Positions 1-64,000 of a DNA stretch of 64,000 bases are shown here, one piece after another. Source of the DNA: Chloroflexota bacterium (GTDB lineage: Bacteria > Chloroflexota > Dehalococcoidia > Lucifugimonadales > Lucifugimonadaceae); contig JADFLG010000001.1 in the NCBI GenBank assembly GCA_022564545.1, positions 1 to 64,000 of the forward strand, read 5' to 3'. Under the pieces are notes generated by a model. That model had not been told where the DNA came from, made no database searches, and saw only the letters and a list, made by a program, of their open reading frames with translations. The first letter of the stretch is position 1. Each line of letters starts with the position of its first letter. Both the position numbers and the translations under genes were made by a program.

Positions 1-240
1 GATGGCTGGATAGTGCACGCCGTCAGTTCTGACGACTCTGGTGACATCCACATCGTCAACACATGGAAATCATTGGAGAAAATGCACCAGGCGTTTGTCA
101 GCCGACCTGTGCCAGTAATGCAAAAGATTGGCATTCCGGCGCCGCGGGCTGAGATTTATCCCGCCCATAACGTAAATGTTTTTTCAACGACTGTTCAGGA
201 ACGCACGTCAGCCTCCGGTAACGATCGTCGAGCCCCTTGA
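1..240 (+). CDS. C-terminal part of a small antibiotic-monooxygenase-like/hypothetical protein (truncated by window start)
   Basis: Frame open from base 1: DGWIVHAVSSDDSGDIHIVNTWKSLEKMHQAFVSRPVPVMQKIGIPAPRAEIYPAHN; resembles ABM-type dimeric alpha-beta barrel C-termini. Confidence 0.5.
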   Translation, partial: DGWIVHAVSSDDSGDIHIVNTWKSLEKMHQAFVSRPVPVMQKIGIPAPRAEIYPAHNVNVFSTTVQERTSASGNDRRAP

Positions 241-460
241 TTTGCAATCGCTTTTCAACCTCAGGATCGACCGCAGTTCTTCCTATAAGTCGTCCGACGA
301 CGCCCGAAGCCCTGCCCGGCTTCCCCACTGGTCGACGCTAATTCCGTTGCCAACAGGCCCTGGCGTGCCCCGCGGAGCTGCATAGGCGACTTGCTCACGC
401 CAGTCATCTGGCAAGTCGTCCGACGACGCCCGGAGCTAACGCCCACGCCCGGCGCTAACG

Positions 461-2824
461 CTAAAGCACAGGTCGTGGCTTGCCGGGTTCACCCGCGCCC
501 ACGACGCCCGAGTCTTCCAGCTCGTCCATCAGCCGGGCTGCGCGCGGGTACCCGATCCGCAGACGACGCTGGAGCAATGAGACCGACAGCGTTTTCTGCG
601 ACTGTGTGAGGTCCACCGCCTGGTCGATAAGCGAATCAGTGCCGGAACCGAAGCTGGAAGACGGCCCCGCCTCGGCACCCGCTTCGTCATACGACACGTG
701 CAACTCGGGCAGCGCCGGACCGCCCGAGTTCCGCCATGCAGTCACGACGCCCTCGATTTCCTCGTCTTTCAGGAACGCGCCCTGGACGCGCGACGGCTTG
801 GGCCTGTCGATCGGCATGTAGAGCATGTCGCCACGGCCGAGCAGCTTCTCGGCACCGGGCGAATCGAGGATAGTCCGGGAGTCGATCTGCGACATCACCG
901 CGAACGAAATGCGGCTCGGGAAGTTCGCCTTGATCAACCCGGTCACCACGTCCACAGACGGCCGCTGCGTCGCCACCACCAGGTGTACGCCCGTCGCCCG
1001 TCCCAGTTGAGCAAGGCGAACGAGCAGCCGCTCCACCTCGCCGGCTCCGGTCAGCATCAGGTCGGCCAGTTCATCGACCAGGATGACGAGGTAAGGTATC
1101 TTCTTCTTTGCCTTGTCGTTGTACGCCGCGATGTTCTTCACACTCGCGCCTTCGAGTTGGCGGAAGCGGCCCATCATCTCGTCAACCAGGGACTTCAAGA
1201 CGATTATTGCACGGTCGGTTTCGACCACTACCGGGGTGTAGAGGTGCGGAATGCCCTGGTACGGCGTCAGTTCCACTCTCTTCGGGTCGATCATCACGAA
1301 CCGGACTTCGAGCGGCGTTTTTGTCATGATGAGACCTGTGATGATCGCGTTCATGCAAACGCTCTTGCCGGAACCCGTCGACCCGGCCACGAGCATGTGC
1401 GGCATGCGCGAGAGATCGGCTATTACAGGCTCTCCGCCGCTGCCAAGACCCAGCGGCACGGGCAACGCGGCGGAATCTTTAAAATTGTTCCATTCCGGTG
1501 TGTCCATGACCGAACGCAGGGTCACCTGCGTCGGGTGAGCGTTCGGCACTTCGATGCCAACCACCGATTCGCCCGGCACCGGCGCTTCAAATCGAAGGCT
1601 GGGAGTGGCGAGCGCCAGCGCGATGTCCTTCTCACGGGCGAGAATCGTATCGACTCGGACCCGTTGACCGGCGCTCTCCTCCGACCGGCCCTTCCACCCC
1701 GGACTGAGCCCGTACATCGTGACCGTCGGCCCCTGCCGCACCTGGTCAACGCTCACGTCGATCCCAAACTGCTGCAGCGATTGCACGACACGCGCGCTGG
1801 TCCGTTCGATCTCTTCCTGTGTAATGCCGCCCGGCCTGGCGATCGCCAGCATTTCAGGGTCCGGCAGGTGCCACGGGTAGCGCTGCGCCGCGGAGTAGTC
1901 GGGGAGCGGCATCGAGACTTCGCCGGCGGCCTCGACCTCACCGGGCGTCGGGTAGGCGACGGTGATGGGAGCTGCGGGGTCTTCAGCCGTTCGCTCGACG
2001 AGTTTCGACTGCTCCGGGTCCCGTTCGTAATTTTGCCCCTCTCCCGGCCCTTCAGAAGTGGCGGCCCCACCAGGTGCCGCGGTCGCAGACGCGCCGTTCG
2101 TTGCCCCGGCGACCGCCCGTGAGTCGGCATGTGCTTTCTGGTCGGCTTCGTACGCAGCTCTGTCGGCAGCTTGCAAGGCCTTCGCCTGCGATCGCTCGTA
2201 CCGCCAGTTTTCAAACCGGCGGTTCAGTACGACAACGCCAGCCGCAGTCATTACGTACGCCACGAGCAGCAGTCGAAGCGTCCCCGCGCCGGTGCGCTTC
2301 GACGCACTCGGCGAGTAGACGACAAACGCAACGACCAGCAGGCCGGCTACTCGTGCCCAGGCGGCGGCGTATTCAGATATCGAAACGTCGAACCGGCTCC
2401 ACTCAAGCGGCAATCGCGAGATTGCCATGCCGACATCGCCGCCGTACGTGTCGCCACTGAAAGATGCCAGTGGAGCGTAGAAAATCCCAAGCCCGCCAGA
2501 TATCGCAAGTCCAAGCGCCAGCGACGATATTATCCAGCGCCATCGGCCGACCAGCACCGAGCGGTTGAACAGCCCGAAAAACAAAACCGGCACCAGCCAG
2601 AGACCCAGCGGCACCGCCGACCAACCGACAAGTGTTCCAGCATCTTCCCGGTACCAGATGTATGCGACTGCCGCGATCACCCCCAGTGCGACCGCGAACC
2701 GTAATTGCGGTGGCGCCGAGGCAATGAGCCAGGCGACGCCCTTCAGCGCCGACCCGGCCAGTCGTGCGGCGTTCCTGGCCGTCTTCTTTACGGCTGATGT
2801 TTTCGGTGTGGTTTTAGACGTCAA
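461..2824 (-). CDS. ftsK: DNA translocase FtsK/SpoIIIE
   Basis: N-terminal TM segments, Walker A (GSTGSGKS), VEVPN...PHMLVAGSTGSGKSV, RISFAVMSQIDSRTILD, C-terminal gamma winged-helix (LLQRRLRIGYPRAARLMDELE). Confidence 0.97.
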   Translation of the reverse strand: MTSKTTPKTSAVKKTARNAARLAGSALKGVAWLIASAPPQLRFAVALGVIAAVAYIWYREDAGTLVGWSAVPLGLWLVPVLFFGLFNRSVLVGRWRWIISSLALGLAISGGLGIFYAPLASFSGDTYGGDVGMAISRLPLEWSRFDVSISEYAAAWARVAGLLVVAFVVYSPSASKRTGAGTLRLLLVAYVMTAAGVVVLNRRFENWRYERSQAKALQAADRAAYEADQKAHADSRAVAGATNGASATAAPGGAATSEGPGEGQNYERDPEQSKLVERTAEDPAAPITVAYPTPGEVEAAGEVSMPLPDYSAAQRYPWHLPDPEMLAIARPGGITQEEIERTSARVVQSLQQFGIDVSVDQVRQGPTVTMYGLSPGWKGRSEESAGQRVRVDTILAREKDIALALATPSLRFEAPVPGESVVGIEVPNAHPTQVTLRSVMDTPEWNNFKDSAALPVPLGLGSGGEPVIADLSRMPHMLVAGSTGSGKSVCMNAIITGLIMTKTPLEVRFVMIDPKRVELTPYQGIPHLYTPVVVETDRAIIVLKSLVDEMMGRFRQLEGASVKNIAAYNDKAKKKIPYLVILVDELADLMLTGAGEVERLLVRLAQLGRATGVHLVVATQRPSVDVVTGLIKANFPSRISFAVMSQIDSRTILDSPGAEKLLGRGDMLYMPIDRPKPSRVQGAFLKDEEIEGVVTAWRNSGGPALPELHVSYDEAGAEAGPSSSFGSGTDSLIDQAVDLTQSQKTLSVSLLQRRLRIGYPRAARLMDELEDSGVVGAGEPGKPRPVL

Positions 2825-4490
2825 TGGCGCTGGTGATTATCAATGGCCGCCTCTTGGTGCGGCGATTCAGGAAACTGCCCACTGTGGTGCGCACAATTCG
2901 CTCGACCTCGGCCCACTCTACCGGCTTCTTCAAAGACCGGTCAAGGACGGGAATCAACGCGTCTTCAGCTTCGCGTAAAAGCTGGTCGGCATCCTCTGTG
3001 TGAACGAAACCGGCTGAAACGATTTTTGGCTTGCCTACCAGCGATCCATCTACGGAGTTCCGCGAGAACGCCACGGTGACGACGCCGTTGTGCGAAAGAG
3101 AACGACGTTCGACCACCACGTTGCCAGACTCGTCCCACATGCCCAGCCCGTGAACGAAGATGTGGCCCGCTTCGACGTGATCGACCACTTTGCCCGATTC
3201 ATCGTCCAGCTCCAGCACATCGCCATCGGTCAGCAGGAACACGTTTTCTTTTTCAACACCGGTCGCCCTGGCGAGGTCGGCGTGCGCCTTCAGCATTCGG
3301 TATTCACCGTGAAGCGGCACGAAATACTTTGGCCGCGTGACATTGAGCAGCATCCGTAATTCTTCTTTTCGGGCGTGACCGGGCACGTGGGTACGCTGTT
3401 CGCGGTTTGTGATGACCCTCGCGCCAAGCCGAATGAGATCGTTGATCGATTCGTTTACCGGCATTTCGTTGCCAGGGATCGTGTTGGCCGACATGATGAC
3501 GGTGTCTCCGTCCTTGATCCTGATGTCGCGGTGGTCATTGCGGGACATCCTGACGAGACCTGACTGCGGCTCGCCCTGGCTTCCCGTCGTGAGGATCAAC
3601 ACCTTGTGGTCGGGCAGGCTGTTCGCCTCGGCCGAGGTGATCGTCAAATCGCCCGAGATGTCGAGGTGACCCAGTTCGCGGGCGATTTTAGTGTTGTTGA
3701 CCATACTGCGACCAAGGATGCAGAGTTTCCGGTCATGGGCCATGCAGGCATCGGCAATGATCTGGATTCGCGCAATCTGCGATGCAAAGCTAGACACGAT
3801 GACCCGTCCCTGAGCAGCGCCTATGAGCCTGGGCAGGCTCTCGACCACTTCGCGGTCCGAAGGGCAGTATCCCTCTTCCTCCGCATAGGTCGAATCGGAC
3901 ATCACCAGCAGCGCACCGTCCTGGCATATATCGGCAATTACGCCCAGGTCGGACGGGCTGCCGATCACCGGGGAGTTGTCGATTTTGAAATCGCCGGTGT
4001 GAATCACGACCCCGGCCGGCGTGTCGATTGCGATGCCCATCGAGTCGGGAACCGAGTGACAAACGCTGAACCATTCGACTGTCAGGCCGCCAATCTGGTG
4101 TTGTTCGCCGGGGCGGATCAGGCGCAGGTCTGTCTCGTCTCGCATACGGGCCTGCCGCAGTTTATCGTGCAGCAGCTCGTGCGCCATTGCCGGGGCGAAC
4201 ACCGGCACGGAAAGTCGATTCAACAAGTGCGGTACCGCGCCAATATGGTCTTCGTGGCCGTGGGTAATTAGCAGCGCACGGACGCGGGCGGAGTTTTCTT
4301 CAAGGTAGTCCATGTCGGGGATCACCACGTCGATGCCCGGCATGTTCCACTCGGGGAACAGCACTCCGGCGTCGATCACGACGATATCGTCGACTGTTTC
4401 GAGGACCATCATGTTCTTGCCGATCTCGCCAAGACCGCCAAGCGGCAAGACGCGTATCCACGGTGCGTCGGTACTTTTTTTGGTTGTCAT
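2814..4490 (-). CDS. rnj: Ribonuclease J (metallo-beta-lactamase family)
   Basis: HGHEDHIGAVPHLL, PLHGEYRMLKAHADLA, GGLGEIGKNMM N-terminus. Confidence 0.96.
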   Translation of the reverse strand: MTTKKSTDAPWIRVLPLGGLGEIGKNMMVLETVDDIVVIDAGVLFPEWNMPGIDVVIPDMDYLEENSARVRALLITHGHEDHIGAVPHLLNRLSVPVFAPAMAHELLHDKLRQARMRDETDLRLIRPGEQHQIGGLTVEWFSVCHSVPDSMGIAIDTPAGVVIHTGDFKIDNSPVIGSPSDLGVIADICQDGALLVMSDSTYAEEEGYCPSDREVVESLPRLIGAAQGRVIVSSFASQIARIQIIADACMAHDRKLCILGRSMVNNTKIARELGHLDISGDLTITSAEANSLPDHKVLILTTGSQGEPQSGLVRMSRNDHRDIRIKDGDTVIMSANTIPGNEMPVNESINDLIRLGARVITNREQRTHVPGHARKEELRMLLNVTRPKYFVPLHGEYRMLKAHADLARATGVEKENVFLLTDGDVLELDDESGKVVDHVEAGHIFVHGLGMWDESGNVVVERRSLSHNGVVTVAFSRNSVDGSLVGKPKIVSAGFVHTEDADQLLREAEDALIPVLDRSLKKPVEWAEVERIVRTTVGSFLNRRTKRRPLIITSAIDV

Positions 4491-4579
4491 ACGTGTCGAA
4501 TGGTGCCAGCCGGGGCACTGCGCGTCTGCTACCGGACAGCGGATCGAGCAGCCCGGAGCGGAACATATCTGGCGTAGTC

Positions 4580-5323
4580 CTAGAAAAACCCCAGCTGGCG
4601 GTCTCCTTTTTCTTCTTCTGTTGTTTCGTTCTCGATAAGTGGTTCAGATAATGATGCGCCGACTTCGAGCGCTTCCGGCTGCTGTCCGCTCGCCGGCTCT
4701 TGCTGCGATGCCCCCGGCGATACCCTCAGAGATTCCCTCAGGGCCTCGGGGAGCCGGAGTACGTCTTCCTCGAGGTCGCGTTTTATCGCAGGATTTCTCA
4801 GTGCCGCCGCGGGATGGTAGAGCGGAAACAGGATTCGGTCGTTCCACCGCAGTATCTTCCCGTGGTCCTTCGAGATCTTCCCGTCCGGGTAAAACCGCAA
4901 ATACGAGTGGCGGCCCAGCGTGACAATGACTTTAGGGTTTAGCAGCTCCATTTGCCGTTCTAAATAAGGACGGCATGCAGCGACTTCGTCGGGCTGCGGG
5001 TCGCGGTTGTCGGGCGGGCGGCACTTCACCACGTTGGTGATAAACACATCTTCGCGGGACAGCGGGACCTTGGCCAGTAGTTCGTCGAGCAACTTCCCTG
5101 AACGACCCACGAAAGGCAAACCCTGCTGGTCTTCGTAAAATCCCGGGCCTTCGCCAATGATCAGGATGCTGGCGACCGGCGAGCCATCGCCCGGCACGGC
5201 GTTCGTCCTGCTGGAATGCAACCGGCACTTTGTGCAGGTCCGCACGGCATCGGCCAGCTCCTCGATGGAGTTCCAGGCAGGGGGGCCAGGAGAGCCAGTG
5301 GAGCCAGTGGAGGAGATTGTCAA
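4580..5323 (-). CDS. Uracil-DNA glycosylase, family 4
   Basis: GEGPGFYEDQQGLPFVGRSGKLLDELL; FITNVVKCRPPDNRDPQPDE; YHPAAALRNP. Confidence 0.93.
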   Translation of the reverse strand: MTISSTGSTGSPGPPAWNSIEELADAVRTCTKCRLHSSRTNAVPGDGSPVASILIIGEGPGFYEDQQGLPFVGRSGKLLDELLAKVPLSREDVFITNVVKCRPPDNRDPQPDEVAACRPYLERQMELLNPKVIVTLGRHSYLRFYPDGKISKDHGKILRWNDRILFPLYHPAAALRNPAIKRDLEEDVLRLPEALRESLRVSPGASQQEPASGQQPEALEVGASLSEPLIENETTEEEKGDRQLGFF

Positions 5324-5722
5324 TGCGAAGCGACCCGATGAATACCGCAGGACCCGATTGGGCCCGAAAAAGTCACCGTCAAGTTATCACAGCGCCAGAA
5401 TAAAGATTAATAACAAAACATGCCGGCACCGCTTGCACGGGAATCGAGGGGGCCAATCCGAGTGTCGGCATCTGGTGCTTGTCCTGCCCTCCCTCCGAAT
5501 CTCGGAGGGAGTTAGAGGGTGGCTATCTCCTCACGCACGGGGAGCAACTTTGCGACCGTCTCTGTTGGGGGTACCACGTCGTGGGAACCGGGTCCGAACG
5601 CAAAAATATTCGGCAACAAAAAACCGCACCGTTCTCAGAATAATGGAGATAAACGAGAGGACCGGGGCGGTCGCTTGTTGGAGCGCTACTTGCTCGATCG
5701 CAAGTTGCTCGATCGGAACGGG

Positions 5723-5980
5723 CTAGTCGGAGATTCCGCGATCGCTCAGGTACTTAACGGCGTCCTGAACGGTCTTGATACTTTCAGCGTCTTCGTCCGA
5801 GATCTCAAGGGGCTGGTCGTCAGAACCAAATTCCTCTTCGATCGCCATAATCAACTCAACAACGTCGAGAGAGTCGGCATTCAGGTCTTCGGTAAAGGAA
5901 GATTCGGCCGAAACGTCTGAGGCATCAACACTGAGCTTGTCGACCGCTATGTCGCGGACTCGATCCAACACACTGGCCAT
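5723..5980 (-). CDS. acpP: Acyl carrier protein
   Basis: [21 protein letters not shown] phosphopantetheine site. Confidence 0.96.
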
Positions 5981-6074
5981 TTACATCAACCCCCGAAAGG
6001 TCGCGCGGGACGGCCGTCCCGCTCAAACTTGTAATAACAAACAACGTCGACCACGCGTATGGCCGAACGGCAAC

Positions 6075-6611
6075 TTATCGTAGCAGAGCACCGAGCACTC
6101 CGTTCACGAATTTTGGCGACGAATCCGACCCGAACAACCGGGCCAGTTCGACGGCTTCGTTCGCCACTACCTTTTCCGGAGCGGCGTCACTCATTTCCAA
6201 CTCGGCCAGCGCCACTCGCAGCACATTCCGGTCGACGAGCGCCATCTGCTCGGGGGGAAACTGGGACGCAACCCTGGCAATGCGTGAGTCCAGCTCGTTT
6301 CGCTGTTCCTCGCAAACCGTTACGAGACGGGTCGCAAAGTCGATTTCTTCTTCGCTCAGCCCCCGCTCCGTGGCGAGGCGTGTGACCGAGGCGACGGCAG
6401 GGTGGCCGGATGCGTCGGATTCGTAAAGCGCCTGGACCACGGCGGCGCGGGAGCCTGTGCGCCCGCCACGAATCGACGGGTCGTTTTCACCAACGGGTTC
6501 GCCCTCGACAAGGGCGTCGAGGCGGTCTGGTTCGTGTGTTGTGAATTTAGATTTGCCAGGAGACACAGAAAATCGGCCTCGTCGGCCCGATCGGCCAGCA
6601 AAAATTGTCAT
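6075..6611 (-). CDS. nusB: Transcription antitermination factor NusB (start codon uncertain; N-terminus probably over-extended)
   Basis: AAVVQALYESDASGH...VDRNVLRVALAELEMSDAAPEKVVANEAVELARLFGSDSSPKFVNGVLGAL. Confidence 0.9.
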   Translation of the reverse strand: MTIFAGRSGRRGRFSVSPGKSKFTTHEPDRLDALVEGEPVGENDPSIRGGRTGSRAAVVQALYESDASGHPAVASVTRLATERGLSEEEIDFATRLVTVCEEQRNELDSRIARVASQFPPEQMALVDRNVLRVALAELEMSDAAPEKVVANEAVELARLFGSDSSPKFVNGVLGALLR

Positions 6612-6833
6612 TCTGAACTTGCCTGCCCTGAGTACATCCTGAGCTTGACGCAGGGCGGAGTCGAATGGGATTCAGGACCCCTCTGCACCCCTGAAAAATC
6701 GGCATCGGCATCACTCGTAATCGCATCGACCAATCATTCCAGAATATCAATGAGGGGAGGTCCGGTTATGGGCGAACAGGTGCCACGACCAGAATTAAAG
6801 CTTTGAAACCGCCACCGCCAGGGTCTTCGGAAC

Positions 6834-7775
6834 TTACGACGCGCTTGCGTATGCGAGCACCGAAGCGAAATCACCAATGCTGGTGATGCTCGCTCCCCGG
6901 TCGATCCTCTTCACCATTCCGGAGAGTATTCGGCCATGGCCGATCTCGTAGAAGCTCTGGATTCCATCGTCAAGCATGAACCTGATGGTGTTGTTCCACT
7001 GCACACACGAAGTCAGCTGCAATCGGAGCTCTTCGCGAACTTCCTCGCCGGTGTTTAGCGACCGTGCCGCCACGTTGCCGATGAGCGGAACGAACGGGTC
7101 GTGGAATGCAAGTGAGTCGATAACGGCGTTCAGCCCGTGCTGGGCCGGGCTCATCAGGCCCGAGTGGAAGGCGCCGCCGACCTGTAGTGGAATAGCCTTC
7201 CTGGCGCCTCGGACAGTGGCGATGTCGATAGCCATTGCGAGGCTGCGGTGGTCACCGCCGAGAATGACCTGGTCGGCGGTGTTGATCGTGGACATCTGCG
7301 CGCCGGACTCCCGGCAGATTTCCTCGGCGGTAATTTCGTCGATGCCGATAAGGGCGACCATGCCGCCGGGCCGTTCTTCACATGCAACCTGCATCAGTCG
7401 GCCGCGTTCAAGGACCAGTTTTACGGCATCTGTAACACTCAACACGCCCGAAACGGCAAGGGCAGAATACTCGCCCAGGCTGTGCCCGGCAGTGGCGTTC
7501 GGAATCTGGAGGACGCCGGTCGCTTCCTCCATTGCCCGCCACGTTGCGATCGAAGTCGCCAGGATCGCTGGCTGAGCGTTTTCGGTCCGGGTCAGCTCTT
7601 CGGCAGGGCCTTCAAATATCGTGGTCGTGAGCTTGCGACCCAGGATGTCGTCGATTTCATCGAACACATCGCGTGCCGCGATCGAGTTCAGGTACAGGTC
7701 TTTTCCCATTCCCACGGCCTGTGAGCCCTGGCCAGGGAATAAAAACGCTATCTTCGAAGTGGTCTTTGTAGTCAT
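6834..7775 (-). CDS. fabD: Malonyl CoA-acyl carrier protein transacylase
   Basis: FLFPGQGSQAVGMGKDL, AGHSLGEYSALAVSG. Confidence 0.96.
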   Translation of the reverse strand: MTTKTTSKIAFLFPGQGSQAVGMGKDLYLNSIAARDVFDEIDDILGRKLTTTIFEGPAEELTRTENAQPAILATSIATWRAMEEATGVLQIPNATAGHSLGEYSALAVSGVLSVTDAVKLVLERGRLMQVACEERPGGMVALIGIDEITAEEICRESGAQMSTINTADQVILGGDHRSLAMAIDIATVRGARKAIPLQVGGAFHSGLMSPAQHGLNAVIDSLAFHDPFVPLIGNVAARSLNTGEEVREELRLQLTSCVQWNNTIRFMLDDGIQSFYEIGHGRILSGMVKRIDRGASITSIGDFASVLAYASAS

Positions 7776-7805
7776 ATGGGAACGACTCCCCCCGAGTGGT
7801 TCTTG

Positions 7806-8063
7806 CTAGGACTCTGAGTCTTCAGATGCCGCCCCGGCTGCGACTGCGACCGGTTGCACCTTTTCGAGAAGGTTCGTCTGGGGCCAGTCGCCCCGCATCG
7901 TGCGACCCTTGAAGTTTCCGCACTCCGGGCAGGCGATGTGCGGCTGGATTACTTCCCGCCGCGAACATGGACAGATAGAGAGCGCCGGCAGCTTGATTGC
8001 GTTGTGGGCGTTCCTGCCGCCCTTGCGGGCCCGGGTATGTTTTTTCTTTGGTAGTGGTGCCAT
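7806..8063 (-). CDS. rpmF: 50S ribosomal protein L32
   Basis: MAPLPKKKHTRARKGGRNAHNAIKLPALSICPCSRREVIQPHIACPECGNFKGR. Confidence 0.93.
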   Translation of the reverse strand: MAPLPKKKHTRARKGGRNAHNAIKLPALSICPCSRREVIQPHIACPECGNFKGRTMRGDWPQTNLLEKVQPVAVAAGAASEDSES

Positions 8064-8093
8064 TTTTGTTGTTCAGTTGGGCGATAGGCCCGA

Positions 8094-8672
8094 TCAACCG
8101 GAGGATTCTGCGCCTTCAACCATCAATCCCGCAAGAGCTTCCCAGCGCGGGTCGATTGAATTTTGGGCGCAGGTACATTGAATTTCGTTGCGATTTACTG
8201 TGCAAACAGGGCAAATTCCGAGACAGTCGTCTTTGCAAAGTGGGGCGATCTGTGTTGCGCCCGTAAGCGCCTGGCCGAGGACCTCGCGCAGATCAAGGAA
8301 ATTTTGCTCGTCGATAAAAAGCGCCGGGTCGTAAAAACCGTCCTCATCCTGTGAACGGTCTTTCCGGCCACCCATCAAGTCGGCGTTTTTCGGAATGAAC
8401 TCCTCTTCCAGTGCAACGCTCACGTTCACAGTTGCCGGTTCAAGGCACCTGCTGCACGATGCGTGCGTTACAGCTTCAATATCAGCAGTTACCAGCACAG
8501 TCCTGTCAGTCTTCATCATCCGGACCGGACCGCTGATCTGTGTGAAGGAGCTTCGCTTTTGCCCCTGGCCGCCATGACCAAAAGTCAATCGCTCGTTCTC
8601 AATTTCGTGCTGACGACTCTCGCCCGGCTTCCCGGACAACAGCCCCGAAACGTTGTAGATCATGTGACCCAA
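8094..8672 (-). CDS. DUF177/YceD family protein
   Basis: CSRCLEPATVNVSVALEEEF; PLCKDDCLGICPVCTVNRNEIQCTC; adjacent to rpmF. Confidence 0.88.
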   Translation of the reverse strand: MGHMIYNVSGLLSGKPGESRQHEIENERLTFGHGGQGQKRSSFTQISGPVRMMKTDRTVLVTADIEAVTHASCSRCLEPATVNVSVALEEEFIPKNADLMGGRKDRSQDEDGFYDPALFIDEQNFLDLREVLGQALTGATQIAPLCKDDCLGICPVCTVNRNEIQCTCAQNSIDPRWEALAGLMVEGAESSG

Positions 8673-8784
8673 AACCCCGTGTCAGGACTCTTAAAGGTCA
8701 AAATGGCACTTAGTGAAAGTGCGCACAATCGATAACTGTATGTGCGGGCGCACACGTGAGCAAGCGTTGACAAGAGGGGGTAGT

Positions 8785-8853
8785 GTTTGCTTGCGAGTGG
8801 TGGGCGATTGCACTGGGTGTAAACCGCAATCCGCTACCGGGTATGTCAAACGG
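8785..8853 (+). repeat. Dispersed palindromic repeat, copy A
   Basis: gtttgcttgcgagtggtgggcgattgcactgggtgtaaaccgcaatccgctaccgggtatgtcaaacgg; GTTTG..CAAAC outer arms and GATTGC..GCAATC inner arms. Confidence 0.8.
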
Positions 8854-8967
8854 GCTCCGGGCAACTCGCGGGGATGCGCGAGACTATAGGAACGTTCAAC
8901 TGCATCGCACGTGGCTCCGTTGACACGATTGAAATACGCTTTGAATCCACCACGTAACGCAATCGCT

Positions 8968-9082
8968 GTCATTCTGTGGGTCAGACCCGGCCAGCAAATA
9001 CCAGCACTAATATCGTCACTGTCATTCCGTGGGTCAGGCCTGGCCACGAAATACCAGCATTAATATCACCACTGTCATTCCG
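8968..9082. repeat. 53-bp tandem repeat, two copies plus a partial third
   Basis: tgtcattc(t/c)gtgggtcag(a/g)cc(c/t)ggcca..aaataccagca(c/t)taatatc..cac at 8968-9020 and 9021-9073, then tgtcattcc. Confidence 0.85.
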
Positions 9083-9192
9083 ACTGGAACGGAGGAATCT
9101 AACGTCGGCATGCCGCCAGTAACCGCACGAACGCAACAACCTGTTCGCGTCCGGCAGCCGTCACCTGCATCGTCCGCTCGAACGTCCACACG

Positions 9193-9414
9193 GTATCCCA
9201 CGCCAGATCGCAGCACGAACGAAAGAATCCCGGCAGACGTGCGGAACTGAAGAAGCGAAGCGACGCGTTCAAAGAGTCGGAGAGACGGAAGCGCGGGTTC
9301 GGAACGGTCAAACCCGGAGTGTTCGCCGGTGAGCGGCGCAAAGGCGGCCTGATCGGCGCACCGCCCTCCACAAAACTCTGGACGGGCTCAAAGCAAAAGA
9401 GGTTGTTCACTTGA
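9193..9414 (+). pseudogene. Leader ORF L1: 73-codon open frame overlapping the HAD gene start (no evident start codon)
   Basis: VSHARSQHERKNPGRRAELKKRSDAFKESERRKRGFGTVKPGVFAGERRKGGLIGAPPSTKLWTGSKQKRLFT*; protein-level similarity to L2 at 15513-15725; stop TGA overlaps TTG start at 9411. Confidence 0.6.
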
Positions 9415-10031
9415 CCAATAACCAGATCAAGCTGGCAGTATTCGATGTCGATGGAACCCTTTTGCGCGGCGACACGGCGTGTCTCTGGATTGCCCGGCGA
9501 CTCAGCAAGTACGACCGAATGCTCGAATTGGAGCAATCGCGTGGCAAGCCCGACGTGAGTGCAGCACGTGAAGAGATGGCGTCGTGGTACAGGGGGTCGA
9601 CACCCGACGCACTGCTGGCCGATCTCGAAGGGTTCCCATGGGCACCCGGGCTGTTCGAAGGGATGCGGATGCTGCGCGACGCGGGCGTGAAAATAGCACT
9701 CGCTTCCGTGGGCTGGGAATTCGTAGTCAAAAGAATCGCCGAAGAAATTGGCGCTCAGTGGACACTGGCCACAAAACTCGATTTTTCGACTGGTGATATC
9801 GGCCACGCGTGGAGCGAGCACAAGGTAACGTTCGCATCTGACCTGGCGACCGAGTTGAAAATCGACCATGAGTCTATCGCGGCTGTAGGAGATAGCGACG
9901 GCGACTCCCAAATGCTCGACTACGCGGGTCTCGCAATCTTCGTCGGTCCTTCACTCCCGCCAGGCAAAAATTACCTGCATATGCCGTCGGCCGACATACG
10001 TGATATCGCGGCAGCGATTCTCAAGGGCTGA
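9411..10031 (+). CDS. HAD-superfamily (SerB-like, HAD-IB) phosphatase
   Basis: FDVDGTLLRGDTACLWI; VGDSDGDSQMLDYAGLAIFVG; TTG start. Confidence 0.88.
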   Translation: MTNNQIKLAVFDVDGTLLRGDTACLWIARRLSKYDRMLELEQSRGKPDVSAAREEMASWYRGSTPDALLADLEGFPWAPGLFEGMRMLRDAGVKIALASVGWEFVVKRIAEEIGAQWTLATKLDFSTGDIGHAWSEHKVTFASDLATELKIDHESIAAVGDSDGDSQMLDYAGLAIFVGPSLPPGKNYLHMPSADIRDIAAAILKG

Positions 10032-10339
10032 AAACCAGGGTTGGATTGCATCTCGGTTCGGGCTGCGACCTTAACCGAGTACGAATGATGAGACACACCC
10101 AACACGAAGTATTTCGAGATCCGGACAGGTATGGCGGATGGTCCGCCAACACAAAAGGAATTTCGCGATGCGTTCTCGACACTCGAAGTAATCAGCCTGG
10201 TAATCGTCAAAACGGCCGCAGATTCTCACGGCAAACCACCTGCCAGGCCTGAAATGTGGAACGCAATTCAGTTCCACGGACGAAAACCACCAATTGAGTC
10301 AGAACACCCGAAAACAAAAGTAACCCTTGAAACCGTTCC

Positions 10340-10408
10340 GTTTGCTTGCGAGTGGCGGGGGATTGCAATGGATGTAACCCCCAATCCGCTATCGGGTACG
10401 TCAAACGG
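10340..10408 (+). repeat. Dispersed palindromic repeat, copy B
   Basis: gtttgcttgcgagtggcgggggattgcaatggatgtaacccccaatccgctatcgggtacgtcaaacgg; outer CCGTTTG..CAAACGG and inner GGATTG..CAATCC arms. Confidence 0.8.
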
Positions 10409-10500
10409 TTCCATACAAATACAAAGTCCCGACCAGTTGATCGAGCCCCGTACTTCCCACCGTTAACTCGGTCATGCGTGACGCGAACCGAAAGTAACAG

Positions 10501-12600
10501 TTATTCAATCGCCGCCGGTCGTTGGCGGGCAGATCGTCGCCACGCGTACAAACCCAGTATCAGAATGACCCCGATCAGAACCCAAACAAGTTGCTGAACT
10601 GGAACGACCTGTTCGATAACGCCTGCAGGTGCACCGAACTGTTCCAACAACTCAAGCCGCTGTTGCAGATTCGCGATTTGACTCTCCTGGGCCGCTATCT
10701 GGGCTTCCCTCTCGTCCACTATCTGGTAGAGACCCTGGATCGCCGCCAGCGCCACACCGTCTGCATCTACCACACTGATGCGCCGCTCGTCCTCGCCCAC
10801 GCCGAATGCCGCCGCGAAATCCTGAGCTGCCGGGCCGATGTGCCGCACGCCATCCTGGGTCTTGTAGCTGTATGTGGCGATCGGAACGCCAAGCAGCCGT
10901 TCGAGGATCTCCCTTTGATTCACCGCCGAGAAGTTGGTTTTTGCGTTGCGGTCGCTGAGCGATGAGAAGGACCCGGAGCCAGCAGGCAGAGTCACACCGG
11001 TGGTTGCGCCGGGGTCCGAGAAAAAGGTCATCCCACCGGATGCACGTACAACGAACTGGTCAGGCCCGGTCGATGAAAGTGCCGAACCGGTCGAGTCGGC
11101 CCACACGAACGTCCCGTTGTCGACCGCTTTGGCCTTGAGACCGGCCGCGACGCTGAAAGCGCCAGAAGCCTCATTCTGCTGGCCTCCGGGGACCGTTGAG
11201 TACAGCCCGCTCGCCAGGTTGTCCTTACCGCCACCAACGGTAGCCCACCGGCCGGAAGACGTGTTCGACTCACCGCCGCCAACGGTGGCGAACTCGTCAC
11301 TTGCCGCATTGCCCGCGCCACCGCCCACGACCGAGGATAATCCTCCGGCAGTGTTGAATCCCCCGCCGCCGACCGTCGATCTAACGCCAGCGGCGGTGTT
11401 GCTGTCGCCGCCGCCAATGCTCGCACTACCACCGTAGGTCTCGTTGAACTGACCTCCCCCAATAACCGACAAAGCTCCACCTGCGTAGTTCTCTTCGCCT
11501 CCACCAATTGTGGTGGTCGACGCGTCGGCAAGGTTGAAAAAGCCGCCTCCTATCGTCGCTCCAGTTTCGAACGCTTCATTGAAAGCGCCACCGCCTATCG
11601 TCACGTTTTCCGCAAAAGCAACGACAGAGTTGCTGCTGTCACCACCTATCACGTTCGGACCGCCAACCTTCGGCTCGAGCCTGAAGGCCCGGACGCCATT
11701 TACGAAAAACTCGAGCGGCTGGTCGTCGGTCGTTCCAACGAAATCGATCCCGGCGGTCGTCCCTGCGTTGCCGTCAAGGGACCACGTGCCGGCCCCGGTG
11801 GACGGAAGACCGGCTGACCCTGGTTTTCCTTGAGGTCCTTCAATGCCAGGCGCACCAGGAGCACCGTCAGCGCCTGCTGGTCCTGCCGGTCCCGTTGGTC
11901 CGCCGGCGCCCGCCGGACCGAAGATCGCCCAGGAAATCGCGGTTTCATTCTGCTTGCAATCCAGTGGGCCATCAACGATTCGGATGTTTTTCTTCTTGGC
12001 ACAAGCGTGGATGGTGTCGGCACTCGCGGTACTGTCGGCAGCCCCGGAGGCCTCACCGTTGTACTGCATGATCAGCTTTTGTGGGTCGCCGAGCTCACAG
12101 AGAGGTCCCGAAAAATCCCCGGCGTCTTCTCCCTCGTCGTTGACGAAACCCACGATCACGAGACTTCCAAACTGGTCCCCCAGGGTCAGGTCCCGGGAAC
12201 AGGACGTGTGAAACTCAACCGTCTGGATGAGTTCGTCCGCATTCGAGTTCGGTGGGGCACTGAAGACGAACACGTGCGTGGTCGACGAAAGCTTAGTCGA
12301 TCCTGCCAGCAAAGCATCGATAGTGAACTCTCCGCCAAGCTCGACAATTCCGTCGAACCAAACTTTGGCGGCAGGGTCGCTCGGAGCGGACTTATTGGTC
12401 GCCAGAATGCGTACCGGAGTAGTGAACGCCGGGTCGCCGGTCACAATAACTTTTTTGTCGCCGTTGTGGTCGTCCCCGCCACCGCCCTGGCTTGGGTTGG
12501 CGAACACGTCGCCACCAACCGTGAAGATAGCGGCTGCGACACCCAACAGCGCTACGAAACGAACCACGTCCAGGAATCTGATCGATGTGAAGAAACGCAT
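10501..12600 (-). CDS. Large surface protein: signal/TM N-term, collagen-like Gly-X-Y segment, YadA-head-like (IGGG..N) repeats, S74-type intramolecular chaperone domain, coiled coil, C-terminal TM
   Basis: GPTGPAGPAGADGAPGAPGIEGPQGKPG; about ten ~15-aa repeats of type TIGGGxxNxAxGxxS; SDRNAKTNFSAVNQREILERLLGVPIATYSYKTQ (S74); VWVLIGVILILGLYAWRRSARQR. Confidence 0.85.
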   Translation of the reverse strand: MRFFTSIRFLDVVRFVALLGVAAAIFTVGGDVFANPSQGGGGDDHNGDKKVIVTGDPAFTTPVRILATNKSAPSDPAAKVWFDGIVELGGEFTIDALLAGSTKLSSTTHVFVFSAPPNSNADELIQTVEFHTSCSRDLTLGDQFGSLVIVGFVNDEGEDAGDFSGPLCELGDPQKLIMQYNGEASGAADSTASADTIHACAKKKNIRIVDGPLDCKQNETAISWAIFGPAGAGGPTGPAGPAGADGAPGAPGIEGPQGKPGSAGLPSTGAGTWSLDGNAGTTAGIDFVGTTDDQPLEFFVNGVRAFRLEPKVGGPNVIGGDSSNSVVAFAENVTIGGGAFNEAFETGATIGGGFFNLADASTTTIGGGEENYAGGALSVIGGGQFNETYGGSASIGGGDSNTAAGVRSTVGGGGFNTAGGLSSVVGGGAGNAASDEFATVGGGESNTSSGRWATVGGGKDNLASGLYSTVPGGQQNEASGAFSVAAGLKAKAVDNGTFVWADSTGSALSSTGPDQFVVRASGGMTFFSDPGATTGVTLPAGSGSFSSLSDRNAKTNFSAVNQREILERLLGVPIATYSYKTQDGVRHIGPAAQDFAAAFGVGEDERRISVVDADGVALAAIQGLYQIVDEREAQIAAQESQIANLQQRLELLEQFGAPAGVIEQVVPVQQLVWVLIGVILILGLYAWRRSARQRPAAIE

Positions 12601-12767
12601 TTGAGACTCTCCCCGAACGTCACTGAGACAGACGCTCGATAACTACCCGTTATGTCGCGGTTCGGTGATTCTAATACGTTCCCGACCCTCTGGCTGCGGC
12701 ATGTGATCGGTCGGCATTCGCCGCAAAAGACAGCATTTCCCTCGGACGAAACCCCTTGCCTGTGGAC

Positions 12768-12807
12768 GGCGGAATCCGTACTGAAATTCAGCAGTACGGA
12801 TTCCGCC
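12768..12807. repeat. Perfect 16-bp inverted repeat with 8-nt loop
   Basis: GGCGGAATCCGTACTG-aaattcag-CAGTACGGATTCCGCC. Confidence 0.95.
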
Positions 12808-12825
12808 GACAGCTACAATCCATCC

Positions 12826-13209
12826 ATGACCCACGACAAAAGCGAACCTCCGTGGCTTCGTTGGGGGCAGGGAATTGCAGGCGATAGCCCAGAACGGCCT
12901 GGCGTTTGATGCAAATCCGTACGATGTAGAGCGCTGTCAGCAAATCCGTTCGATCGCCGCCGAAATGATTGCCCCACATGTCGATGCTGATGCGGACACC
13001 GTAGTCGACTACTTTCTGCAAGAGACCGGCTACGCGACGCCAAAGCTCGACTGCCGCGGCGTTGTCTGGAACCCCGACGGCAAGGCCCTGCTCGTCAAAG
13101 GGACTGCCGACGAAAAATGGACTCTGCCCGGCGGGTGGATGGACGTCAACCTGACGCCCGCGGAAAACGTCGAGCGAGAGATTCTGGAGGAGTCAGGACT
13201 CACCACTCG
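12826..13209 (+). pseudogene. NUDIX hydrolase pseudogene (1-nt insertion frameshift near 12869 plus 3' truncation); paralog of 14144-14773
   Basis: MTHDKSEPPWLRWGQ... then ORF 12875 frame continues LQAIAQNGLAFDANPYDVERCQQIRSIAAEMIAPHV...GGWMDVNLTPAENVEREILEESGLTTR; copy1 TTGGGGGCAGGG vs copy2 TTGGGGGCGGG. Confidence 0.85.
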
Positions 13210-13355
13210 CTCAAAACGACGCCTTGAAATGCCCGAAACCTGGACTGGTCTAACCGGTATCCCTGTACTACCGGTTTTAGTACATCCGTCCCTGAACAAA
13301 CACCGATATTTGCTGTGTCATGACGTTGTAGACAACGGGTCGTGGAGGCAGCGTC

Positions 13356-13970
13356 ATGCAGGTAATCCAGGCGAATTTCTCATCCACCAATTGGAGCGGC
13401 CGCCGGAAGCTGCTCGTCGCCGGTGCGGTCATGTTCATCGCTCTGGTGCTGGCTTTCTACGACGATGTCCACGTTGACCCGGGCACCGTCCTCACGTTCG
13501 GATACGTTGCGGTTTTCATCATCCCGATGATCGCCAGCCTGACCTTACTGTTCCCACTACCAGTGTTTCCAATCATCTTCCTTGCTGGAAGCATGCTGGA
13601 CCCGGTCACCACAGGGCTCCTGGCGGCAGCCGGAATGACTGTTGGGATGGCCGCCACATACTTCGTCGCCGCCTCGGGTCAGGACGCTGTACAGAGTTCC
13701 ATCGCCAACCGGAGCGGAATTGCAGGACGCCTGGCGCAAAAGTTCCTGGGTGGTTTCGAGCGCCGGCCGGCCCTTGCGTCGTTCTTGATGTCTGCGATTC
13801 CGGGTCCGCATTTTTCGTTCTCCGGTCTGGTAGCCGGCGCCGCGGGAGTCCCGTGGCGGACCTACTTCCTTTACACGTTTCTTGGCAGAATTGTAGTCAT
13901 GCTGCCGTTGGCATTCGCAGGCAAGTTCGCCGCCGAGAAGGTCCAATCGCTCGGCTGGATCACCGTGTGA
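13356..13970 (+). CDS. VTT/DedA-like integral membrane protein
   Basis: Multi-TM; FPIIFLAGSMLDPVTTGLLAAAGMTVGMAATYFVA, SAIPGPHFSFSGLVAGAAGVPWRTYFLYTFLGR. Confidence 0.7.
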   Translation: MQVIQANFSSTNWSGRRKLLVAGAVMFIALVLAFYDDVHVDPGTVLTFGYVAVFIIPMIASLTLLFPLPVFPIIFLAGSMLDPVTTGLLAAAGMTVGMAATYFVAASGQDAVQSSIANRSGIAGRLAQKFLGGFERRPALASFLMSAIPGPHFSFSGLVAGAAGVPWRTYFLYTFLGRIVVMLPLAFAGKFAAEKVQSLGWITV

Positions 13971-14000
13971 GGCCCTGAACTCGGTGTGCAACGCGGTCCC

Positions 14001-14070
14001 GTTTGCTTGCGTGTGAGGTGGGATTGCACCGGGCGTCAACCGCTGTCCGCTACCGGATATGTCACTGGGC
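14001..14070 (+). repeat. Dispersed palindromic repeat, copy C (diverged)
   Basis: gtttgcttgcgtgtgaggtgggattgcaccgggcgtcaaccgctgtccgctaccggatatgtcactgggc. Confidence 0.7.
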
Positions 14071-14143
14071 GAACGCCACGTAGTGCAACATCGTCCCATT
14101 GCTTCACGTCTGATTCGGTGTTGCCAATAGCTACAATCCAACC

Positions 14144-14773
14144 ATGACCCACGATAAAAGCGAACCTCCGTGGCTTCGTTGGGGGCGGGAATTGCAGGCG
14201 ATAGCCCAGAACGGCCTCGCGTTTGATGCAAATCCGTACGATGTAGAGCGCTATCAGCAAATACGTTCGATCGCCGCCGAAATGATTGCCCCACATGTCG
14301 ATGCCGATGCGGATACCGTCGTCGATTACTTTCTGAAAGAGACCGGCTACGCGACGCCAAAAATCGATTGCCGGGGCGTTGTCTGGAACACCGATGGCAA
14401 AGTCCTGCTCGTCAAAGGGACTGCCGACGAAAAATGGACGCTGCCCGGGGGATGGATGGACGTCAACTATTCACCTGCAGAGAACGTCGAACGGGAGATC
14501 CTGGAGGAGTCAGGCCTCGCCACTCGGGCGACGAGAATAATCGCCCTGTATGACAAACGAAAACACTACCATCGCATCGTTCACATCTACCAGGTCTTTT
14601 TCGAATGCCTGCTGATAAGCGGTGAACTCCGTACGAGCACCGAGACATCAGACGTCGGGTTCTTTGGCCGGGACGAGATTCCAGAACTTTCTCTCGAACG
14701 TGTATCTCCGGATCAACTCACGCAGGCATTTCACTTCCACGACAACCCGGACGCCCCCCTAATATTCGATTGA
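14144..14773 (+). CDS. NUDIX hydrolase with N-terminal extension (intact copy)
   Basis: GGWMDVNYSPAENVEREILEESG NUDIX box; N-terminal DUF4743-like LQAIAQNGLAFDANPYDVERYQQIR. Confidence 0.92.
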   Translation: MTHDKSEPPWLRWGRELQAIAQNGLAFDANPYDVERYQQIRSIAAEMIAPHVDADADTVVDYFLKETGYATPKIDCRGVVWNTDGKVLLVKGTADEKWTLPGGWMDVNYSPAENVEREILEESGLATRATRIIALYDKRKHYHRIVHIYQVFFECLLISGELRTSTETSDVGFFGRDEIPELSLERVSPDQLTQAFHFHDNPDAPLIFD

Positions 14774-14958
14774 TTCGATTCAACGGAAAAGTGGATCGAA
14801 ACCCCTGACAAATATTAGTTGAAATTACCGCGCCATCCACCTCCTCAAAACACGACCTGGGCGACCCGTATTATCAGGAAGGTCCATAGTGCTGCCGCCG
14901 ATCCGAGCGCACATTGCCACGCGACGACCATGTTGCGGAACATTCAGGGAGGTCGAAG

Positions 14959-15504
14959 TTGAACACGGAAGAGCATGTGTATCAAGATCTCTTCGATCGC
15001 TCGCTGCTTCATCAAACCGAGCACGGTGACGGTTGCACGGTGTTCCCAACTCCACAGGCTCCGCTATGGGCGATGATGGCGGCCGCTCTATCGGTTACGC
15101 GGGTGCTTGAAATCGGATGCGGCATTGGCTACCAGACCGCCTGCCTCGCCTCTGCCGCGCCAGACGTGCTTGTCGAAACCATCGAAAACGACCCGTTGCA
15201 TGCCGACCTCGCTCAGGCAGAATTCGAGCGACTTGGACTGTCGAACAGGATCACGATCCTGCGCGGGGATGCAGAGTCCTTTCTTCCCGATCTTGACGGC
15301 CCGTACGGACTTGTCATGGAGGACGCCGGAATCGACTATGACCGCTGGCTGCCAGACCTGACACGATTGACCGGGCGGGGAGGTCTGTTGATTACGAGCC
15401 AGCTTGCAGGAAGGCTGCCCGGCTGGGACCCTCGACTGCCAACTGAAGCGCTGACGATTGTCCGGGCGAATTTCAGCTACCCACATGCCGAGTCGAGAAC
15501 CTGA
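14959..15504 (+). CDS. Class I SAM-dependent methyltransferase (PCMT/O-methyltransferase-like)
   Basis: TTG start after GGGAGGT; VLEIGCGIGYQTACLAS, VETIENDPLHADLAQAEFERLGL, GLVMEDAGIDYDRWLPDL. Confidence 0.8.
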   Translation: MNTEEHVYQDLFDRSLLHQTEHGDGCTVFPTPQAPLWAMMAAALSVTRVLEIGCGIGYQTACLASAAPDVLVETIENDPLHADLAQAEFERLGLSNRITILRGDAESFLPDLDGPYGLVMEDAGIDYDRWLPDLTRLTGRGGLLITSQLAGRLPGWDPRLPTEALTIVRANFSYPHAESRT

Positions 15505-15512
15505 CCCACCCG

Positions 15513-15725
15513 GTGTCTCACGCTCGCCTGCAGCATGAGCGGGAGAATCCTCGCAAACGTGAAAGACTGAACAAAGAACAGGAAGCGTTCGACAAACGGA
15601 AGTAACCGCGATTCGGCTCGGCACCAATCGGCGTGTTTGCAGGATTACTACGCACCAGGCTGATCGGCACACAACCATTCAAGAAACTCTGGAAGCAATC
15701 AAAGCAAAAGAGGTTGTTTAAGTGA
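15513..15725 (+). pseudogene. Leader ORF L2: GTG start, in-frame TAA at 15603-15605, open again to TGA overlapping the NUDIX start
   Basis: VSHARLQHERENPRKRERLNKEQEAFDKRK*PRFGSAPIGVFAGLLRTRLIGTQPFKKLWKQSKQKRLFK*. Confidence 0.65.
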
Positions 15726-16132
15726 GCGCGACGCCAGTCATGAGATTTTCCGGTGTTGTGCTATGGAAGGAAGACCTTGTTCTTCTGCAGAAACGATCTT
15801 TTCAGGCCAAATTGTTACCGGGTCGCTGGGGAGTGTTTGGAGGGCATATTGAGGACGGTGAATCACCGATCCAAACAGCTGTGCGGGAGATCGAGGAAGA
15901 GTTGTCGGTTTCACTCGACCCAAACCAGCTGCGGGAGCTGTGCACCCTCAGGGTTCAGCGGATGAACGCACTGTATGTAGCCCACTATTACTCGTCGAGA
16001 ATTCCGGTGTCGTTGAAGGACATGTCTCTCCGAGAAGGAATCGGATTTTCACTCTGGTCGATGGATGAAATCCCGCAACTTCACCTCGCTCACGAGGATT
16101 TCACCGCCGTGCAGACTCACTTCGGTAGTTGA
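15722..16132 (+). CDS. NUDIX hydrolase
   Basis: GGHIEDGESPIQTAVREIEEEL; GTG start. Confidence 0.9.
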   Translation: MSATPVMRFSGVVLWKEDLVLLQKRSFQAKLLPGRWGVFGGHIEDGESPIQTAVREIEEELSVSLDPNQLRELCTLRVQRMNALYVAHYYSSRIPVSLKDMSLREGIGFSLWSMDEIPQLHLAHEDFTAVQTHFGS

Positions 16133-16145
16133 CGAACTGAGCTAG

Positions 16146-16180
16146 TGCTTACGAGTGGCGGAGGATTGCATCCAGTAGGC
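16146..16180 (+). repeat. Dispersed palindromic repeat, copy D (5' half only)
   Basis: gcttacgagtggcggaggattgcatccagtaggcg vs copy A gcttgcgagtggtgggcgattgcactgggtgtaaa. Confidence 0.55.
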
Positions 16181-16207
16181 GAAGGTCACCCCTCCACCAC
16201 CGCACCC

Positions 16208-16807
16208 TCAAAACAGGGCCTGAAAGACCCGGGCTATCAGAAGGGTGAAAATCGCGATTCCCGCGCCGGCAACGCCCTGGGCCGCAATGGCCACGTTACC
16301 CCACCTTCGGCCTCTGGCTCGAAGCGTGAACACAACGACAGCACCCAGCAGGACGTATACAGGGACTGCGTTGATCGCACTCATAAGGTGCAGCGCGAGG
16401 TATTCGTTACCCTCGAATGTGGAGGCGGCTTTGGCCAGGTCGTACCTCCACGCGTCTGCGCCCGGTCCCGTTCGAGCGGCGTCAACCCACAATTGCGACA
16501 CGGCCCACGTTCGTGCGGCCAGCATCCCGAAAGCTGCGGCAAGAATGATGCCATGCCTTCCCCTGCTGACGATCGCCGCCCCGCCAACAAGTCCGACCCA
16601 ACCCAGCTCTACCAGCGGACCCGACACGGCAACGACCACACGTTGCCAATCGCTCGTGAACGGGACCACCTGGGTCACCTGCACGAATTCGTATCGAGGC
16701 CACTCGCCGGTCATCGCCTTTATCACGATGACGTGAGCCAGTTCGTGCACCGTTGCGCCTATGGCAAGTGCAGCGAACCCTGCGATCACGTATTTCAAAC
16801 GAAGCAT
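16208..16807 (-). CDS. Membrane protein with M50-like HExxH motif
   Basis: MLRLKYVIAGFAALAIGATVHELAHVIVIKAMTGEWP; several TM segments. Confidence 0.6.
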   Translation of the reverse strand: MLRLKYVIAGFAALAIGATVHELAHVIVIKAMTGEWPRYEFVQVTQVVPFTSDWQRVVVAVSGPLVELGWVGLVGGAAIVSRGRHGIILAAAFGMLAARTWAVSQLWVDAARTGPGADAWRYDLAKAASTFEGNEYLALHLMSAINAVPVYVLLGAVVVFTLRARGRRWGNVAIAAQGVAGAGIAIFTLLIARVFQALF

Positions 16808-16885
16808 CGGTCCGGAACCTAACACATATCGGCCGACGGTCTGATCGCTGGCGGTCCGGGCACACAGAGGGTTCGCCTGCCGTCG

Positions 16886-17431
16886 TTGCACCGGAACATT
16901 CTCTGTCCCAGGTGTGAGACGATATTGCGCCGTGGAGGTATTGGCCTGAGCAGGCCGGTTCTATGCGCTGCGGCGTTGTTTCTAACCATCGCAAGCGCCG
17001 CCTGCGGTTCTGATTCCGGTGCTGGCGGCGTCGCGAGTTCGGGTGATGTGAGCGAGTTTGGCTTTGAGACTTCGATCATCGCCAGTCCGGACCGCGTTTA
17101 CACGATCGACGATGTGAAGACCACCGGCTGGAAGTCATCGAAAGAATTACCGGCAGAATCGCTGCAAGGCGTTTCAGCCGTCTGGTTCGGGTTCTACCAG
17201 CAGAAAAACCTGGAAGTCTGGATCTACGGATCGCATGAAGAAGCGAAACGGCCTGGCACCGCGCCAGCCGAAGAGATCGTGGCTGCAACCCGCGGCGTGA
17301 GCGGCCGCGGGGCCGGGCCCTGCATGAAGCAGACGACCCATTTCGGGGCGTTCGGCGTGATCGGCAACCTGGTGGTCCTGTGCGAAACCGATGTGGCGGT
17401 CTGCGAGAATCTCGCCAACGCCCTGCCGTAG
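16886..17431 (+). CDS. Putative secreted lipoprotein, unknown function
   Basis: Hydrophobic N-terminal region with lipobox-like SAAC; no family recognised; start uncertain. Confidence 0.55.
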   Translation: MHRNILCPRCETILRRGGIGLSRPVLCAAALFLTIASAACGSDSGAGGVASSGDVSEFGFETSIIASPDRVYTIDDVKTTGWKSSKELPAESLQGVSAVWFGFYQQKNLEVWIYGSHEEAKRPGTAPAEEIVAATRGVSGRGAGPCMKQTTHFGAFGVIGNLVVLCETDVAVCENLANALP

Positions 17432-17452
17432 TTCTGAAGTTCTGTAAAGCTC

Positions 17453-17992
17453 ATGAAATCAGAAAAATTTGAAATAACGTTCCGACCCATCGGGACTGAG
17501 GACGTGCCGAATCTTGTGCGATGGCAGCGAGATGCAGAGACGGCGCGCTGGTACTGGGATGTCGTTGATCTGTCGGACGGAGAGCTGAAACGCAAGTGGA
17601 CTGAAATCGCTAAAAAAACGGAATCGAAAACCGATCGATTCATCATCGTGGTCAATGGGCACGATATTGGCGAAATTCAGGTCGCAAACCTGCGCGACTA
17701 CCCCGAAGCTGCCGCCGAAGTGGGCATTCCGAACGCAGCGAGTGCGGACCTGTTCATCGGAGAGCCAGCATGGAGAGATCGTGGAATCGGCTCGCGCGCC
17801 CTTCGCCAGTTCGCAGACAAGATTGTTTTCTCACGTCCGGGAATAGAAACCTGCACCATCGATCCTGAGCCTGAAAATACAAGGGCCATCCGAAGCTACG
17901 AAAAAGCCGGTTTTACCTACGTGAGGACGTATCACTCGGCGGAAGGCGACGTGGATGCCTATCTCATGCGGCGTGATCGCGGGCAGGACTAA
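17453..17992 (+). CDS. GNAT N-acetyltransferase (AAC(6')/RimJ-like)
   Basis: FRPIGTEDVPNLVRWQRDAETARWYW...FIGEPAWRDRGIGSRALRQFADKI...NTRAIRSYEKAGFTYVRTY. Confidence 0.85.
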   Translation: MKSEKFEITFRPIGTEDVPNLVRWQRDAETARWYWDVVDLSDGELKRKWTEIAKKTESKTDRFIIVVNGHDIGEIQVANLRDYPEAAAEVGIPNAASADLFIGEPAWRDRGIGSRALRQFADKIVFSRPGIETCTIDPEPENTRAIRSYEKAGFTYVRTYHSAEGDVDAYLMRRDRGQD

Positions 17993-18008
17993 AATTGTCG
18001 GGATTGCC

Positions 18009-18416
18009 ATGTCCCAACTTCCGATTGATCATCCAGAACGACTCCTCAAATTCAGGGGCAACGTCCGTTTGTGGGAAGACCAGATCGATCGACGAGCAAA
18101 GGTGATTAGCCGCATTCGATACGAGGAAGACGGCCGATGGATCTGGCAGGGGCAGACGAAGACGGCCCGTGGGCAGAAGTACCCGCAACTGAGCCTGGGT
18201 GTTGGAAAGGGTTTGCGATACCTCGCCAACGCCCGACATGTGGTCTTCTACCTTGCAAACGGATGGGTCGATTCGAAAGCGCAGCAGTATCGATCAAGAG
18301 ACGGCGACCCTATGAACGTCCACCCGCAAAACCTCGTGCCAGTCCCGCCTGTTCACAAGACTCGGTCTAACAGTTCGCTGTGGAGCGTGAAGCAGCTTCG
18401 AAGCTACTTCGGGTAA
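18009..18416 (+). CDS. Small HNH-endonuclease-like protein (degenerate motif)
   Basis: GRWIWQGQTKTARGQKYPQLSLG..ARHVVFYLANGW..DGDPMNVHPQNLVPV layout resembles GCWIW...HRV.Y....CVNPDHL. Confidence 0.5.
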   Translation: MSQLPIDHPERLLKFRGNVRLWEDQIDRRAKVISRIRYEEDGRWIWQGQTKTARGQKYPQLSLGVGKGLRYLANARHVVFYLANGWVDSKAQQYRSRDGDPMNVHPQNLVPVPPVHKTRSNSSLWSVKQLRSYFG

Positions 18417-18442
18417 GCCGTTGACCGTCTGATTGGCTCGGC

Positions 18443-18802
18443 TTACGAGTGCTGTTCCAGGGACAGGCGGTTGCCTTCAGGGTCGCGTAGTTTGGCCGAT
18501 TTCACACCCGGCGCCACCTCATAAATCGGTTCGACGTCGAATCCTTTTTCTTTGAGGTCGAACGCTGCGAAATCCAGATCGTCGACCTTGATCGAAAGAA
18601 TCACGGAACCGCTTGTTCGTACTTCGCCCCCGCCGTGAATCGCCAACTGACAGGCGCCAGACTTGAGCGTGACCCAGTTTTCTTGAGCTAAATTCGCTTC
18701 CGATTCCGGATAAGTGACTGCGAAACCCAGCACGTCCCGGTAGAACTTCACCAATCGTCCCACGTTGTTTGCCACGATAATTACCTGAAATAAATCAGCC
18801 AT
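18443..18802 (-). CDS. Glyoxalase/VOC family protein
   Basis: VNNVGRLVKFYRDVLGFAVTYPE...KLRDPEGNRLSLEQ. Confidence 0.85.
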   Translation of the reverse strand: MADLFQVIIVANNVGRLVKFYRDVLGFAVTYPESEANLAQENWVTLKSGACQLAIHGGGEVRTSGSVILSIKVDDLDFAAFDLKEKGFDVEPIYEVAPGVKSAKLRDPEGNRLSLEQHS

Positions 18803-19007
18803 CTTGTTCGTCTCCGGGGGGTCTTTTTTCCATCCAGTGACTTCGAAGATAACTCAGAATATACAGCCTGTCTCACAAACGTTTTCACCTAAAACATTTC
18901 GCGGGATGCGATCAATTCAAAGGCTGTTAATATTCCCGGGGCAGTGTTAACTTTTTAGAAGATGACCGGTCTGGTCTCCATGGTTCACCTCAGCGCCCCG
19001 AAGTTCG

Positions 19008-19865
19008 ATGCAACCCAACTCGATAATCCTTGCCGACAACCTTGAATACTTGAGCAGCGTGCCCGATAACTCGGTGATCCTGGTCTACATCGACCCCCCC
19101 TTCAATACGGGAGGCCAGCAGTCGATCACCCGTGTCAAGACCGTGCGCGACGAGGACGGTGACCGGACGGGATTCGGCGGCAACAGGTACCGGACAGAGC
19201 GGCAGGGCAGCAGCTCCTACCTCGACGCCTTCGACGACTACATTGGCTTCCTCACACCCCGCATCGAAGAAGCACGCCGTGTGCTGACCCAGAACGGCTC
19301 GTTGTTCCTGCACGTCGACCAGCACGAGTCCCACTACTGCAAGGTGCTGCTCGACAAGGTATTCGGTCGCAAATCGTTCATCAACGAAATCATCTGGTCA
19401 TACGACTACGGCGGGCGCTCAAGGAAAAAGTGGCCCACCAAGCACGACACGATATTCTGGTACGCGGTCGACCCCGACGACTACACGTTCAACGCCGATG
19501 CAATCGACCGCATCCCGTACATGGCGCCGGGCCTGGTCGGCAAGGAAAAGGCCGCGAGGGGCAAGATCCCGACCGACGTGTGGTGGCAGACGATCGTGCC
19601 GACTAACAGCAAAGAACGAACGGGCTACCCGACCCAGAAACCGCTGGCGATACTGGAGCGAATCGTAAAAGTCCATTCGAACCCCGGCGACCTGGTGCTG
19701 GACTTTTTCGCTGGTTCCGGGACGACCGGCGTTGCGGCTGCCAGGAACGACCGGCGTTTCGTGCTTGTCGACTCGAACCCCGAGGCGGTGCAGGTGGCCG
19801 CAAAGCGCCTGACCGAATATGCGCCGGAGTGCGTGGGCTTTACGCCAGAGCCGCAGGTGGTTTGA
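19008..19865 (+). CDS. Solitary beta-class DNA methyltransferase (N4/N6)
   Basis: DPPFNTGG motif IV; LDFFAGSGTTGVAA motif I; TGYPTQKPLAILERIV. Confidence 0.9.
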   Translation: MQPNSIILADNLEYLSSVPDNSVILVYIDPPFNTGGQQSITRVKTVRDEDGDRTGFGGNRYRTERQGSSSYLDAFDDYIGFLTPRIEEARRVLTQNGSLFLHVDQHESHYCKVLLDKVFGRKSFINEIIWSYDYGGRSRKKWPTKHDTIFWYAVDPDDYTFNADAIDRIPYMAPGLVGKEKAARGKIPTDVWWQTIVPTNSKERTGYPTQKPLAILERIVKVHSNPGDLVLDFFAGSGTTGVAAARNDRRFVLVDSNPEAVQVAAKRLTEYAPECVGFTPEPQVV

Positions 19866-19995
19866 GGTGGTGGATAGTCCAGTCCCCTCTCCCTGCCAGG
19901 GAAGGAGAACACCCGCTGCCCACCTGGTCGGCCCTCCCGATCCAGCCGGCACCGATCCAGCCGGAGAAAACGTGCCAATGGCACCCATTGGCACA

Positions 19996-21156
19996 CTAAA
20001 TGTCCCCGATCAGCGCCCTTGAAATCACCAGGCGCTGGATCTCCGACGTCCCCTCGTAAATCTCGGTCACCCGCTGGTCCCGGTAAATCCGCTCCACCAC
20101 CGACGGCTTGAAATAGCCCACCCCGCCGTGAATCTGCAGCGCCTTGCTTGCGATTCGGCCAGCAGCCTCCGACGCATACAGCTTCGCCATTGCCGACTCT
20201 TTCCCGTGGGGAAGCCCCTCGTCATACAGGGCGGCCGCACGATAAGTCAGCAAACGCGCCGCATCCAGCTCGGTCGCCATATCCGCCAGCATGAACTGGA
20301 TCGCCTGCCGGGTAGCCAGCACACGGCCGAACGTCTCGCGCTGCTTCGCATAGGAAAGCGCCGCCTCCAGCGCACCCTTCGCAAGGCCCAGGCACTGCGC
20401 CGCGATCATGATCCTGCTCGAATCGAGAATCTTCAATGCGATTCGATAGCCCTCGCCCTCCTCGCCGAGCCGGTTCCCGACGGGGATGCGGCAATCATCG
20501 AACACCAGCTCGGCCGTCGCGCAGCCCTTCATGCCCATCTTGCCGTGCTGCGGATTAACGGTGAATCCCGGCGTTCCCTTCTCGACCACCACCGCAGTTA
20601 CGCCCCGATGCCCGGCGGCCCTGTCATGGTTGGTGAACACAGAAAAAACGTCCGCAACCGCGCCGTTCGTGCAGAACAGCTTCGAGCCGTTCAGAATGTA
20701 TTCGTCCTTGCCTTCGGCGCTCTTGGCTCGTGTGAGCGAAGTCTCAAGTGCCAGCGCATCGGAGCCGGTTCCTGCCTCGGTCAGTGCAAACGCGGCGATC
20801 TTCTGGCCTGAAGCCAGCGACGGCAGCCATCTCTGGCGCTGCTCGTCCGACCCGGCCTGGTTGATCGTCTGTGACCCGAGCGAAACGTGCGTGATAAGCA
20901 CCGTGCTGGTCGACCCGCAGGCTGCTGCAACCTCTTCCAGCACCACCATGAAGTCCCGGTACCCGCCGCCCGAACCGCCAAACTCCTCGGGAATCGTCAT
21001 CCCGGTAAGGCCCAGCTCAGCGAGTCCGCGGAACTGGTCGATCGGGAACTCTTCCAGGGTGTCTACTTCATCGGCACGGGGGGCCAGCTTCTCGGCGGCG
21101 AACTCTCGCACCGTCGTTGCCAGCATGGTTTGCTGTTCGGTGTAGAACGGCTGCAT
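19996..21156 (-). CDS. Acyl-CoA dehydrogenase
   Basis: FALTEAGTGSDALALET; QIHGGVGYFKPSVVERIYRDQRVTEIYEGTSEIQR. Confidence 0.94.
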   Translation of the reverse strand: MQPFYTEQQTMLATTVREFAAEKLAPRADEVDTLEEFPIDQFRGLAELGLTGMTIPEEFGGSGGGYRDFMVVLEEVAAACGSTSTVLITHVSLGSQTINQAGSDEQRQRWLPSLASGQKIAAFALTEAGTGSDALALETSLTRAKSAEGKDEYILNGSKLFCTNGAVADVFSVFTNHDRAAGHRGVTAVVVEKGTPGFTVNPQHGKMGMKGCATAELVFDDCRIPVGNRLGEEGEGYRIALKILDSSRIMIAAQCLGLAKGALEAALSYAKQRETFGRVLATRQAIQFMLADMATELDAARLLTYRAAALYDEGLPHGKESAMAKLYASEAAGRIASKALQIHGGVGYFKPSVVERIYRDQRVTEIYEGTSEIQRLVISRALIGDI

Positions 21157-21376
21157 ATCCGAACCTTTTTAGAAATCTCGTGATTGCTCTGGTCTGGGCA
21201 CTAAAATTCGATTCGTAAAGATACACCGGTGCGGGTAAAATCGATCACCCCTGAAACGTCATGTCTGCTTCGAGATCGAGCGGGATAAGACTAGACTCCG
21301 CAACTGGATTCGCCCTTATTTTCTCGTCCCATATTTTCGCCTCAGGGCACCCGTGCTCGGAGATCGGATTTGCCAC

Positions 21377-21883
21377 TTGCGAATACTCGGAATCGACCCC
21401 GGACTGACCAACACCGGCTACGGTGTGATCGATATTGTCGACCGTGACTATCGGGCGGTCGAGGGCGGGGTGGTCCGCACGAAATCGGGTGTGCCGATGG
21501 AGCAGCGACTGTACACGATCTACTCGGCGATTCGAGACGTAATCCAGGAGTTCAAGCCCGACGCGGTGGCGATCGAAGATCTTCACTCGCACGCCCGTTT
21601 CGTAAAGACTGCCATTCTGCTGGGCCATGCAAGGGGCGTCGTGGTCATGGCCGCCGGCGAAGCTGATCTGCCTGTGTTCAACTACCAGCCGACCCGGGCA
21701 AAGAACGTCGTGACCGGTTCGGGCAGGGCCGGCAAAGATCAGGTTCGGCAGGCAGTGGCCTCACACCTGAAAAACCCCGACGCTGCGAAAAACGAACACG
21801 TCGCCGACGCCTTTTCTATCGCCATCTGCCATGCGATCATGGCCGACAGCCCCGCAGTCGCAGCGATAGAGGCCGCAAAGTAA
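21377..21883 (+). CDS. ruvC: Holliday junction endonuclease RuvC
   Basis: LRILGIDPGLTNTGYGVIDI; AIEDLHSHARFVKTAILLGHARG; likely TTG start at 21377. Confidence 0.93.
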   Translation: MRILGIDPGLTNTGYGVIDIVDRDYRAVEGGVVRTKSGVPMEQRLYTIYSAIRDVIQEFKPDAVAIEDLHSHARFVKTAILLGHARGVVVMAAGEADLPVFNYQPTRAKNVVTGSGRAGKDQVRQAVASHLKNPDAAKNEHVADAFSIAICHAIMADSPAVAAIEAAK

Positions 21884-21886
21884 CCA

Positions 21887-22531
21887 GTGATCAACTACCT
21901 GACAGGAACCGTACGGAGCCTCACCCGCGACCCGGCGAAGGTCGTGATCGTCGCCGGGGGCGTCGGATACGAGGTCAGCCTGCCGACCTACGTCTACCAG
22001 TCGCTGGCCAACGACGGTATTCGCGAGGGCTCAGAGATCGAGCTGGAGATCTACTACCACGTTACCGAGCGACAGCCGAAGCCGATGCTGGTCGGTTTTC
22101 GCCACCCGAGCGAGAAGGACTTTTTCGAGCAGCTGATCCAGGTGGAAGGGATTGGTCCTGCCAAGGCTGCGACGGCGCTTGTATTCCCGGTTTCGACCAT
22201 TGCGTCGGCTATCGAAACCGAAGACCTGGGGGCGCTTCAGCGATTGCCCGGGATCGGCAGCCGGGCGGCCCAGAAGATCGTCGCAACACTCCGCGGCAAG
22301 GTGGCTGCAACCGCACTTTTGCAAGACGCTGGCATTTCCGAGCAGGGCCACGCCCCGCCACCCGCCGACGCACGCTCGGAAGCGGTCGAGGCGCTGGTCA
22401 CACTCGGGTATCGTCCGACAGAGGCACGGGACAAGGTCGAAGATGCCATTCGCCGTGTACCGGACGTAATTGACGATTTGCAGAAGCTGATGCGCGAAGT
22501 GTTCAGGGCACAGGTCTCGCAGCAGGAGTAA
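21887..22531 (+). CDS. ruvA: Holliday junction DNA helicase subunit RuvA
   Basis: MINYLTGTVRSLTRDPAKVVIVAGGVGYEVSLP; LQRLPGIGSRAAQKIVATL. Confidence 0.95.
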   Translation: MINYLTGTVRSLTRDPAKVVIVAGGVGYEVSLPTYVYQSLANDGIREGSEIELEIYYHVTERQPKPMLVGFRHPSEKDFFEQLIQVEGIGPAKAATALVFPVSTIASAIETEDLGALQRLPGIGSRAAQKIVATLRGKVAATALLQDAGISEQGHAPPPADARSEAVEALVTLGYRPTEARDKVEDAIRRVPDVIDDLQKLMREVFRAQVSQQE

Positions 22532-22611
22532 GAATCGGCACTCCCCCGAAAACAGGTGGAAGCCAGATAAATTCCCCGACGCAGTATTTGACGAAATAAC
22601 GGAGCGAACAG

Positions 22612-23787
22612 TTGGCTTCAGGGACAAAAAAACAAGAAAAGGCAGATGAAAACGGGCGAGAGCGGATAGTCCAGGCGACCACCCCTGCCCCCGGTCCTGA
22701 AAACTCTGGCGATGACGCCGGTATGACCGCTGGTGAGCAGGCCCAAGAAGAACGCGCCCGACAGCTCGCCGAAAACCCTGCTGACCCGGTCGTTGCCGAA
22801 GAACGGATGGCCCGCGACCTGCGCCCGCGCCATTTCCGGGATTACGTCGGCCAGAAAGCGGTGGTCGACAGTATTTCGATAGCGGTCCTGGCAGCCAGAA
22901 AGCGCGGCGACACGCTCGACCACGCCCTGTTCCACGGTCCGCCCGGACTCGGCAAGACCACCATCGCCCACATAATCGCCCGTGAGCTCGACTCCACGTT
23001 GGTCCACACATCAGGCCCGGCACTGGAGCGACCGGCGGATGTGGTTGGTCTGCTTTCGAACCTGAAGACCGGCGACGTGCTGTTCATCGACGAGATTCAC
23101 CGGCTGTCGCACGCGGTCGAAGAGTATCTCTACTCGGCCATGGAAGATTTCCGCATCGACTTCATGACCGGTTCGGGTGCCTTCGCAAAGAGCATCAACC
23201 TGCCCTTGCAACCGTTCACACTGATCGGCTCGACGACCCGTGCAGGCATGCTGAGCGCTCCACTGCGCGAACGGTTCGGCCTTTCGTACCACCTCGACTT
23301 CTACTCGACCGAGGAACTCACCCAAATAGTGACCCGCTCGGCCGGGATCCTCGATGTCGACATCGACAGCGAGGGGGCGTTTGAAATCGCCAGACGGTCG
23401 CGCGGGACGCCGCGAATATCAAACCGCCTGTTGCGTCGTGTCAGGGACTACGCCGAGGTCCGGCATACCGGTGCGGTCGATAAGTCTGTGGCGTCGGAGG
23501 CACTGGGAATCGAGGGCGTCGATTCGCTTGGCCTTGACCGGCTCGACCGGCTGTACCTGACGACACTCTCAAAGAACTACCAGGGTGGCCCGGCGGGAAT
23601 ACAGGCACTCGCCGCGACAATCAACGAAGACCAGCAGACGCTTGAGGATGTCGTCGAACCGTTTCTACTGAAGATCGGCTTCATCGTGCGAACGCCGCAG
23701 GGACGCCGTACAACGCCCGAAGGGTTCGAGCACCTCGGTCTGCAGCCGGGGCTCGACGGCCCAGCGGGCCAGGGAACGTTACTTTAG
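22612..23787 (+). CDS. ruvB: Holliday junction DNA helicase RuvB
   Basis: LRPRHFRDYVGQ; HGPPGLGKTTIAHIIARE; RISNRLLRRVRDYAEV. Confidence 0.97.
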   Translation: MASGTKKQEKADENGRERIVQATTPAPGPENSGDDAGMTAGEQAQEERARQLAENPADPVVAEERMARDLRPRHFRDYVGQKAVVDSISIAVLAARKRGDTLDHALFHGPPGLGKTTIAHIIARELDSTLVHTSGPALERPADVVGLLSNLKTGDVLFIDEIHRLSHAVEEYLYSAMEDFRIDFMTGSGAFAKSINLPLQPFTLIGSTTRAGMLSAPLRERFGLSYHLDFYSTEELTQIVTRSAGILDVDIDSEGAFEIARRSRGTPRISNRLLRRVRDYAEVRHTGAVDKSVASEALGIEGVDSLGLDRLDRLYLTTLSKNYQGGPAGIQALAATINEDQQTLEDVVEPFLLKIGFIVRTPQGRRTTPEGFEHLGLQPGLDGPAGQGTLL

Positions 23788-23805
23788 GGGTTGGCTCAGC
23801 ATTCC

Positions 23806-23833
23806 AGTTCCTTCTCACCCGGGGGAAGGAACT
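23806..23833. terminator. Stem-loop between convergent ruvB and ABC transporter
   Basis: AGTTCCTTC-tcacccgggg-GAAGGAACT. Confidence 0.55.
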
Positions 23834-23891
23834 AACCACGCCGGTCGATGTATTTTGAGACAGCCTCTCCGGGGCAGGGAGGAAAACACCC

Positions 23892-25784
23892 CTACGTCGC
23901 CGATTCCTGCGCGGCCTGCGTGGCCCGCTGGATCAACTCGTCGGGAATGTCGTCGAACGAGGCATAATTCATCGAGTACAGGTGGGCGTAGAGACCACCA
24001 AGTTCCATCAACTCGTCGTGGTGGCCCGTCTCGATAATCCTGCCGTCCTGCAGCACGATAATGCGGTCGGCGCTCCGGATAGTCGCCAGCCGGTGGGCGA
24101 TCACCATACCGGTGCGACCTTCCAACAACCGGTGAAGCGCCTGCTGAATCAGCATTTCGGTATACGAATCGATGCTTGCCGTCGCCTCGTCGAGGATCAG
24201 AATCTTGGCGTCCGCAACGATCGCCCGGGCGAACGAGATCAACTGACGCTGCCCGAGCGACAGGTTTCCACCCCGCTGCTCAAGCTCGGTCTCGTACCCG
24301 TCGGGAAGCTTCATGATGAACTCGTGTGCACCCACGGCCCGGGCAGCTTCGACAATACCTTCGCGGGTCGCATCGTCTTTTGCGTACTTGATGTTCTCGA
24401 AAATCGTGCCTGAGAACAGGAACGGCTCCTGCAGCACCATCGCCACCTGTTTGCCGAGCGAATCCAGCGTCACGTCCCGGACATCGTGGCCGCCGACCTT
24501 CACCGAGCCTTCCCAGACATCGTAGAAGCGGTGAAGCAGCGCCGTGGTCGAAGTCTTGCCGGACCCGGTCGGCCCAACCAGGGCCACCGTTTCACCGGGC
24601 TTCACCTTGAAACTAATGTCCTTCAGAATCGGCTGGTCTGGAAAATATCCGAACGTCACATTTTCGAACTCAATCGAGCCGTCGATGTCCTCAAGCACGA
24701 TGGCGTTTGGCTTGTCCTTGATATCGACCGGAACGTCGATCACCTCGAAAATTCGTTCACCGGAAGCCATTGCGCGCTGCAAAACGTTGTAGTGCATCGT
24801 CAGCGAGCGGATCGGGTCGAAGAACCGCTGCACGAACAGGACGAAGGCGACCATCACACCGGTTTCAATCGTTCCACCCAGCACAAAAAAGCCGCCCATG
24901 ACCACAACAATTGCCATCGCCGCACCCGTGAGAGTGTCGACGATCGGCAGCATCATCACACCGAGCTTGGAAGCCAGGTTTGCAGCGCGGAGGTTGTCCG
25001 AAGCCCGGATGTCGAAAAGGTCGTAGTTCACGTATTCGCGTGACATCCCCTGCACGACCCGGACGCCGTTGATGTTTTCGGCAAGCGCACCGCTCACAAT
25101 CGAAGACGTGACGCGGGCCCGCAGGAACGCACGCCTGGCGAAGGGCAGCCAGATGATCCGGACGATCAGCAGGGTCGGCAGGACGGCGAGGGTCATCAGG
25201 CCCAGCCGCCAGTCGAGCCAGACCATCGCCCCGATAATCCCGACCAGCAGCACCAGGTCACCAATGGCAAACACGGCCGTCTCGACGAATTCCTGCAGGG
25301 CGGCAACATCACCCTGCAGCCGCGACATCAGCTTCCCGATTTCGGTTTTGTCCATGAACGAGAGCGAAATCCGCTGAAGGTGCAGGTACATCGCACGGCG
25401 CATGTCGAACAGAATTCGTTCCGCTACCCGGCCGACGATCAATTCCTGAAAGAAGTTCGCAATGAAGTTAAATCCGACGGCGACAAGGAATACGATCACC
25501 AGCATTGCCAGTCTCGATCGATCGGGAGCGCCTTCAGATAGTGCTTCGTCATAGACGCTTTTGACGATCAACGGGAATGTTATTGACGAGACCGTGAATA
25601 CGAGCACGGCCGCGATCGCGACAAAAAGCAACTTCCTGTACACCGCGACGTACTTGATGAAGCGTCCGACGACCTGGCCGTTGAATGCCTCGCCAAACAC
25701 TTCCTCATCGGTGGTTGGTCCCCGGCGAATCGAAGCCTTCGGCGGGATTTCGTGGGTGCGCTCGCTGAACCGTCTGGTTGCCAT
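23892..25784 (-). CDS. ABC transporter, fused permease/ATPase (exporter type)
   Basis: VGPTGSGKTSTTALLHRFYD; LSLGQRQLISFARAIVADAKILILDEATASID. Confidence 0.95.
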   Translation of the reverse strand: MATRRFSERTHEIPPKASIRRGPTTDEEVFGEAFNGQVVGRFIKYVAVYRKLLFVAIAAVLVFTVSSITFPLIVKSVYDEALSEGAPDRSRLAMLVIVFLVAVGFNFIANFFQELIVGRVAERILFDMRRAMYLHLQRISLSFMDKTEIGKLMSRLQGDVAALQEFVETAVFAIGDLVLLVGIIGAMVWLDWRLGLMTLAVLPTLLIVRIIWLPFARRAFLRARVTSSIVSGALAENINGVRVVQGMSREYVNYDLFDIRASDNLRAANLASKLGVMMLPIVDTLTGAAMAIVVVMGGFFVLGGTIETGVMVAFVLFVQRFFDPIRSLTMHYNVLQRAMASGERIFEVIDVPVDIKDKPNAIVLEDIDGSIEFENVTFGYFPDQPILKDISFKVKPGETVALVGPTGSGKTSTTALLHRFYDVWEGSVKVGGHDVRDVTLDSLGKQVAMVLQEPFLFSGTIFENIKYAKDDATREGIVEAARAVGAHEFIMKLPDGYETELEQRGGNLSLGQRQLISFARAIVADAKILILDEATASIDSYTEMLIQQALHRLLEGRTGMVIAHRLATIRSADRIIVLQDGRIIETGHHDELMELGGLYAHLYSMNYASFDDIPDELIQRATQAAQESAT

Positions 25785-27556
25785 TACGACGCGCCCCCCT
25801 CGTCGTCCAGTGGGTGGCTGTCTTCGCTCGGCCGGATCTGCAATTCGTAGAGATCGTTGTAGTGCCCGCCCAGTGCCAGCAGTTCGTCGTGGGTGCCGCG
25901 TTCCACGATCTTTCCCTCGTCGATGAAGAGGATTTCGTCCGCATGCATCAATGAACTGAGGCGGTGGGAAATGATGATGGTCGCACGGTCCTTCGTCAAT
26001 TCCGCCAGGGCGGCGCGGATACGCTGTTCGGTCGCCGCGTCGATAGCGGCCGTCGAATCGTCGAACACAATCAACCTGGGTTTCAGCATTATCGACCGTG
26101 CGATAGATAGCCGCTGGCGCTGCCCGCCTGAAAGCGAAACGCCACGCTCGCCGACCATCGTGTCGTACCCGCCCGGCAACCGCTCGATGTAGTCACCGAG
26201 CTGGGCGTACTGGGATGCCAGTTCCACGCGGTCGTCGGGCGCCCACGGGTCACCGTAGGCAACGTTGTGTTCGACTGAGGCTGTAAACAGGAACGTGTCC
26301 TGCTCGACAACGCCGACCGCCCTTCGCAGCGACTCGAGTTTTATGTCACGCAAGTCCTGACCATCGATCGTGATATACCCGTCGACCGGGTCGTAGAAGC
26401 GCGGTACCAGGTGGGCGATGGTCGATTTGCCACTGCCGGGAGGTCCGACGATGCCCACCGTATGGCCCGGCTGCACCTTGAAGGACACGCCGTTCAGCGT
26501 GTGTTCGCCCTCGTACCCGAAGCTCACATTGTGGAATTCGAGCACGCCCTCGGTGATCTCAAGGTCCTTTGCGCCCGGTTTGTCCTGAATGTCGGGCTCA
26601 AGGTCGAGCACGGAAAACAACCGGCCCCCCGACGCCGCGCCGCGGGCATAGCCGTTCACCATCATTCCGATCTGGCGGACCGGTTGCAGCAAGATGCTCA
26701 TGAATGCCAGGAACTGGGTCAAACCCCCGGCAGTCATCTCTCCATCGATCACTCGTAGACCGCCGACCCAGAGCACCGCCGCCATCGCCAGCATGAACGC
26801 CAGGCTCATTAGCGAAATGTTCGTTGCGCGAATCCCGACCTGGATGTTTGCGAGTGACAGCGCTTCGTTCGAAGCGCCGTCGAATTTCATCATCTCGTGC
26901 TTTTGGGATGCAAATGCCCGTACCACGCGTATTCCGCCGAGGTTCTCGTCCATCACCTTGGTAAGCGAAGAGAGTTTTTCCTGGAGCGAGTACCAGTTAG
27001 ACCGCAGGCGCAGACGTGCAACAGTCGCCCGCCATGCAACGAACGGCACGAAACTCAGGCTGATCAGTCCGAGCTGCAGGTCTTTGGTCAGCATCAGGTA
27101 CATACCGGTGCCGATCAAAACGACGAGGAAAACTGAGCGCAGCAGGGCCGTCTGTACGAACATGCGGACACCTTCGACATCGAGGATGCCGCGCGTGATC
27201 AGGTCTCCCGTGTGCACGCCGGCGTGGTAGCTAAACGACAGCCGCTGCAACTTCTCGTAGTACAGCATGCGCAGTTCATACCCGATGTGCTGACCGATCG
27301 ATTCGCCCATGTAGTTCTGGACCATGGCCGAGAAGCCGCGTCCGACAGACACCGCAAACAGGAGAATTGCGGTAAGGACGAGCGCATCTTTCGCTCTGGC
27401 GTCGGCGTCGCCAAACAGGTTGTTTGCGGTGTCGACGGCGTTGCCGATCAGGATGGGAATCGCAAGCTGGAAACCGGCGGCGAAGAATATGGCGACGAGT
27501 CCAATCGCCAGTCGCCACCTGTAATGCAGCGCCATGCGCGTGATGCGCACATACAC
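25784..27556 (-). CDS. ABC transporter, fused permease/ATPase (partner of the preceding gene)
   Basis: VGPPGSGKSTIAHLVPRFYDP; LSGGQRQRLSIARSIMLKPRLIVFDDSTAAID. Confidence 0.95.
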   Translation of the reverse strand: MYVRITRMALHYRWRLAIGLVAIFFAAGFQLAIPILIGNAVDTANNLFGDADARAKDALVLTAILLFAVSVGRGFSAMVQNYMGESIGQHIGYELRMLYYEKLQRLSFSYHAGVHTGDLITRGILDVEGVRMFVQTALLRSVFLVVLIGTGMYLMLTKDLQLGLISLSFVPFVAWRATVARLRLRSNWYSLQEKLSSLTKVMDENLGGIRVVRAFASQKHEMMKFDGASNEALSLANIQVGIRATNISLMSLAFMLAMAAVLWVGGLRVIDGEMTAGGLTQFLAFMSILLQPVRQIGMMVNGYARGAASGGRLFSVLDLEPDIQDKPGAKDLEITEGVLEFHNVSFGYEGEHTLNGVSFKVQPGHTVGIVGPPGSGKSTIAHLVPRFYDPVDGYITIDGQDLRDIKLESLRRAVGVVEQDTFLFTASVEHNVAYGDPWAPDDRVELASQYAQLGDYIERLPGGYDTMVGERGVSLSGGQRQRLSIARSIMLKPRLIVFDDSTAAIDAATEQRIRAALAELTKDRATIIISHRLSSLMHADEILFIDEGKIVERGTHDELLALGGHYNDLYELQIRPSEDSHPLDDEGGAS

Positions 27557-27850
27557 ACCTGCCGATCTCGATCCTTCGACAGGTCTTGACGATGTGCCGG
27601 CAGCTTTGCCTGCCGGTGCAACCTCGCTTATAGCCGTAATGAACCCTCCGCGTTATCAAGTCACAGCAAATAAGCATCGCGCAGAGAGGATTAGTTTGCG
27701 CACCGGTTCAAACACGAATTTTCATCACTGTGCAGGGCTGCAGGCGATTCGCGATAAACTCGGTGCAATCTATTATCCTCAGTGGTGGTCAAAGTAATGG
27801 AACTTTGACGAGCCCCGTCGCTGTCCTGACCGGCGCGGCGATCCGAATTC

Positions 27851-28771
27851 ATGACCCTTTCCGATCCCGAAAACATGGTCGCAGGCGCGCTTTCCGATCT
27901 CGAATCGGGCAACGCAATGAGCGATTCAAAATCCGCAGGCTCAACGCGATCGCCGAAGGGCCCGGCCAGGAACGAATATTCGGTTCGCCCCGCCACGGCG
28001 GGCGATGCCGCGATGCTCGAGAGTATTGAACGCGAGGCGTTTCCCGGTCTGACGCCCGTCACGCGCATTTCACACGATCTCACACGCGAAAACGGGCTTT
28101 ACCTTGCCGCGGTCCGAAAGTGGCACCCCGACGACAAACAGATGGGTCCGAGGTTCGCGATTGCGACCAGGGCCGAAAAGGAAGACGAACGCTTCACGGC
28201 CCGTGTGAAACGGAACCTCGACAGGTTCCTGCTCGATTATGTGAGCCGGCCGAAGCTGCCGCCCGACTACATTGCCGGGTTCGCCGGCCTCTGGTTCGTG
28301 CTCGACGAAGCCCACGTTGTGGTGATCGGTCTGAGGGAAGTCGACCGCAGCAAAGGCATTGGCGAACTGCTCCTTATCAGCGGCATTGAACAGGCTGTGG
28401 AGAACGGTTCCCGAGTGGTAACACTGGAGGTTCGCAAATCTAACTCGGTGGCGATCGAGCTGTACAGGAAATACGGGTTCCAGGAAGTGGGACTGCGCCG
28501 CAGGTACTACTCCGACGACGGGGAAGATGCGGTAATAATGACCACCCCCCCGGTGCAAAGCGACGACTTCCAGGCGCACTTCACGCGTCTGGTTGAGCAA
28601 CATGCCGCAAAATGGGGATGGGTGGCACGTCCGGGTTACAGTGGTCCCGAAGAACCTCAGGATGGAGAATCCGAAAATCTCGAAGGGCCCGGAGACTCTG
28701 AAGGCTCTCTGCACGACGACCCGGACGAGCCAGAAATTCCCGGACAGGGTGAAGCCCCGACCGGCGGCTAG
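27851..28771 (+). CDS. GNAT acetyltransferase (RimI-like), acidic C-terminal tail
   Basis: SVRPATAGDAAMLESIEREAF...VDRSKGIGELLLISGIEQAVENGSRVVTLEVRKSNSVAIELYRKYGFQEVGLRRRYY. Confidence 0.85.
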   Translation: MTLSDPENMVAGALSDLESGNAMSDSKSAGSTRSPKGPARNEYSVRPATAGDAAMLESIEREAFPGLTPVTRISHDLTRENGLYLAAVRKWHPDDKQMGPRFAIATRAEKEDERFTARVKRNLDRFLLDYVSRPKLPPDYIAGFAGLWFVLDEAHVVVIGLREVDRSKGIGELLLISGIEQAVENGSRVVTLEVRKSNSVAIELYRKYGFQEVGLRRRYYSDDGEDAVIMTTPPVQSDDFQAHFTRLVEQHAAKWGWVARPGYSGPEEPQDGESENLEGPGDSEGSLHDDPDEPEIPGQGEAPTGG

Positions 28772-28773
28772 CC

Positions 28774-29529
28774 TCAGCTTTGTGGGATGACGAAGAAGAA
28801 AAACACCAGAATCGCGGCGAGAGACAGGCTGACGGCCCACGTTGCCCATTGCCTTTGGACGGATTTGAAGTGTTCCACTGAACGCCACTTTTTACCACGC
28901 CACGCCAGTTCGTTTCCACGAAATCCCAAAAACACACTCGCACAAATCACGACGATCAGGCGGATCGGGACCGGCAAGAACGCTGCACCAAACAGCAGTG
29001 CGGTAAACGGCACTCCTGAAAATATGCCCCAGATGGGGGTCACCAGGAACGCTGCCCAGTTCCACCGTTTTATCTCCCGGGGAACCTCCGCACCCTTCAT
29101 CCCCGAAGTGTTCGCCACCGGTTCATCGGACGTCGCCGGGCCGTCCGCCGCTGGCGCAGGCCCGCCTCTGGAACCTGGCCCCGCACCGGACAACGAACCA
29201 GATGCCGGTCCGCGTAAATCGGTCCGTTCGTCTTTCGGTTCTCTTACAGGCGCCGGCACAGAGATCGGGTTGAGATCAGCCTGGTATGTGCTGGCAGTCC
29301 GTGCGGCCTTTGCCTGCGCCGCGGGTGATATTCGAACCGCATCGTTCATCTCGGTGCCGCACACCCAGCAGTACACCGCACGAGTGTTGTTCGCGCCACC
29401 GCACCTGGCGCACGAAACGAGCCCCGCGGGCGAAGCGGTGTCGGTGTCGACCGCGATCAGCCGCTCACCACAGCGAGTGCACGAATAGCCGTCCCCTGCG
29501 TTTTCGGTCCCGCAGTGGCTGCAAAACAT
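28774..29529 (-). CDS. Tandem zinc-ribbon membrane protein
   Basis: MFCSHCGTENAGDGYSCTRCGERL..VSCARCGGANNTRAVYCWVCGTEM; C-terminal TM segments. Confidence 0.75.
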   Translation of the reverse strand: MFCSHCGTENAGDGYSCTRCGERLIAVDTDTASPAGLVSCARCGGANNTRAVYCWVCGTEMNDAVRISPAAQAKAARTASTYQADLNPISVPAPVREPKDERTDLRGPASGSLSGAGPGSRGGPAPAADGPATSDEPVANTSGMKGAEVPREIKRWNWAAFLVTPIWGIFSGVPFTALLFGAAFLPVPIRLIVVICASVFLGFRGNELAWRGKKWRSVEHFKSVQRQWATWAVSLSLAAILVFFFFVIPQS

Positions 29530-29714
29530 GTGATCGTCACCGATCGTCTGATCTATTTCGTCTGATTGATCTGGCATATATGGATAAGTTTAGAGATGTT
29601 GACGCAATAATGCCGTGGTTCGCACCTTGAGTTGGGGCCGAGTGTGACACCCGGCACCGGGGTTACGAGTGCAGATAACGACCGGGATTTCCAGGATTCA
29701 GGTTTTGAGAACAA

Positions 29715-30626
29715 CTACAGGTCTGAAACGTCCAGGTCGAGCGCCTGCAGCAAGTCGTCAAGCTCAGCGCGAGTCGCGTCGTCAATTACCGGGCTTGGCG
29801 GTCGGACGTATGCAGTATCGATCAGGCCACGGCGCTTGATGATCTCCTTCCGGATGGCGAGGCCGATCCCCACCGAGTTTTCATATCGAATCAGCGGCAA
29901 CCATGAGTAGAAAATACTTCTAGCCCGTTCCGCGTCGCCCGCGGCAATATATTTGTGAACGGCCACAAGGACCTCGGGGTAGGCGAACCCGGTCATCGTG
30001 CCGATCGCTCCCCGCCGGAGTTCCTCAAACAGGAAAGCTCCCCCAAGCCCCCCGAAAATGCCCATGCTCCCACCGGTCGACTCGATCACGCGCGTAATCT
30101 TTTGCGGAGTCGGTGGGTCTTCCAGTTTCAGGTATTTTGCATCCGGCAGCTCCTCGTGCAACCTGGCGATAAACGCCGGGTCAAGGTAGACCCCTGTCTG
30201 GTCTGGCAGGTCCTGTACAACAATCGGGATCCGGGTCACCTCCTGCGCTGCCGCGTAGTAGGCGTAGGTCGACCCGGGATTCGGTTTTGCCATTCTGGCC
30301 GGGGCGACCATCACCGCAGTTGCACCGGCCGACTGGGCGTCCTGCACCCTGACGGCCAGCGCTCGCCCGCTCTCGGCACTAACACCCACAGTTACCGTTA
30401 CATCGTCCCTGGCGGCAGCGACCACAGCATCAATGATCGGCCCCCGCTCCGAATCGGTCAGCCGGTGGGCCTCCCCCATCACGCCGAGCGTCACTACTCC
30501 GGTGCAACCGGCCCTCTTAGCGCAGTCGACCAGTCGCGAGAACGCCGCCGTGTCGATATTGCCGTTTGCATCGAATGGTGTGGGCAGCATGAAATGAATG
30601 CCGTCCAGTTCCCTGTTTGCCGTCAA
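29715..30626 (-). CDS. Dihydrodipicolinate synthase/N-acetylneuraminate lyase family protein
   Basis: MLPTPFDANGNIDTAAFSRLVDCAKRAGCTGVVTLGVMGEAHRLT; LKLEDPPTP. Confidence 0.88.
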   Translation of the reverse strand: MTANRELDGIHFMLPTPFDANGNIDTAAFSRLVDCAKRAGCTGVVTLGVMGEAHRLTDSERGPIIDAVVAAARDDVTVTVGVSAESGRALAVRVQDAQSAGATAVMVAPARMAKPNPGSTYAYYAAAQEVTRIPIVVQDLPDQTGVYLDPAFIARLHEELPDAKYLKLEDPPTPQKITRVIESTGGSMGIFGGLGGAFLFEELRRGAIGTMTGFAYPEVLVAVHKYIAAGDAERARSIFYSWLPLIRYENSVGIGLAIRKEIIKRRGLIDTAYVRPPSPVIDDATRAELDDLLQALDLDVSDL

Positions 30627-30875
30627 GTTGGAACTCCCCCGGCCGTTATCGGAAATTGCCTGATATTCGTAGCGAACCAGCGTATGGTGATCTCGTTACA
30701 GACACGGCGCAAGTAATGCTCGACCAACAATCAGAGCGACCCGAAAGCCACATACGCGCCATCGATGGTTCACAATTTGCTAAAATCCAAACATATGAAG
30801 AACGCACACCGGCTTCTCGACTGCATTTGTACTGGCCGCTAGGACGGGGTGTACATTCGCGCTTGAGTGATTTGA

Positions 30876-30906
30876 CCCCGCCCACCAACGAGTTAGCGGG
30901 GTTTTT
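30876..30906 (+). terminator. Intrinsic terminator-like hairpin upstream of sulfite/nitrite reductase
   Basis: CCCCGC-ccaccaacgagtta-GCGGGG-TTTTT, ~70 nt before the GTG start. Confidence 0.6.
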
Positions 30907-30976
30907 CTATTGGGACAGGCAATCAATTTCCAACCCCCTCCAGAAGAACGATTCATAGAAAAAGAGGTTCCTGACG

Positions 30977-32767
30977 GTGACCACCAGTAGTGTTAGTGCA
31001 AGGGACTGGGTCCCGAATCCAGATAGCGCCGGTGTCCTGAAGATCGACGGTCCCGAACTCGCCAACTTCGAAGACCAGGTAAAGCTGTTCCAGGCCGGCG
31101 AAAAGGACGAGATCGAATTCCTGCGGTTCCGGCTTCGCCAGGGCGTGTACGGCCAGCGGCAGCCCGACCTCCAGATGATTCGAGTAAAGATCCCGTTTGG
31201 CGGTGTGACTGCCGATCAGATGGACGTCCTTGGCGAAGTGGCCGAGAAATACACTCCGCTGAAAAAAGGCCACATCACGACTCGCGAAAACATTCAGTAC
31301 CACCACGTCCCGCTGGCCGAGACGCCGGAGTTGCTGCGCCTCCTCGGCGATACCGGTCTCTCGACCCGGGAAGCCTGCGGAAACACGGTTCGAAACGTCG
31401 TGGCCCACCCTTCGGCAGGTGTTTCCAAAGACGAAGTATTCGATGTGACCCCGTACTCGGTAGCTTATTCCCGCTACTTCCTGCGGCACCCAACCACGCA
31501 GAACATGCCCCGGAAGTCGAAGACGGCTTTCTCCGGTTCGGAATTGGACGAGGCGATGGTGCTAATGCACGACGTCGGCCTGGTCGCCAGGGTCCGGGAC
31601 GGCAAGCGTGGATTCAAGATCGTCATTGGCGGCGGCCTGTCCACGAAAGCAATAATGGCGAAGACCCTGAGCGAGTTCGTGCCGGTCGAAGATTTCCTCA
31701 TCCACTGTGAAGCGGTCCTCCGTATCTTCAACCGGCAGGATGAAGAGCGGAAGAGCATCATGAAGGCCCGCATCAAGTTCACGGTCGAACGACTCGGAAT
31801 CGAGAAGTTCCGCGAAATGGTCGATGAAGAGCTTCGTGGCGAGTGGGCGAAAAAGCAGATCGACCTCGACTCCCTGATGTTTATCGACGATGAAGAGGCC
31901 GACGCTCCCGGCGTTCCGGCCAATGCGACCCCAGAGCCGAACGACGATGCTGCATATAGCGAGTGGAAACGGACCAGCGTCGTCGAGCAGCGACAGGATG
32001 GCTTCAGCATGGTGTACGTCCGTGTCGAACGCGGCGACATTTATGCTAACCAGTGGTCCCAACTTGCCGACGTCGCACGCACGTTCGCCGGCGGCCGGGC
32101 CCGCGTCGACCAGCAGCAAAACCTGGTCTATCGCTGGGTCCGCAACGAATCGCTTTACGATATCTACCAGGCACTCGGTGCAATCGGCTTCAGCGTGGCT
32201 GGCCGGGAGACCATCCGCGACATCGTGACCTGCCCGGGCACCGACTCCTGCAAGCTGGGTATTACATCTTCGATGGGCCTCAACAAGGCGCTCGGTGAAG
32301 CCATCGACGCGATGGGCGATATCGACCCGCTGGTCGAAAAGATGCACATCAAGGCAAGCGGTTGCCCGAACTCGTGCGGCCAGCACCACCTTGCCAGCAT
32401 CGGGTTCCACGGCGCTGTGATGAAGGGTCCCGGAGGCCAGGTCCCGGCATACGAGTTGTTTCTTGGCGGACGTTCGACAGAAGCGGGCGGCACCAAGATC
32501 GGCACCCGTGTCAGGGCCCGAATTCCCGCCAGGCGCGCACCAGAAGCCCTCAAGTCGATCATCGACACATACGTTGCGAACCGCAAGGAGGGTGAGGTGT
32601 TTGCCGACTTCATCGAACGCTTCGGTGTCGATCACTTTGAGGAAGTGTTCGGCAAGATGAAGCAGGAAGTCGGCCCGCTCGACCGGGACCACATTCAGAC
32701 CTACATGGACTGGGGAAAAACCGTGGTCTACAAGCTGGAACGCGGCGAGGGCGAGTGCGCGGTCTAG
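30977..32767 (+). CDS. Ferredoxin-dependent nitrite/sulfite reductase (siroheme, 4Fe-4S)
   Basis: TCPGTDSCKLGITSSMG; KASGCPNSCGQHHLASIGFHG. Confidence 0.93.
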   Translation: MTTSSVSARDWVPNPDSAGVLKIDGPELANFEDQVKLFQAGEKDEIEFLRFRLRQGVYGQRQPDLQMIRVKIPFGGVTADQMDVLGEVAEKYTPLKKGHITTRENIQYHHVPLAETPELLRLLGDTGLSTREACGNTVRNVVAHPSAGVSKDEVFDVTPYSVAYSRYFLRHPTTQNMPRKSKTAFSGSELDEAMVLMHDVGLVARVRDGKRGFKIVIGGGLSTKAIMAKTLSEFVPVEDFLIHCEAVLRIFNRQDEERKSIMKARIKFTVERLGIEKFREMVDEELRGEWAKKQIDLDSLMFIDDEEADAPGVPANATPEPNDDAAYSEWKRTSVVEQRQDGFSMVYVRVERGDIYANQWSQLADVARTFAGGRARVDQQQNLVYRWVRNESLYDIYQALGAIGFSVAGRETIRDIVTCPGTDSCKLGITSSMGLNKALGEAIDAMGDIDPLVEKMHIKASGCPNSCGQHHLASIGFHGAVMKGPGGQVPAYELFLGGRSTEAGGTKIGTRVRARIPARRAPEALKSIIDTYVANRKEGEVFADFIERFGVDHFEEVFGKMKQEVGPLDRDHIQTYMDWGKTVVYKLERGEGECAV

Positions 32768-32807
32768 GTCGCACGAGCTGGCCCGGATCGAAACCAATTA
32801 GAAGCGA

Positions 32808-32843
32808 AAATCGGGCGGCTGCTTTACTGCAGCCGCCCGATTT
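32808..32843. terminator. Perfect 15-bp terminator-like stem
   Basis: AAATCGGGCGGCTGC-tttact-GCAGCCGCCCGATTT. Confidence 0.85.
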
Positions 32844-32880
32844 GGTTTGTGCGTCAATCAGAACCCGATCGGCGCCCGCG

Positions 32881-33417
32881 TTACTTTTTGTCCTGGCCCC
32901 GATCATCCGGGTCGGGGTCGTCAACAGGCGGTCCGAACTCGATGATCTTTCCTCGGTCTCTGGGGCCGTCAGAATCTGACAGGTCGGGTCTTTCTTCGAT
33001 GCGTCGTCCTCGCCAGTATTTCACCTGCGGTTCATTGCCTGTCGAGCCCCGAGATGGCCGATCGCCGGTGCTCCGCGGCAATGCTCGCCCGAATTTTCGC
33101 CCGAAAGAACTGCCGCCCTTGCGGAACCACAACACATAGCCGATCGCCACCATAAGAGCCCCGATTACGGCCAGCGGCAGTTTCGCGATGGGAGTGAACG
33201 CGGCAACTGCGAGAATAATCACCCCAAGAATGATTGCGCTGCCGGGATTGAACCTGATTGAGCCCGACATTCCGGGCGACTTGCGCTTGGGAACCGTTGG
33301 CGAAAAGGGCTCGAACTGCCTTTGCCGAAGTGGTTTAGACTTCGTTTCGCCTTCCGATTTCTCGATAATTTCGTCTATTTCGCGTTCGAACCTGGTTTTG
33401 TTGGGCATTGGGGACAT
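32881..33417 (-). CDS. Small membrane protein, unknown function
   Basis: SAIILGVIILAVAAFTPIAKLPLAVIGALMVAIGYVLWF TM segments; charged tails. Confidence 0.65.
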   Translation of the reverse strand: MSPMPNKTRFEREIDEIIEKSEGETKSKPLRQRQFEPFSPTVPKRKSPGMSGSIRFNPGSAIILGVIILAVAAFTPIAKLPLAVIGALMVAIGYVLWFRKGGSSFGRKFGRALPRSTGDRPSRGSTGNEPQVKYWRGRRIEERPDLSDSDGPRDRGKIIEFGPPVDDPDPDDRGQDKK

Positions 33418-33514
33418 CTGCCTGAACGCTATGAAACCGCGTTGCTATACTCGGAAAACCTCTGCTTCAATCATCGCGCAACGCAACCCGCTTCTGTACG
33501 TACTTCATAAAAAA

Positions 33515-34186
33515 ATGCCAGATATCGAGTACGGCAATTTCGTGAAAATCAGTCTGTTCAAACTCGGACAGGGCTTCCGGCTGCTCGATGCCGACGAGCG
33601 GGAACAGGGTAAACAGGAATTTGCTGCGGCAATTGACGAACTTTCGTCAACCCACCAGATCCTGAGTTACAGCACGGTCGGAACACGTGCCGATGCCGAC
33701 TTGATGCTCGTGCAAGACTCGCCGTCCATCGAGACGTTTCACGCAACCGCCAGTCGAATCAACGCCACACTGATGGGCCGCTACCTGGAGCAGCCATACT
33801 CATATCTCTCGATCAGGCGCAAGAGCCGGTACAAGCACGGCGGTGGTGCCGCCGACCCCAGAGACGATTACAAGTACCTGATCATCTATCCGATGACCAA
33901 GACACGGCCCTGGTACGAACGGTCAATGGAAGACCGCCAGAAGATGATGAATGACCATTTTCGGGTCGGCAAAAAATACCCGATGGTGAAAATCAACACC
34001 ACCTACGCATTCGGTCTCGATGACACCGAGTTTGTGCTCGGCTTCGAAATGGACGACCCGTCCGACTTCGTTTCGCTGGTTATGGACCTGCGTGAAGTGC
34101 CCGTCGCCCAGTACACGGCCACCGAGATACCGATCTTCACCACCATCCGCATGCCGATCGCTGAAGCCCTCGACGCAATGACCTAG
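33515..34186 (+). CDS. hemQ: Chlorite dismutase family / coproheme decarboxylase (HemQ-like)
   Basis: MTKTRPWYERSMEDRQKMMNDHFRVGKKYPMVKINTTYAFGLDDTEFVLGFEMDDPSDFVSLVMDLREVPVAQYTATEIPIFTTIRM. Confidence 0.85.
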   Translation: MPDIEYGNFVKISLFKLGQGFRLLDADEREQGKQEFAAAIDELSSTHQILSYSTVGTRADADLMLVQDSPSIETFHATASRINATLMGRYLEQPYSYLSIRRKSRYKHGGGAADPRDDYKYLIIYPMTKTRPWYERSMEDRQKMMNDHFRVGKKYPMVKINTTYAFGLDDTEFVLGFEMDDPSDFVSLVMDLREVPVAQYTATEIPIFTTIRMPIAEALDAMT

Positions 34187-34258
34187 GCAATGGTCCAGGC
34201 ATCGCCCCCGGGGTGATGACGCCTCAGGCCGAACAAGACCGGACCAGCACAAACAAAA

Positions 34259-34296
34259 GCCCCGGCCTGACCGCTCTGGCCTCCGGGGCATTTTTT
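34259..34296. terminator. Intrinsic terminator between convergent hemQ and ferredoxin
   Basis: GCCCCGG..CCGGGGC followed by TTTTTT. Confidence 0.8.
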
Positions 34297-34327
34297 ACAC
34301 GCATTCTTTTTTTCTGCCAACGCTCTT

Positions 34328-34597
34328 TTAAATAGCGTTTTGGCCCGGCTCCGACGAGTCGTAGTCGTAATCGTAATTCAGCTTGACGAACTCTTGCTGA
34401 TCATCAGGTACCTGGTCCTCAGGGAAAATAGCGTCGACAGGGCAAACTGGCTCGCATGCCGCGCAGTCGATGCATTCGTCAGGGCTTATAAAAAGCTGGT
34501 TGTCACCGGGCTTGGAGTAAATGCAATCGACCGGGCATACGTCCACGCACGCACCGTCCAATACGTCAACGCAATCTTTCGCGATGATGTAGGTCAT
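34328..34597 (-). CDS. 4Fe-4S/3Fe-4S ferredoxin
   Basis: CVDVLDGACVDVCPVDCIY..CIDCAACEPVCPVDAI. Confidence 0.95.
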   Translation of the reverse strand: MTYIIAKDCVDVLDGACVDVCPVDCIYSKPGDNQLFISPDECIDCAACEPVCPVDAIFPEDQVPDDQQEFVKLNYDYDYDSSEPGQNAI

Positions 34598-34827
34598 CCG
34601 TTGAGGCTCCTGTAAAGCTGCGACCGGATCCGTTTACTAACTGGTTTGGTCATCTCTGAAATAAAATCACGTAACATCTTACGCGCAATTCCGCTGCGGA
34701 TTATACGTTTGCGAGACCCGCAGCGAACAGCTTCCCCCGACCGCGAAATCGCGGGATGTGACAGGCCGAAAAAAGCCGAAACAGAGATAGGTGACAATCA
34801 GCGCCGCAAACCTGGCACCGCCGTGTC

Positions 34828-35187
34828 TTAGTGACCGCCACCGCCGCCACACCCGCAACCACCGCCGCCACAGGCGCAGCCGGACGAGAAATTGGGGTTG
34901 GAGATTACGAAACCTGAGCGCTCGAAGCCCTCGACGTAGTCGATGCTCGAACCCTCAAGTAGCGGCGCGCTCTCGTCATCGATAAGCACTTTGACCGTGC
35001 CTTCGATAACTCTGTCCGACTCCGAGGGGCTTTCCTCAAGCCCGAACTGATAATCGACGCCACCGTGAGGCGTTGTGACAACAGCGATGCGGAGGTACTG
35101 GCCCTCGGCGTCCTGCTCGTCAAGAACTTCAAGCAACTTGGTGGTTGCTGCATCGGTGAACTCTAAAACGGTCTTTGATGCGACCAT
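34828..35187 (-). CDS. IscA/ErpA family iron-sulfur carrier with Cys/Gly-rich tail
   Basis: FTDAATTKLLEVLDEQDAEGQYLRIAV..GGVDYQFGLEE..NPNFSSGCACGGGGCGCGGGGGH. Confidence 0.88.
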   Translation of the reverse strand: MVASKTVLEFTDAATTKLLEVLDEQDAEGQYLRIAVVTTPHGGVDYQFGLEESPSESDRVIEGTVKVLIDDESAPLLEGSSIDYVEGFERSGFVISNPNFSSGCACGGGGCGCGGGGGH

Positions 35188-35491
35188 TGCCTACTCCAGA
35201 TGTCCTCAAAGTGCACGTAAGCGAACTGTAACTACTACTTTACGCGCTTATTTGGTGAAAAGCACATATTGCGGAAGTAGAACGTTTGCCACTAAATCTT
35301 CACCTGAAGACATCGACCGCATGCCCCCGACGAATGTTAACCGGCGGTACCATTATCGAGCGTGGAAGGGTTTCGCCAGAATTAAAACCGACGAAATCGC
35401 CGCGACTCGGAAATGAATTCGATCACTTCCAGGAACGTTATGTGCGAACGCCCGTACGTTCAGTGTAGACTCCGGAACCCGGTTAAGAAAA

Positions 35492-35947
35492 TTGGACAAA
35501 GCTCGAATGGATGAACTCGACCGAAAGATTATTACCCTTCTGGAAGGCAACGGGCGTGCTTCGAACGCCAGGATCGCCCGTGATGTTGGTGTTAGCGAGG
35601 GAACAGTGCGCCGGCGCCTGAAGCGCCTTATCAGCGAACAGATCATCAATGTTGTGGCGCTTCCCGATCCCAGAAAGCTGGGATATGAGTCCGAAGCCCT
35701 TATCGGCGTGCAGGTAGACCCTGACAAGGTCGATGCCGTGGCTGTGAAGATGGCGAACCTTGAGCACACGCGCTGGGTGACTATCACAACCGGCACCTAC
35801 GACGTATTTGCCTGGGCCACCCTGCCAAACTCTGAGGCGCTCGGTCGCTTTCTGCGTGATCAAGTCGGTGCCATCGAAGGCGTGCGCCGTACCGAAACCT
35901 TCGTCAGCCTCCAGGTAATGAAGCGAGAGTCCGGAATACTCGCGTAA
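35492..35947 (+). CDS. Lrp/AsnC family transcriptional regulator
   Basis: MDELDRKIITLLEGNGRASNARIARDVGVSEGTVRRRLKRLISEQII. Confidence 0.93.
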   Translation: MDKARMDELDRKIITLLEGNGRASNARIARDVGVSEGTVRRRLKRLISEQIINVVALPDPRKLGYESEALIGVQVDPDKVDAVAVKMANLEHTRWVTITTGTYDVFAWATLPNSEALGRFLRDQVGAIEGVRRTETFVSLQVMKRESGILA

Positions 35948-36165
35948 CTTGCGGGATTATGGTGCCAGGAGCGAGGTGCCTCGTTCCGGCGTGGGTGCCT
36001 CGTTTTGGTTAATCCGTTTCGGGCGCCACGAAATATAATCAATCTCCGTCGTCTGGAATCCGACCAAGGTCCATGAAAGATTTGCGGTCAGGGTGGGGTG
36101 CATATTAAAAGTCGCGGAACGACCCCCCTCCCCAATAAAATCACGGAGTCATCACGGAGACAATA

Positions 36166-36798
36166 ATGCAGCAGACCGCAGTAACAGCCAACCGGTACGG
36201 TCCGCTAACCCTCATGGGTCCGGCCGAACCATCGCTTCTCGACCGCCTGGTGCCCGGCGCGAACGTCTGGCACAGGTCAGCGGCCGTGGTGATCGGAATA
36301 ATCGTGGTTTCGCTCCTCGCACAGGCACGCTTTTATCTGCCCGGCAACCCGGTGCCAATTACGCTGCAGGGGTTTGGCGTACTAATGCTTGGCAGTGTGC
36401 TCGGCTGGCGGCTCGGACTCGCTTCTGCAATCGGTTACTACCTGGTGGGGATGGCCGGACTCCCCGTATTCGCCAACAGCAACGAAGGTTGGGACTATGT
36501 GATTCATGGGGTCACCGGTGGCTATCTGCTCGGTTTCATCCTTTCCGCGGGTGTGGTCGGGTATCTTTCACAGCGCGGCTGGAACCGGGGGCGGAGCCTC
36601 TGGCCGATACTCCTCGGTTCACTCCTCATTTACCTCCCCGCACTGATCTGGCTGTCGATATTCGACTTCTCATGGCCGGCCGATGGCGAATTGTTCTCGG
36701 CTGCCATGTACCCGTTCATGCCAGGTGACATCGTGAAACTGATGGCTGCTGCTGCGGTCACAGGTGGGTTGTGGCGTTTCGTGGACAACAGGCGGTAA
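36166..36798 (+). CDS. bioY: Biotin ECF transporter S component BioY
   Basis: LPGNPVPITLQGFGVLMLGSVLGWRLGLASAIGYYLVGMAGLPVFA..GGYLLGFI. Confidence 0.92.
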   Translation: MQQTAVTANRYGPLTLMGPAEPSLLDRLVPGANVWHRSAAVVIGIIVVSLLAQARFYLPGNPVPITLQGFGVLMLGSVLGWRLGLASAIGYYLVGMAGLPVFANSNEGWDYVIHGVTGGYLLGFILSAGVVGYLSQRGWNRGRSLWPILLGSLLIYLPALIWLSIFDFSWPADGELFSAAMYPFMPGDIVKLMAAAAVTGGLWRFVDNRR

Positions 36799-36870
36799 CC
36801 CGTATTAGTCCTCTGGCCCCTGGTCTCTGGCCCTGGTCACCCCTTTAGCTGAACGAATGGGAAAATTACG

Positions 36871-38670
36871 GTGTACAAGGACACGAACTGCGGCGAACCG
36901 CGGGAATCGACGGTAGGCTCGCAGATCACTGTCGCCGGTTGGGTCCACAGGCGGCGCGACCACGGCAGCCTGATATTTATCGATCTGCGCGACCGCAGCG
37001 GACTGCTACAGGTCGTCTTCAACCCCGAGTATTCAGGGTCAGCCCATGAACTCGCCGGCAGCCTGCGGTCGGAATGGGTAGTGCAGATAACCGGGAAAGT
37101 CGTAAAGCGCCTGCCGGGAGCCGAAAACCCGGAGCTTCCAACCGGGGCGGTCGAGCTTTCTGTCACCGGCCTGGTCATCCTCAACCGGTCGCTTACACCC
37201 CCGTTCGAGATTTCCGACGACATCGATGTTGACGACAACACCCGGCTGAAGTACCGCTTTATCGACCTGCGCCGCCCGCGGATGCAAAAACTGCTCAGGC
37301 TCAGGCACAGGGTCACTCACATGATGTGGGACTTCCTGACCGGCAAGGGCTTCATCCATGTCGAAACCCCAATCCTCATCAAGAGCACTCCTGAAGGCGC
37401 TCGCGACTACGTCGTTCCGAGCCGTATTCACCCCGGCGAGTTCTACGCGCTGCCGCAATCTCCGCAACAGCTGAAACAACTGCTGATGGTCTCTGGCGTG
37501 GAACGATACTTTCAGATCGCCCGTTGTTTCCGTGACGAAGACCTCCGGGCCGACCGCCAACCGGAACACACACAACTCGATCTCGAGATGTCGTTCGTGC
37601 ACCAGGACGACGTCATGGCGATTGTCGAAGAGCTTTACACGCTGATCGTCGATGAAACCGTCCCGGGCTCCACGATCTCCAGGCCGTTCCCCCGGCTGAC
37701 CTATGCCGAGTCGATGGAGCGGTTCGGCACCGACAAGCCCGACCTCCGGTTCGGTATGGAGCTATCGACCATTACCGAAACCGCCGCGAGTTCCGATGCC
37801 CGTGTCTTCCAGGCCGTTGTCAGTTCTGGAGGGACGATCAGGGGCTTCGCGGCTCCCGGTTGCGGCAACTATGGTCGTCGCGACACAGACCGGCTTGTCG
37901 AATTTGCAAAGTCGAGCGGCGCGCAGGGCCTCGTCTTTATCGCGATTGACGAAAGCGCGGCATCGATCGACGCTCTTGAAGACGACCACATCAAGTCGCC
38001 GCTCAAGAAATTCCTGTCGGTCGATGTCGTAAAGCGGCTCGCAAACGAGATGGGCGCAAAGCCCGGCGACCTGATGCTCATCGTCGCGGGCACCGCCAGG
38101 CTGGTCAACACCGTCCTCTCGAATCTCCGCAACGAAATGGCGCGTCGGCTAGAGCTTGTCGACAACAAGGACTTCTCGTTTGTATGGGTCTACGATTTCC
38201 CGTTGTTCGAGTGGGACGACGACCTGGACAAATGGGAGCCAGCTCACCACGTGTTCTCGTCGCCCAAGAAAGAACACATGCAGTATCTCGACACCGACCC
38301 CGGCAAAGTGCTGGCCGACCTGTACGACCTGGTTTGCAACGGCGAAGAAATGGGTTCCGGAAGCATCCGTATTCACGACAAGGACATTCAGACCAGGGTC
38401 TTTGGCGTCATTGGCTACACCGAGGATGAAATCAGCGAGCGGTTTGGCCAGCTCCTGACCGCGTTCACATACGGCGCTCCGCCGCATGGTGGCATGGGAC
38501 TTGGTCTCGACCGATTAGTTGCCGTGCTCGCTGGAGAACGGGCGATTCGCGAGGTCATCGCCTTCCCGAAAACCCAATCGGCCATCGATCCGCTGTTCGA
38601 AGCTCCATCGCCTATCACCGACGAACAACTCGAAGAGTTGCACATACGCGTCGTAATGCCGAAAACCTAG
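36871..38670 (+). CDS. aspS: Aspartyl-tRNA synthetase (non-discriminating signature)
   Basis: FRDEDLRADRQPEHTQLDLEMSF; GMGLGLDRLVAVLAG; H31/G83. Confidence 0.96.
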   Translation: MYKDTNCGEPRESTVGSQITVAGWVHRRRDHGSLIFIDLRDRSGLLQVVFNPEYSGSAHELAGSLRSEWVVQITGKVVKRLPGAENPELPTGAVELSVTGLVILNRSLTPPFEISDDIDVDDNTRLKYRFIDLRRPRMQKLLRLRHRVTHMMWDFLTGKGFIHVETPILIKSTPEGARDYVVPSRIHPGEFYALPQSPQQLKQLLMVSGVERYFQIARCFRDEDLRADRQPEHTQLDLEMSFVHQDDVMAIVEELYTLIVDETVPGSTISRPFPRLTYAESMERFGTDKPDLRFGMELSTITETAASSDARVFQAVVSSGGTIRGFAAPGCGNYGRRDTDRLVEFAKSSGAQGLVFIAIDESAASIDALEDDHIKSPLKKFLSVDVVKRLANEMGAKPGDLMLIVAGTARLVNTVLSNLRNEMARRLELVDNKDFSFVWVYDFPLFEWDDDLDKWEPAHHVFSSPKKEHMQYLDTDPGKVLADLYDLVCNGEEMGSGSIRIHDKDIQTRVFGVIGYTEDEISERFGQLLTAFTYGAPPHGGMGLGLDRLVAVLAGERAIREVIAFPKTQSAIDPLFEAPSPITDEQLEELHIRVVMPKT

Positions 38671-38752
38671 CGCCACGCAAGCATGTTGTCACTCTCGAAA
38701 ATCGACGGCCCGAAATTGCGTCTCTGAGTTACAATCGAAACTGGTCCAAATC

Positions 38753-38777
38753 AAGGAGCGCCCCGCGGCGCTCCTTT
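38753..38777 (+). terminator. aspS terminator-like hairpin
   Basis: AAGGAGCGCC-ccgc-GGCGCTCCTT. Confidence 0.7.
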
Positions 38778-38844
38778 AATGCACGGCTGTGCACGGCTAC
38801 GCACGGCATGTCCGTTGCCCCGGCTGAGTGTTTCGGAGTACCCG

Positions 38845-40242
38845 TTGAAAGTCACTCGCGACGATTCGGAAAATGGTCAGGCAGTCCTCCACATTGAAGT
38901 AGAAGAAGATCGTGTGGAGCGTCATCTCCAGCGAGCGCATCAGAAAGTTTCGGCGCGTGTAAACATCCCCGGCTTTCGGAGGGGCAAGGCCCCCCGGCGA
39001 ATCGTCGAACGGTTCGTCGGTCGCGACTACCTGTTCGAAGAGGCAATGGAAACCCTGGTCCCCGAGGCCGTCGACGTGGCGGTTGAAGAATCGGACATCC
39101 AGGGGACTCATACACCCCCCCGGGTCGACGTTGTCGAACGCGCGCCCGTTGTGAAAATCGAAGCCACAGTCGCGCTTCCACCCAAAGCCACACTTGGTGA
39201 TTACAGAGAGCTCGTATTCGGCGACCAGTTTGAAAAGGTCACGGACGAACAGGTGGAAGAGCAGGTCGAGCAGGTACGCGAGTCACAGGCGACATGGGAA
39301 CCGGTGAGCCGGGCTTCCAGGATGGGTGATCTGTTGACGATATCCGCCAGAGGGCTGGTGGACGGCGAAGAGTTCTCGAATATCAAAGACGGCGTGTACC
39401 TGGTCGAGTCCGGGAGCAAGATTCCGGTGCCCGGTTTTGCGGAGCAGCTGAAGGGCCTGAAAGAGGGCGACTCCAGGGAATTTGAACTGCCGGTCCCCGG
39501 CGACTACCCGGACGAAAAATCCGCCGGAAAGACTGCCCAATTTACCGTCGACGTGTCGGCAGTGAAGAAAAAAGAATTGCCCGAACTGACCGACGCTCTG
39601 GTGGCGTCACTGGGTGAAAACTTCAAGACGGTTGCGGAGTTGCGAACCCGAATTAGCGAAAAACTCGAGGCGGAGGCGAAGGACGGTCTGCGAAGATCGT
39701 TGGAAGAAAAGATCGTCGATGCGCTGGTCGAGGGCGCGGAGTTCGTCATCTCGCCAATGATCATCGACCATGAAGCTGAGCACGTGCTGGACGACCAGCA
39801 ACGACAACTGGCCCGGTACGACATCGATTTTCGGCAGTATCTAGAGGGGATCGGAAAATCGAACGACGAAATTGTTGCTGAAGCAAAGGATTCCGCCGAG
39901 CTCCGGCTGAAGCGTTCTCTGGTTATCGACACGCTGGTCGAATCGGAAGAACCGACTGTCAGCGACGAGGATATTGCAGCCGAAATTGCTGTCATGAAGG
40001 AGTCACCCCGGTACGCAACTGAAGACCTGGACACCGACGAGACACGGGATGCGGTCCGACAAGTACTGCTCCGCCGCACAGTTATGGACCATGTGATCGA
40101 ACAGACGCACAAGCCCGGGGCTGCCGACCAGCTGACGGTTAAGAAATCGACAACCACACAGGCCAAAAATATCACCGCAACAAGCCCGGCCGGCGCTGCA
40201 AGGGTCAAGACCCCGCGCAGAGCCGCCAGGATTGAACAGTAA
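38845..40242 (+). CDS. tig: Trigger factor
   Basis: [61 protein letters not shown] start. Confidence 0.94.
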
Positions 40243-40351
40243 GTTGCCGGGAGCGTCAACAATCGATTCCGAATTGACGATTCCTGGCCCGAGCCGAATT
40301 GAAGCCGGCATGTCTGAAAACCCAGAAAATCCAGAAAGCAAGGAGAATTCA

Positions 40352-40963
40352 ATGTTGCATCTTCCCGAAAGCATCGTCCCGATGGTTATCGAGACCGGTG
40401 CGCGAGGCGAACGGGCTTACGACATCTATTCCCTTCTCCTGAAGGAGCGAATTGTCTTCCTCGGCACGCCTATCAACGCCCAGATCGCCAACCTGATCGT
40501 GGCGCAACTCCTGTTCCTCGCACGGGAAGATTCGGAAAAGGACATCAACCTGTACATCAACTCGCCGGGCGGGGACGTGTACTCAGGCATGGCCATTTAC
40601 GACACTATGCAGTACGTTCCCTGCGATATCGCCACTTTCTCAATTGGCCTGTGCGCCAGCATGGGGACCGTGCTGCTGACGGCTGGGACCGCGGGCAAGA
40701 GATACGCCATGCCCAACTCAACAATCCATATGCACCAGCCGTTGAGCGGTACACAGGGCCAGGCAACGGACATCGAGATTCACGCAAGGGAGGTCCTGCG
40801 CGTTCAAGATCGGCTGCGCCAGATTATCGCTGACCATACGGGTCAGTCTTATGAGCGCATTGCGCGCGATTCCGACCGTGATTTCTGGTTGAATGCCGAA
40901 CAGGCAACTGAATACGGGCTGGTCGACGAGGTCCTGCATCCCGATACGCCGGCTTCCAAATAG
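40352..40963 (+). CDS. clpP: ATP-dependent Clp protease proteolytic subunit
   Basis: [49 protein letters not shown]. Confidence 0.97.
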
Positions 40964-41018
40964 ACCCTTTTCGACCACTCGGACTCGCTAATTTCGCAGT
41001 AGGCTAGATACGTAATCA

Positions 41019-42323
41019 ATGACGACTGAAAAAACAAACGGCGGCGACGACGGATCCTCATCCGGCGACGCTTATTCGTGTTCGTTTTGCGGCAAGCCTC
41101 AGGAAAGCGTCCGAAGGCTAATCGCGGGACCCTCGAAGATCTTCATCTGCAACGAATGTGTTGGCAGGTGTCAGCAGATCATCGCCGACGATCAGCCTAT
41201 TGTTAAGCCCCATACCAAGCCGACCACGCCGCGCGACATGTTCGAGATGCTCAACGAATACGTCATCGGGCAGGAACGTGCAAAGCGGGTTATCTCGGTC
41301 GGCGTCTACAACCATTACAAGCGGATCTGGTTCGGCACGGAAGACCCCGACGTCGAACTCCAGAAGACGAACGTCATGCTTGTTGGGCCGACCGGTTGCG
41401 GCAAGACCCACCTGGCCCAGACGCTTGCACGAATCCTCGATGTGCCGTTTGCTATTACAGACGCAACCTCGCTTACGGAGGCCGGGTACGTCGGTGAAGA
41501 TGTCGAAAACATACTGCTCCGTTTGATCCAGGACGCCCAGTTCGACATCGCACGGGCCGAGCAGGGCATCATCTACATCGACGAAATCGACAAGATCGCC
41601 CGCAAATCGGCCAACCCGTCTATCACCCGTGACGTTTCGGGTGAGGGCGTGCAGCAGGCACTGCTCAAAATCCTGGAGGGCGCTGTTGTCAACGTCCCGC
41701 CGCAGGGGGGCCGCAAGCACCCGCACCAGGAATTCCTGCAGATCGACACGTCGAACATCCTGTTCATCCTTGGTGGTGCGTTCGACGGCCTTGAAGAAAT
41801 CATCAAGACACGGCAGACCAAGGACGTAACCTCCATTGGTTTCAAGTCTCTGGGCAGGGCGAATAATGAAAAAATTGCCGACTATACCGCTGTCGAACCG
41901 GCTGACCTGCTCCTCTTTGGATTTATCCCGGAATTCATAGGCCGGGTGCCCCTGGTCGTTGGCCTCGCGGACCTCGACCACGAAGAGCTGATCCAGGTTC
42001 TCACCGAGCCGAAGAACGCGTTGATCCGCCAGTACGAAGCGTTGTTCAAGATGGACGGTGTGGAGCTCGAATTCGATAAGGCCTCACTCGATGCGACCGC
42101 CAGGCTTTCTCGCGAACGCAAGGCGGGAGCACGTGGCCTGCGCGCGATCGTCGAAGAGCTTCTCGTCGACGTGATGTATGAACTGCCCTCAATGGAAGGC
42201 GTCGCCAAGTGCATCATCAGCGAAGACACGGTCACCAACAATAACTGGCCCATACTTCTCGACGAGAACGGCAACCGGGTCGACGGCGAATTGCCAGACA
42301 GCAAGCAAACTGCTGCGGCATAG
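41019..42323 (+). CDS. clpX: ATP-dependent Clp protease ATP-binding subunit ClpX
   Basis: [18 protein letters not shown] zinc domain; [20 protein letters not shown]. Confidence 0.97.
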
Positions 42324-42346
42324 CCGGCTTGCACAGGATATGAAAG

Positions 42347-42375
42347 AAAGCCCCGGTGCACCGCCGGGGCTTTTT
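42347..42375 (+). terminator. clpX intrinsic terminator
   Basis: AAAGCCCCGG-tgcaccg-CCGGGGCTTT then T run. Confidence 0.85.
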
Positions 42376-42767
42376 GTTGTCTAAGTTATTTGGACGAGTA
42401 GGCCGAGTCGTCTCTCCCCGTAATTCCCATAGAGGTTGTTAGCGTGGCGCTCGCCCTGCATCCCCCACCTCGCCTCCGGTTCGCGCCGCTGCCACGCCTT
42501 CTTCCCGCCCGCTACAACACCCTCTTCTCGATCTCTGCCTCGCTCATTTCCCGACCCCTGCGGAGGGACCAACGTCCAACACAGGAAGACTCAATCGAAT
42601 CAGCCGGCGCCTGCCCTGTCATCATCCGTTGCACCGACGCGCCAGAACGTATCTCAGCGCCACGAACCGTTTGAAAGATAACCGCTTCGACGAATCTGCC
42701 TGCGTCGCTCCACTCCGGTCGGGAAATCGACGGGGTGCCGGTTGGGATAGCTGGAAGCACGGCGGCG

Positions 42768-43592
42768 CTAGCTACCGGCAGCCCGCTCCACAACCGGGGT
42801 GAGGTCCGCGACCTCTCCGGCTCCGGTGGGGTCGATACGTCCGGCGGCCACTGCCTTGAGAGTCTCGATCAGCAATGGCCGTTCCCGGAGCAAACCTGCG
42901 TTGCGGATCGCCCTGAACAGCGGTAAATCTTCGCCCGGGTCCTTCTTCAAAGCATGCAACTCGGAGCCGGTAATCTCGGCCCAGAGGGGATCAAAACCTT
43001 CGCCTCGCACAGAGAACCTCGAGGTCGCAAGCACCGGGCCCTCGTCGACATCTTCGGTCGATACGTGAACCATCGCCCCGGTCTCGTCCAGCCCCCCGCC
43101 GATCACGTCCCATACGGCCTGCTGCCACATTCCAATAGTCCCGCCGGGCAGCGCCGGGTGGAGGTTCAGTGTGAGGTACTCAGAGCAGAGCAGCGGGGCG
43201 ATCAGCATGTATCCCGCCTGAACCGCAATGTCGGCGCTGTACGGGCGCAACAGGCCGATTGCCGCCCTGTCGAAATCCTCGCGCAACTCGGGCCACGGCC
43301 TGTTGTCGTGCGACCGCCTGAAATCGCGTGACGAAAGCGTCACAAGTGGGATAGCGCGCGACTCAACGAGCCCGAGATACCGGTCCGTAAGATCATTTTG
43401 GCCCCTGGCCCGGTTGACGAACACAAAAGCGAATTCAACGGGTAAATCACCGGAATCTCTGGCATCCAGTGCTGATTTCAGGAGGCCGTACGATCCTTCG
43501 CCGCGACCGGTGGAGAACCAGCCGATCTTGAGCGTTTTTTTTGTGTTGCCAGAACTGTTCGGGGAGCCGCCAATATTTCCTGTTGCCGTCAC
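42768..43592 (-). CDS. PurN-like formyltransferase
   Basis: GWFSTGRGEGSYGLLKSAL; YLTLNLHPALPGGTIGMWQQAVWDVI; GAMVHVSTEDVDEGPVL. Confidence 0.78.
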   Translation of the reverse strand: MTATGNIGGSPNSSGNTKKTLKIGWFSTGRGEGSYGLLKSALDARDSGDLPVEFAFVFVNRARGQNDLTDRYLGLVESRAIPLVTLSSRDFRRSHDNRPWPELREDFDRAAIGLLRPYSADIAVQAGYMLIAPLLCSEYLTLNLHPALPGGTIGMWQQAVWDVIGGGLDETGAMVHVSTEDVDEGPVLATSRFSVRGEGFDPLWAEITGSELHALKKDPGEDLPLFRAIRNAGLLRERPLLIETLKAVAAGRIDPTGAGEVADLTPVVERAAGS

Positions 43593-43595
43593 AGG

Positions 43596-43871
43596 TTACG
43601 CGTCCTCGTCTTCCGAATCGTCATCATCCTGGACGAGGTTCATCTGCTCGGCGAAGTTGGCCTGTAGCCGGGTGATTTTCAACTCGGCCGACGAAAGGAT
43701 TTCGTTGCACTTCGTCGCCAGTTTCATTCCCGACTCGAACAGATTGGTCGCCTCGTCCAACGAAAGGCCACCTCCCTCAAGCTTGCGCACCACCTCCTCG
43801 AGGCTGGCGAACGCGTTCTCGAAGGATTTTGCGGCAGGTTTCGCACCCTGTTGTTCTGTCGTTTCGACCAT
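43596..43871 (-). CDS. xseB: Exodeoxyribonuclease VII small subunit
   Basis: SFENAFASLEEVVRKLEGGGLSLDEATNLFESGMKLATKCNEIL. Confidence 0.93.
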   Translation of the reverse strand: MVETTEQQGAKPAAKSFENAFASLEEVVRKLEGGGLSLDEATNLFESGMKLATKCNEILSSAELKITRLQANFAEQMNLVQDDDDSEDEDA

Positions 43872-43971
43872 GTCGATTCTGACGCTTGGGCCATGTCTGT
43901 TCCGGTGTTGTCGAACGGACGCTAATTGTATCTACTGGTTGATAAAACTGGATGGAGAGCAGCGGTAATTC

Positions 43972-45246
43972 TTAAGATTTACTTGCTCCGTCACCCCTGG
44001 CTTCGTCGTCTGGCAAACCTTCGACGGTAGTGTTGTCAACAGTCGCGTCGACAGAACCATCGGCGAAAGTAACTGCCATCCTGTCGCCTGCTGCGAACTG
44101 CGAGGCACTGATAGCGGCGCTCCCATCGGCAAGACGTGTAATCGTGTAACCACGGCGGAGGATCTTTGCGGGACCGAGAGCGCTCAGGGAAGCCTCGACA
44201 GTTGCAAGGCGCAGCTTCGATGATTCCACGAGCCTCTGTCCTGCCAGCCGTGCCCTGGTCAAAAGATCGTCGATGCGTTGCCTCGGCAACGTGGTGTCGG
44301 GAACCCTCAGGTTCATACGGTCGACTGCAAGCTCGAACTGCGACCGGTTGTCCCGGATGCTCCTGCCTATGATTTCGTCGATTCGTGCGGCGAAACCGGC
44401 CACATCGCCGGCCAGGTCGGCAACTGCAGGCGCAACGATTTCGGCAGCCGCCGACGGTGTTGGCGCACGCACGTCGGCCACCAGGTCGGCAATGGTCGTA
44501 TCTGTTTCGTGACCAATTGCGCTGATCACCGGAACATTGCTTGCAAATATGGCCCGGGCGACGACTTCTTCGTTGAACGACCAGAGGTCTTCCAACGATC
44601 CGCCGCCCCTCGCCACGATCGCGACGTCAATATCGTCGAGCGAGTTAAGAGCCCGGAACGCCTGGACGATTTCGTCTGCCGCTTTCTCACCCTGGACCGA
44701 CGTGGGAATAAGAACAACCTCGGCCAGCGGGTACCTGCGCGTGAGCACGTTCAGGATGTCCTGTATGACAGCCCCCGTGGGCGATGTAATGACCGCGATT
44801 CGGGCGGGTAAATATGGGAGCTGTCGTTTGCGGCCAGGCTCGAACAGGCCCTCGGTTTCGAGTCGCCTGCGCATCTCCTCGAACGCTTTTTGGAGAGCGC
44901 CAACCCCGTCTGGCTCGACCTGGTCGACGTAAAACTGCAGGTCGCCGCGGGCTGTATAGAGCGAGATCCGTCCGTGACAGATCACCTGCGACCCGTCGGT
45001 GAGGAACTGGCCGCCCCGGCCCGGACGAAACATTACGCACCGCAGCACCGATTGTTCGTCGCGGAGCGCGAAGTAATGGTGACCCGAAGCGGGGTTCCGG
45101 TATCCCGAAACTTCACCCACCACCATCAAGTCGGCGAGCCGGGGGTCCGACTCAAGGCTCGATTTCAGGTACTCGGCCACCGCGCTAACGGTGTAGGCCG
45201 TCTGCTGCGTGACGGTATCCTGGCCGGTATCTTCAGAACTGGTCAT
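43972..45246 (-). CDS. xseA: Exodeoxyribonuclease VII large subunit
   Basis: AVITSPTGAVIQDILNVLTRRYP; VARGGGSLEDLWSFNEE; SAIGHETDTTIADLVADVRAPTPSAAAE. Confidence 0.96.
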   Translation of the reverse strand: MTSSEDTGQDTVTQQTAYTVSAVAEYLKSSLESDPRLADLMVVGEVSGYRNPASGHHYFALRDEQSVLRCVMFRPGRGGQFLTDGSQVICHGRISLYTARGDLQFYVDQVEPDGVGALQKAFEEMRRRLETEGLFEPGRKRQLPYLPARIAVITSPTGAVIQDILNVLTRRYPLAEVVLIPTSVQGEKAADEIVQAFRALNSLDDIDVAIVARGGGSLEDLWSFNEEVVARAIFASNVPVISAIGHETDTTIADLVADVRAPTPSAAAEIVAPAVADLAGDVAGFAARIDEIIGRSIRDNRSQFELAVDRMNLRVPDTTLPRQRIDDLLTRARLAGQRLVESSKLRLATVEASLSALGPAKILRRGYTITRLADGSAAISASQFAAGDRMAVTFADGSVDATVDNTTVEGLPDDEARGDGASKS

Positions 45247-45286
45247 TCACGCATTCTTTCACAGCCGGATGTACTCGCATGTTGGA

Positions 45287-45416
45287 CTCCCTCTCCTCGG
45301 GGAGAGGGTTGGGGTGAGGGGGAATGTCGGTGAGTAGAAATTATGCTCTCAATGGCCACCACTTCACCGCTGAAAGCATTCCCCCTCAACCTAACCTTCT
45401 CCCCCAGGGAGAAGGA
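45287..45416. repeat. MITE-like inverted-repeat element between xseA and efp
   Basis: 40-nt arms 45287-45326 and 45377-45416; inner 28 nt of the arms match at roughly 24/28. Confidence 0.75.
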
Positions 45417-45451
45417 AATAGACCATAGACCCCACCCGAACCCAACAACAC

Positions 45452-46015
45452 CTACTCGGCTCTTCCCGTGTACTCCCCGGTAGTCGAGTTGACCGTGATC
45501 CGGTCGCCGACCCCGATGAACAACGGGACCTGCAATACCAGACCCGTCGTGGTTGTTGCCGGTTTGGTCGCACCGCTCTGGGTATCGCCGCGCAGACCGA
45601 CCTCGGTCTGTCCGATTTCAAGAACAACCGATGACGGCACCTCGACAGAAAGCGGCACCCCCTTGTACATCATCACTTCGATCGTGTCGCCCTCTGAAAT
45701 GTACTTCAGGGCGTCGCCAAGAACTTCAGCTGTCATGGCGAACTGCTCGAAGGTTTCGGTGTCCATGAAGTTGTACATATCGCCATCCGGGTACAGGTAC
45801 TGCACCGTCGGGGTTTCGGTTTCAGCGCGTGTCAGCTTCTGGTTACCCTGCAGCTTCCTCTCGTAAACGTTGCCGGTGGTGACCTGGCGGACCTTCAGTG
45901 TGAGAGTCGGCGGGGCCTTGGGTGCCTGCCGGTGCTGCCACTCAAGAATCTGGTAGACCTCGTCATCCAGGATGATGGTCATGTTTCGGCGAATTTCACT
46001 GGAAGAAATTGTCAT
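45452..46015 (-). CDS. efp: Elongation factor P (variant loop)
   Basis: MTISSSEIRRNMTIILDDEVYQILEWQHRQAPKAPPTLTLKVRQVTTGNVYERKL; MDTETFEQFAM; C-terminal GVGDRITVNSTTGEYTGRA. Confidence 0.95.
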   Translation of the reverse strand: MTISSSEIRRNMTIILDDEVYQILEWQHRQAPKAPPTLTLKVRQVTTGNVYERKLQGNQKLTRAETETPTVQYLYPDGDMYNFMDTETFEQFAMTAEVLGDALKYISEGDTIEVMMYKGVPLSVEVPSSVVLEIGQTEVGLRGDTQSGATKPATTTTGLVLQVPLFIGVGDRITVNSTTGEYTGRAE

Positions 46016-46120
46016 CGCTGTGTTTGGACACCCTTTGTCTCTGGCCTGGATTCGACTGCGGCTAGGGCTTGATCGGGCAACAACCGCGGCCAGGCCAGCA
46101 AAATTCAACAACTGAAGATA

Positions 46121-47206
46121 TTAGAACTTCATTTTAGCGGCATGACTCAACACGCGAGCCTTGCCGTCTTCCAGGACCACAACGTCCTCGATACGCACGC
46201 CACCCCAGCCGGGGATGTAGATGCCTGGCTCGATCGTAAACGGCATCCCGTTTTCGAGCTTGCCTTTGGCGTTCGGCCCAACCCCCGGGTTTTCGTGTAC
46301 TTCCAGGCCCAGCCCGTGCCCCAGGCTGTGGCCGAACTCGTTTTCGTGACCCGCTTCTGTAATGATTTTCCGTGCTATGGCGTCGCACTCTTCACCTGTC
46401 ATGCCGGCCTCGACCATCGAAATTGCCGCCAGTTGGGCAGTCAGAACGATGTCGTAGACGCGCTTCATTTCGTCGTCCGCCTCGCCGAGGACCACGGTGC
46501 GGGTCAGGTCTGAACAGTAGCCCTGGTAACGGGCGCCACAGTCGAAAACGATCGTCTGTCCTTCCGCCAGTGGCGTGTCGCTGGTCGCGTGATGAGGCCG
46601 TGCAGCATTTGGCCCCGCCGCAACTATCGTGTCGAAAGAAATCGACTCCGCACCCAACTCCCTGACAGCCTTTTCGAATATCCAGGCAGCCTCTTTTTCG
46701 GTCATTCCGGCCACGAGTTGAGAGACGGTCTCCTCGAACGCCCGGTCGCCAATGTCGATGGCGCGTTGCAAAAGCTCCAGTTCTTCGGGGTCTTTGTACG
46801 CACGGAGGCCCACTCCGATGCCTGTTGTCGGCTTCAACTCGGGATCAGCGTCGCCTTCCTTGAGCGCCTTCTTGAACCGCTCGAGGGTGCCGACCGTCAT
46901 GTCGTCTGCCTCGAAGCCCAGCGTCTTTATCTCGAACTCGTTGACCAGCTTCGGCAGCCAGTCGGGCTTGTTGCCAATGCGGTCGACCCGCCATCCCGGA
47001 GCCTGTTGTGCAGCCAGTTCGGTGTAGCGAAAGTCGGTGCAAATCACCGCCTCGTCCTGGGTCACAAAAAGGTAACCGGCACTGCTAACAAACCCGGAAA
47101 TATACCGGCGGTTCTCATCGTTGCTCAGAAACAGCGCATCCAGGTCGTCTTTGGCGATGCGTTCGCGAAGTTTCTGGACACGCGCGGGAAATCGGAAATC
47201 GCTCAC
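46121..47206 (-). CDS. M24 family aminopeptidase (Xaa-Pro aminopeptidase)
   Basis: IVFDCGARYQGYCSDLTRTVVLG; FGHSLGHGLGLEVHENPGVGP; TIEPGIYIPGWGGVRIED. Confidence 0.95.
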   Translation of the reverse strand: MSDFRFPARVQKLRERIAKDDLDALFLSNDENRRYISGFVSSAGYLFVTQDEAVICTDFRYTELAAQQAPGWRVDRIGNKPDWLPKLVNEFEIKTLGFEADDMTVGTLERFKKALKEGDADPELKPTTGIGVGLRAYKDPEELELLQRAIDIGDRAFEETVSQLVAGMTEKEAAWIFEKAVRELGAESISFDTIVAAGPNAARPHHATSDTPLAEGQTIVFDCGARYQGYCSDLTRTVVLGEADDEMKRVYDIVLTAQLAAISMVEAGMTGEECDAIARKIITEAGHENEFGHSLGHGLGLEVHENPGVGPNAKGKLENGMPFTIEPGIYIPGWGGVRIEDVVVLEDGKARVLSHAAKMKF

Positions 47207-47230
47207 TGCGAGGTTACTCCGTCAGAAAAA

Positions 47231-47683
47231 CTAGCTGTTGACGACCGACGCCAAATGGTCGAGGGCGTAAATGTACCCGGCCGGGCCGAATCCTGCCAAC
47301 TGCCCGATCGCCTTCGAAGCGAACACCGACCTCTGCCGGAACCTTTCGCGGGCATGGATGTTCGACAGGTGGACCTCGATGAACGGCAAACCGGCGTCCA
47401 GCAGCGCATCAAGTATCGAGTACCCGACCTGTGTTAGCGCGCCGGCGTTGATGATTACCCCGCTGGCCCCGGTTGACGATTCCTGGATGAAGTCGACTAT
47501 CGAACCCTCGTGGTTCGACTGGAAGAACTTTACTTCGACGCCAAGCTCGGAAGCCCTGGCAGAAATATCGCCCTCAATATCGGCCAGCGTCTTTGTGCCG
47601 TAGAGCGAGTTGTCACGCTTGCCAAGGTTGTTCAGGTTCGGCCCATTTATTACAAGAATCGTTGCTGGCAAATTGCGCCCCAC
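47231..47683 (-). CDS. aroQ: 3-dehydroquinate dehydratase, type II
   Basis: ILVINGPNLNNLGKRDNSLYG; FFQSNHEGSIVDFIQES; INAGALTQVGYSILDAL; IEVHLSNIHARERFR. Confidence 0.95.
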   Translation of the reverse strand: MGRNLPATILVINGPNLNNLGKRDNSLYGTKTLADIEGDISARASELGVEVKFFQSNHEGSIVDFIQESSTGASGVIINAGALTQVGYSILDALLDAGLPFIEVHLSNIHARERFRQRSVFASKAIGQLAGFGPAGYIYALDHLASVVNS

Positions 47684-47752
47684 GGCAATCGGGTGTTTCG
47701 TTGGTCCGTTAGTTAGATCAGGTGAACGGCCACGGCCCGCGAAACAAGCGTA

Positions 47753-48760
47753 CTACGTTGCGTCGCTCGAATTCTTACTGTTCGCCCTTGGATGGGCGCC
47801 CCTGTTTGCCCTGGGATGCGCAGCAAGGTAAACGCGGCGCGCCTGCTCGGTCGATACGTGTGTGTAAATCTGGGTAGTGGCCGGGCTGCTGTGACCCAGC
47901 AGGTCCTGGACGACCCTTAGATCGGCCCCACCGTCAAGCAAGTGGGTGGCGAAACTGTGGCGGATAGAATGTGTGTGGAAATCGGGGTCGAGCCCCGCCG
48001 CCAGTGCGTACTTTTTCACGGTCCGCTGAACCGAGCGGGCCGACAGCCTGCCCCCGGACTGGTTCATCCAGACCGCCGCATCAGACCGGCGGCTCGTGAA
48101 TTTTGGCCTGACATCGGCAAGATACCGTTCGAGCCAGCGGACACTGTGATCGCCAATCAGGGCCACACGCGGCTTCGAACCCTTGCCGATAACCCGGACC
48201 TCTTTTGACTTTAAGTCGAGATCGCCCAGGTCCATTGCGGTGACTTCCGAAACACGAAGACCCGCGGCATAAAGCAGTTCGAGCAGAGCGCGGTCCCTGA
48301 TTCCTGGGTCAGTGGCGACGTCCGGTCCGTCGAGCAGCCGGTCGATCTCAAAGCTTGAAGCGACGGCAGGCAGCCTCTTTTCTCGCCGCGGGCCGGCCAC
48401 AAGACCGGTCTGATCGATTTCGATCACGCCCGTTTGTCGCAGGAATCGAAAAAACGATTTCAGGGCAGATAGCTTTCGTAAAACGCTGTTCCTGCTGAAC
48501 CCCAGTGTCATCAGCCACGCCAGGTATCCGCGCAGGAACAGACGGTCGACCCTGGCAAGGTCGGATATGTCCTGCTCGCCAAGGTATTCGATGAGCGGAA
48601 CGAGGTCGTTTACGTAATTGCGGACGGTATGGTCAGCGAGCTGCCGCGTCGTGGCGATGTGGTCTGCATATTCGCGGACCTGCCTTGAATATCTGGGGAA
48701 CCGGGCCTGCTGCAGGGCATCCTCCATGGCAGGCGACGGCAATTGCCCGGTAGTCGTCAT
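47753..48760 (-). CDS. Tyrosine recombinase XerC/XerD
   Basis: LLYAAGLRVSEVTAMDLGDLD; HSIRHSFATHLLDGGADLRVVQDLLGHSSPATTQIYTHVS. Confidence 0.94.
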   Translation of the reverse strand: MTTTGQLPSPAMEDALQQARFPRYSRQVREYADHIATTRQLADHTVRNYVNDLVPLIEYLGEQDISDLARVDRLFLRGYLAWLMTLGFSRNSVLRKLSALKSFFRFLRQTGVIEIDQTGLVAGPRREKRLPAVASSFEIDRLLDGPDVATDPGIRDRALLELLYAAGLRVSEVTAMDLGDLDLKSKEVRVIGKGSKPRVALIGDHSVRWLERYLADVRPKFTSRRSDAAVWMNQSGGRLSARSVQRTVKKYALAAGLDPDFHTHSIRHSFATHLLDGGADLRVVQDLLGHSSPATTQIYTHVSTEQARRVYLAAHPRANRGAHPRANSKNSSDAT

Positions 48761-48796
48761 TGTGGGACCGCCTGCCAGGCGGTCCCGAGGACCCGG

Positions 48797-50896
48797 CTAC
48801 TTCGACACGGCTTTTGCCCTGCGCTTCGACTTAGCGGCAGTCTTGCCGTTCGACGAGCGTTTTTTGCCGCGTGATCCGCGTTTCGCTTCGGCCTCGGCTG
48901 CAACCGCGGCAGCTGCCTCAGGGTGCACAATTGCGCACTTCTCCATCGCAGTCTTCCAGGCGATCTCCCAGTTTTCCTTGACCTCGCCCGAGGTGCGTTC
49001 GCCGGGGCGGGTCGAGATTGCAACACGGCATTCCGGGAACCTTCCGCACGACAAAAACTTGCCATAGCGTCCACTGCGAATAACAAGATAGTCTCCGCCT
49101 TCGCACTTTTCGTCGCTCTTTTGGACAAGCTTTTTGCGGTCAACCCGTTCGGCCTTTTCAAATGTATCCTCGACCGCTTTCTCAAACGGGCCGAAGAACT
49201 CCCGCAGCATCTCGACCCAGTCTTGTTCGCCCTCGGCGACAGAGTCCAACTTCGACTCCATTTCCGAAGTGAAGCCGATGTCCATGATGTTCGGGAAGTG
49301 CTCTGTGAGGAAGTCCGACACCGTGGTACCCAGCGGGGTCGGCTTGAACCGCGACTTCTCCCGGTCGACATACTGCCTTCGTTCGATTGTGCCCACGATC
49401 GAGGCATACGTGCTAGGGCGGCCAATCCCCTGTTCCTCCAAAAATCGGATCAGGTTCGCCTCGGTAAACCGTGGCGGCGGCTGGGTGAACCTCTGATCGG
49501 CGTTCACCTTCTTCTTTGTCGGCGCATCGCCCTCTTCCATGGCTGGCAACCGCTTGTTCTCTTCGTCTTCATCGTCCTCGTCGCGAGTCTCGATGTAGAG
49601 TTTTCGGTGGCCGTCGAACTTGATGACCGAACCCACTGCCCGGACTGTGTGCACGTTGCCATTGGGCGCAGTCGCCGTAATATCCACACTCGTGTTGTCG
49701 ACGATGGCGTCAGTCATCTGACTGGAGATCGTCCGCTTCCAGATCAACGTGTAAAGACGGAGCTGCTCACTTGACAGGAACGGTGCGACTTTTTCCGGGG
49801 TGTTGCTCGCGGCCGTCGGCCTGATGGCCTCGTGGGCCTCCTGTGCCGACTTGCTCTTCGTGCGGTAGCGCCGGGGACCGGAAGTGTACTGTGGGCCGTA
49901 TGTCGATCTGATAAATGACTCGGCCTCTGCAAGTGCGTTTGCAGCCAGGTTCGTTGAGTCGGTACGCATGTAAGTGATCAGGCCAACGGGGTCGGAGCTG
50001 CCGAGTTCGATTCCTTCGTAGAGATCCTGGGCGATGCGCATCGTGCGCTGGGCGCTGAACCGGAACGAACGCGCCGCCTGTTGCTGAAGCGTGCTCGTCG
50101 TGAACGGTTCGCGCGGTCGTTGCCTGGCCTCTCGCCGGGTCACCTTCGAAACGACATATCTAGATGCGTCGAGATCGTCCTTGATCCCGGTCGCGGTTGC
50201 CGCGTTGTCGACTACGGGCTTGCCTTTTTGGCCTGCGACAGCACTTAGTGCGGCTCTGAAATTGCGACCACGCGTCTCGGCCACTGCCTCAAGGTCGACG
50301 GTAATTATCCAGTATTCCTCTGGTTTGAACGCTGTTATTTCACGTTCGCGGTCGACGATCATCCTGAGTGCCACGGACTGGACCCTACCGGCCGATAGTC
50401 CGCGCCTGACTTTGCTCCACAGAACCGGGCTGAGCTTGTAGCCAACGATGCGGTCGAGCAGTCGGCGCGCCTGTTGAGCGTTCACCAACTGCATGTCAAT
50501 TTCGCGCGGGTTGGCGAAGGCTTCTGCCACGGCGGCATCGGTGATCTCGTGGAATACAACCCGCTTGAGGTTTTTCACCTTGCCAAGGCCTGCCGCCTCG
50601 ACCAGGTGCCAGGAAATTGCTTCGCCCTCACGGTCGGGGTCGGTCGCCAGGTAAACCGAATCCGCCTGTTTTGCGGCCTTCTTTATTTCGGCGATAAGCG
50701 TCGCCCGCCCGCGCACATTCACATATTCGGGCTTGAAGTCGTTTTCGACATCTATACCCAGCGTCTTCTCCGGCAGGTCACGAACGTGCCCCATCGACGC
50801 CTTGACGACATATTTGTCGCCCAAAAACCGGCCTACGGTTCGGGCCTTCGCCGGAGATTCGACGATGACCAGGTCTCGCTTTGACGAATTCGCCAA
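48797..50896 (-). CDS. topA: DNA topoisomerase I
   Basis: LVIVESPAKARTVGRFLG; ATDPDREGEAISWHL; GLITYMRTDSTNLA; Lys-rich C-terminus. Confidence 0.97.
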   Translation of the reverse strand: MANSSKRDLVIVESPAKARTVGRFLGDKYVVKASMGHVRDLPEKTLGIDVENDFKPEYVNVRGRATLIAEIKKAAKQADSVYLATDPDREGEAISWHLVEAAGLGKVKNLKRVVFHEITDAAVAEAFANPREIDMQLVNAQQARRLLDRIVGYKLSPVLWSKVRRGLSAGRVQSVALRMIVDREREITAFKPEEYWIITVDLEAVAETRGRNFRAALSAVAGQKGKPVVDNAATATGIKDDLDASRYVVSKVTRREARQRPREPFTTSTLQQQAARSFRFSAQRTMRIAQDLYEGIELGSSDPVGLITYMRTDSTNLAANALAEAESFIRSTYGPQYTSGPRRYRTKSKSAQEAHEAIRPTAASNTPEKVAPFLSSEQLRLYTLIWKRTISSQMTDAIVDNTSVDITATAPNGNVHTVRAVGSVIKFDGHRKLYIETRDEDDEDEENKRLPAMEEGDAPTKKKVNADQRFTQPPPRFTEANLIRFLEEQGIGRPSTYASIVGTIERRQYVDREKSRFKPTPLGTTVSDFLTEHFPNIMDIGFTSEMESKLDSVAEGEQDWVEMLREFFGPFEKAVEDTFEKAERVDRKKLVQKSDEKCEGGDYLVIRSGRYGKFLSCGRFPECRVAISTRPGERTSGEVKENWEIAWKTAMEKCAIVHPEAAAAVAAEAEAKRGSRGKKRSSNGKTAAKSKRRAKAVSK

Positions 50897-50930
50897 CTGT
50901 TCAACACCTCTTGCAAGAAAATAACTTCAA

Positions 50931-52142
50931 TCATTTCGAAATCACCGGGCGTTCTTTGTCCACAGTGAACTGCATCGTGCCAACCTGCCGGGCCGAACCC
51001 CGCAGTTCGAGCATTGCGAGGACCGAGCTAACCGCCGCTGCAGCCACCCCCAGAGCCCTCGTAATGTCGTCTACGTGCATCGGGCCTTCAGCGTTTTCGA
51101 GAAGATCAAGCACACGCTGCTCGACATTTAAACCATTGTTATCGCGCGCGAGGTTGTCAAGTGCGTTCTTGCCAGCATCGGTCAGTGTCTTGTCTGCCGC
51201 GGTCGTCGCGGACGCTGCGGCTACTCGGCCAACCGTTGTAGGTAACGCCTGGTCGCCAGGCGGCTTCGCGTCGATGCTCAATTCTTCGAGAATGTCGTCT
51301 GCTGACACCGTCAATTTCGCACCCTGCTGAATGAGCCAGTTGGTGCCTTTGCTTTTTTCGCTCAATGCACTTCCCGGAACAGCGAACACGTCCCGGTTTT
51401 GCTCAAGCGCCCAGCTCACGGTCAGCATTGCACCGCTCTTGAACGCTGCCTCGACGACGAGTACGCCGTGGCACAGGCCGCTGATGACCCGGTTGCGGCG
51501 GGGGAAGTGCTGTGGCAGCGCGCTCACCCCGGCCGGATACTCGGTTAACAGGGCTCCGTCCTGAACAATCTTCTCTGCCAGCGGGACGTGCCGTTGCGGA
51601 TATATCCGGTCGAGCCCCGAGCCAAGGACTGCTATCGTGCGGCCACCGGCTTCGAGGGCAGCCTTGTGGGACGCGGTGTCGATGCCCCGCGCCAGTCCCG
51701 ATACGATCGTGACGCCCGCTCTCGCCAGGTCGTACGAAAGGCGTCGGGTCATCTCGAACCCGTACGGAGTCGCATCACGTGAACCGACCACGGCGATGGC
51801 ATGTTCGTCGGCCGCGAACACTCCACTCTTGCCCCTCAGGTAAATCACGCTCGGGGCCAGCGGTGTTTCGGCAAGCCTGGCAGGGTATTCGGGATGACGC
51901 AGGTGAATCGCCCGAATGTCGAGCCGGTCCAGTGCCCCCATCACCTCGTCGGGCTCGTTCGCATCACGAAACCGATCGGTCTCGGCCGCAACCTTTGGCC
52001 CAACGCCAGCGGCTATCAGCTCCGAAACAGGTGCGCGCCATGCCGACTCCATATCGCCGAACCGCGCTTCAAGTTTGGCGAAAGTCGCCGGACCTATCCC
52101 GGAAACCTGATGGAACGCTACCCAGTACTTAATATCGTTCAT
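50931..52142 (-). CDS. dprA: DNA processing protein DprA
   Basis: AVVGSRDATPYGFEMTRRLSYDLARAGVTIVSGLARGIDTASHKAALEAGGRTIAVLGSGLDRIYP; start at MNDIKYW. Confidence 0.94.
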   Translation of the reverse strand: MNDIKYWVAFHQVSGIGPATFAKLEARFGDMESAWRAPVSELIAAGVGPKVAAETDRFRDANEPDEVMGALDRLDIRAIHLRHPEYPARLAETPLAPSVIYLRGKSGVFAADEHAIAVVGSRDATPYGFEMTRRLSYDLARAGVTIVSGLARGIDTASHKAALEAGGRTIAVLGSGLDRIYPQRHVPLAEKIVQDGALLTEYPAGVSALPQHFPRRNRVISGLCHGVLVVEAAFKSGAMLTVSWALEQNRDVFAVPGSALSEKSKGTNWLIQQGAKLTVSADDILEELSIDAKPPGDQALPTTVGRVAAASATTAADKTLTDAGKNALDNLARDNNGLNVEQRVLDLLENAEGPMHVDDITRALGVAAAAVSSVLAMLELRGSARQVGTMQFTVDKERPVISK

Positions 52143-52322
52143 GCGGGGAATAATGGCCCATCTCAACGATTTATGGCAAGTACCAATGGCACACGCCCAC
52201 GTCACGGGCCACATAGAGAAGGGCCGGTAGCAGGCGCAGGGGCCTGCACTACGGCCAAAGAAAACGCCAGAAAAACGCCTGTGAGAACAGGCAATGGCCA
52301 GAACTATGACAGGTAGAAATGG

Positions 52323-52409
52323 CGGAGAGGACAGGATTCGAACCTGCGGTGAGCTTGCACCCACACACGCTTTCCAGGCGTGCCCATTAAGCCGCTCTGG
52401 CACCTCTCC
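52323..52409 (-). tRNA. tRNA-Ser (anticodon GGA)
   Basis: Reverse complement GGAGAGGTGCCAGAGCGGCTTAATGGGCACGCCTGGAAAGCGTG..GGTTCGAATCCTGTCCTCTCCG; long variable arm. Confidence 0.93.
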
Positions 52410-52418
52410 GCGTGATCG

Positions 52419-52619
52419 CTACCTCGTAGCTTGCCAGGCCACCATCTCTTCTTCACTATCGAAATAGTGATACTCGATCTGCTGCGGCTCACCAACCGGC
52501 ATAAGTCCGGTTGCCACTGTCCGCTTCGGCTCGTCGTCCTGGAACGCCATCACTGCCACGGCGGTCGTCGCCGCCAGCACGGCCAACAGTAAAACAAAAA
52601 GAACCGCTCGCTTCGCCAT
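52419..52619 (-). CDS. Small membrane-anchored/exported protein between two tRNA-Ser genes
   Basis: MAKRAVLFVLLLAVLAATTAVAVMAFQDDEPKRTVATGLMPVGEPQQIEYHYFDSEEEMVAWQATR; one N-terminal TM. Confidence 0.6.
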   Translation of the reverse strand: MAKRAVLFVLLLAVLAATTAVAVMAFQDDEPKRTVATGLMPVGEPQQIEYHYFDSEEEMVAWQATR

Positions 52620-52651
52620 CGCAACTTCCTCCAGCGTGCGTGCGTGTCTGG

Positions 52652-52738
52652 CGAAGAGGGCGGGATTCGAACCCGCGATATGCGGATGCATATACCGGTT
52701 TTCGAGACCGGCGCCTTCAGCCACTCAGCCACCTCTCC
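52652..52738 (-). tRNA. tRNA-Ser (anticodon CGA)
   Basis: Reverse complement GGAGAGGTGGCTGAGTGGCTGAAGGCGCCGGTCTCGAAAACCGG..GGTTCGAATCCCGCCCTCTTCG; type II variable arm. Confidence 0.93.
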
Positions 52739-52922
52739 GCGCCCGTCAACTATAACAATCGGACCTCTCGATTCGGTGGTTGAAAATCGTGGTAAGGCCG
52801 CGTTTACCAGACGTTGTCGGAGCTAAGCGTAACTGAACATGTTGACGCAGAATAACCATAATCTTTAAGATGGAACCTGCTGTCGACCAATATCACCGCT
52901 TATTAGTACAGGCTTACAACAG

Positions 52923-52965
52923 GGCACGCCGTATCCCGTGAAACTCGATCACGGGGGGTGGTGCC
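52923..52965 (+). promoter_or_regulatory. Nested hairpin in glmU 5' leader
   Basis: GGCAC..CCCGTGA-aactcga-TCACGGG..GTGCC. Confidence 0.5.
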
Positions 52966-52987
52966 GTCTGTTTCCGGGCATATCTGA

Positions 52988-54367
52988 ATGTCTGAAAACG
53001 GTGGTCGAAAGATGACCACCACAGGAATTATCCTCGCTGCCGGCAAGGGCGCGCGGATGCGATCGACCACCCCGAAGTCGCTTCACAAGGTCGCGGGACT
53101 GACACTGGTCGGTCACGGGATTCGCACCATGCGGGCCGCAGGTATCGATGACGTGATCGTTGTGGCCTCCCAGGACCTGGCTGAATCGCCGGAGTTCAAA
53201 GACGCACTTGCGTTCAACACACGGCCCGATATACGGCTTGCCATCCAGGCCGAGCAACAAGGCACTGCCGATGCCCTGAACGCGGCGCGAACAGCCGCGT
53301 CTGAAGCGGGCACAATTGTAGTTGCACCCGTGGATACGGTCCTTGTCACCGGCGAAATTGTCCGGCAAATGCTGAAAGTCCACGGCGATTCCGATGCAGC
53401 GGCAACGGTGCTCGGAGCGCGGGTAGACAACCCGGCAGGGCTTGGCAGGATAAAACTCGGTGCCACGGGACGACCCGTTGCGGTTGTCGAAGAACACGAG
53501 GCGGACGATGAGTCACTGGAAAACAACCTGGTCAATACCGCCTGGTACTGCTTTGACAACAGGTGGATATGGGACGAACTCGACTTGATACAGGCTGCCG
53601 ATACGGGAGAAATGTACCTGCCCCGCGTGATTGAAGCCGCGTCTGGCATCGAACGGTCCGCAATTGTCGTGACGGCCGACGCGGAAACCGGTCTTGGGAT
53701 CAACGACCGTGTGCAACTTGCTAACGTAGAACGGATCATGCGTCGTCGGATAAACGAATCGCACATGAAAAACGGCGTGACGCTGCAAGATCCCGCGACC
53801 ACGTACATCGACATAGACGTCGAGATAGGCCGTGACACAAAAATTGGGGCGGGGACTCAACTGGGGACAGGCGTGAAAATTGGCACGGCTGTCGTGATCG
53901 GCCCGAACACCCAGATCCATTCAAGTGAAATTCGTGACGGGGCCACGGTAGACGGCGCCCGCGTGATCGATTCCCTCGTAGGCGAAGGTGCTATTGTCGG
54001 GTCCAACTCTCTGCTGCGCGCCGGTTCTGAGCTCAAGCCCCTCTCGAGGGTCGGCAACCTCGCTGAAATCAAAAACTCGGTAATTGGCGCGGGCTCGCAT
54101 GTGTCTCATTTCAGCTACATAGGTGACGCGACGGTTGGCGAAAACGTGAATATCGGGGCGGGCACCATTACCTGCAACTACGACGGCAAAGATAAGCATC
54201 CGACGGTGATTCACGATGGGGCGTCGATCGGTTCGAGTACCATGCTGATCGCCCCTGTCACCATCGGAAAGTTGGCGAAAACCGGCGCGGGCTCAGTGGT
54301 GCGGATGGATGTCGCGCCGGGCGACACGGTCGCCGGAGTGCCGGCCAAATCTATAAAGTCGAAATGA
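52988..54367 (+). CDS. glmU: Bifunctional UDP-GlcNAc pyrophosphorylase/glucosamine-1-P acetyltransferase (start may be 53012)
   Basis: IILAAGKGARMRSTTPKSLHKVAG; left-handed beta-helix; GAGTITCNYDGKDKHPTVIHDGASIGSSTMLIAPVTIG. Confidence 0.95.
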   Translation: MSENGGRKMTTTGIILAAGKGARMRSTTPKSLHKVAGLTLVGHGIRTMRAAGIDDVIVVASQDLAESPEFKDALAFNTRPDIRLAIQAEQQGTADALNAARTAASEAGTIVVAPVDTVLVTGEIVRQMLKVHGDSDAAATVLGARVDNPAGLGRIKLGATGRPVAVVEEHEADDESLENNLVNTAWYCFDNRWIWDELDLIQAADTGEMYLPRVIEAASGIERSAIVVTADAETGLGINDRVQLANVERIMRRRINESHMKNGVTLQDPATTYIDIDVEIGRDTKIGAGTQLGTGVKIGTAVVIGPNTQIHSSEIRDGATVDGARVIDSLVGEGAIVGSNSLLRAGSELKPLSRVGNLAEIKNSVIGAGSHVSHFSYIGDATVGENVNIGAGTITCNYDGKDKHPTVIHDGASIGSSTMLIAPVTIGKLAKTGAGSVVRMDVAPGDTVAGVPAKSIKSK

Positions 54368-54416
54368 CAATTCGATCTGGGCACAATGTATTTACGTTGT
54401 GCAGGAAACAAAGGAA

Positions 54417-54503
54417 ATGACTGGAAAATTAGAAGATCCCGATAGTACGGGCCAACCCCCGGATACGAACCGGCAGATTACAGATGTTGAGGTGCACGCG
54501 TAA
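54417..54503 (+). CDS. 28-codon upstream ORF, TAATG-coupled to corC-like gene
   Basis: AAAGGAA SD then MTGKLEDPDSTGQPPDTNRQITDVEVHA*; stop/start overlap taATG at 54501-54505. Confidence 0.4.
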   Translation: MTGKLEDPDSTGQPPDTNRQITDVEVHA

Positions 54504-55819
54504 TGGCATCTGAACTTTTGTCACTGCTGATACTGATTATTTCTGGCGGGTTGTTCTTCCTGGTCGCACTGGCCATTTCCTCGCTCGGAACCCGCATCAA
54601 CCCGCTTCCGTCCACGGCGCGTAACCTGAACGGAAACACCGGTGGCAGCAACAACGGGAGCGGGAATGCCGATGACGAGCACGACCACGATCACGGTTTC
54701 GCGGGTCGACTCAAGGCCGAGGCGACCCTGATAGGCCGAAGTCTGCAGGCTGCCGCTCTAATGTCGGCAGCCCTCGCGGTGTTCGCAATTTTTGAATCGG
54801 CGAGCGGCGACGCCGGGTCGGGCTTGCAGATGGCGCTCAGCGGGGTACTGGCAGCTGCGGGGGCGATTTCCTTGCAGTTGATCGCATCTGGACTTTCCGG
54901 ATTTCAGCGCAACTGGTCGAGGACGATTAGCCGACCGACCGGCACGATCATGCGCTGGATAAGCGTAATTCCAGGCATCTCCAGCGGAGTCGACTTCTCG
55001 CTCTCCCGGGGCCGCGGCGAAGTCGCCGTTGGCGAAGACGTGTCGGCGGCGCTTCAAGAGAGCCTGGATTTTCTCGAAGAGTCAGTAATTCCTGCAGATA
55101 AAAACGAGCTGAGAATGATCCGCGGGATCCTGCGGATGGACACCGTGAAGGTTCGCGAAATCATGGTGCCCCGTGTCGATATGAACACATCTCCGGCTGC
55201 CGCCAGCATCGGGGCCATCGCCGATTTAATGTCGGTAGGCGGTCACAGCAAGATTCCGGTGTACGGGGATAGTGTCGATTCGATTGCGGGTGTTGTTTTT
55301 GCCCGCGACGTGCTATCAGCATTGGACAATGGCGCTGACCCCGATAGCCCCGTGGAAGACCTCGCCCGACCCGCACTGCACGTCCCTGAGTCGCAGAGCC
55401 TTGAACGGCTGCTCAGGCAGCTGCAGGAGCACCGTACGGGCCTTGCGATCGTCGTCGATGAATACGGCGGAGTGTCGGGTCTCGTAACGGTCACGGACCT
55501 GATTGAAGAGATCGTTGGCGAGTTGATCGACGAGTTTGATGTCGACGGCCCCGAAGTCGAATCTATCGGTGCCACAGAAATGGTTGCCGACGCCGGAGCT
55601 TCAATCGACACCATGAATCAGACCCTCGGTACTTCGATAGTTGCCGACGGGTTCGACACTGTGGGTGGGCTGGTCTATCGCGAATTAGGAAAAATGCCAT
55701 CGCCCGGCGATACCGTGTTGGTCGAAGGACTGAGAATTTCGGTTCAATCGGTCATCGGGCGGAGAATACGGCGTGTCAAAGTTGAGCTGGTCGAGCCGCA
55801 GCATACCGACGTGAACTAG
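54503..55819 (+). CDS. HlyC/CorC (CNNM-type) CBS-domain transporter family protein
   Basis: VREIMVPRVDMNTSPAAASIG; HRTGLAIVVDEYGGVSGLVTVTDLIEEIVGEL; CorC_HlyC C-terminal domain. Confidence 0.93.
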   Translation: MASELLSLLILIISGGLFFLVALAISSLGTRINPLPSTARNLNGNTGGSNNGSGNADDEHDHDHGFAGRLKAEATLIGRSLQAAALMSAALAVFAIFESASGDAGSGLQMALSGVLAAAGAISLQLIASGLSGFQRNWSRTISRPTGTIMRWISVIPGISSGVDFSLSRGRGEVAVGEDVSAALQESLDFLEESVIPADKNELRMIRGILRMDTVKVREIMVPRVDMNTSPAAASIGAIADLMSVGGHSKIPVYGDSVDSIAGVVFARDVLSALDNGADPDSPVEDLARPALHVPESQSLERLLRQLQEHRTGLAIVVDEYGGVSGLVTVTDLIEEIVGELIDEFDVDGPEVESIGATEMVADAGASIDTMNQTLGTSIVADGFDTVGGLVYRELGKMPSPGDTVLVEGLRISVQSVIGRRIRRVKVELVEPQHTDVN

Positions 55820-56413
55820 CTGTAAGCTGCGCGTCAATGTCGGCCGGTGCTGCCGGTGCCCCCGGCGCCGCCTGTGCCAGCAGACAGGACACGTCAGGCC
55901 CAATTCATAAATGGCTACCGGCACGCCCTCGACCCCGTCGGGAAGTTCCTCGACCAGCACCCAGCCGTGAAACTCATAAAAACACCTGGCACCGGTATTT
56001 GCGGCGATCACCCCGAGCACCACTCGACTGAAGTTTTGCTCGCGAATGTAATCGAGGGACCTCCGCATCAACAGGGTGCCGACGCCCTTTCCGGTAACTC
56101 CCGGTACCACGTGAATGCGTGTTAATTCAGCGCCGTTTTACTCCAATTCAAATTCAGGTACTTCAGATCGGGCGACCCGCACGATGCCGACTGCTTCGTC
56201 CCCGTTTCGTGCGATCAGGGTCGATTCACCATCGGCCGCTGAACCGAGCGTTTCCTGCCACCCGGAAAGGTAGTCATCAAGCCGCCTGGAGTTTAGCCAA
56301 CGCTCGGATACGAACGGCGCGAATGACACGGTGTGACTCAGAAAATGCAGCCGCGCAACCGATTCGTAGTCATCGAGTGTCGCACGTTGAATTGTCGGTA
56401 TATCTGAAGTCAT
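55685..56413 (-). pseudogene. GNAT acetyltransferase interrupted by an in-frame TAA (56138-56140)
   Basis: TIQRATLDDYESVARLHFLSHTVSFAPF...VGIVRVARSEVPEFELE*NGAELTRIHVVPGVTGKGVGTLLMRRSLDYIREQNFSRVVLGVIAANTGARCFYEFHGW, same frame both sides. Confidence 0.8.
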
Positions 56414-56499
56414 CGCCCCGGCGTCCTCGGTGCCAGTCGGACTGGTTGCAAGGCCAGGCAGGCTGCAGGCCCAAGCAGGCTGCAGGCACGGTTAAGCGA

Positions 56500-56526
56500 A
56501 GACGCCCCGGTTGGACCGGGGCGTCT
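56500..56526 (-). terminator. Terminator-like 11-bp perfect hairpin downstream of collagen-like gene
   Basis: AGACGCCCCGG-ttgga-CCGGGGCGTCT. Confidence 0.75.
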
Positions 56527-56548
56527 AAGGAATCCAGAGATTCAGCGG

Positions 56549-57214
56549 TTACTTATCGATCAGCATGAATACTGTCGCACCGCGATTACCCTGATCACCG
56601 GTTGCGGTGACCGTGTACAGCATGCCTGCCTCATAGCCGTCCAGATCAACGGTGAGTGTGAATGCTCCGTTCTCGTTTGCGACCGTGGTTGAAAAGTTAG
56701 TTCTAGAGATCGAACCTGACAGAAGAACGTCAAATCCACCCTTCTTCGTCGCAACAGAGATCCTCTCATCTTTGGCATAGCCACCACCGATAATGGTGAT
56801 TTTAGCTGTGCCGCCAGTTATCCCGGCAACGCCGACACCAGTACCGTTGGCGTCGAGAACCATGATTCCAGCAACGTTGGTTGTGCCATCAGCGCCACTG
56901 TCGCCCGTGGGGCCTGTGGCGCCTGTCGCACCATCATTACCGGCTTGACCAGTGGCGCCCGGGTTACCGGGCTCACCAGGAGCACCAGGAGCACCGGCCG
57001 CGCCAGGATCTCCAGCATCACCTGGGTTACCAGGTTCACCGGGAGCACCAGCCGGACCAGCCGCACCCGGTGCGCCCGAGTTACCGGGGAGTCCAGGTGC
57101 GCCAGTCGCGCCAACCTGACCGCGATCTCCCTGACACGCGACTGCCGCCAAGAGGGCGAACATCGTAACAATCAATAGGAAGACCTTTAGTCTTCCGCGG
57201 AGCAGACCTGTCAT
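56549..57214 (-). CDS. Collagen-like (Gly-X-Y) putative lipoprotein with C-terminal beta-sandwich-like domain
   Basis: LLAAVACQGDRGQVGATGAPGLPGNSGAPGAAGPAGAPGEPGNPGDAGDPGAAGAPGAPGEPGNPGATG; Ig-like C-terminal region. Confidence 0.85.
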   Translation of the reverse strand: MTGLLRGRLKVFLLIVTMFALLAAVACQGDRGQVGATGAPGLPGNSGAPGAAGPAGAPGEPGNPGDAGDPGAAGAPGAPGEPGNPGATGQAGNDGATGATGPTGDSGADGTTNVAGIMVLDANGTGVGVAGITGGTAKITIIGGGYAKDERISVATKKGGFDVLLSGSISRTNFSTTVANENGAFTLTVDLDGYEAGMLYTVTATGDQGNRGATVFMLIDK

Positions 57215-57685
57215 TGGGCTCCGTCCTCCAGTCTAATATTTGAATACCCGTGCCGAGAGCAGCAGCAAAGCTCACCTCGTTCGGAGATGAGCGTAATCCC
57301 CGCGCATTACGCGCGAATTACTGCTGCAGCAAGTGGCGTTCCGGACGCAATGTTATTCGGGAAATTTCTTCACTGTCAAGGTGGTGAGGTTCGGCTTACA
57401 GTGCGTTTTTCACATCAACTGATTGGCATTGGGCTGATTTCTGCCAGTTTACGCGGGCGAAATTGAGCCAGTTTTATGCCGCAACACCATCGGGTGTCAA
57501 TCGAGACCACCGGCATGAACGCCCTCCGCGAGAGCATTTAAAACGCCAGTCTTCGTGATATTCTTCTCGGGTTGTGAGAGCACAAAACGAAATTGAAGTT
57601 ACCAGAATAAGTACAAATCACAGAATCCCATTATTTGGATTGCCGGCCGCGCTAGCCGGGTATTTGCAACTCGGAGAGCCAGAAC

Positions 57686-57949
57686 TTGGATAAGTCAGAT
57701 CGCACCGCGGTCATTGAAAAATACCGAACTCACGAAAACGACAACGGCTCGTCGGAAGTTCAGATCGCACTCCTGACATCACGGATTTCCGAGTTGACGG
57801 AGCACCTGCGCGAGCACAAACACGACCACAGCACCCGACGCGGGCTGCTGAAGTTGGTCGGTCAGCGTCGCCGTCTGCTCAACTACCTCAACAGTGAAGA
57901 CGTCAATCGCTACCGGACGCTCCTAAGCAAGCTCGGCCTCCGAAAGTAA
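57686..57949 (+). CDS. rpsO: 30S ribosomal protein S15
   Basis: [55 protein letters not shown]. Confidence 0.97.
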
Positions 57950-58263
57950 GCAGGCGTTACCCTTACGGGGACGTTTCTTGTGCCGGGAATATCCGAAGAC
58001 GACGGAATTCCCCGGGCTCGTATGAACGTCGAGATAGCGGGCAGAGATTCAACAGTTGAGTTGCGCACGCACTTGCCCGCGAAGACCCTGCAGCCCCCGC
58101 AAACTCAACGGGCGCACCAGATGAATAATTGTCAGCTTCCCTCACAACAAATGGCACCGGTCCAGGCCGCCGCGGGCGGAATCAGCCGCAGGTCCGGATC
58201 CCCGTGGATAAGTAAGAAGAACTAGTACCCAGAAAAGTAAAATCAGAAGTAGAAACAGACAAC

Positions 58264-60705
58264 ATGATTAACAAATTTGAAATGGAAGTTGGCGGTCGGG
58301 TTCTCGAAATCGAGCACGGTCGAGTGGCCAACCAGGCCGGCGGAGCTGTGACAGTTCGATACGGCGATACCATGCTGCTGGCAACTGCCACAGCATCTAA
58401 AAAATCCCGGCCCGGTGCAGATTTTCTGCCCCTTACGGTCGACGTTGCCGAAAAAGCCTACGCAGCCGGCAAACTCCCTGGGGGGTTCTTCAAACGAGAA
58501 GGCCGACCCAACACCGATGCCATCCTCGCTGCCCGGATGATCGACCGGCCAATCCGCCCACTATTTTCAAAGACGATACACAACGAAATTCAGATCATCA
58601 TTACGATCCTGGCATCCGACAGGGTTAACCCTTACCCGGCGCTCGGAATAATCGGAGCATCCACGGCGCTCGTCATATCAGACATCGCGTTCGACGACCC
58701 GATCGGAGCGTGTGTGATTGGTCTGGTCGAAGGCGAGCTTGTCGTAAACCCCACATACGAAGAACTGCAGACAAGCGACCTTGAACTGTTGGTCGCCGGC
58801 ACAGGCGACGCCACGATGATGGTCGAATCTGGAGCCAACTTCGTTTCCGAGGATGTGCTCCTGGATGCGCTCGAACTTGCACAGGAAGTCAACGGTGCCA
58901 TCGTCGAGCAGATCCAGGAGATCCAGGCGAAAGTCGGTAAGCAAAAGTGGAAAGCCCCCGAAGTTACCGCTGAAGAGAATGCCGCTGAAAAAGCCACGCG
59001 GGAACTGGTCGGTGAAGATTTCATCAGGGCTCTCAAGGAACCCGGCGACAAGGCCGCCGGCAAAAACCGTATCGAAGAGCTGATGGACGACGCCATCGAA
59101 AAGCTCGGGAACGACCACGACCCGGCTCACGTTAAATCGACGCTTTACGCCCTCGAAACCGAGGCGGTGCGCAAGACCATCCTGGAAGACAACATCCGTC
59201 CCGACGGTCGGAAACTCGACGAATTGCGGCCACTGAATTCCGAGGTCGGATACCTTCCTCGCGTCCACGGATCGGGAATTTTCACGCGGGGCGAAACCCA
59301 GATACTTGGCACTCTTACACTTGCGTCGGCAGGTGAGCGCCAACGACTCGACACTTACGGCCTCGAAACCGAGAAGCACTTCATTCATCACTACAACTTC
59401 CCGCCATATTCAACAGGCGAGGCCGGGCGGTTCGGCTTTACCGGACGACGCGAAGTCGGGCACGGCGCACTTGCCGAGCGGGCCCTGCGGCCTGTTGTTC
59501 CAACCCAGGCCGACTTCCCGTACACCATCCGGCTCGTGTCCGAGGCCCTGAGTTCGAACGGATCGACATCGATGGGCAGTGTTTGCGCCGGAACCCTGGC
59601 AATGATGGACGGCGGAGTCCCGATCAAGGCCCCGGTGGCCGGAATCGCCATGGGGCTCATTACCGGGGAAAACGGGAAATACGCGATCCTCACCGATATC
59701 CAGGGTGCGGAAGACCACTCGGGTGATATGGACTTCAAAGTCGCCGGGACCCGTGACGGCGTGACCGCGCTCCAGATGGACATCAAGGTTAAAGGCATCA
59801 CGTTTGCAATCATAGGTGAGGCCCTTCAGCAGGCCCGCGTCGCCCGGCTGCAGATCCTTGACAGCATGGCCGAGGCAATCTCCGATACCCGGGACGACCT
59901 GAGCGAGTACGCACCGCGAATGATCTCGATGAAGATTCCGACCGACAAGATCGGCGCGATTATCGGACCGGGTGGATCGGTCATTCGCGGAATGATCGAC
60001 GAATTTGGCGTCACCATCGATGTGCAGGACGACGGCACGGTCGTTATCGGCTCTCCCGACAAAGACAACGCCGAGAAGGCCGAAAACGCCATCAACGCAC
60101 TGACCAAGGAAATTGAGGTCGGCGATACCTACACCGGCAGGGTTGTGCGGATTATGCCGTTCGGCGCTTTCGTACAGATACTTCCCGGAAAGGACGGGAT
60201 GGTCCACATTAGCGAACTTGCACAGCACCGCGTCCCCGATGTCGAATCGGTGGTCAGCATTGGCGACCAACTGGAAGTGATGGTCATAAACATCGATGGC
60301 ATGGGCCGCATCGACCTTTCGCACCGTGCACTGCTCGAACAGAGCAACGAGGGCGGTGGTGGCGATTCCGACGGCGCGTCCCGGGAAGAAAGCCGTGAGC
60401 CCCGTGACAGGGACGACCGTGGCGAAAGGGGTGCCAGTGGTTACAGGGGCGATCGCGGTGATCGGGGCCCCCGAGGCCGGGGCGGCGATCGTGGAGATCG
60501 CGGCAGCAGAGGTCCGCGGGAGCGAGACCGTGGGCCCAGGTCCGACCGCCGAGACAGACCAGATGTCGGCGACGAACGTCGCGGTCCACGCTCCGACGGG
60601 GACGACGACGGTGCCAGGGACGAACGCAGCGAACGTCGTTCACGGCGACCTGCCGGTGGCTATGATGGGAGCGGACGACGGTCGGGCCCGCCGCGTCGAC
60701 GCTAG
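58264..60705 (+). CDS. pnp: Polyribonucleotide nucleotidyltransferase with RGD/RGG-rich C-terminal extension
   Basis: RPIRPLFSKTIHNEIQIIITIL; KH (IIGPGGSVIRGMIDEFG) and S1 domains; tail GDRGDRGPRGRGGDRGDRGSRGPRERDRG. Confidence 0.97.
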   Translation: MINKFEMEVGGRVLEIEHGRVANQAGGAVTVRYGDTMLLATATASKKSRPGADFLPLTVDVAEKAYAAGKLPGGFFKREGRPNTDAILAARMIDRPIRPLFSKTIHNEIQIIITILASDRVNPYPALGIIGASTALVISDIAFDDPIGACVIGLVEGELVVNPTYEELQTSDLELLVAGTGDATMMVESGANFVSEDVLLDALELAQEVNGAIVEQIQEIQAKVGKQKWKAPEVTAEENAAEKATRELVGEDFIRALKEPGDKAAGKNRIEELMDDAIEKLGNDHDPAHVKSTLYALETEAVRKTILEDNIRPDGRKLDELRPLNSEVGYLPRVHGSGIFTRGETQILGTLTLASAGERQRLDTYGLETEKHFIHHYNFPPYSTGEAGRFGFTGRREVGHGALAERALRPVVPTQADFPYTIRLVSEALSSNGSTSMGSVCAGTLAMMDGGVPIKAPVAGIAMGLITGENGKYAILTDIQGAEDHSGDMDFKVAGTRDGVTALQMDIKVKGITFAIIGEALQQARVARLQILDSMAEAISDTRDDLSEYAPRMISMKIPTDKIGAIIGPGGSVIRGMIDEFGVTIDVQDDGTVVIGSPDKDNAEKAENAINALTKEIEVGDTYTGRVVRIMPFGAFVQILPGKDGMVHISELAQHRVPDVESVVSIGDQLEVMVINIDGMGRIDLSHRALLEQSNEGGGGDSDGASREESREPRDRDDRGERGASGYRGDRGDRGPRGRGGDRGDRGSRGPRERDRGPRSDRRDRPDVGDERRGPRSDGDDDGARDERSERRSRRPAGGYDGSGRRSGPPRRR

Positions 60706-60756
60706 AACCGGATCTTAAGTGACACCGGACTTTGAGTAACGAAAAATAACGACACG

Positions 60757-61572
60757 ATGTCACCGGAAATTACAGTCGCAGTAAACGGCGCACTCGGCAG
60801 GATGGGTTCTACCGTCCTGGCTGCTGCCGCTGCCGAAGACGGTATTACTCCGGTGGGTGGCGCTGATATAGCTGCTACCACCGACACGGTCGCGATTTCC
60901 GGTACAACGGCGTCAGTGCCACTGGCTTCGGACCTGACGGCACTTTTCCAGACCATTACGCCGGATGTCGTCGTCGACTTCACGAATGGCGAGGCGGCAA
61001 AAGAGGCGATCGCCACCTGCGTTGAAGCCGGGGTCAGGGTTGTATCGGGATCGACGGGACTCTCCACCGAAAACCTCGATGAACTCGGTCTGCTGGCGGC
61101 AGAAAAAGGTGTTGGGGTCATCTCGGCTTCCAACTTCGCGCTCGGGGCAGTTGTGCTGATGCACCTTGCTGGCATTGCTTCAAAATATTTCGATTATGCC
61201 GATCTGATCGAGAGCCACCACGAAGCCAAGGTCGATGCCCCTTCCGGAACGGCGCTTTCCATTGCGAAGGCGATGATCGAAGGCCGCGGTTCCCGATTTG
61301 AACAGAACGTTGCAGACTTGCAAACTCTCGCCGGCGCTCGCGGCGGCGATTACGAGGGGATAAACGTTCACAGCGCACGAATGCCCGGCCGGGTCGCTCG
61401 ACATGAGGTCGTCTTCGGGGCCCTCGGCCAGACGCTGACGATCACCCACGACTCGATCAACCGTGAGAGCTTTATGCCCGGTGTGATGCTGGCAGTTAAG
61501 CGCGTGATCAACGAAAATGGGCTCATCGTCGGTCTCGATAACGTTCTCGGCCTCGGCAAACCAAAGCCTTAG
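60757..61572 (+). CDS. dapB: 4-hydroxy-tetrahydrodipicolinate reductase
   Basis: VAVNGALGRMGSTV; ESHHEAKVDAPSGTAL; VHSARMPGRVARHEVVFGALGQTLTITHDS. Confidence 0.96.
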   Translation: MSPEITVAVNGALGRMGSTVLAAAAAEDGITPVGGADIAATTDTVAISGTTASVPLASDLTALFQTITPDVVVDFTNGEAAKEAIATCVEAGVRVVSGSTGLSTENLDELGLLAAEKGVGVISASNFALGAVVLMHLAGIASKYFDYADLIESHHEAKVDAPSGTALSIAKAMIEGRGSRFEQNVADLQTLAGARGGDYEGINVHSARMPGRVARHEVVFGALGQTLTITHDSINRESFMPGVMLAVKRVINENGLIVGLDNVLGLGKPKP

Positions 61573-61708
61573 CCAGCGCTGCCGGGTTTTCGGTATCGCT
61601 GGCAAACCCGGTAATTTTCAAAAAAGTGTTTGGTTGCGTGGGGCTGCTCGACGCGTTCGTCTCGCCAGGGACGTTTGGGGCGACTGCGCAATGTTGTGAG
61701 ACGTTGAA

Positions 61709-62749
61709 ATGAACAGTAACGACCTTAATATTGCGATTGTTGGAGCGACCGGCGCCGCCGGTGGCACTGCTGTCAAATTGCTCCTCGAGCGAGACCATCC
61801 AGCCGAAAAAATCAGGGTCATGGCGTCAGAGAGGTCGGCCGGAAGAAAGATCCCATACGGTAAAGCCGAGTTAACGGTCATCAGGGCGATCCCTGAAGCA
61901 TTCGAAGGCATTGACGCAGCTCTATTCGCCGCAGGGGGGCTGGTCAGCAAGCGGCTGGCCCATAAAGCTGTCGAGCGCGGTGTTTTCGTAATCGACAAGG
62001 GTTCCATATTTCGAATGGACCCAAACATCCCGCTCGTTGTTCCAGAAGTGAACAGCGACGACATTGAGTGGCACCCCGGCATTGTGTCGACGCCCAACTG
62101 CTCGACCACACCACTGGTGATGGTGCTCGACGCACTGCGCAAACTTTCACCTGTGAAGGCTGTAACGGTTGCCACTTACCAGTCGACGACAGGCACCGGG
62201 GTTGCTGCCAATGAAGAGCTGATCGAGCAATCTCGCGCCGTGCTGACGGGTGGCGAGGCGATACCCAATGTTTACCCGCACATAATTGCCTTCAACGTCA
62301 TTCCCCAGGTGGATGACTTCCTCGAAAACGGGTACACGAAGGAAGAACAAAAGATGCTGAACGAATCACGCAAAATCCTGCACGATGATCATTTGCCCAT
62401 ATCTGCGACCTGTGTAAGGGTGCCGGTCGAAATTTCGCACAGCGAATCCGTGCAGATCGAGTTCGAATCGAGTGTCAGCGTCGAGGATGCGTTCCGAGTT
62501 CTTGACGATTACGACGGGGTGAGGGTTGTAGACGACCCCGGCCAGAATCAATACCCTATGCCACTCGAAGCAACCGGTAAGGATGACGTGCTTGTCGGGC
62601 GTATTCGCAAAGACATCGCACACGATCATGGCCTGGTGCTGTGGCTTTCGTGTGACAATCTGCGTAAAGGTGCCGCGTTGAATGCACTGCAAATAATGGA
62701 CGAGGCGTTGCGCAGAGACGCGTTCAGACCGGCGGCGCAGCGAAACTAA
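61709..62749 (+). CDS. asd: Aspartate-semialdehyde dehydrogenase
   Basis: IVGATGAAGGTAVKLL; VSTPNCSTTPLVMVLDAL; TCVRVPVEISHSESV. Confidence 0.95.
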   Translation: MNSNDLNIAIVGATGAAGGTAVKLLLERDHPAEKIRVMASERSAGRKIPYGKAELTVIRAIPEAFEGIDAALFAAGGLVSKRLAHKAVERGVFVIDKGSIFRMDPNIPLVVPEVNSDDIEWHPGIVSTPNCSTTPLVMVLDALRKLSPVKAVTVATYQSTTGTGVAANEELIEQSRAVLTGGEAIPNVYPHIIAFNVIPQVDDFLENGYTKEEQKMLNESRKILHDDHLPISATCVRVPVEISHSESVQIEFESSVSVEDAFRVLDDYDGVRVVDDPGQNQYPMPLEATGKDDVLVGRIRKDIAHDHGLVLWLSCDNLRKGAALNALQIMDEALRRDAFRPAAQRN

Positions 62750-62788
62750 AATAGCGAACGCGATTTACCGACGAGAGGTCGGTCACAT

Positions 62789-63691
62789 ATGGCAGAACTG
62801 GGGCGACTCCTGACAGCAATGGTTACACCCTTCACAGAAGAGGGGGATGTCGACTACCCGCGGGCAAGAGAGCTGGCGAAGGCGGTTCTCAAATCGGGTT
62901 CCGACGGGCTTGTGATCGGCGGGACCACCGGTGAAGCACCGGCGATGAACGACGATGAAAAGCTCAGGCTCTACGCGGAGGTCAAGGAAGCGATTGGCGA
63001 GGACGGCGCGGTGATTGCCGGGACGACCGACAACAACACGCGCAACTCGATTGCCGCGTCCCGAGAGGCCGAAAAGGTCGGTGTCGACGCGATATTGATG
63101 ACTGTGCCGGCCTATAACAAACCAACGATGGGTGGCCTGTACCAGCATTTCACCGCGATCGCCGACGCGGTTGGCATCCCCGGAATTCTGTACAACGTTC
63201 CATCACGAACGGCACTGAACATGGATGTCGCGACAATGCTCAGGCTTGCCGAGGTGCCCAATATTATTGGCGTAAAAGAGGCTTCGAGCGATGCCGATCA
63301 GATCGCATTCGTGATCAGGGATTCGCCCGATGGCTTCAGGGTCTGGAGCGGCAACGACAACGAGACGTTCGCAACAATGGCCACTGGCGGATACGGGGTC
63401 GTCAGCGTGGCCGGAAATATTATTAGCGGTCAGATCCAGAAAATGATGGGGCTGCTGCTTGAAGGCGATATCGAGGCCGCGGCGGCGGAGCACCTGCGTT
63501 TGCTCCCCATCTTCAAAGCTCTGTTCATCATCACGAACCCGATCCCGATTCGATATGCACTGAACAGGTCGGGCTTTGACGTTGGACCCGCGCGGTTGCC
63601 CATGATTCCCGAACCTGCCGAACTCGAAGCGTTCAGCAAGCGGTTCGACCCGGTTATGGACCAGTACGAGATTGACCTTTCAGATTCGTAG
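62789..63691 (+). CDS. dapA: 4-hydroxy-tetrahydrodipicolinate synthase
   Basis: LLTAMVTPFTEEGDVDYPRARELAKAVLKSGSDGLVIGGTTGEAPAM; YNVPSRTALNM; IGVKEASSD. Confidence 0.96.
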   Translation: MAELGRLLTAMVTPFTEEGDVDYPRARELAKAVLKSGSDGLVIGGTTGEAPAMNDDEKLRLYAEVKEAIGEDGAVIAGTTDNNTRNSIAASREAEKVGVDAILMTVPAYNKPTMGGLYQHFTAIADAVGIPGILYNVPSRTALNMDVATMLRLAEVPNIIGVKEASSDADQIAFVIRDSPDGFRVWSGNDNETFATMATGGYGVVSVAGNIISGQIQKMMGLLLEGDIEAAAAEHLRLLPIFKALFIITNPIPIRYALNRSGFDVGPARLPMIPEPAELEAFSKRFDPVMDQYEIDLSDS

Positions 63692-63834
63692 ATCGACTGA
63701 CACGGTTCAGTCTGGCCAGTTTGGAACGGTCGAAACAGGGTCCTGAGTTCGAGTGATTTACACGGATACTGGACATTAACCCCATGCCCTGGGCCACCGG
63801 AATATGTCACGCTGAAATCAGCAAAGCTGTTTAG

Positions 63835-64000
63835 ATGACCTGCACGGGAAGCAATCGTTTGGGCACTGACCGAAAAAGCATCGTCGTGATCGGCGGGGGA
63901 AATGGTTCCTCCGTCGCCCTTCGCGGCCTGAAGACACACGACCTGGCCCTGACGGCGATCGTCACCATGTTCGACAGTGGTGGCAGCAGCGGGATTCTGC
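63835..64000 (+). CDS. YvcK/CofD-like (gluconeogenesis factor) family protein, 5' part (truncated by window end)
   Basis: [55 protein letters not shown]. Confidence 0.8.

Follow-up and report, generated by a model that had tools for sequence, protein, structure and literature searches.

Within the IS6 family of insertion sequences, ISDsp3 of Dehalococcoides sp. BAV1 is described as the sole member for which a passenger gene has been reported, one of unknown function (PMC7986276). It measures 1456 bp, encodes a 319-aa transposase and has an 8-bp duplication (PMC6807381). Longer zinc-finger IS6/IS26 transposases (clade VII / clade h), found mainly in Clostridia, reach 340–353 aa and also come with an 8-bp duplication (PMC6807381, PMC7986276). 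Further, IS derivatives without their own transposase, originally described in work on IS231-MIC, are mobilized in trans and are termed mobile insertion cassettes (MICs) (PMC3129680).

The window considered here is a stretch of 64,000 nucleotides of a Chloroflexota bacterium (contig JADFLG010000001.1; genome G000 below). It holds two related sequences, L1 and L2, which a preliminary description had read as a family of basic leader ORFs, one ahead of a HAD phosphatase gene and the other ahead of a NUDIX gene. Comparison with relatives suggests that both are quite probably decayed tails of an IS6-family transposase, still carrying the ribosome-binding site (RBS) and the junction at which HAD and NUDIX start.

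The parent element

In the genus member G005, contig C30 (G005:C30) carries the tail as the last part of one uninterrupted 360-aa frame, which runs from a zinc ribbon through a DDE domain into the tail. The protein matches Pfam DDE_Tnp_IS240 (5.5e-23) and an IS1/IS1595 zinc-binding (Zn) domain, and scores 129.7 bits against the NCBIfam IS6 model NF033587, for which the curated cut-off is 125 bits. The element ends in terminal inverted repeats (GGTGCCGTTTGCTTGCGGGTG / GGTTCCGTTTGCTTTAGGGTG, with the short repeats GGTGCCGTTTGC / GGTTCCGTTTGC), and TGCCCGTT stands on either side as an 8-bp target duplication, the usual size in the IS6 family (PMC7986276). Transposase score, short terminal inverted repeats and duplication together assign it to that family. 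Within the ends, which enclose about 2.3 kb, the order is a 171-aa ORF, the transposase and a 185-aa ORF that overlaps the transposase stop (ATGA); a transposase accompanied by two passenger genes in this way corresponds to a transporter IS (tIS). The passenger proteins were assigned to no confident Pfam or PADLOC family.

A full-length relative of the transposase (53% identity) with a similar tail (SHHRSPTERERQTKRLG...) is present in L088, from another genus of the same family, where the right end repeat directly follows the transposase stop with no passenger gene between. Because L088 and G005:C30 have the same kind of tail, it is a true extension of the transposases in this branch. As judged from sequence, the tail is the basic C-terminal part, about 75 residues long, of a zinc-ribbon/DDE transposase of the IS6 family, and the parent would be a small transposon with passenger genes between transposase and right end. 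Only one intact full-length parent with this tail, that of G005:C30, was found.

Like ISDsp3, the G005:C30 element is an IS6-family element with a passenger gene and an 8-bp target duplication. Compared by description only, it differs from ISDsp3 in its larger size, its two passengers, its intact zinc ribbon and a basic C-terminal tail that ends in the RBS of the next gene. With clade VII / clade h it shares the N-terminal zinc finger, the DDE domain and the 8-bp duplication; those transposases are described as N-terminally extended, in passages that do not mention a C-terminal tail, whereas G005:C30 has one.

Decayed copies in the window

L1 occupies 9169..9411 on the plus strand and is 69% identical to residues 281–360 of the G005:C30 transposase (E 8.5e-29); the homology begins a little upstream of 9193, from which L1 had originally been drawn. 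L2 (15513..15719, plus strand) is a second tail remnant with an in-frame TAA at 15603–15605, indels and a conserved 3′ end that bears the RBS. The proposed homology of the two is well supported: tblastn gives 57% protein identity across residues 1–72 (E = 5.2e-15), the local DNA alignment reaches a score of 73, whereas none of 2000 codon-shuffled controls exceeds 30, and the final 66 nt are 79% identical. Throughout the L1 frame, from the upstream in-frame stop to codon 1, there is no ATG, GTG or TTG, and GTA stands where L2 has GTG, as had been observed; lacking a start codon, L1 is an open frame and not a complete ORF. Owing to its TAA and indels, L2 is not an ORF over its full length either. 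Complete ORFs with a start codon are present in G005:C1, G007 and G012 and absent from both window copies, which contain the tail alone, without an intact transposase between terminal repeats.

No close full-length copy of the transposase was found in G000. Two further remnants occur in this genome, a partial one on contig C193, in which the RBS has changed to GTGG and no start is coupled, and a 45-bp fragment on contig C82 (L003 1501–1545). The latter adjoins a decayed IS3-like transposase fragment (about 1560–1710; HSDRGVQYLPVRYPERL...).

Other repeats and fragments surround the window copies. R65, a 69-bp palindromic MITE-like repeat whose ends resemble the transposon terminal inverted repeats, lies left of L1 (8785..8853, plus strand). 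Its second copy, 88% identical and in the same orientation, lies right of HAD (10340..10408, plus strand; ends GTTCCGTTTGC...CAAACGGTTCC), and a third (80% identity) is at 14001..14069, also on the plus strand. Abutting R65 on the minus strand at 14064..14104 is a 3′ fragment of the transposase body (KQWDDVALRGVRPV). At the DNA level it matches over 41 nt without gaps, with changes at third positions, and its protein score is 61 compared with a shuffled maximum of 51. A probable remnant of the 5′ leader of the element (ATGCGCGAgACT...GTTCAAC), with its ATG lost, is at 8874..8900 (plus strand), from a weak alignment to G005:C1 whose score is reached by 4 of 1000 shuffles. Between it and L1 lies a tandem REP-like repeat (8963..9068, plus strand; repeat family D7). 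The 699-aa protein encoded on the minus strand at 10501–12600 has GPAG repeats like those of collagen, repeated GGG motifs and a C-terminus that resembles, from sequence alone, an S74-type chaperone domain.

A probable start signal within the last tail codons

A GAGG RBS lies within the tail codons of L1 at 9399..9402 (plus strand), 8 nt before the TTG start of HAD, and within L2 at 15710..15713 (plus strand), 8 nt before the GTG start of NUDIX. L1 and L2 both close with AAGCAAAAGAGGTTGTT, after which the stop and the next start form a 4-nt overlap: TGA at 9412–9414 with the TTG at 9411 (TTGA) in L1, and TGA at 15723–15725 with the GTG at 15722 (GTGA) in L2. The preliminary description had reported this GAGG-bearing 3′ end and both overlaps, and they are plainly visible in the sequence. 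GAG[G/A]TTG is kept in all five intact-frame tails and also in L2.

A 4-nt stop/start overlap combined with an RBS inside the upstream frame is the arrangement of a coupled gene pair. The last tail codons (AAG CAA CGG AGG TTG TTT ACN TGA) double as a Shine–Dalgarno site and an NTGA overlap, so that the tail would serve as the point from which any following gene is translated, probably in a coupled manner; that the RBS and the coupling are used in vivo is what we infer from this anatomy. In the intact transposon, translation of the passenger would be coupled to that of the transposase, and in truncated units to that of the tail ORF. The earlier idea of a module supplying an RBS and translational coupling fits the anatomy of five copies. 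Since the window tails cannot be translated from a start of their own, only the RBS and start junction could still act there, and dependence of HAD translation on that of L1 is unlikely, given that L1 has no start.

GAGGTTGTT was also considered as a genus-wide start signal and rejected: two of its four window occurrences are L1 and L2, and the other two are without a convincing gene start. It is present at the HAD gene of G009.

Truncated copies beside yceD

In G005:C1, G007 and G012, the catalytic body is missing and the tail forms an ORF that begins with ATG (MFNIQAPITHRASHARSQ..., MHEFPHHNTQPNSPPRSQ... and MRDTARMTTNPGRR...; 83 aa in G005:C1). These tails are found at the locus of L1, by the promoter of the divergent yceD-rpmF-fabD operon. 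The insertion slot is marked in the window by the conserved promoter-proximal box of this operon (8753..8771, minus strand), which is present upstream of yceD (DUF177) in most genus members. The gene after the tail codes for an 82-aa protein in G005:C1 and for a 263-aa one in G007. The G012 tail is followed by a possibly spurious 47-aa ORF, which is overlapped by a membrane-protein ORF on the opposite strand. In several relatives, an internal deletion would have taken out the catalytic body and left the leader, the tail ORF, the RBS and the downstream gene.

Among the points against the transposase-tail reading, the left ends of the yceD-locus copies are degenerate. Direct repeats of about 20–35 bp flank the tail–gene units of G005:C1 and G012 (L055 3274–3308/3900–3934 and L054 near 7256/8277) and exceed an 8-bp target duplication. 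The spot beside the yceD promoter is a preferred insertion slot.

The downstream genes might travel as genuine cassette cargo, mobilized along with the tail by a transposase that works in trans on the end repeats, in the style of a mobile insertion cassette. In favour of this, right-end repeats close the units at their far side in G005:C1, G007 and G012, and R65 repeats lie on both sides of L1-HAD. The end-repeat pattern is also rare, with ten matches in 19 genomes; nine genomes contain it, and in six of these it lies within about 1.7 kb of yceD, a count somewhat favoured because yceD loci helped define the pattern. However, no matching 8-bp target duplication was found around L1-HAD, and the homologues of the two window genes, described below, also argue against cargo, which we regard as doubtful.

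Transposon-end-like repeats occur upstream of yceD in G008, G010, G014, G015 and G017 as well (L061, L062, L069, L059 and L060), all roughly equally far from the promoter box and continuing into differing sequence. A small Cys-containing membrane protein follows the repeat in G008, and its relative does so in G010. G005:C1 also has a second tail-like 3′ end, a degenerate one (GATCAAAGCAACCGAGGTTGCATACGTGAG), which lies downstream of its first unit (L055 4252–4285).

Origin of the genes downstream of L1 and L2

The gene after L1 encodes a HAD-IB family phosphatase (9411..10031, plus strand; PF12710, E 4.4e-18). HAD homologues are located near yceD (about 2 kb) in G009, G012 and G013, where the tail is not directly ahead of them, and those of G009 and G012 lie behind a cation-efflux-type gene. 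HAD is thus resident at the yceD locus in three relatives, which argues that in G000 the tail became fused to it and that it is not cargo. The RBS of the G009 HAD gene (AAAAGAGGTTGTTC) is identical over 14 nt to the end of L1. With such like RBS sequences in the tail end and at the resident HAD gene, a deletion between them would yield the exact junction, and L1-HAD may be the product of a deletion of this kind.

The gene after L2 encodes a NUDIX hydrolase (15722..16132, plus strand; PF00293, E 2.7e-13), a homologue of which (67% identity) lies behind birA in G012:C2 without the module. The term 'captured genes' is therefore wrong or unproven for the window.

Two neighbouring window copies of the NUDIX gene, at 12864–13163 and 14181–14480, are 91% identical over 300 nt; the first is apparently interrupted by a membrane-protein ORF (13356–13970), and this is a local duplication. 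The 41 bp at 16206–16246, where a minus-strand gene for a membrane protein (16208–16891) has its 3′ end, recur at 14843–14883 (76%), so that the methyltransferase-L2-NUDIX block sits between direct repeats.

Selection on the tail

Compared in pairs, the five open tails give dN/dS values of 0.12–0.31, which remain similar when the last ten codons are dropped. The tail was therefore selected as protein, in agreement with the past protein selection first argued from synonymous differences between L1 and L2. Third-position identity is 0.68 in the last eight codons compared with 0.41 in the preceding 14 (a small sample), as expected if the RBS was kept. This gradient would also suit a conserved DNA or RNA element, such as an RBS enhancer, as the source of the likeness of L1 and L2 without any protein ancestry. 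Such an element is hardly conceivable, however, in view of the in-frame fusion to the transposase and of dN/dS values well below 1 even without the last ten codons.

The tail ORF may instead encode a small protein with a function of its own, such as a DNA-binding accessory or a trans-acting inhibitor of transposition, which selection has kept after truncation, the window copies being recent losses. The body-less copies (G005:C1, G007 and G012) have dN/dS of 0.17–0.25 and synonymous divergence of 0.88–1.17, similar to the 0.85–0.96 of host fabD and yceD, and a 12-codon distance from ATG to tail is common to G005:C1 and G007, suggesting a common truncated ancestor. These observations hint at selection after truncation. 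However, selection on the tail in full-length parents would leave an equal signal, and the G012 tail has diverged less from the tail of the full-length G005:C30 transposase (dS 0.58) than from that of G005:C1 (dS 0.88). Moreover, the tail is missing in most of the genus, and neither window copy encodes a full tail. We consider an independent small protein unlikely. The same low expectation applies to its extension, in which a self-standing selected small protein and the RBS/overlap junction would form a portable 'expression adaptor' joined to varied genes at a preferred slot next to the yceD operon. The ATG-started tail ORFs of the three relatives are the part of the proposed 'undescribed small-protein family' that stands; the sequence itself is that of an IS6-like transposase tail, and the copies in the window are decayed.

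Distribution

Further homologues, whose existence the preliminary description had left to be checked, were found in the genus, and the genes downstream of them differ. In a protein search of 60 relatives, tail homologues were confined to the genus, in 4 genomes; a profile search of 19 genus members returned the same 4, with the tail missing in 15. The profile found no tail relative beyond G000 in a sample of 393 genomes of the class. A scan of genome_contigs for the tail gave one record, JABMNN010000134. Viral contigs held no tail relative, matched the transposase only over a 26-residue zinc ribbon and contained no relative of the 263-aa passenger protein. Among plasmid records, only distant transposases annotated as IS6/IS3 matched, with <30% identity among the matches listed, and among solved structures, only retroviral integrase matched the DDE part, weakly.

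Six of the seven copies with a 3′ end adjoin a different gene or ORF. The genes coupled to the tail are those for the 82-aa, 263-aa and 185-aa proteins, HAD and NUDIX.

Implications

In the terms of PMC3129680, the G005:C30 element resembles by analogy a transporter IS, and its derivatives resemble mobile insertion cassettes. Unlike MICs as described there, the tail units keep a piece of the transposase frame upstream of the gene. What is new is a basic tail that contains an RBS and has outlasted the catalytic body.

The locus adds a Chloroflexota passenger-gene transposon of IS6 type beside ISDsp3, the sole case given for the family in the account cited above. It is also a clear case of transposon debris with the look of a 'leader peptide family'. 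In a simple way, a neighbouring gene can receive its RBS and start junction ready-made from a transposon, and because the signal lies inside the last transposase codons, it survives internal deletion.
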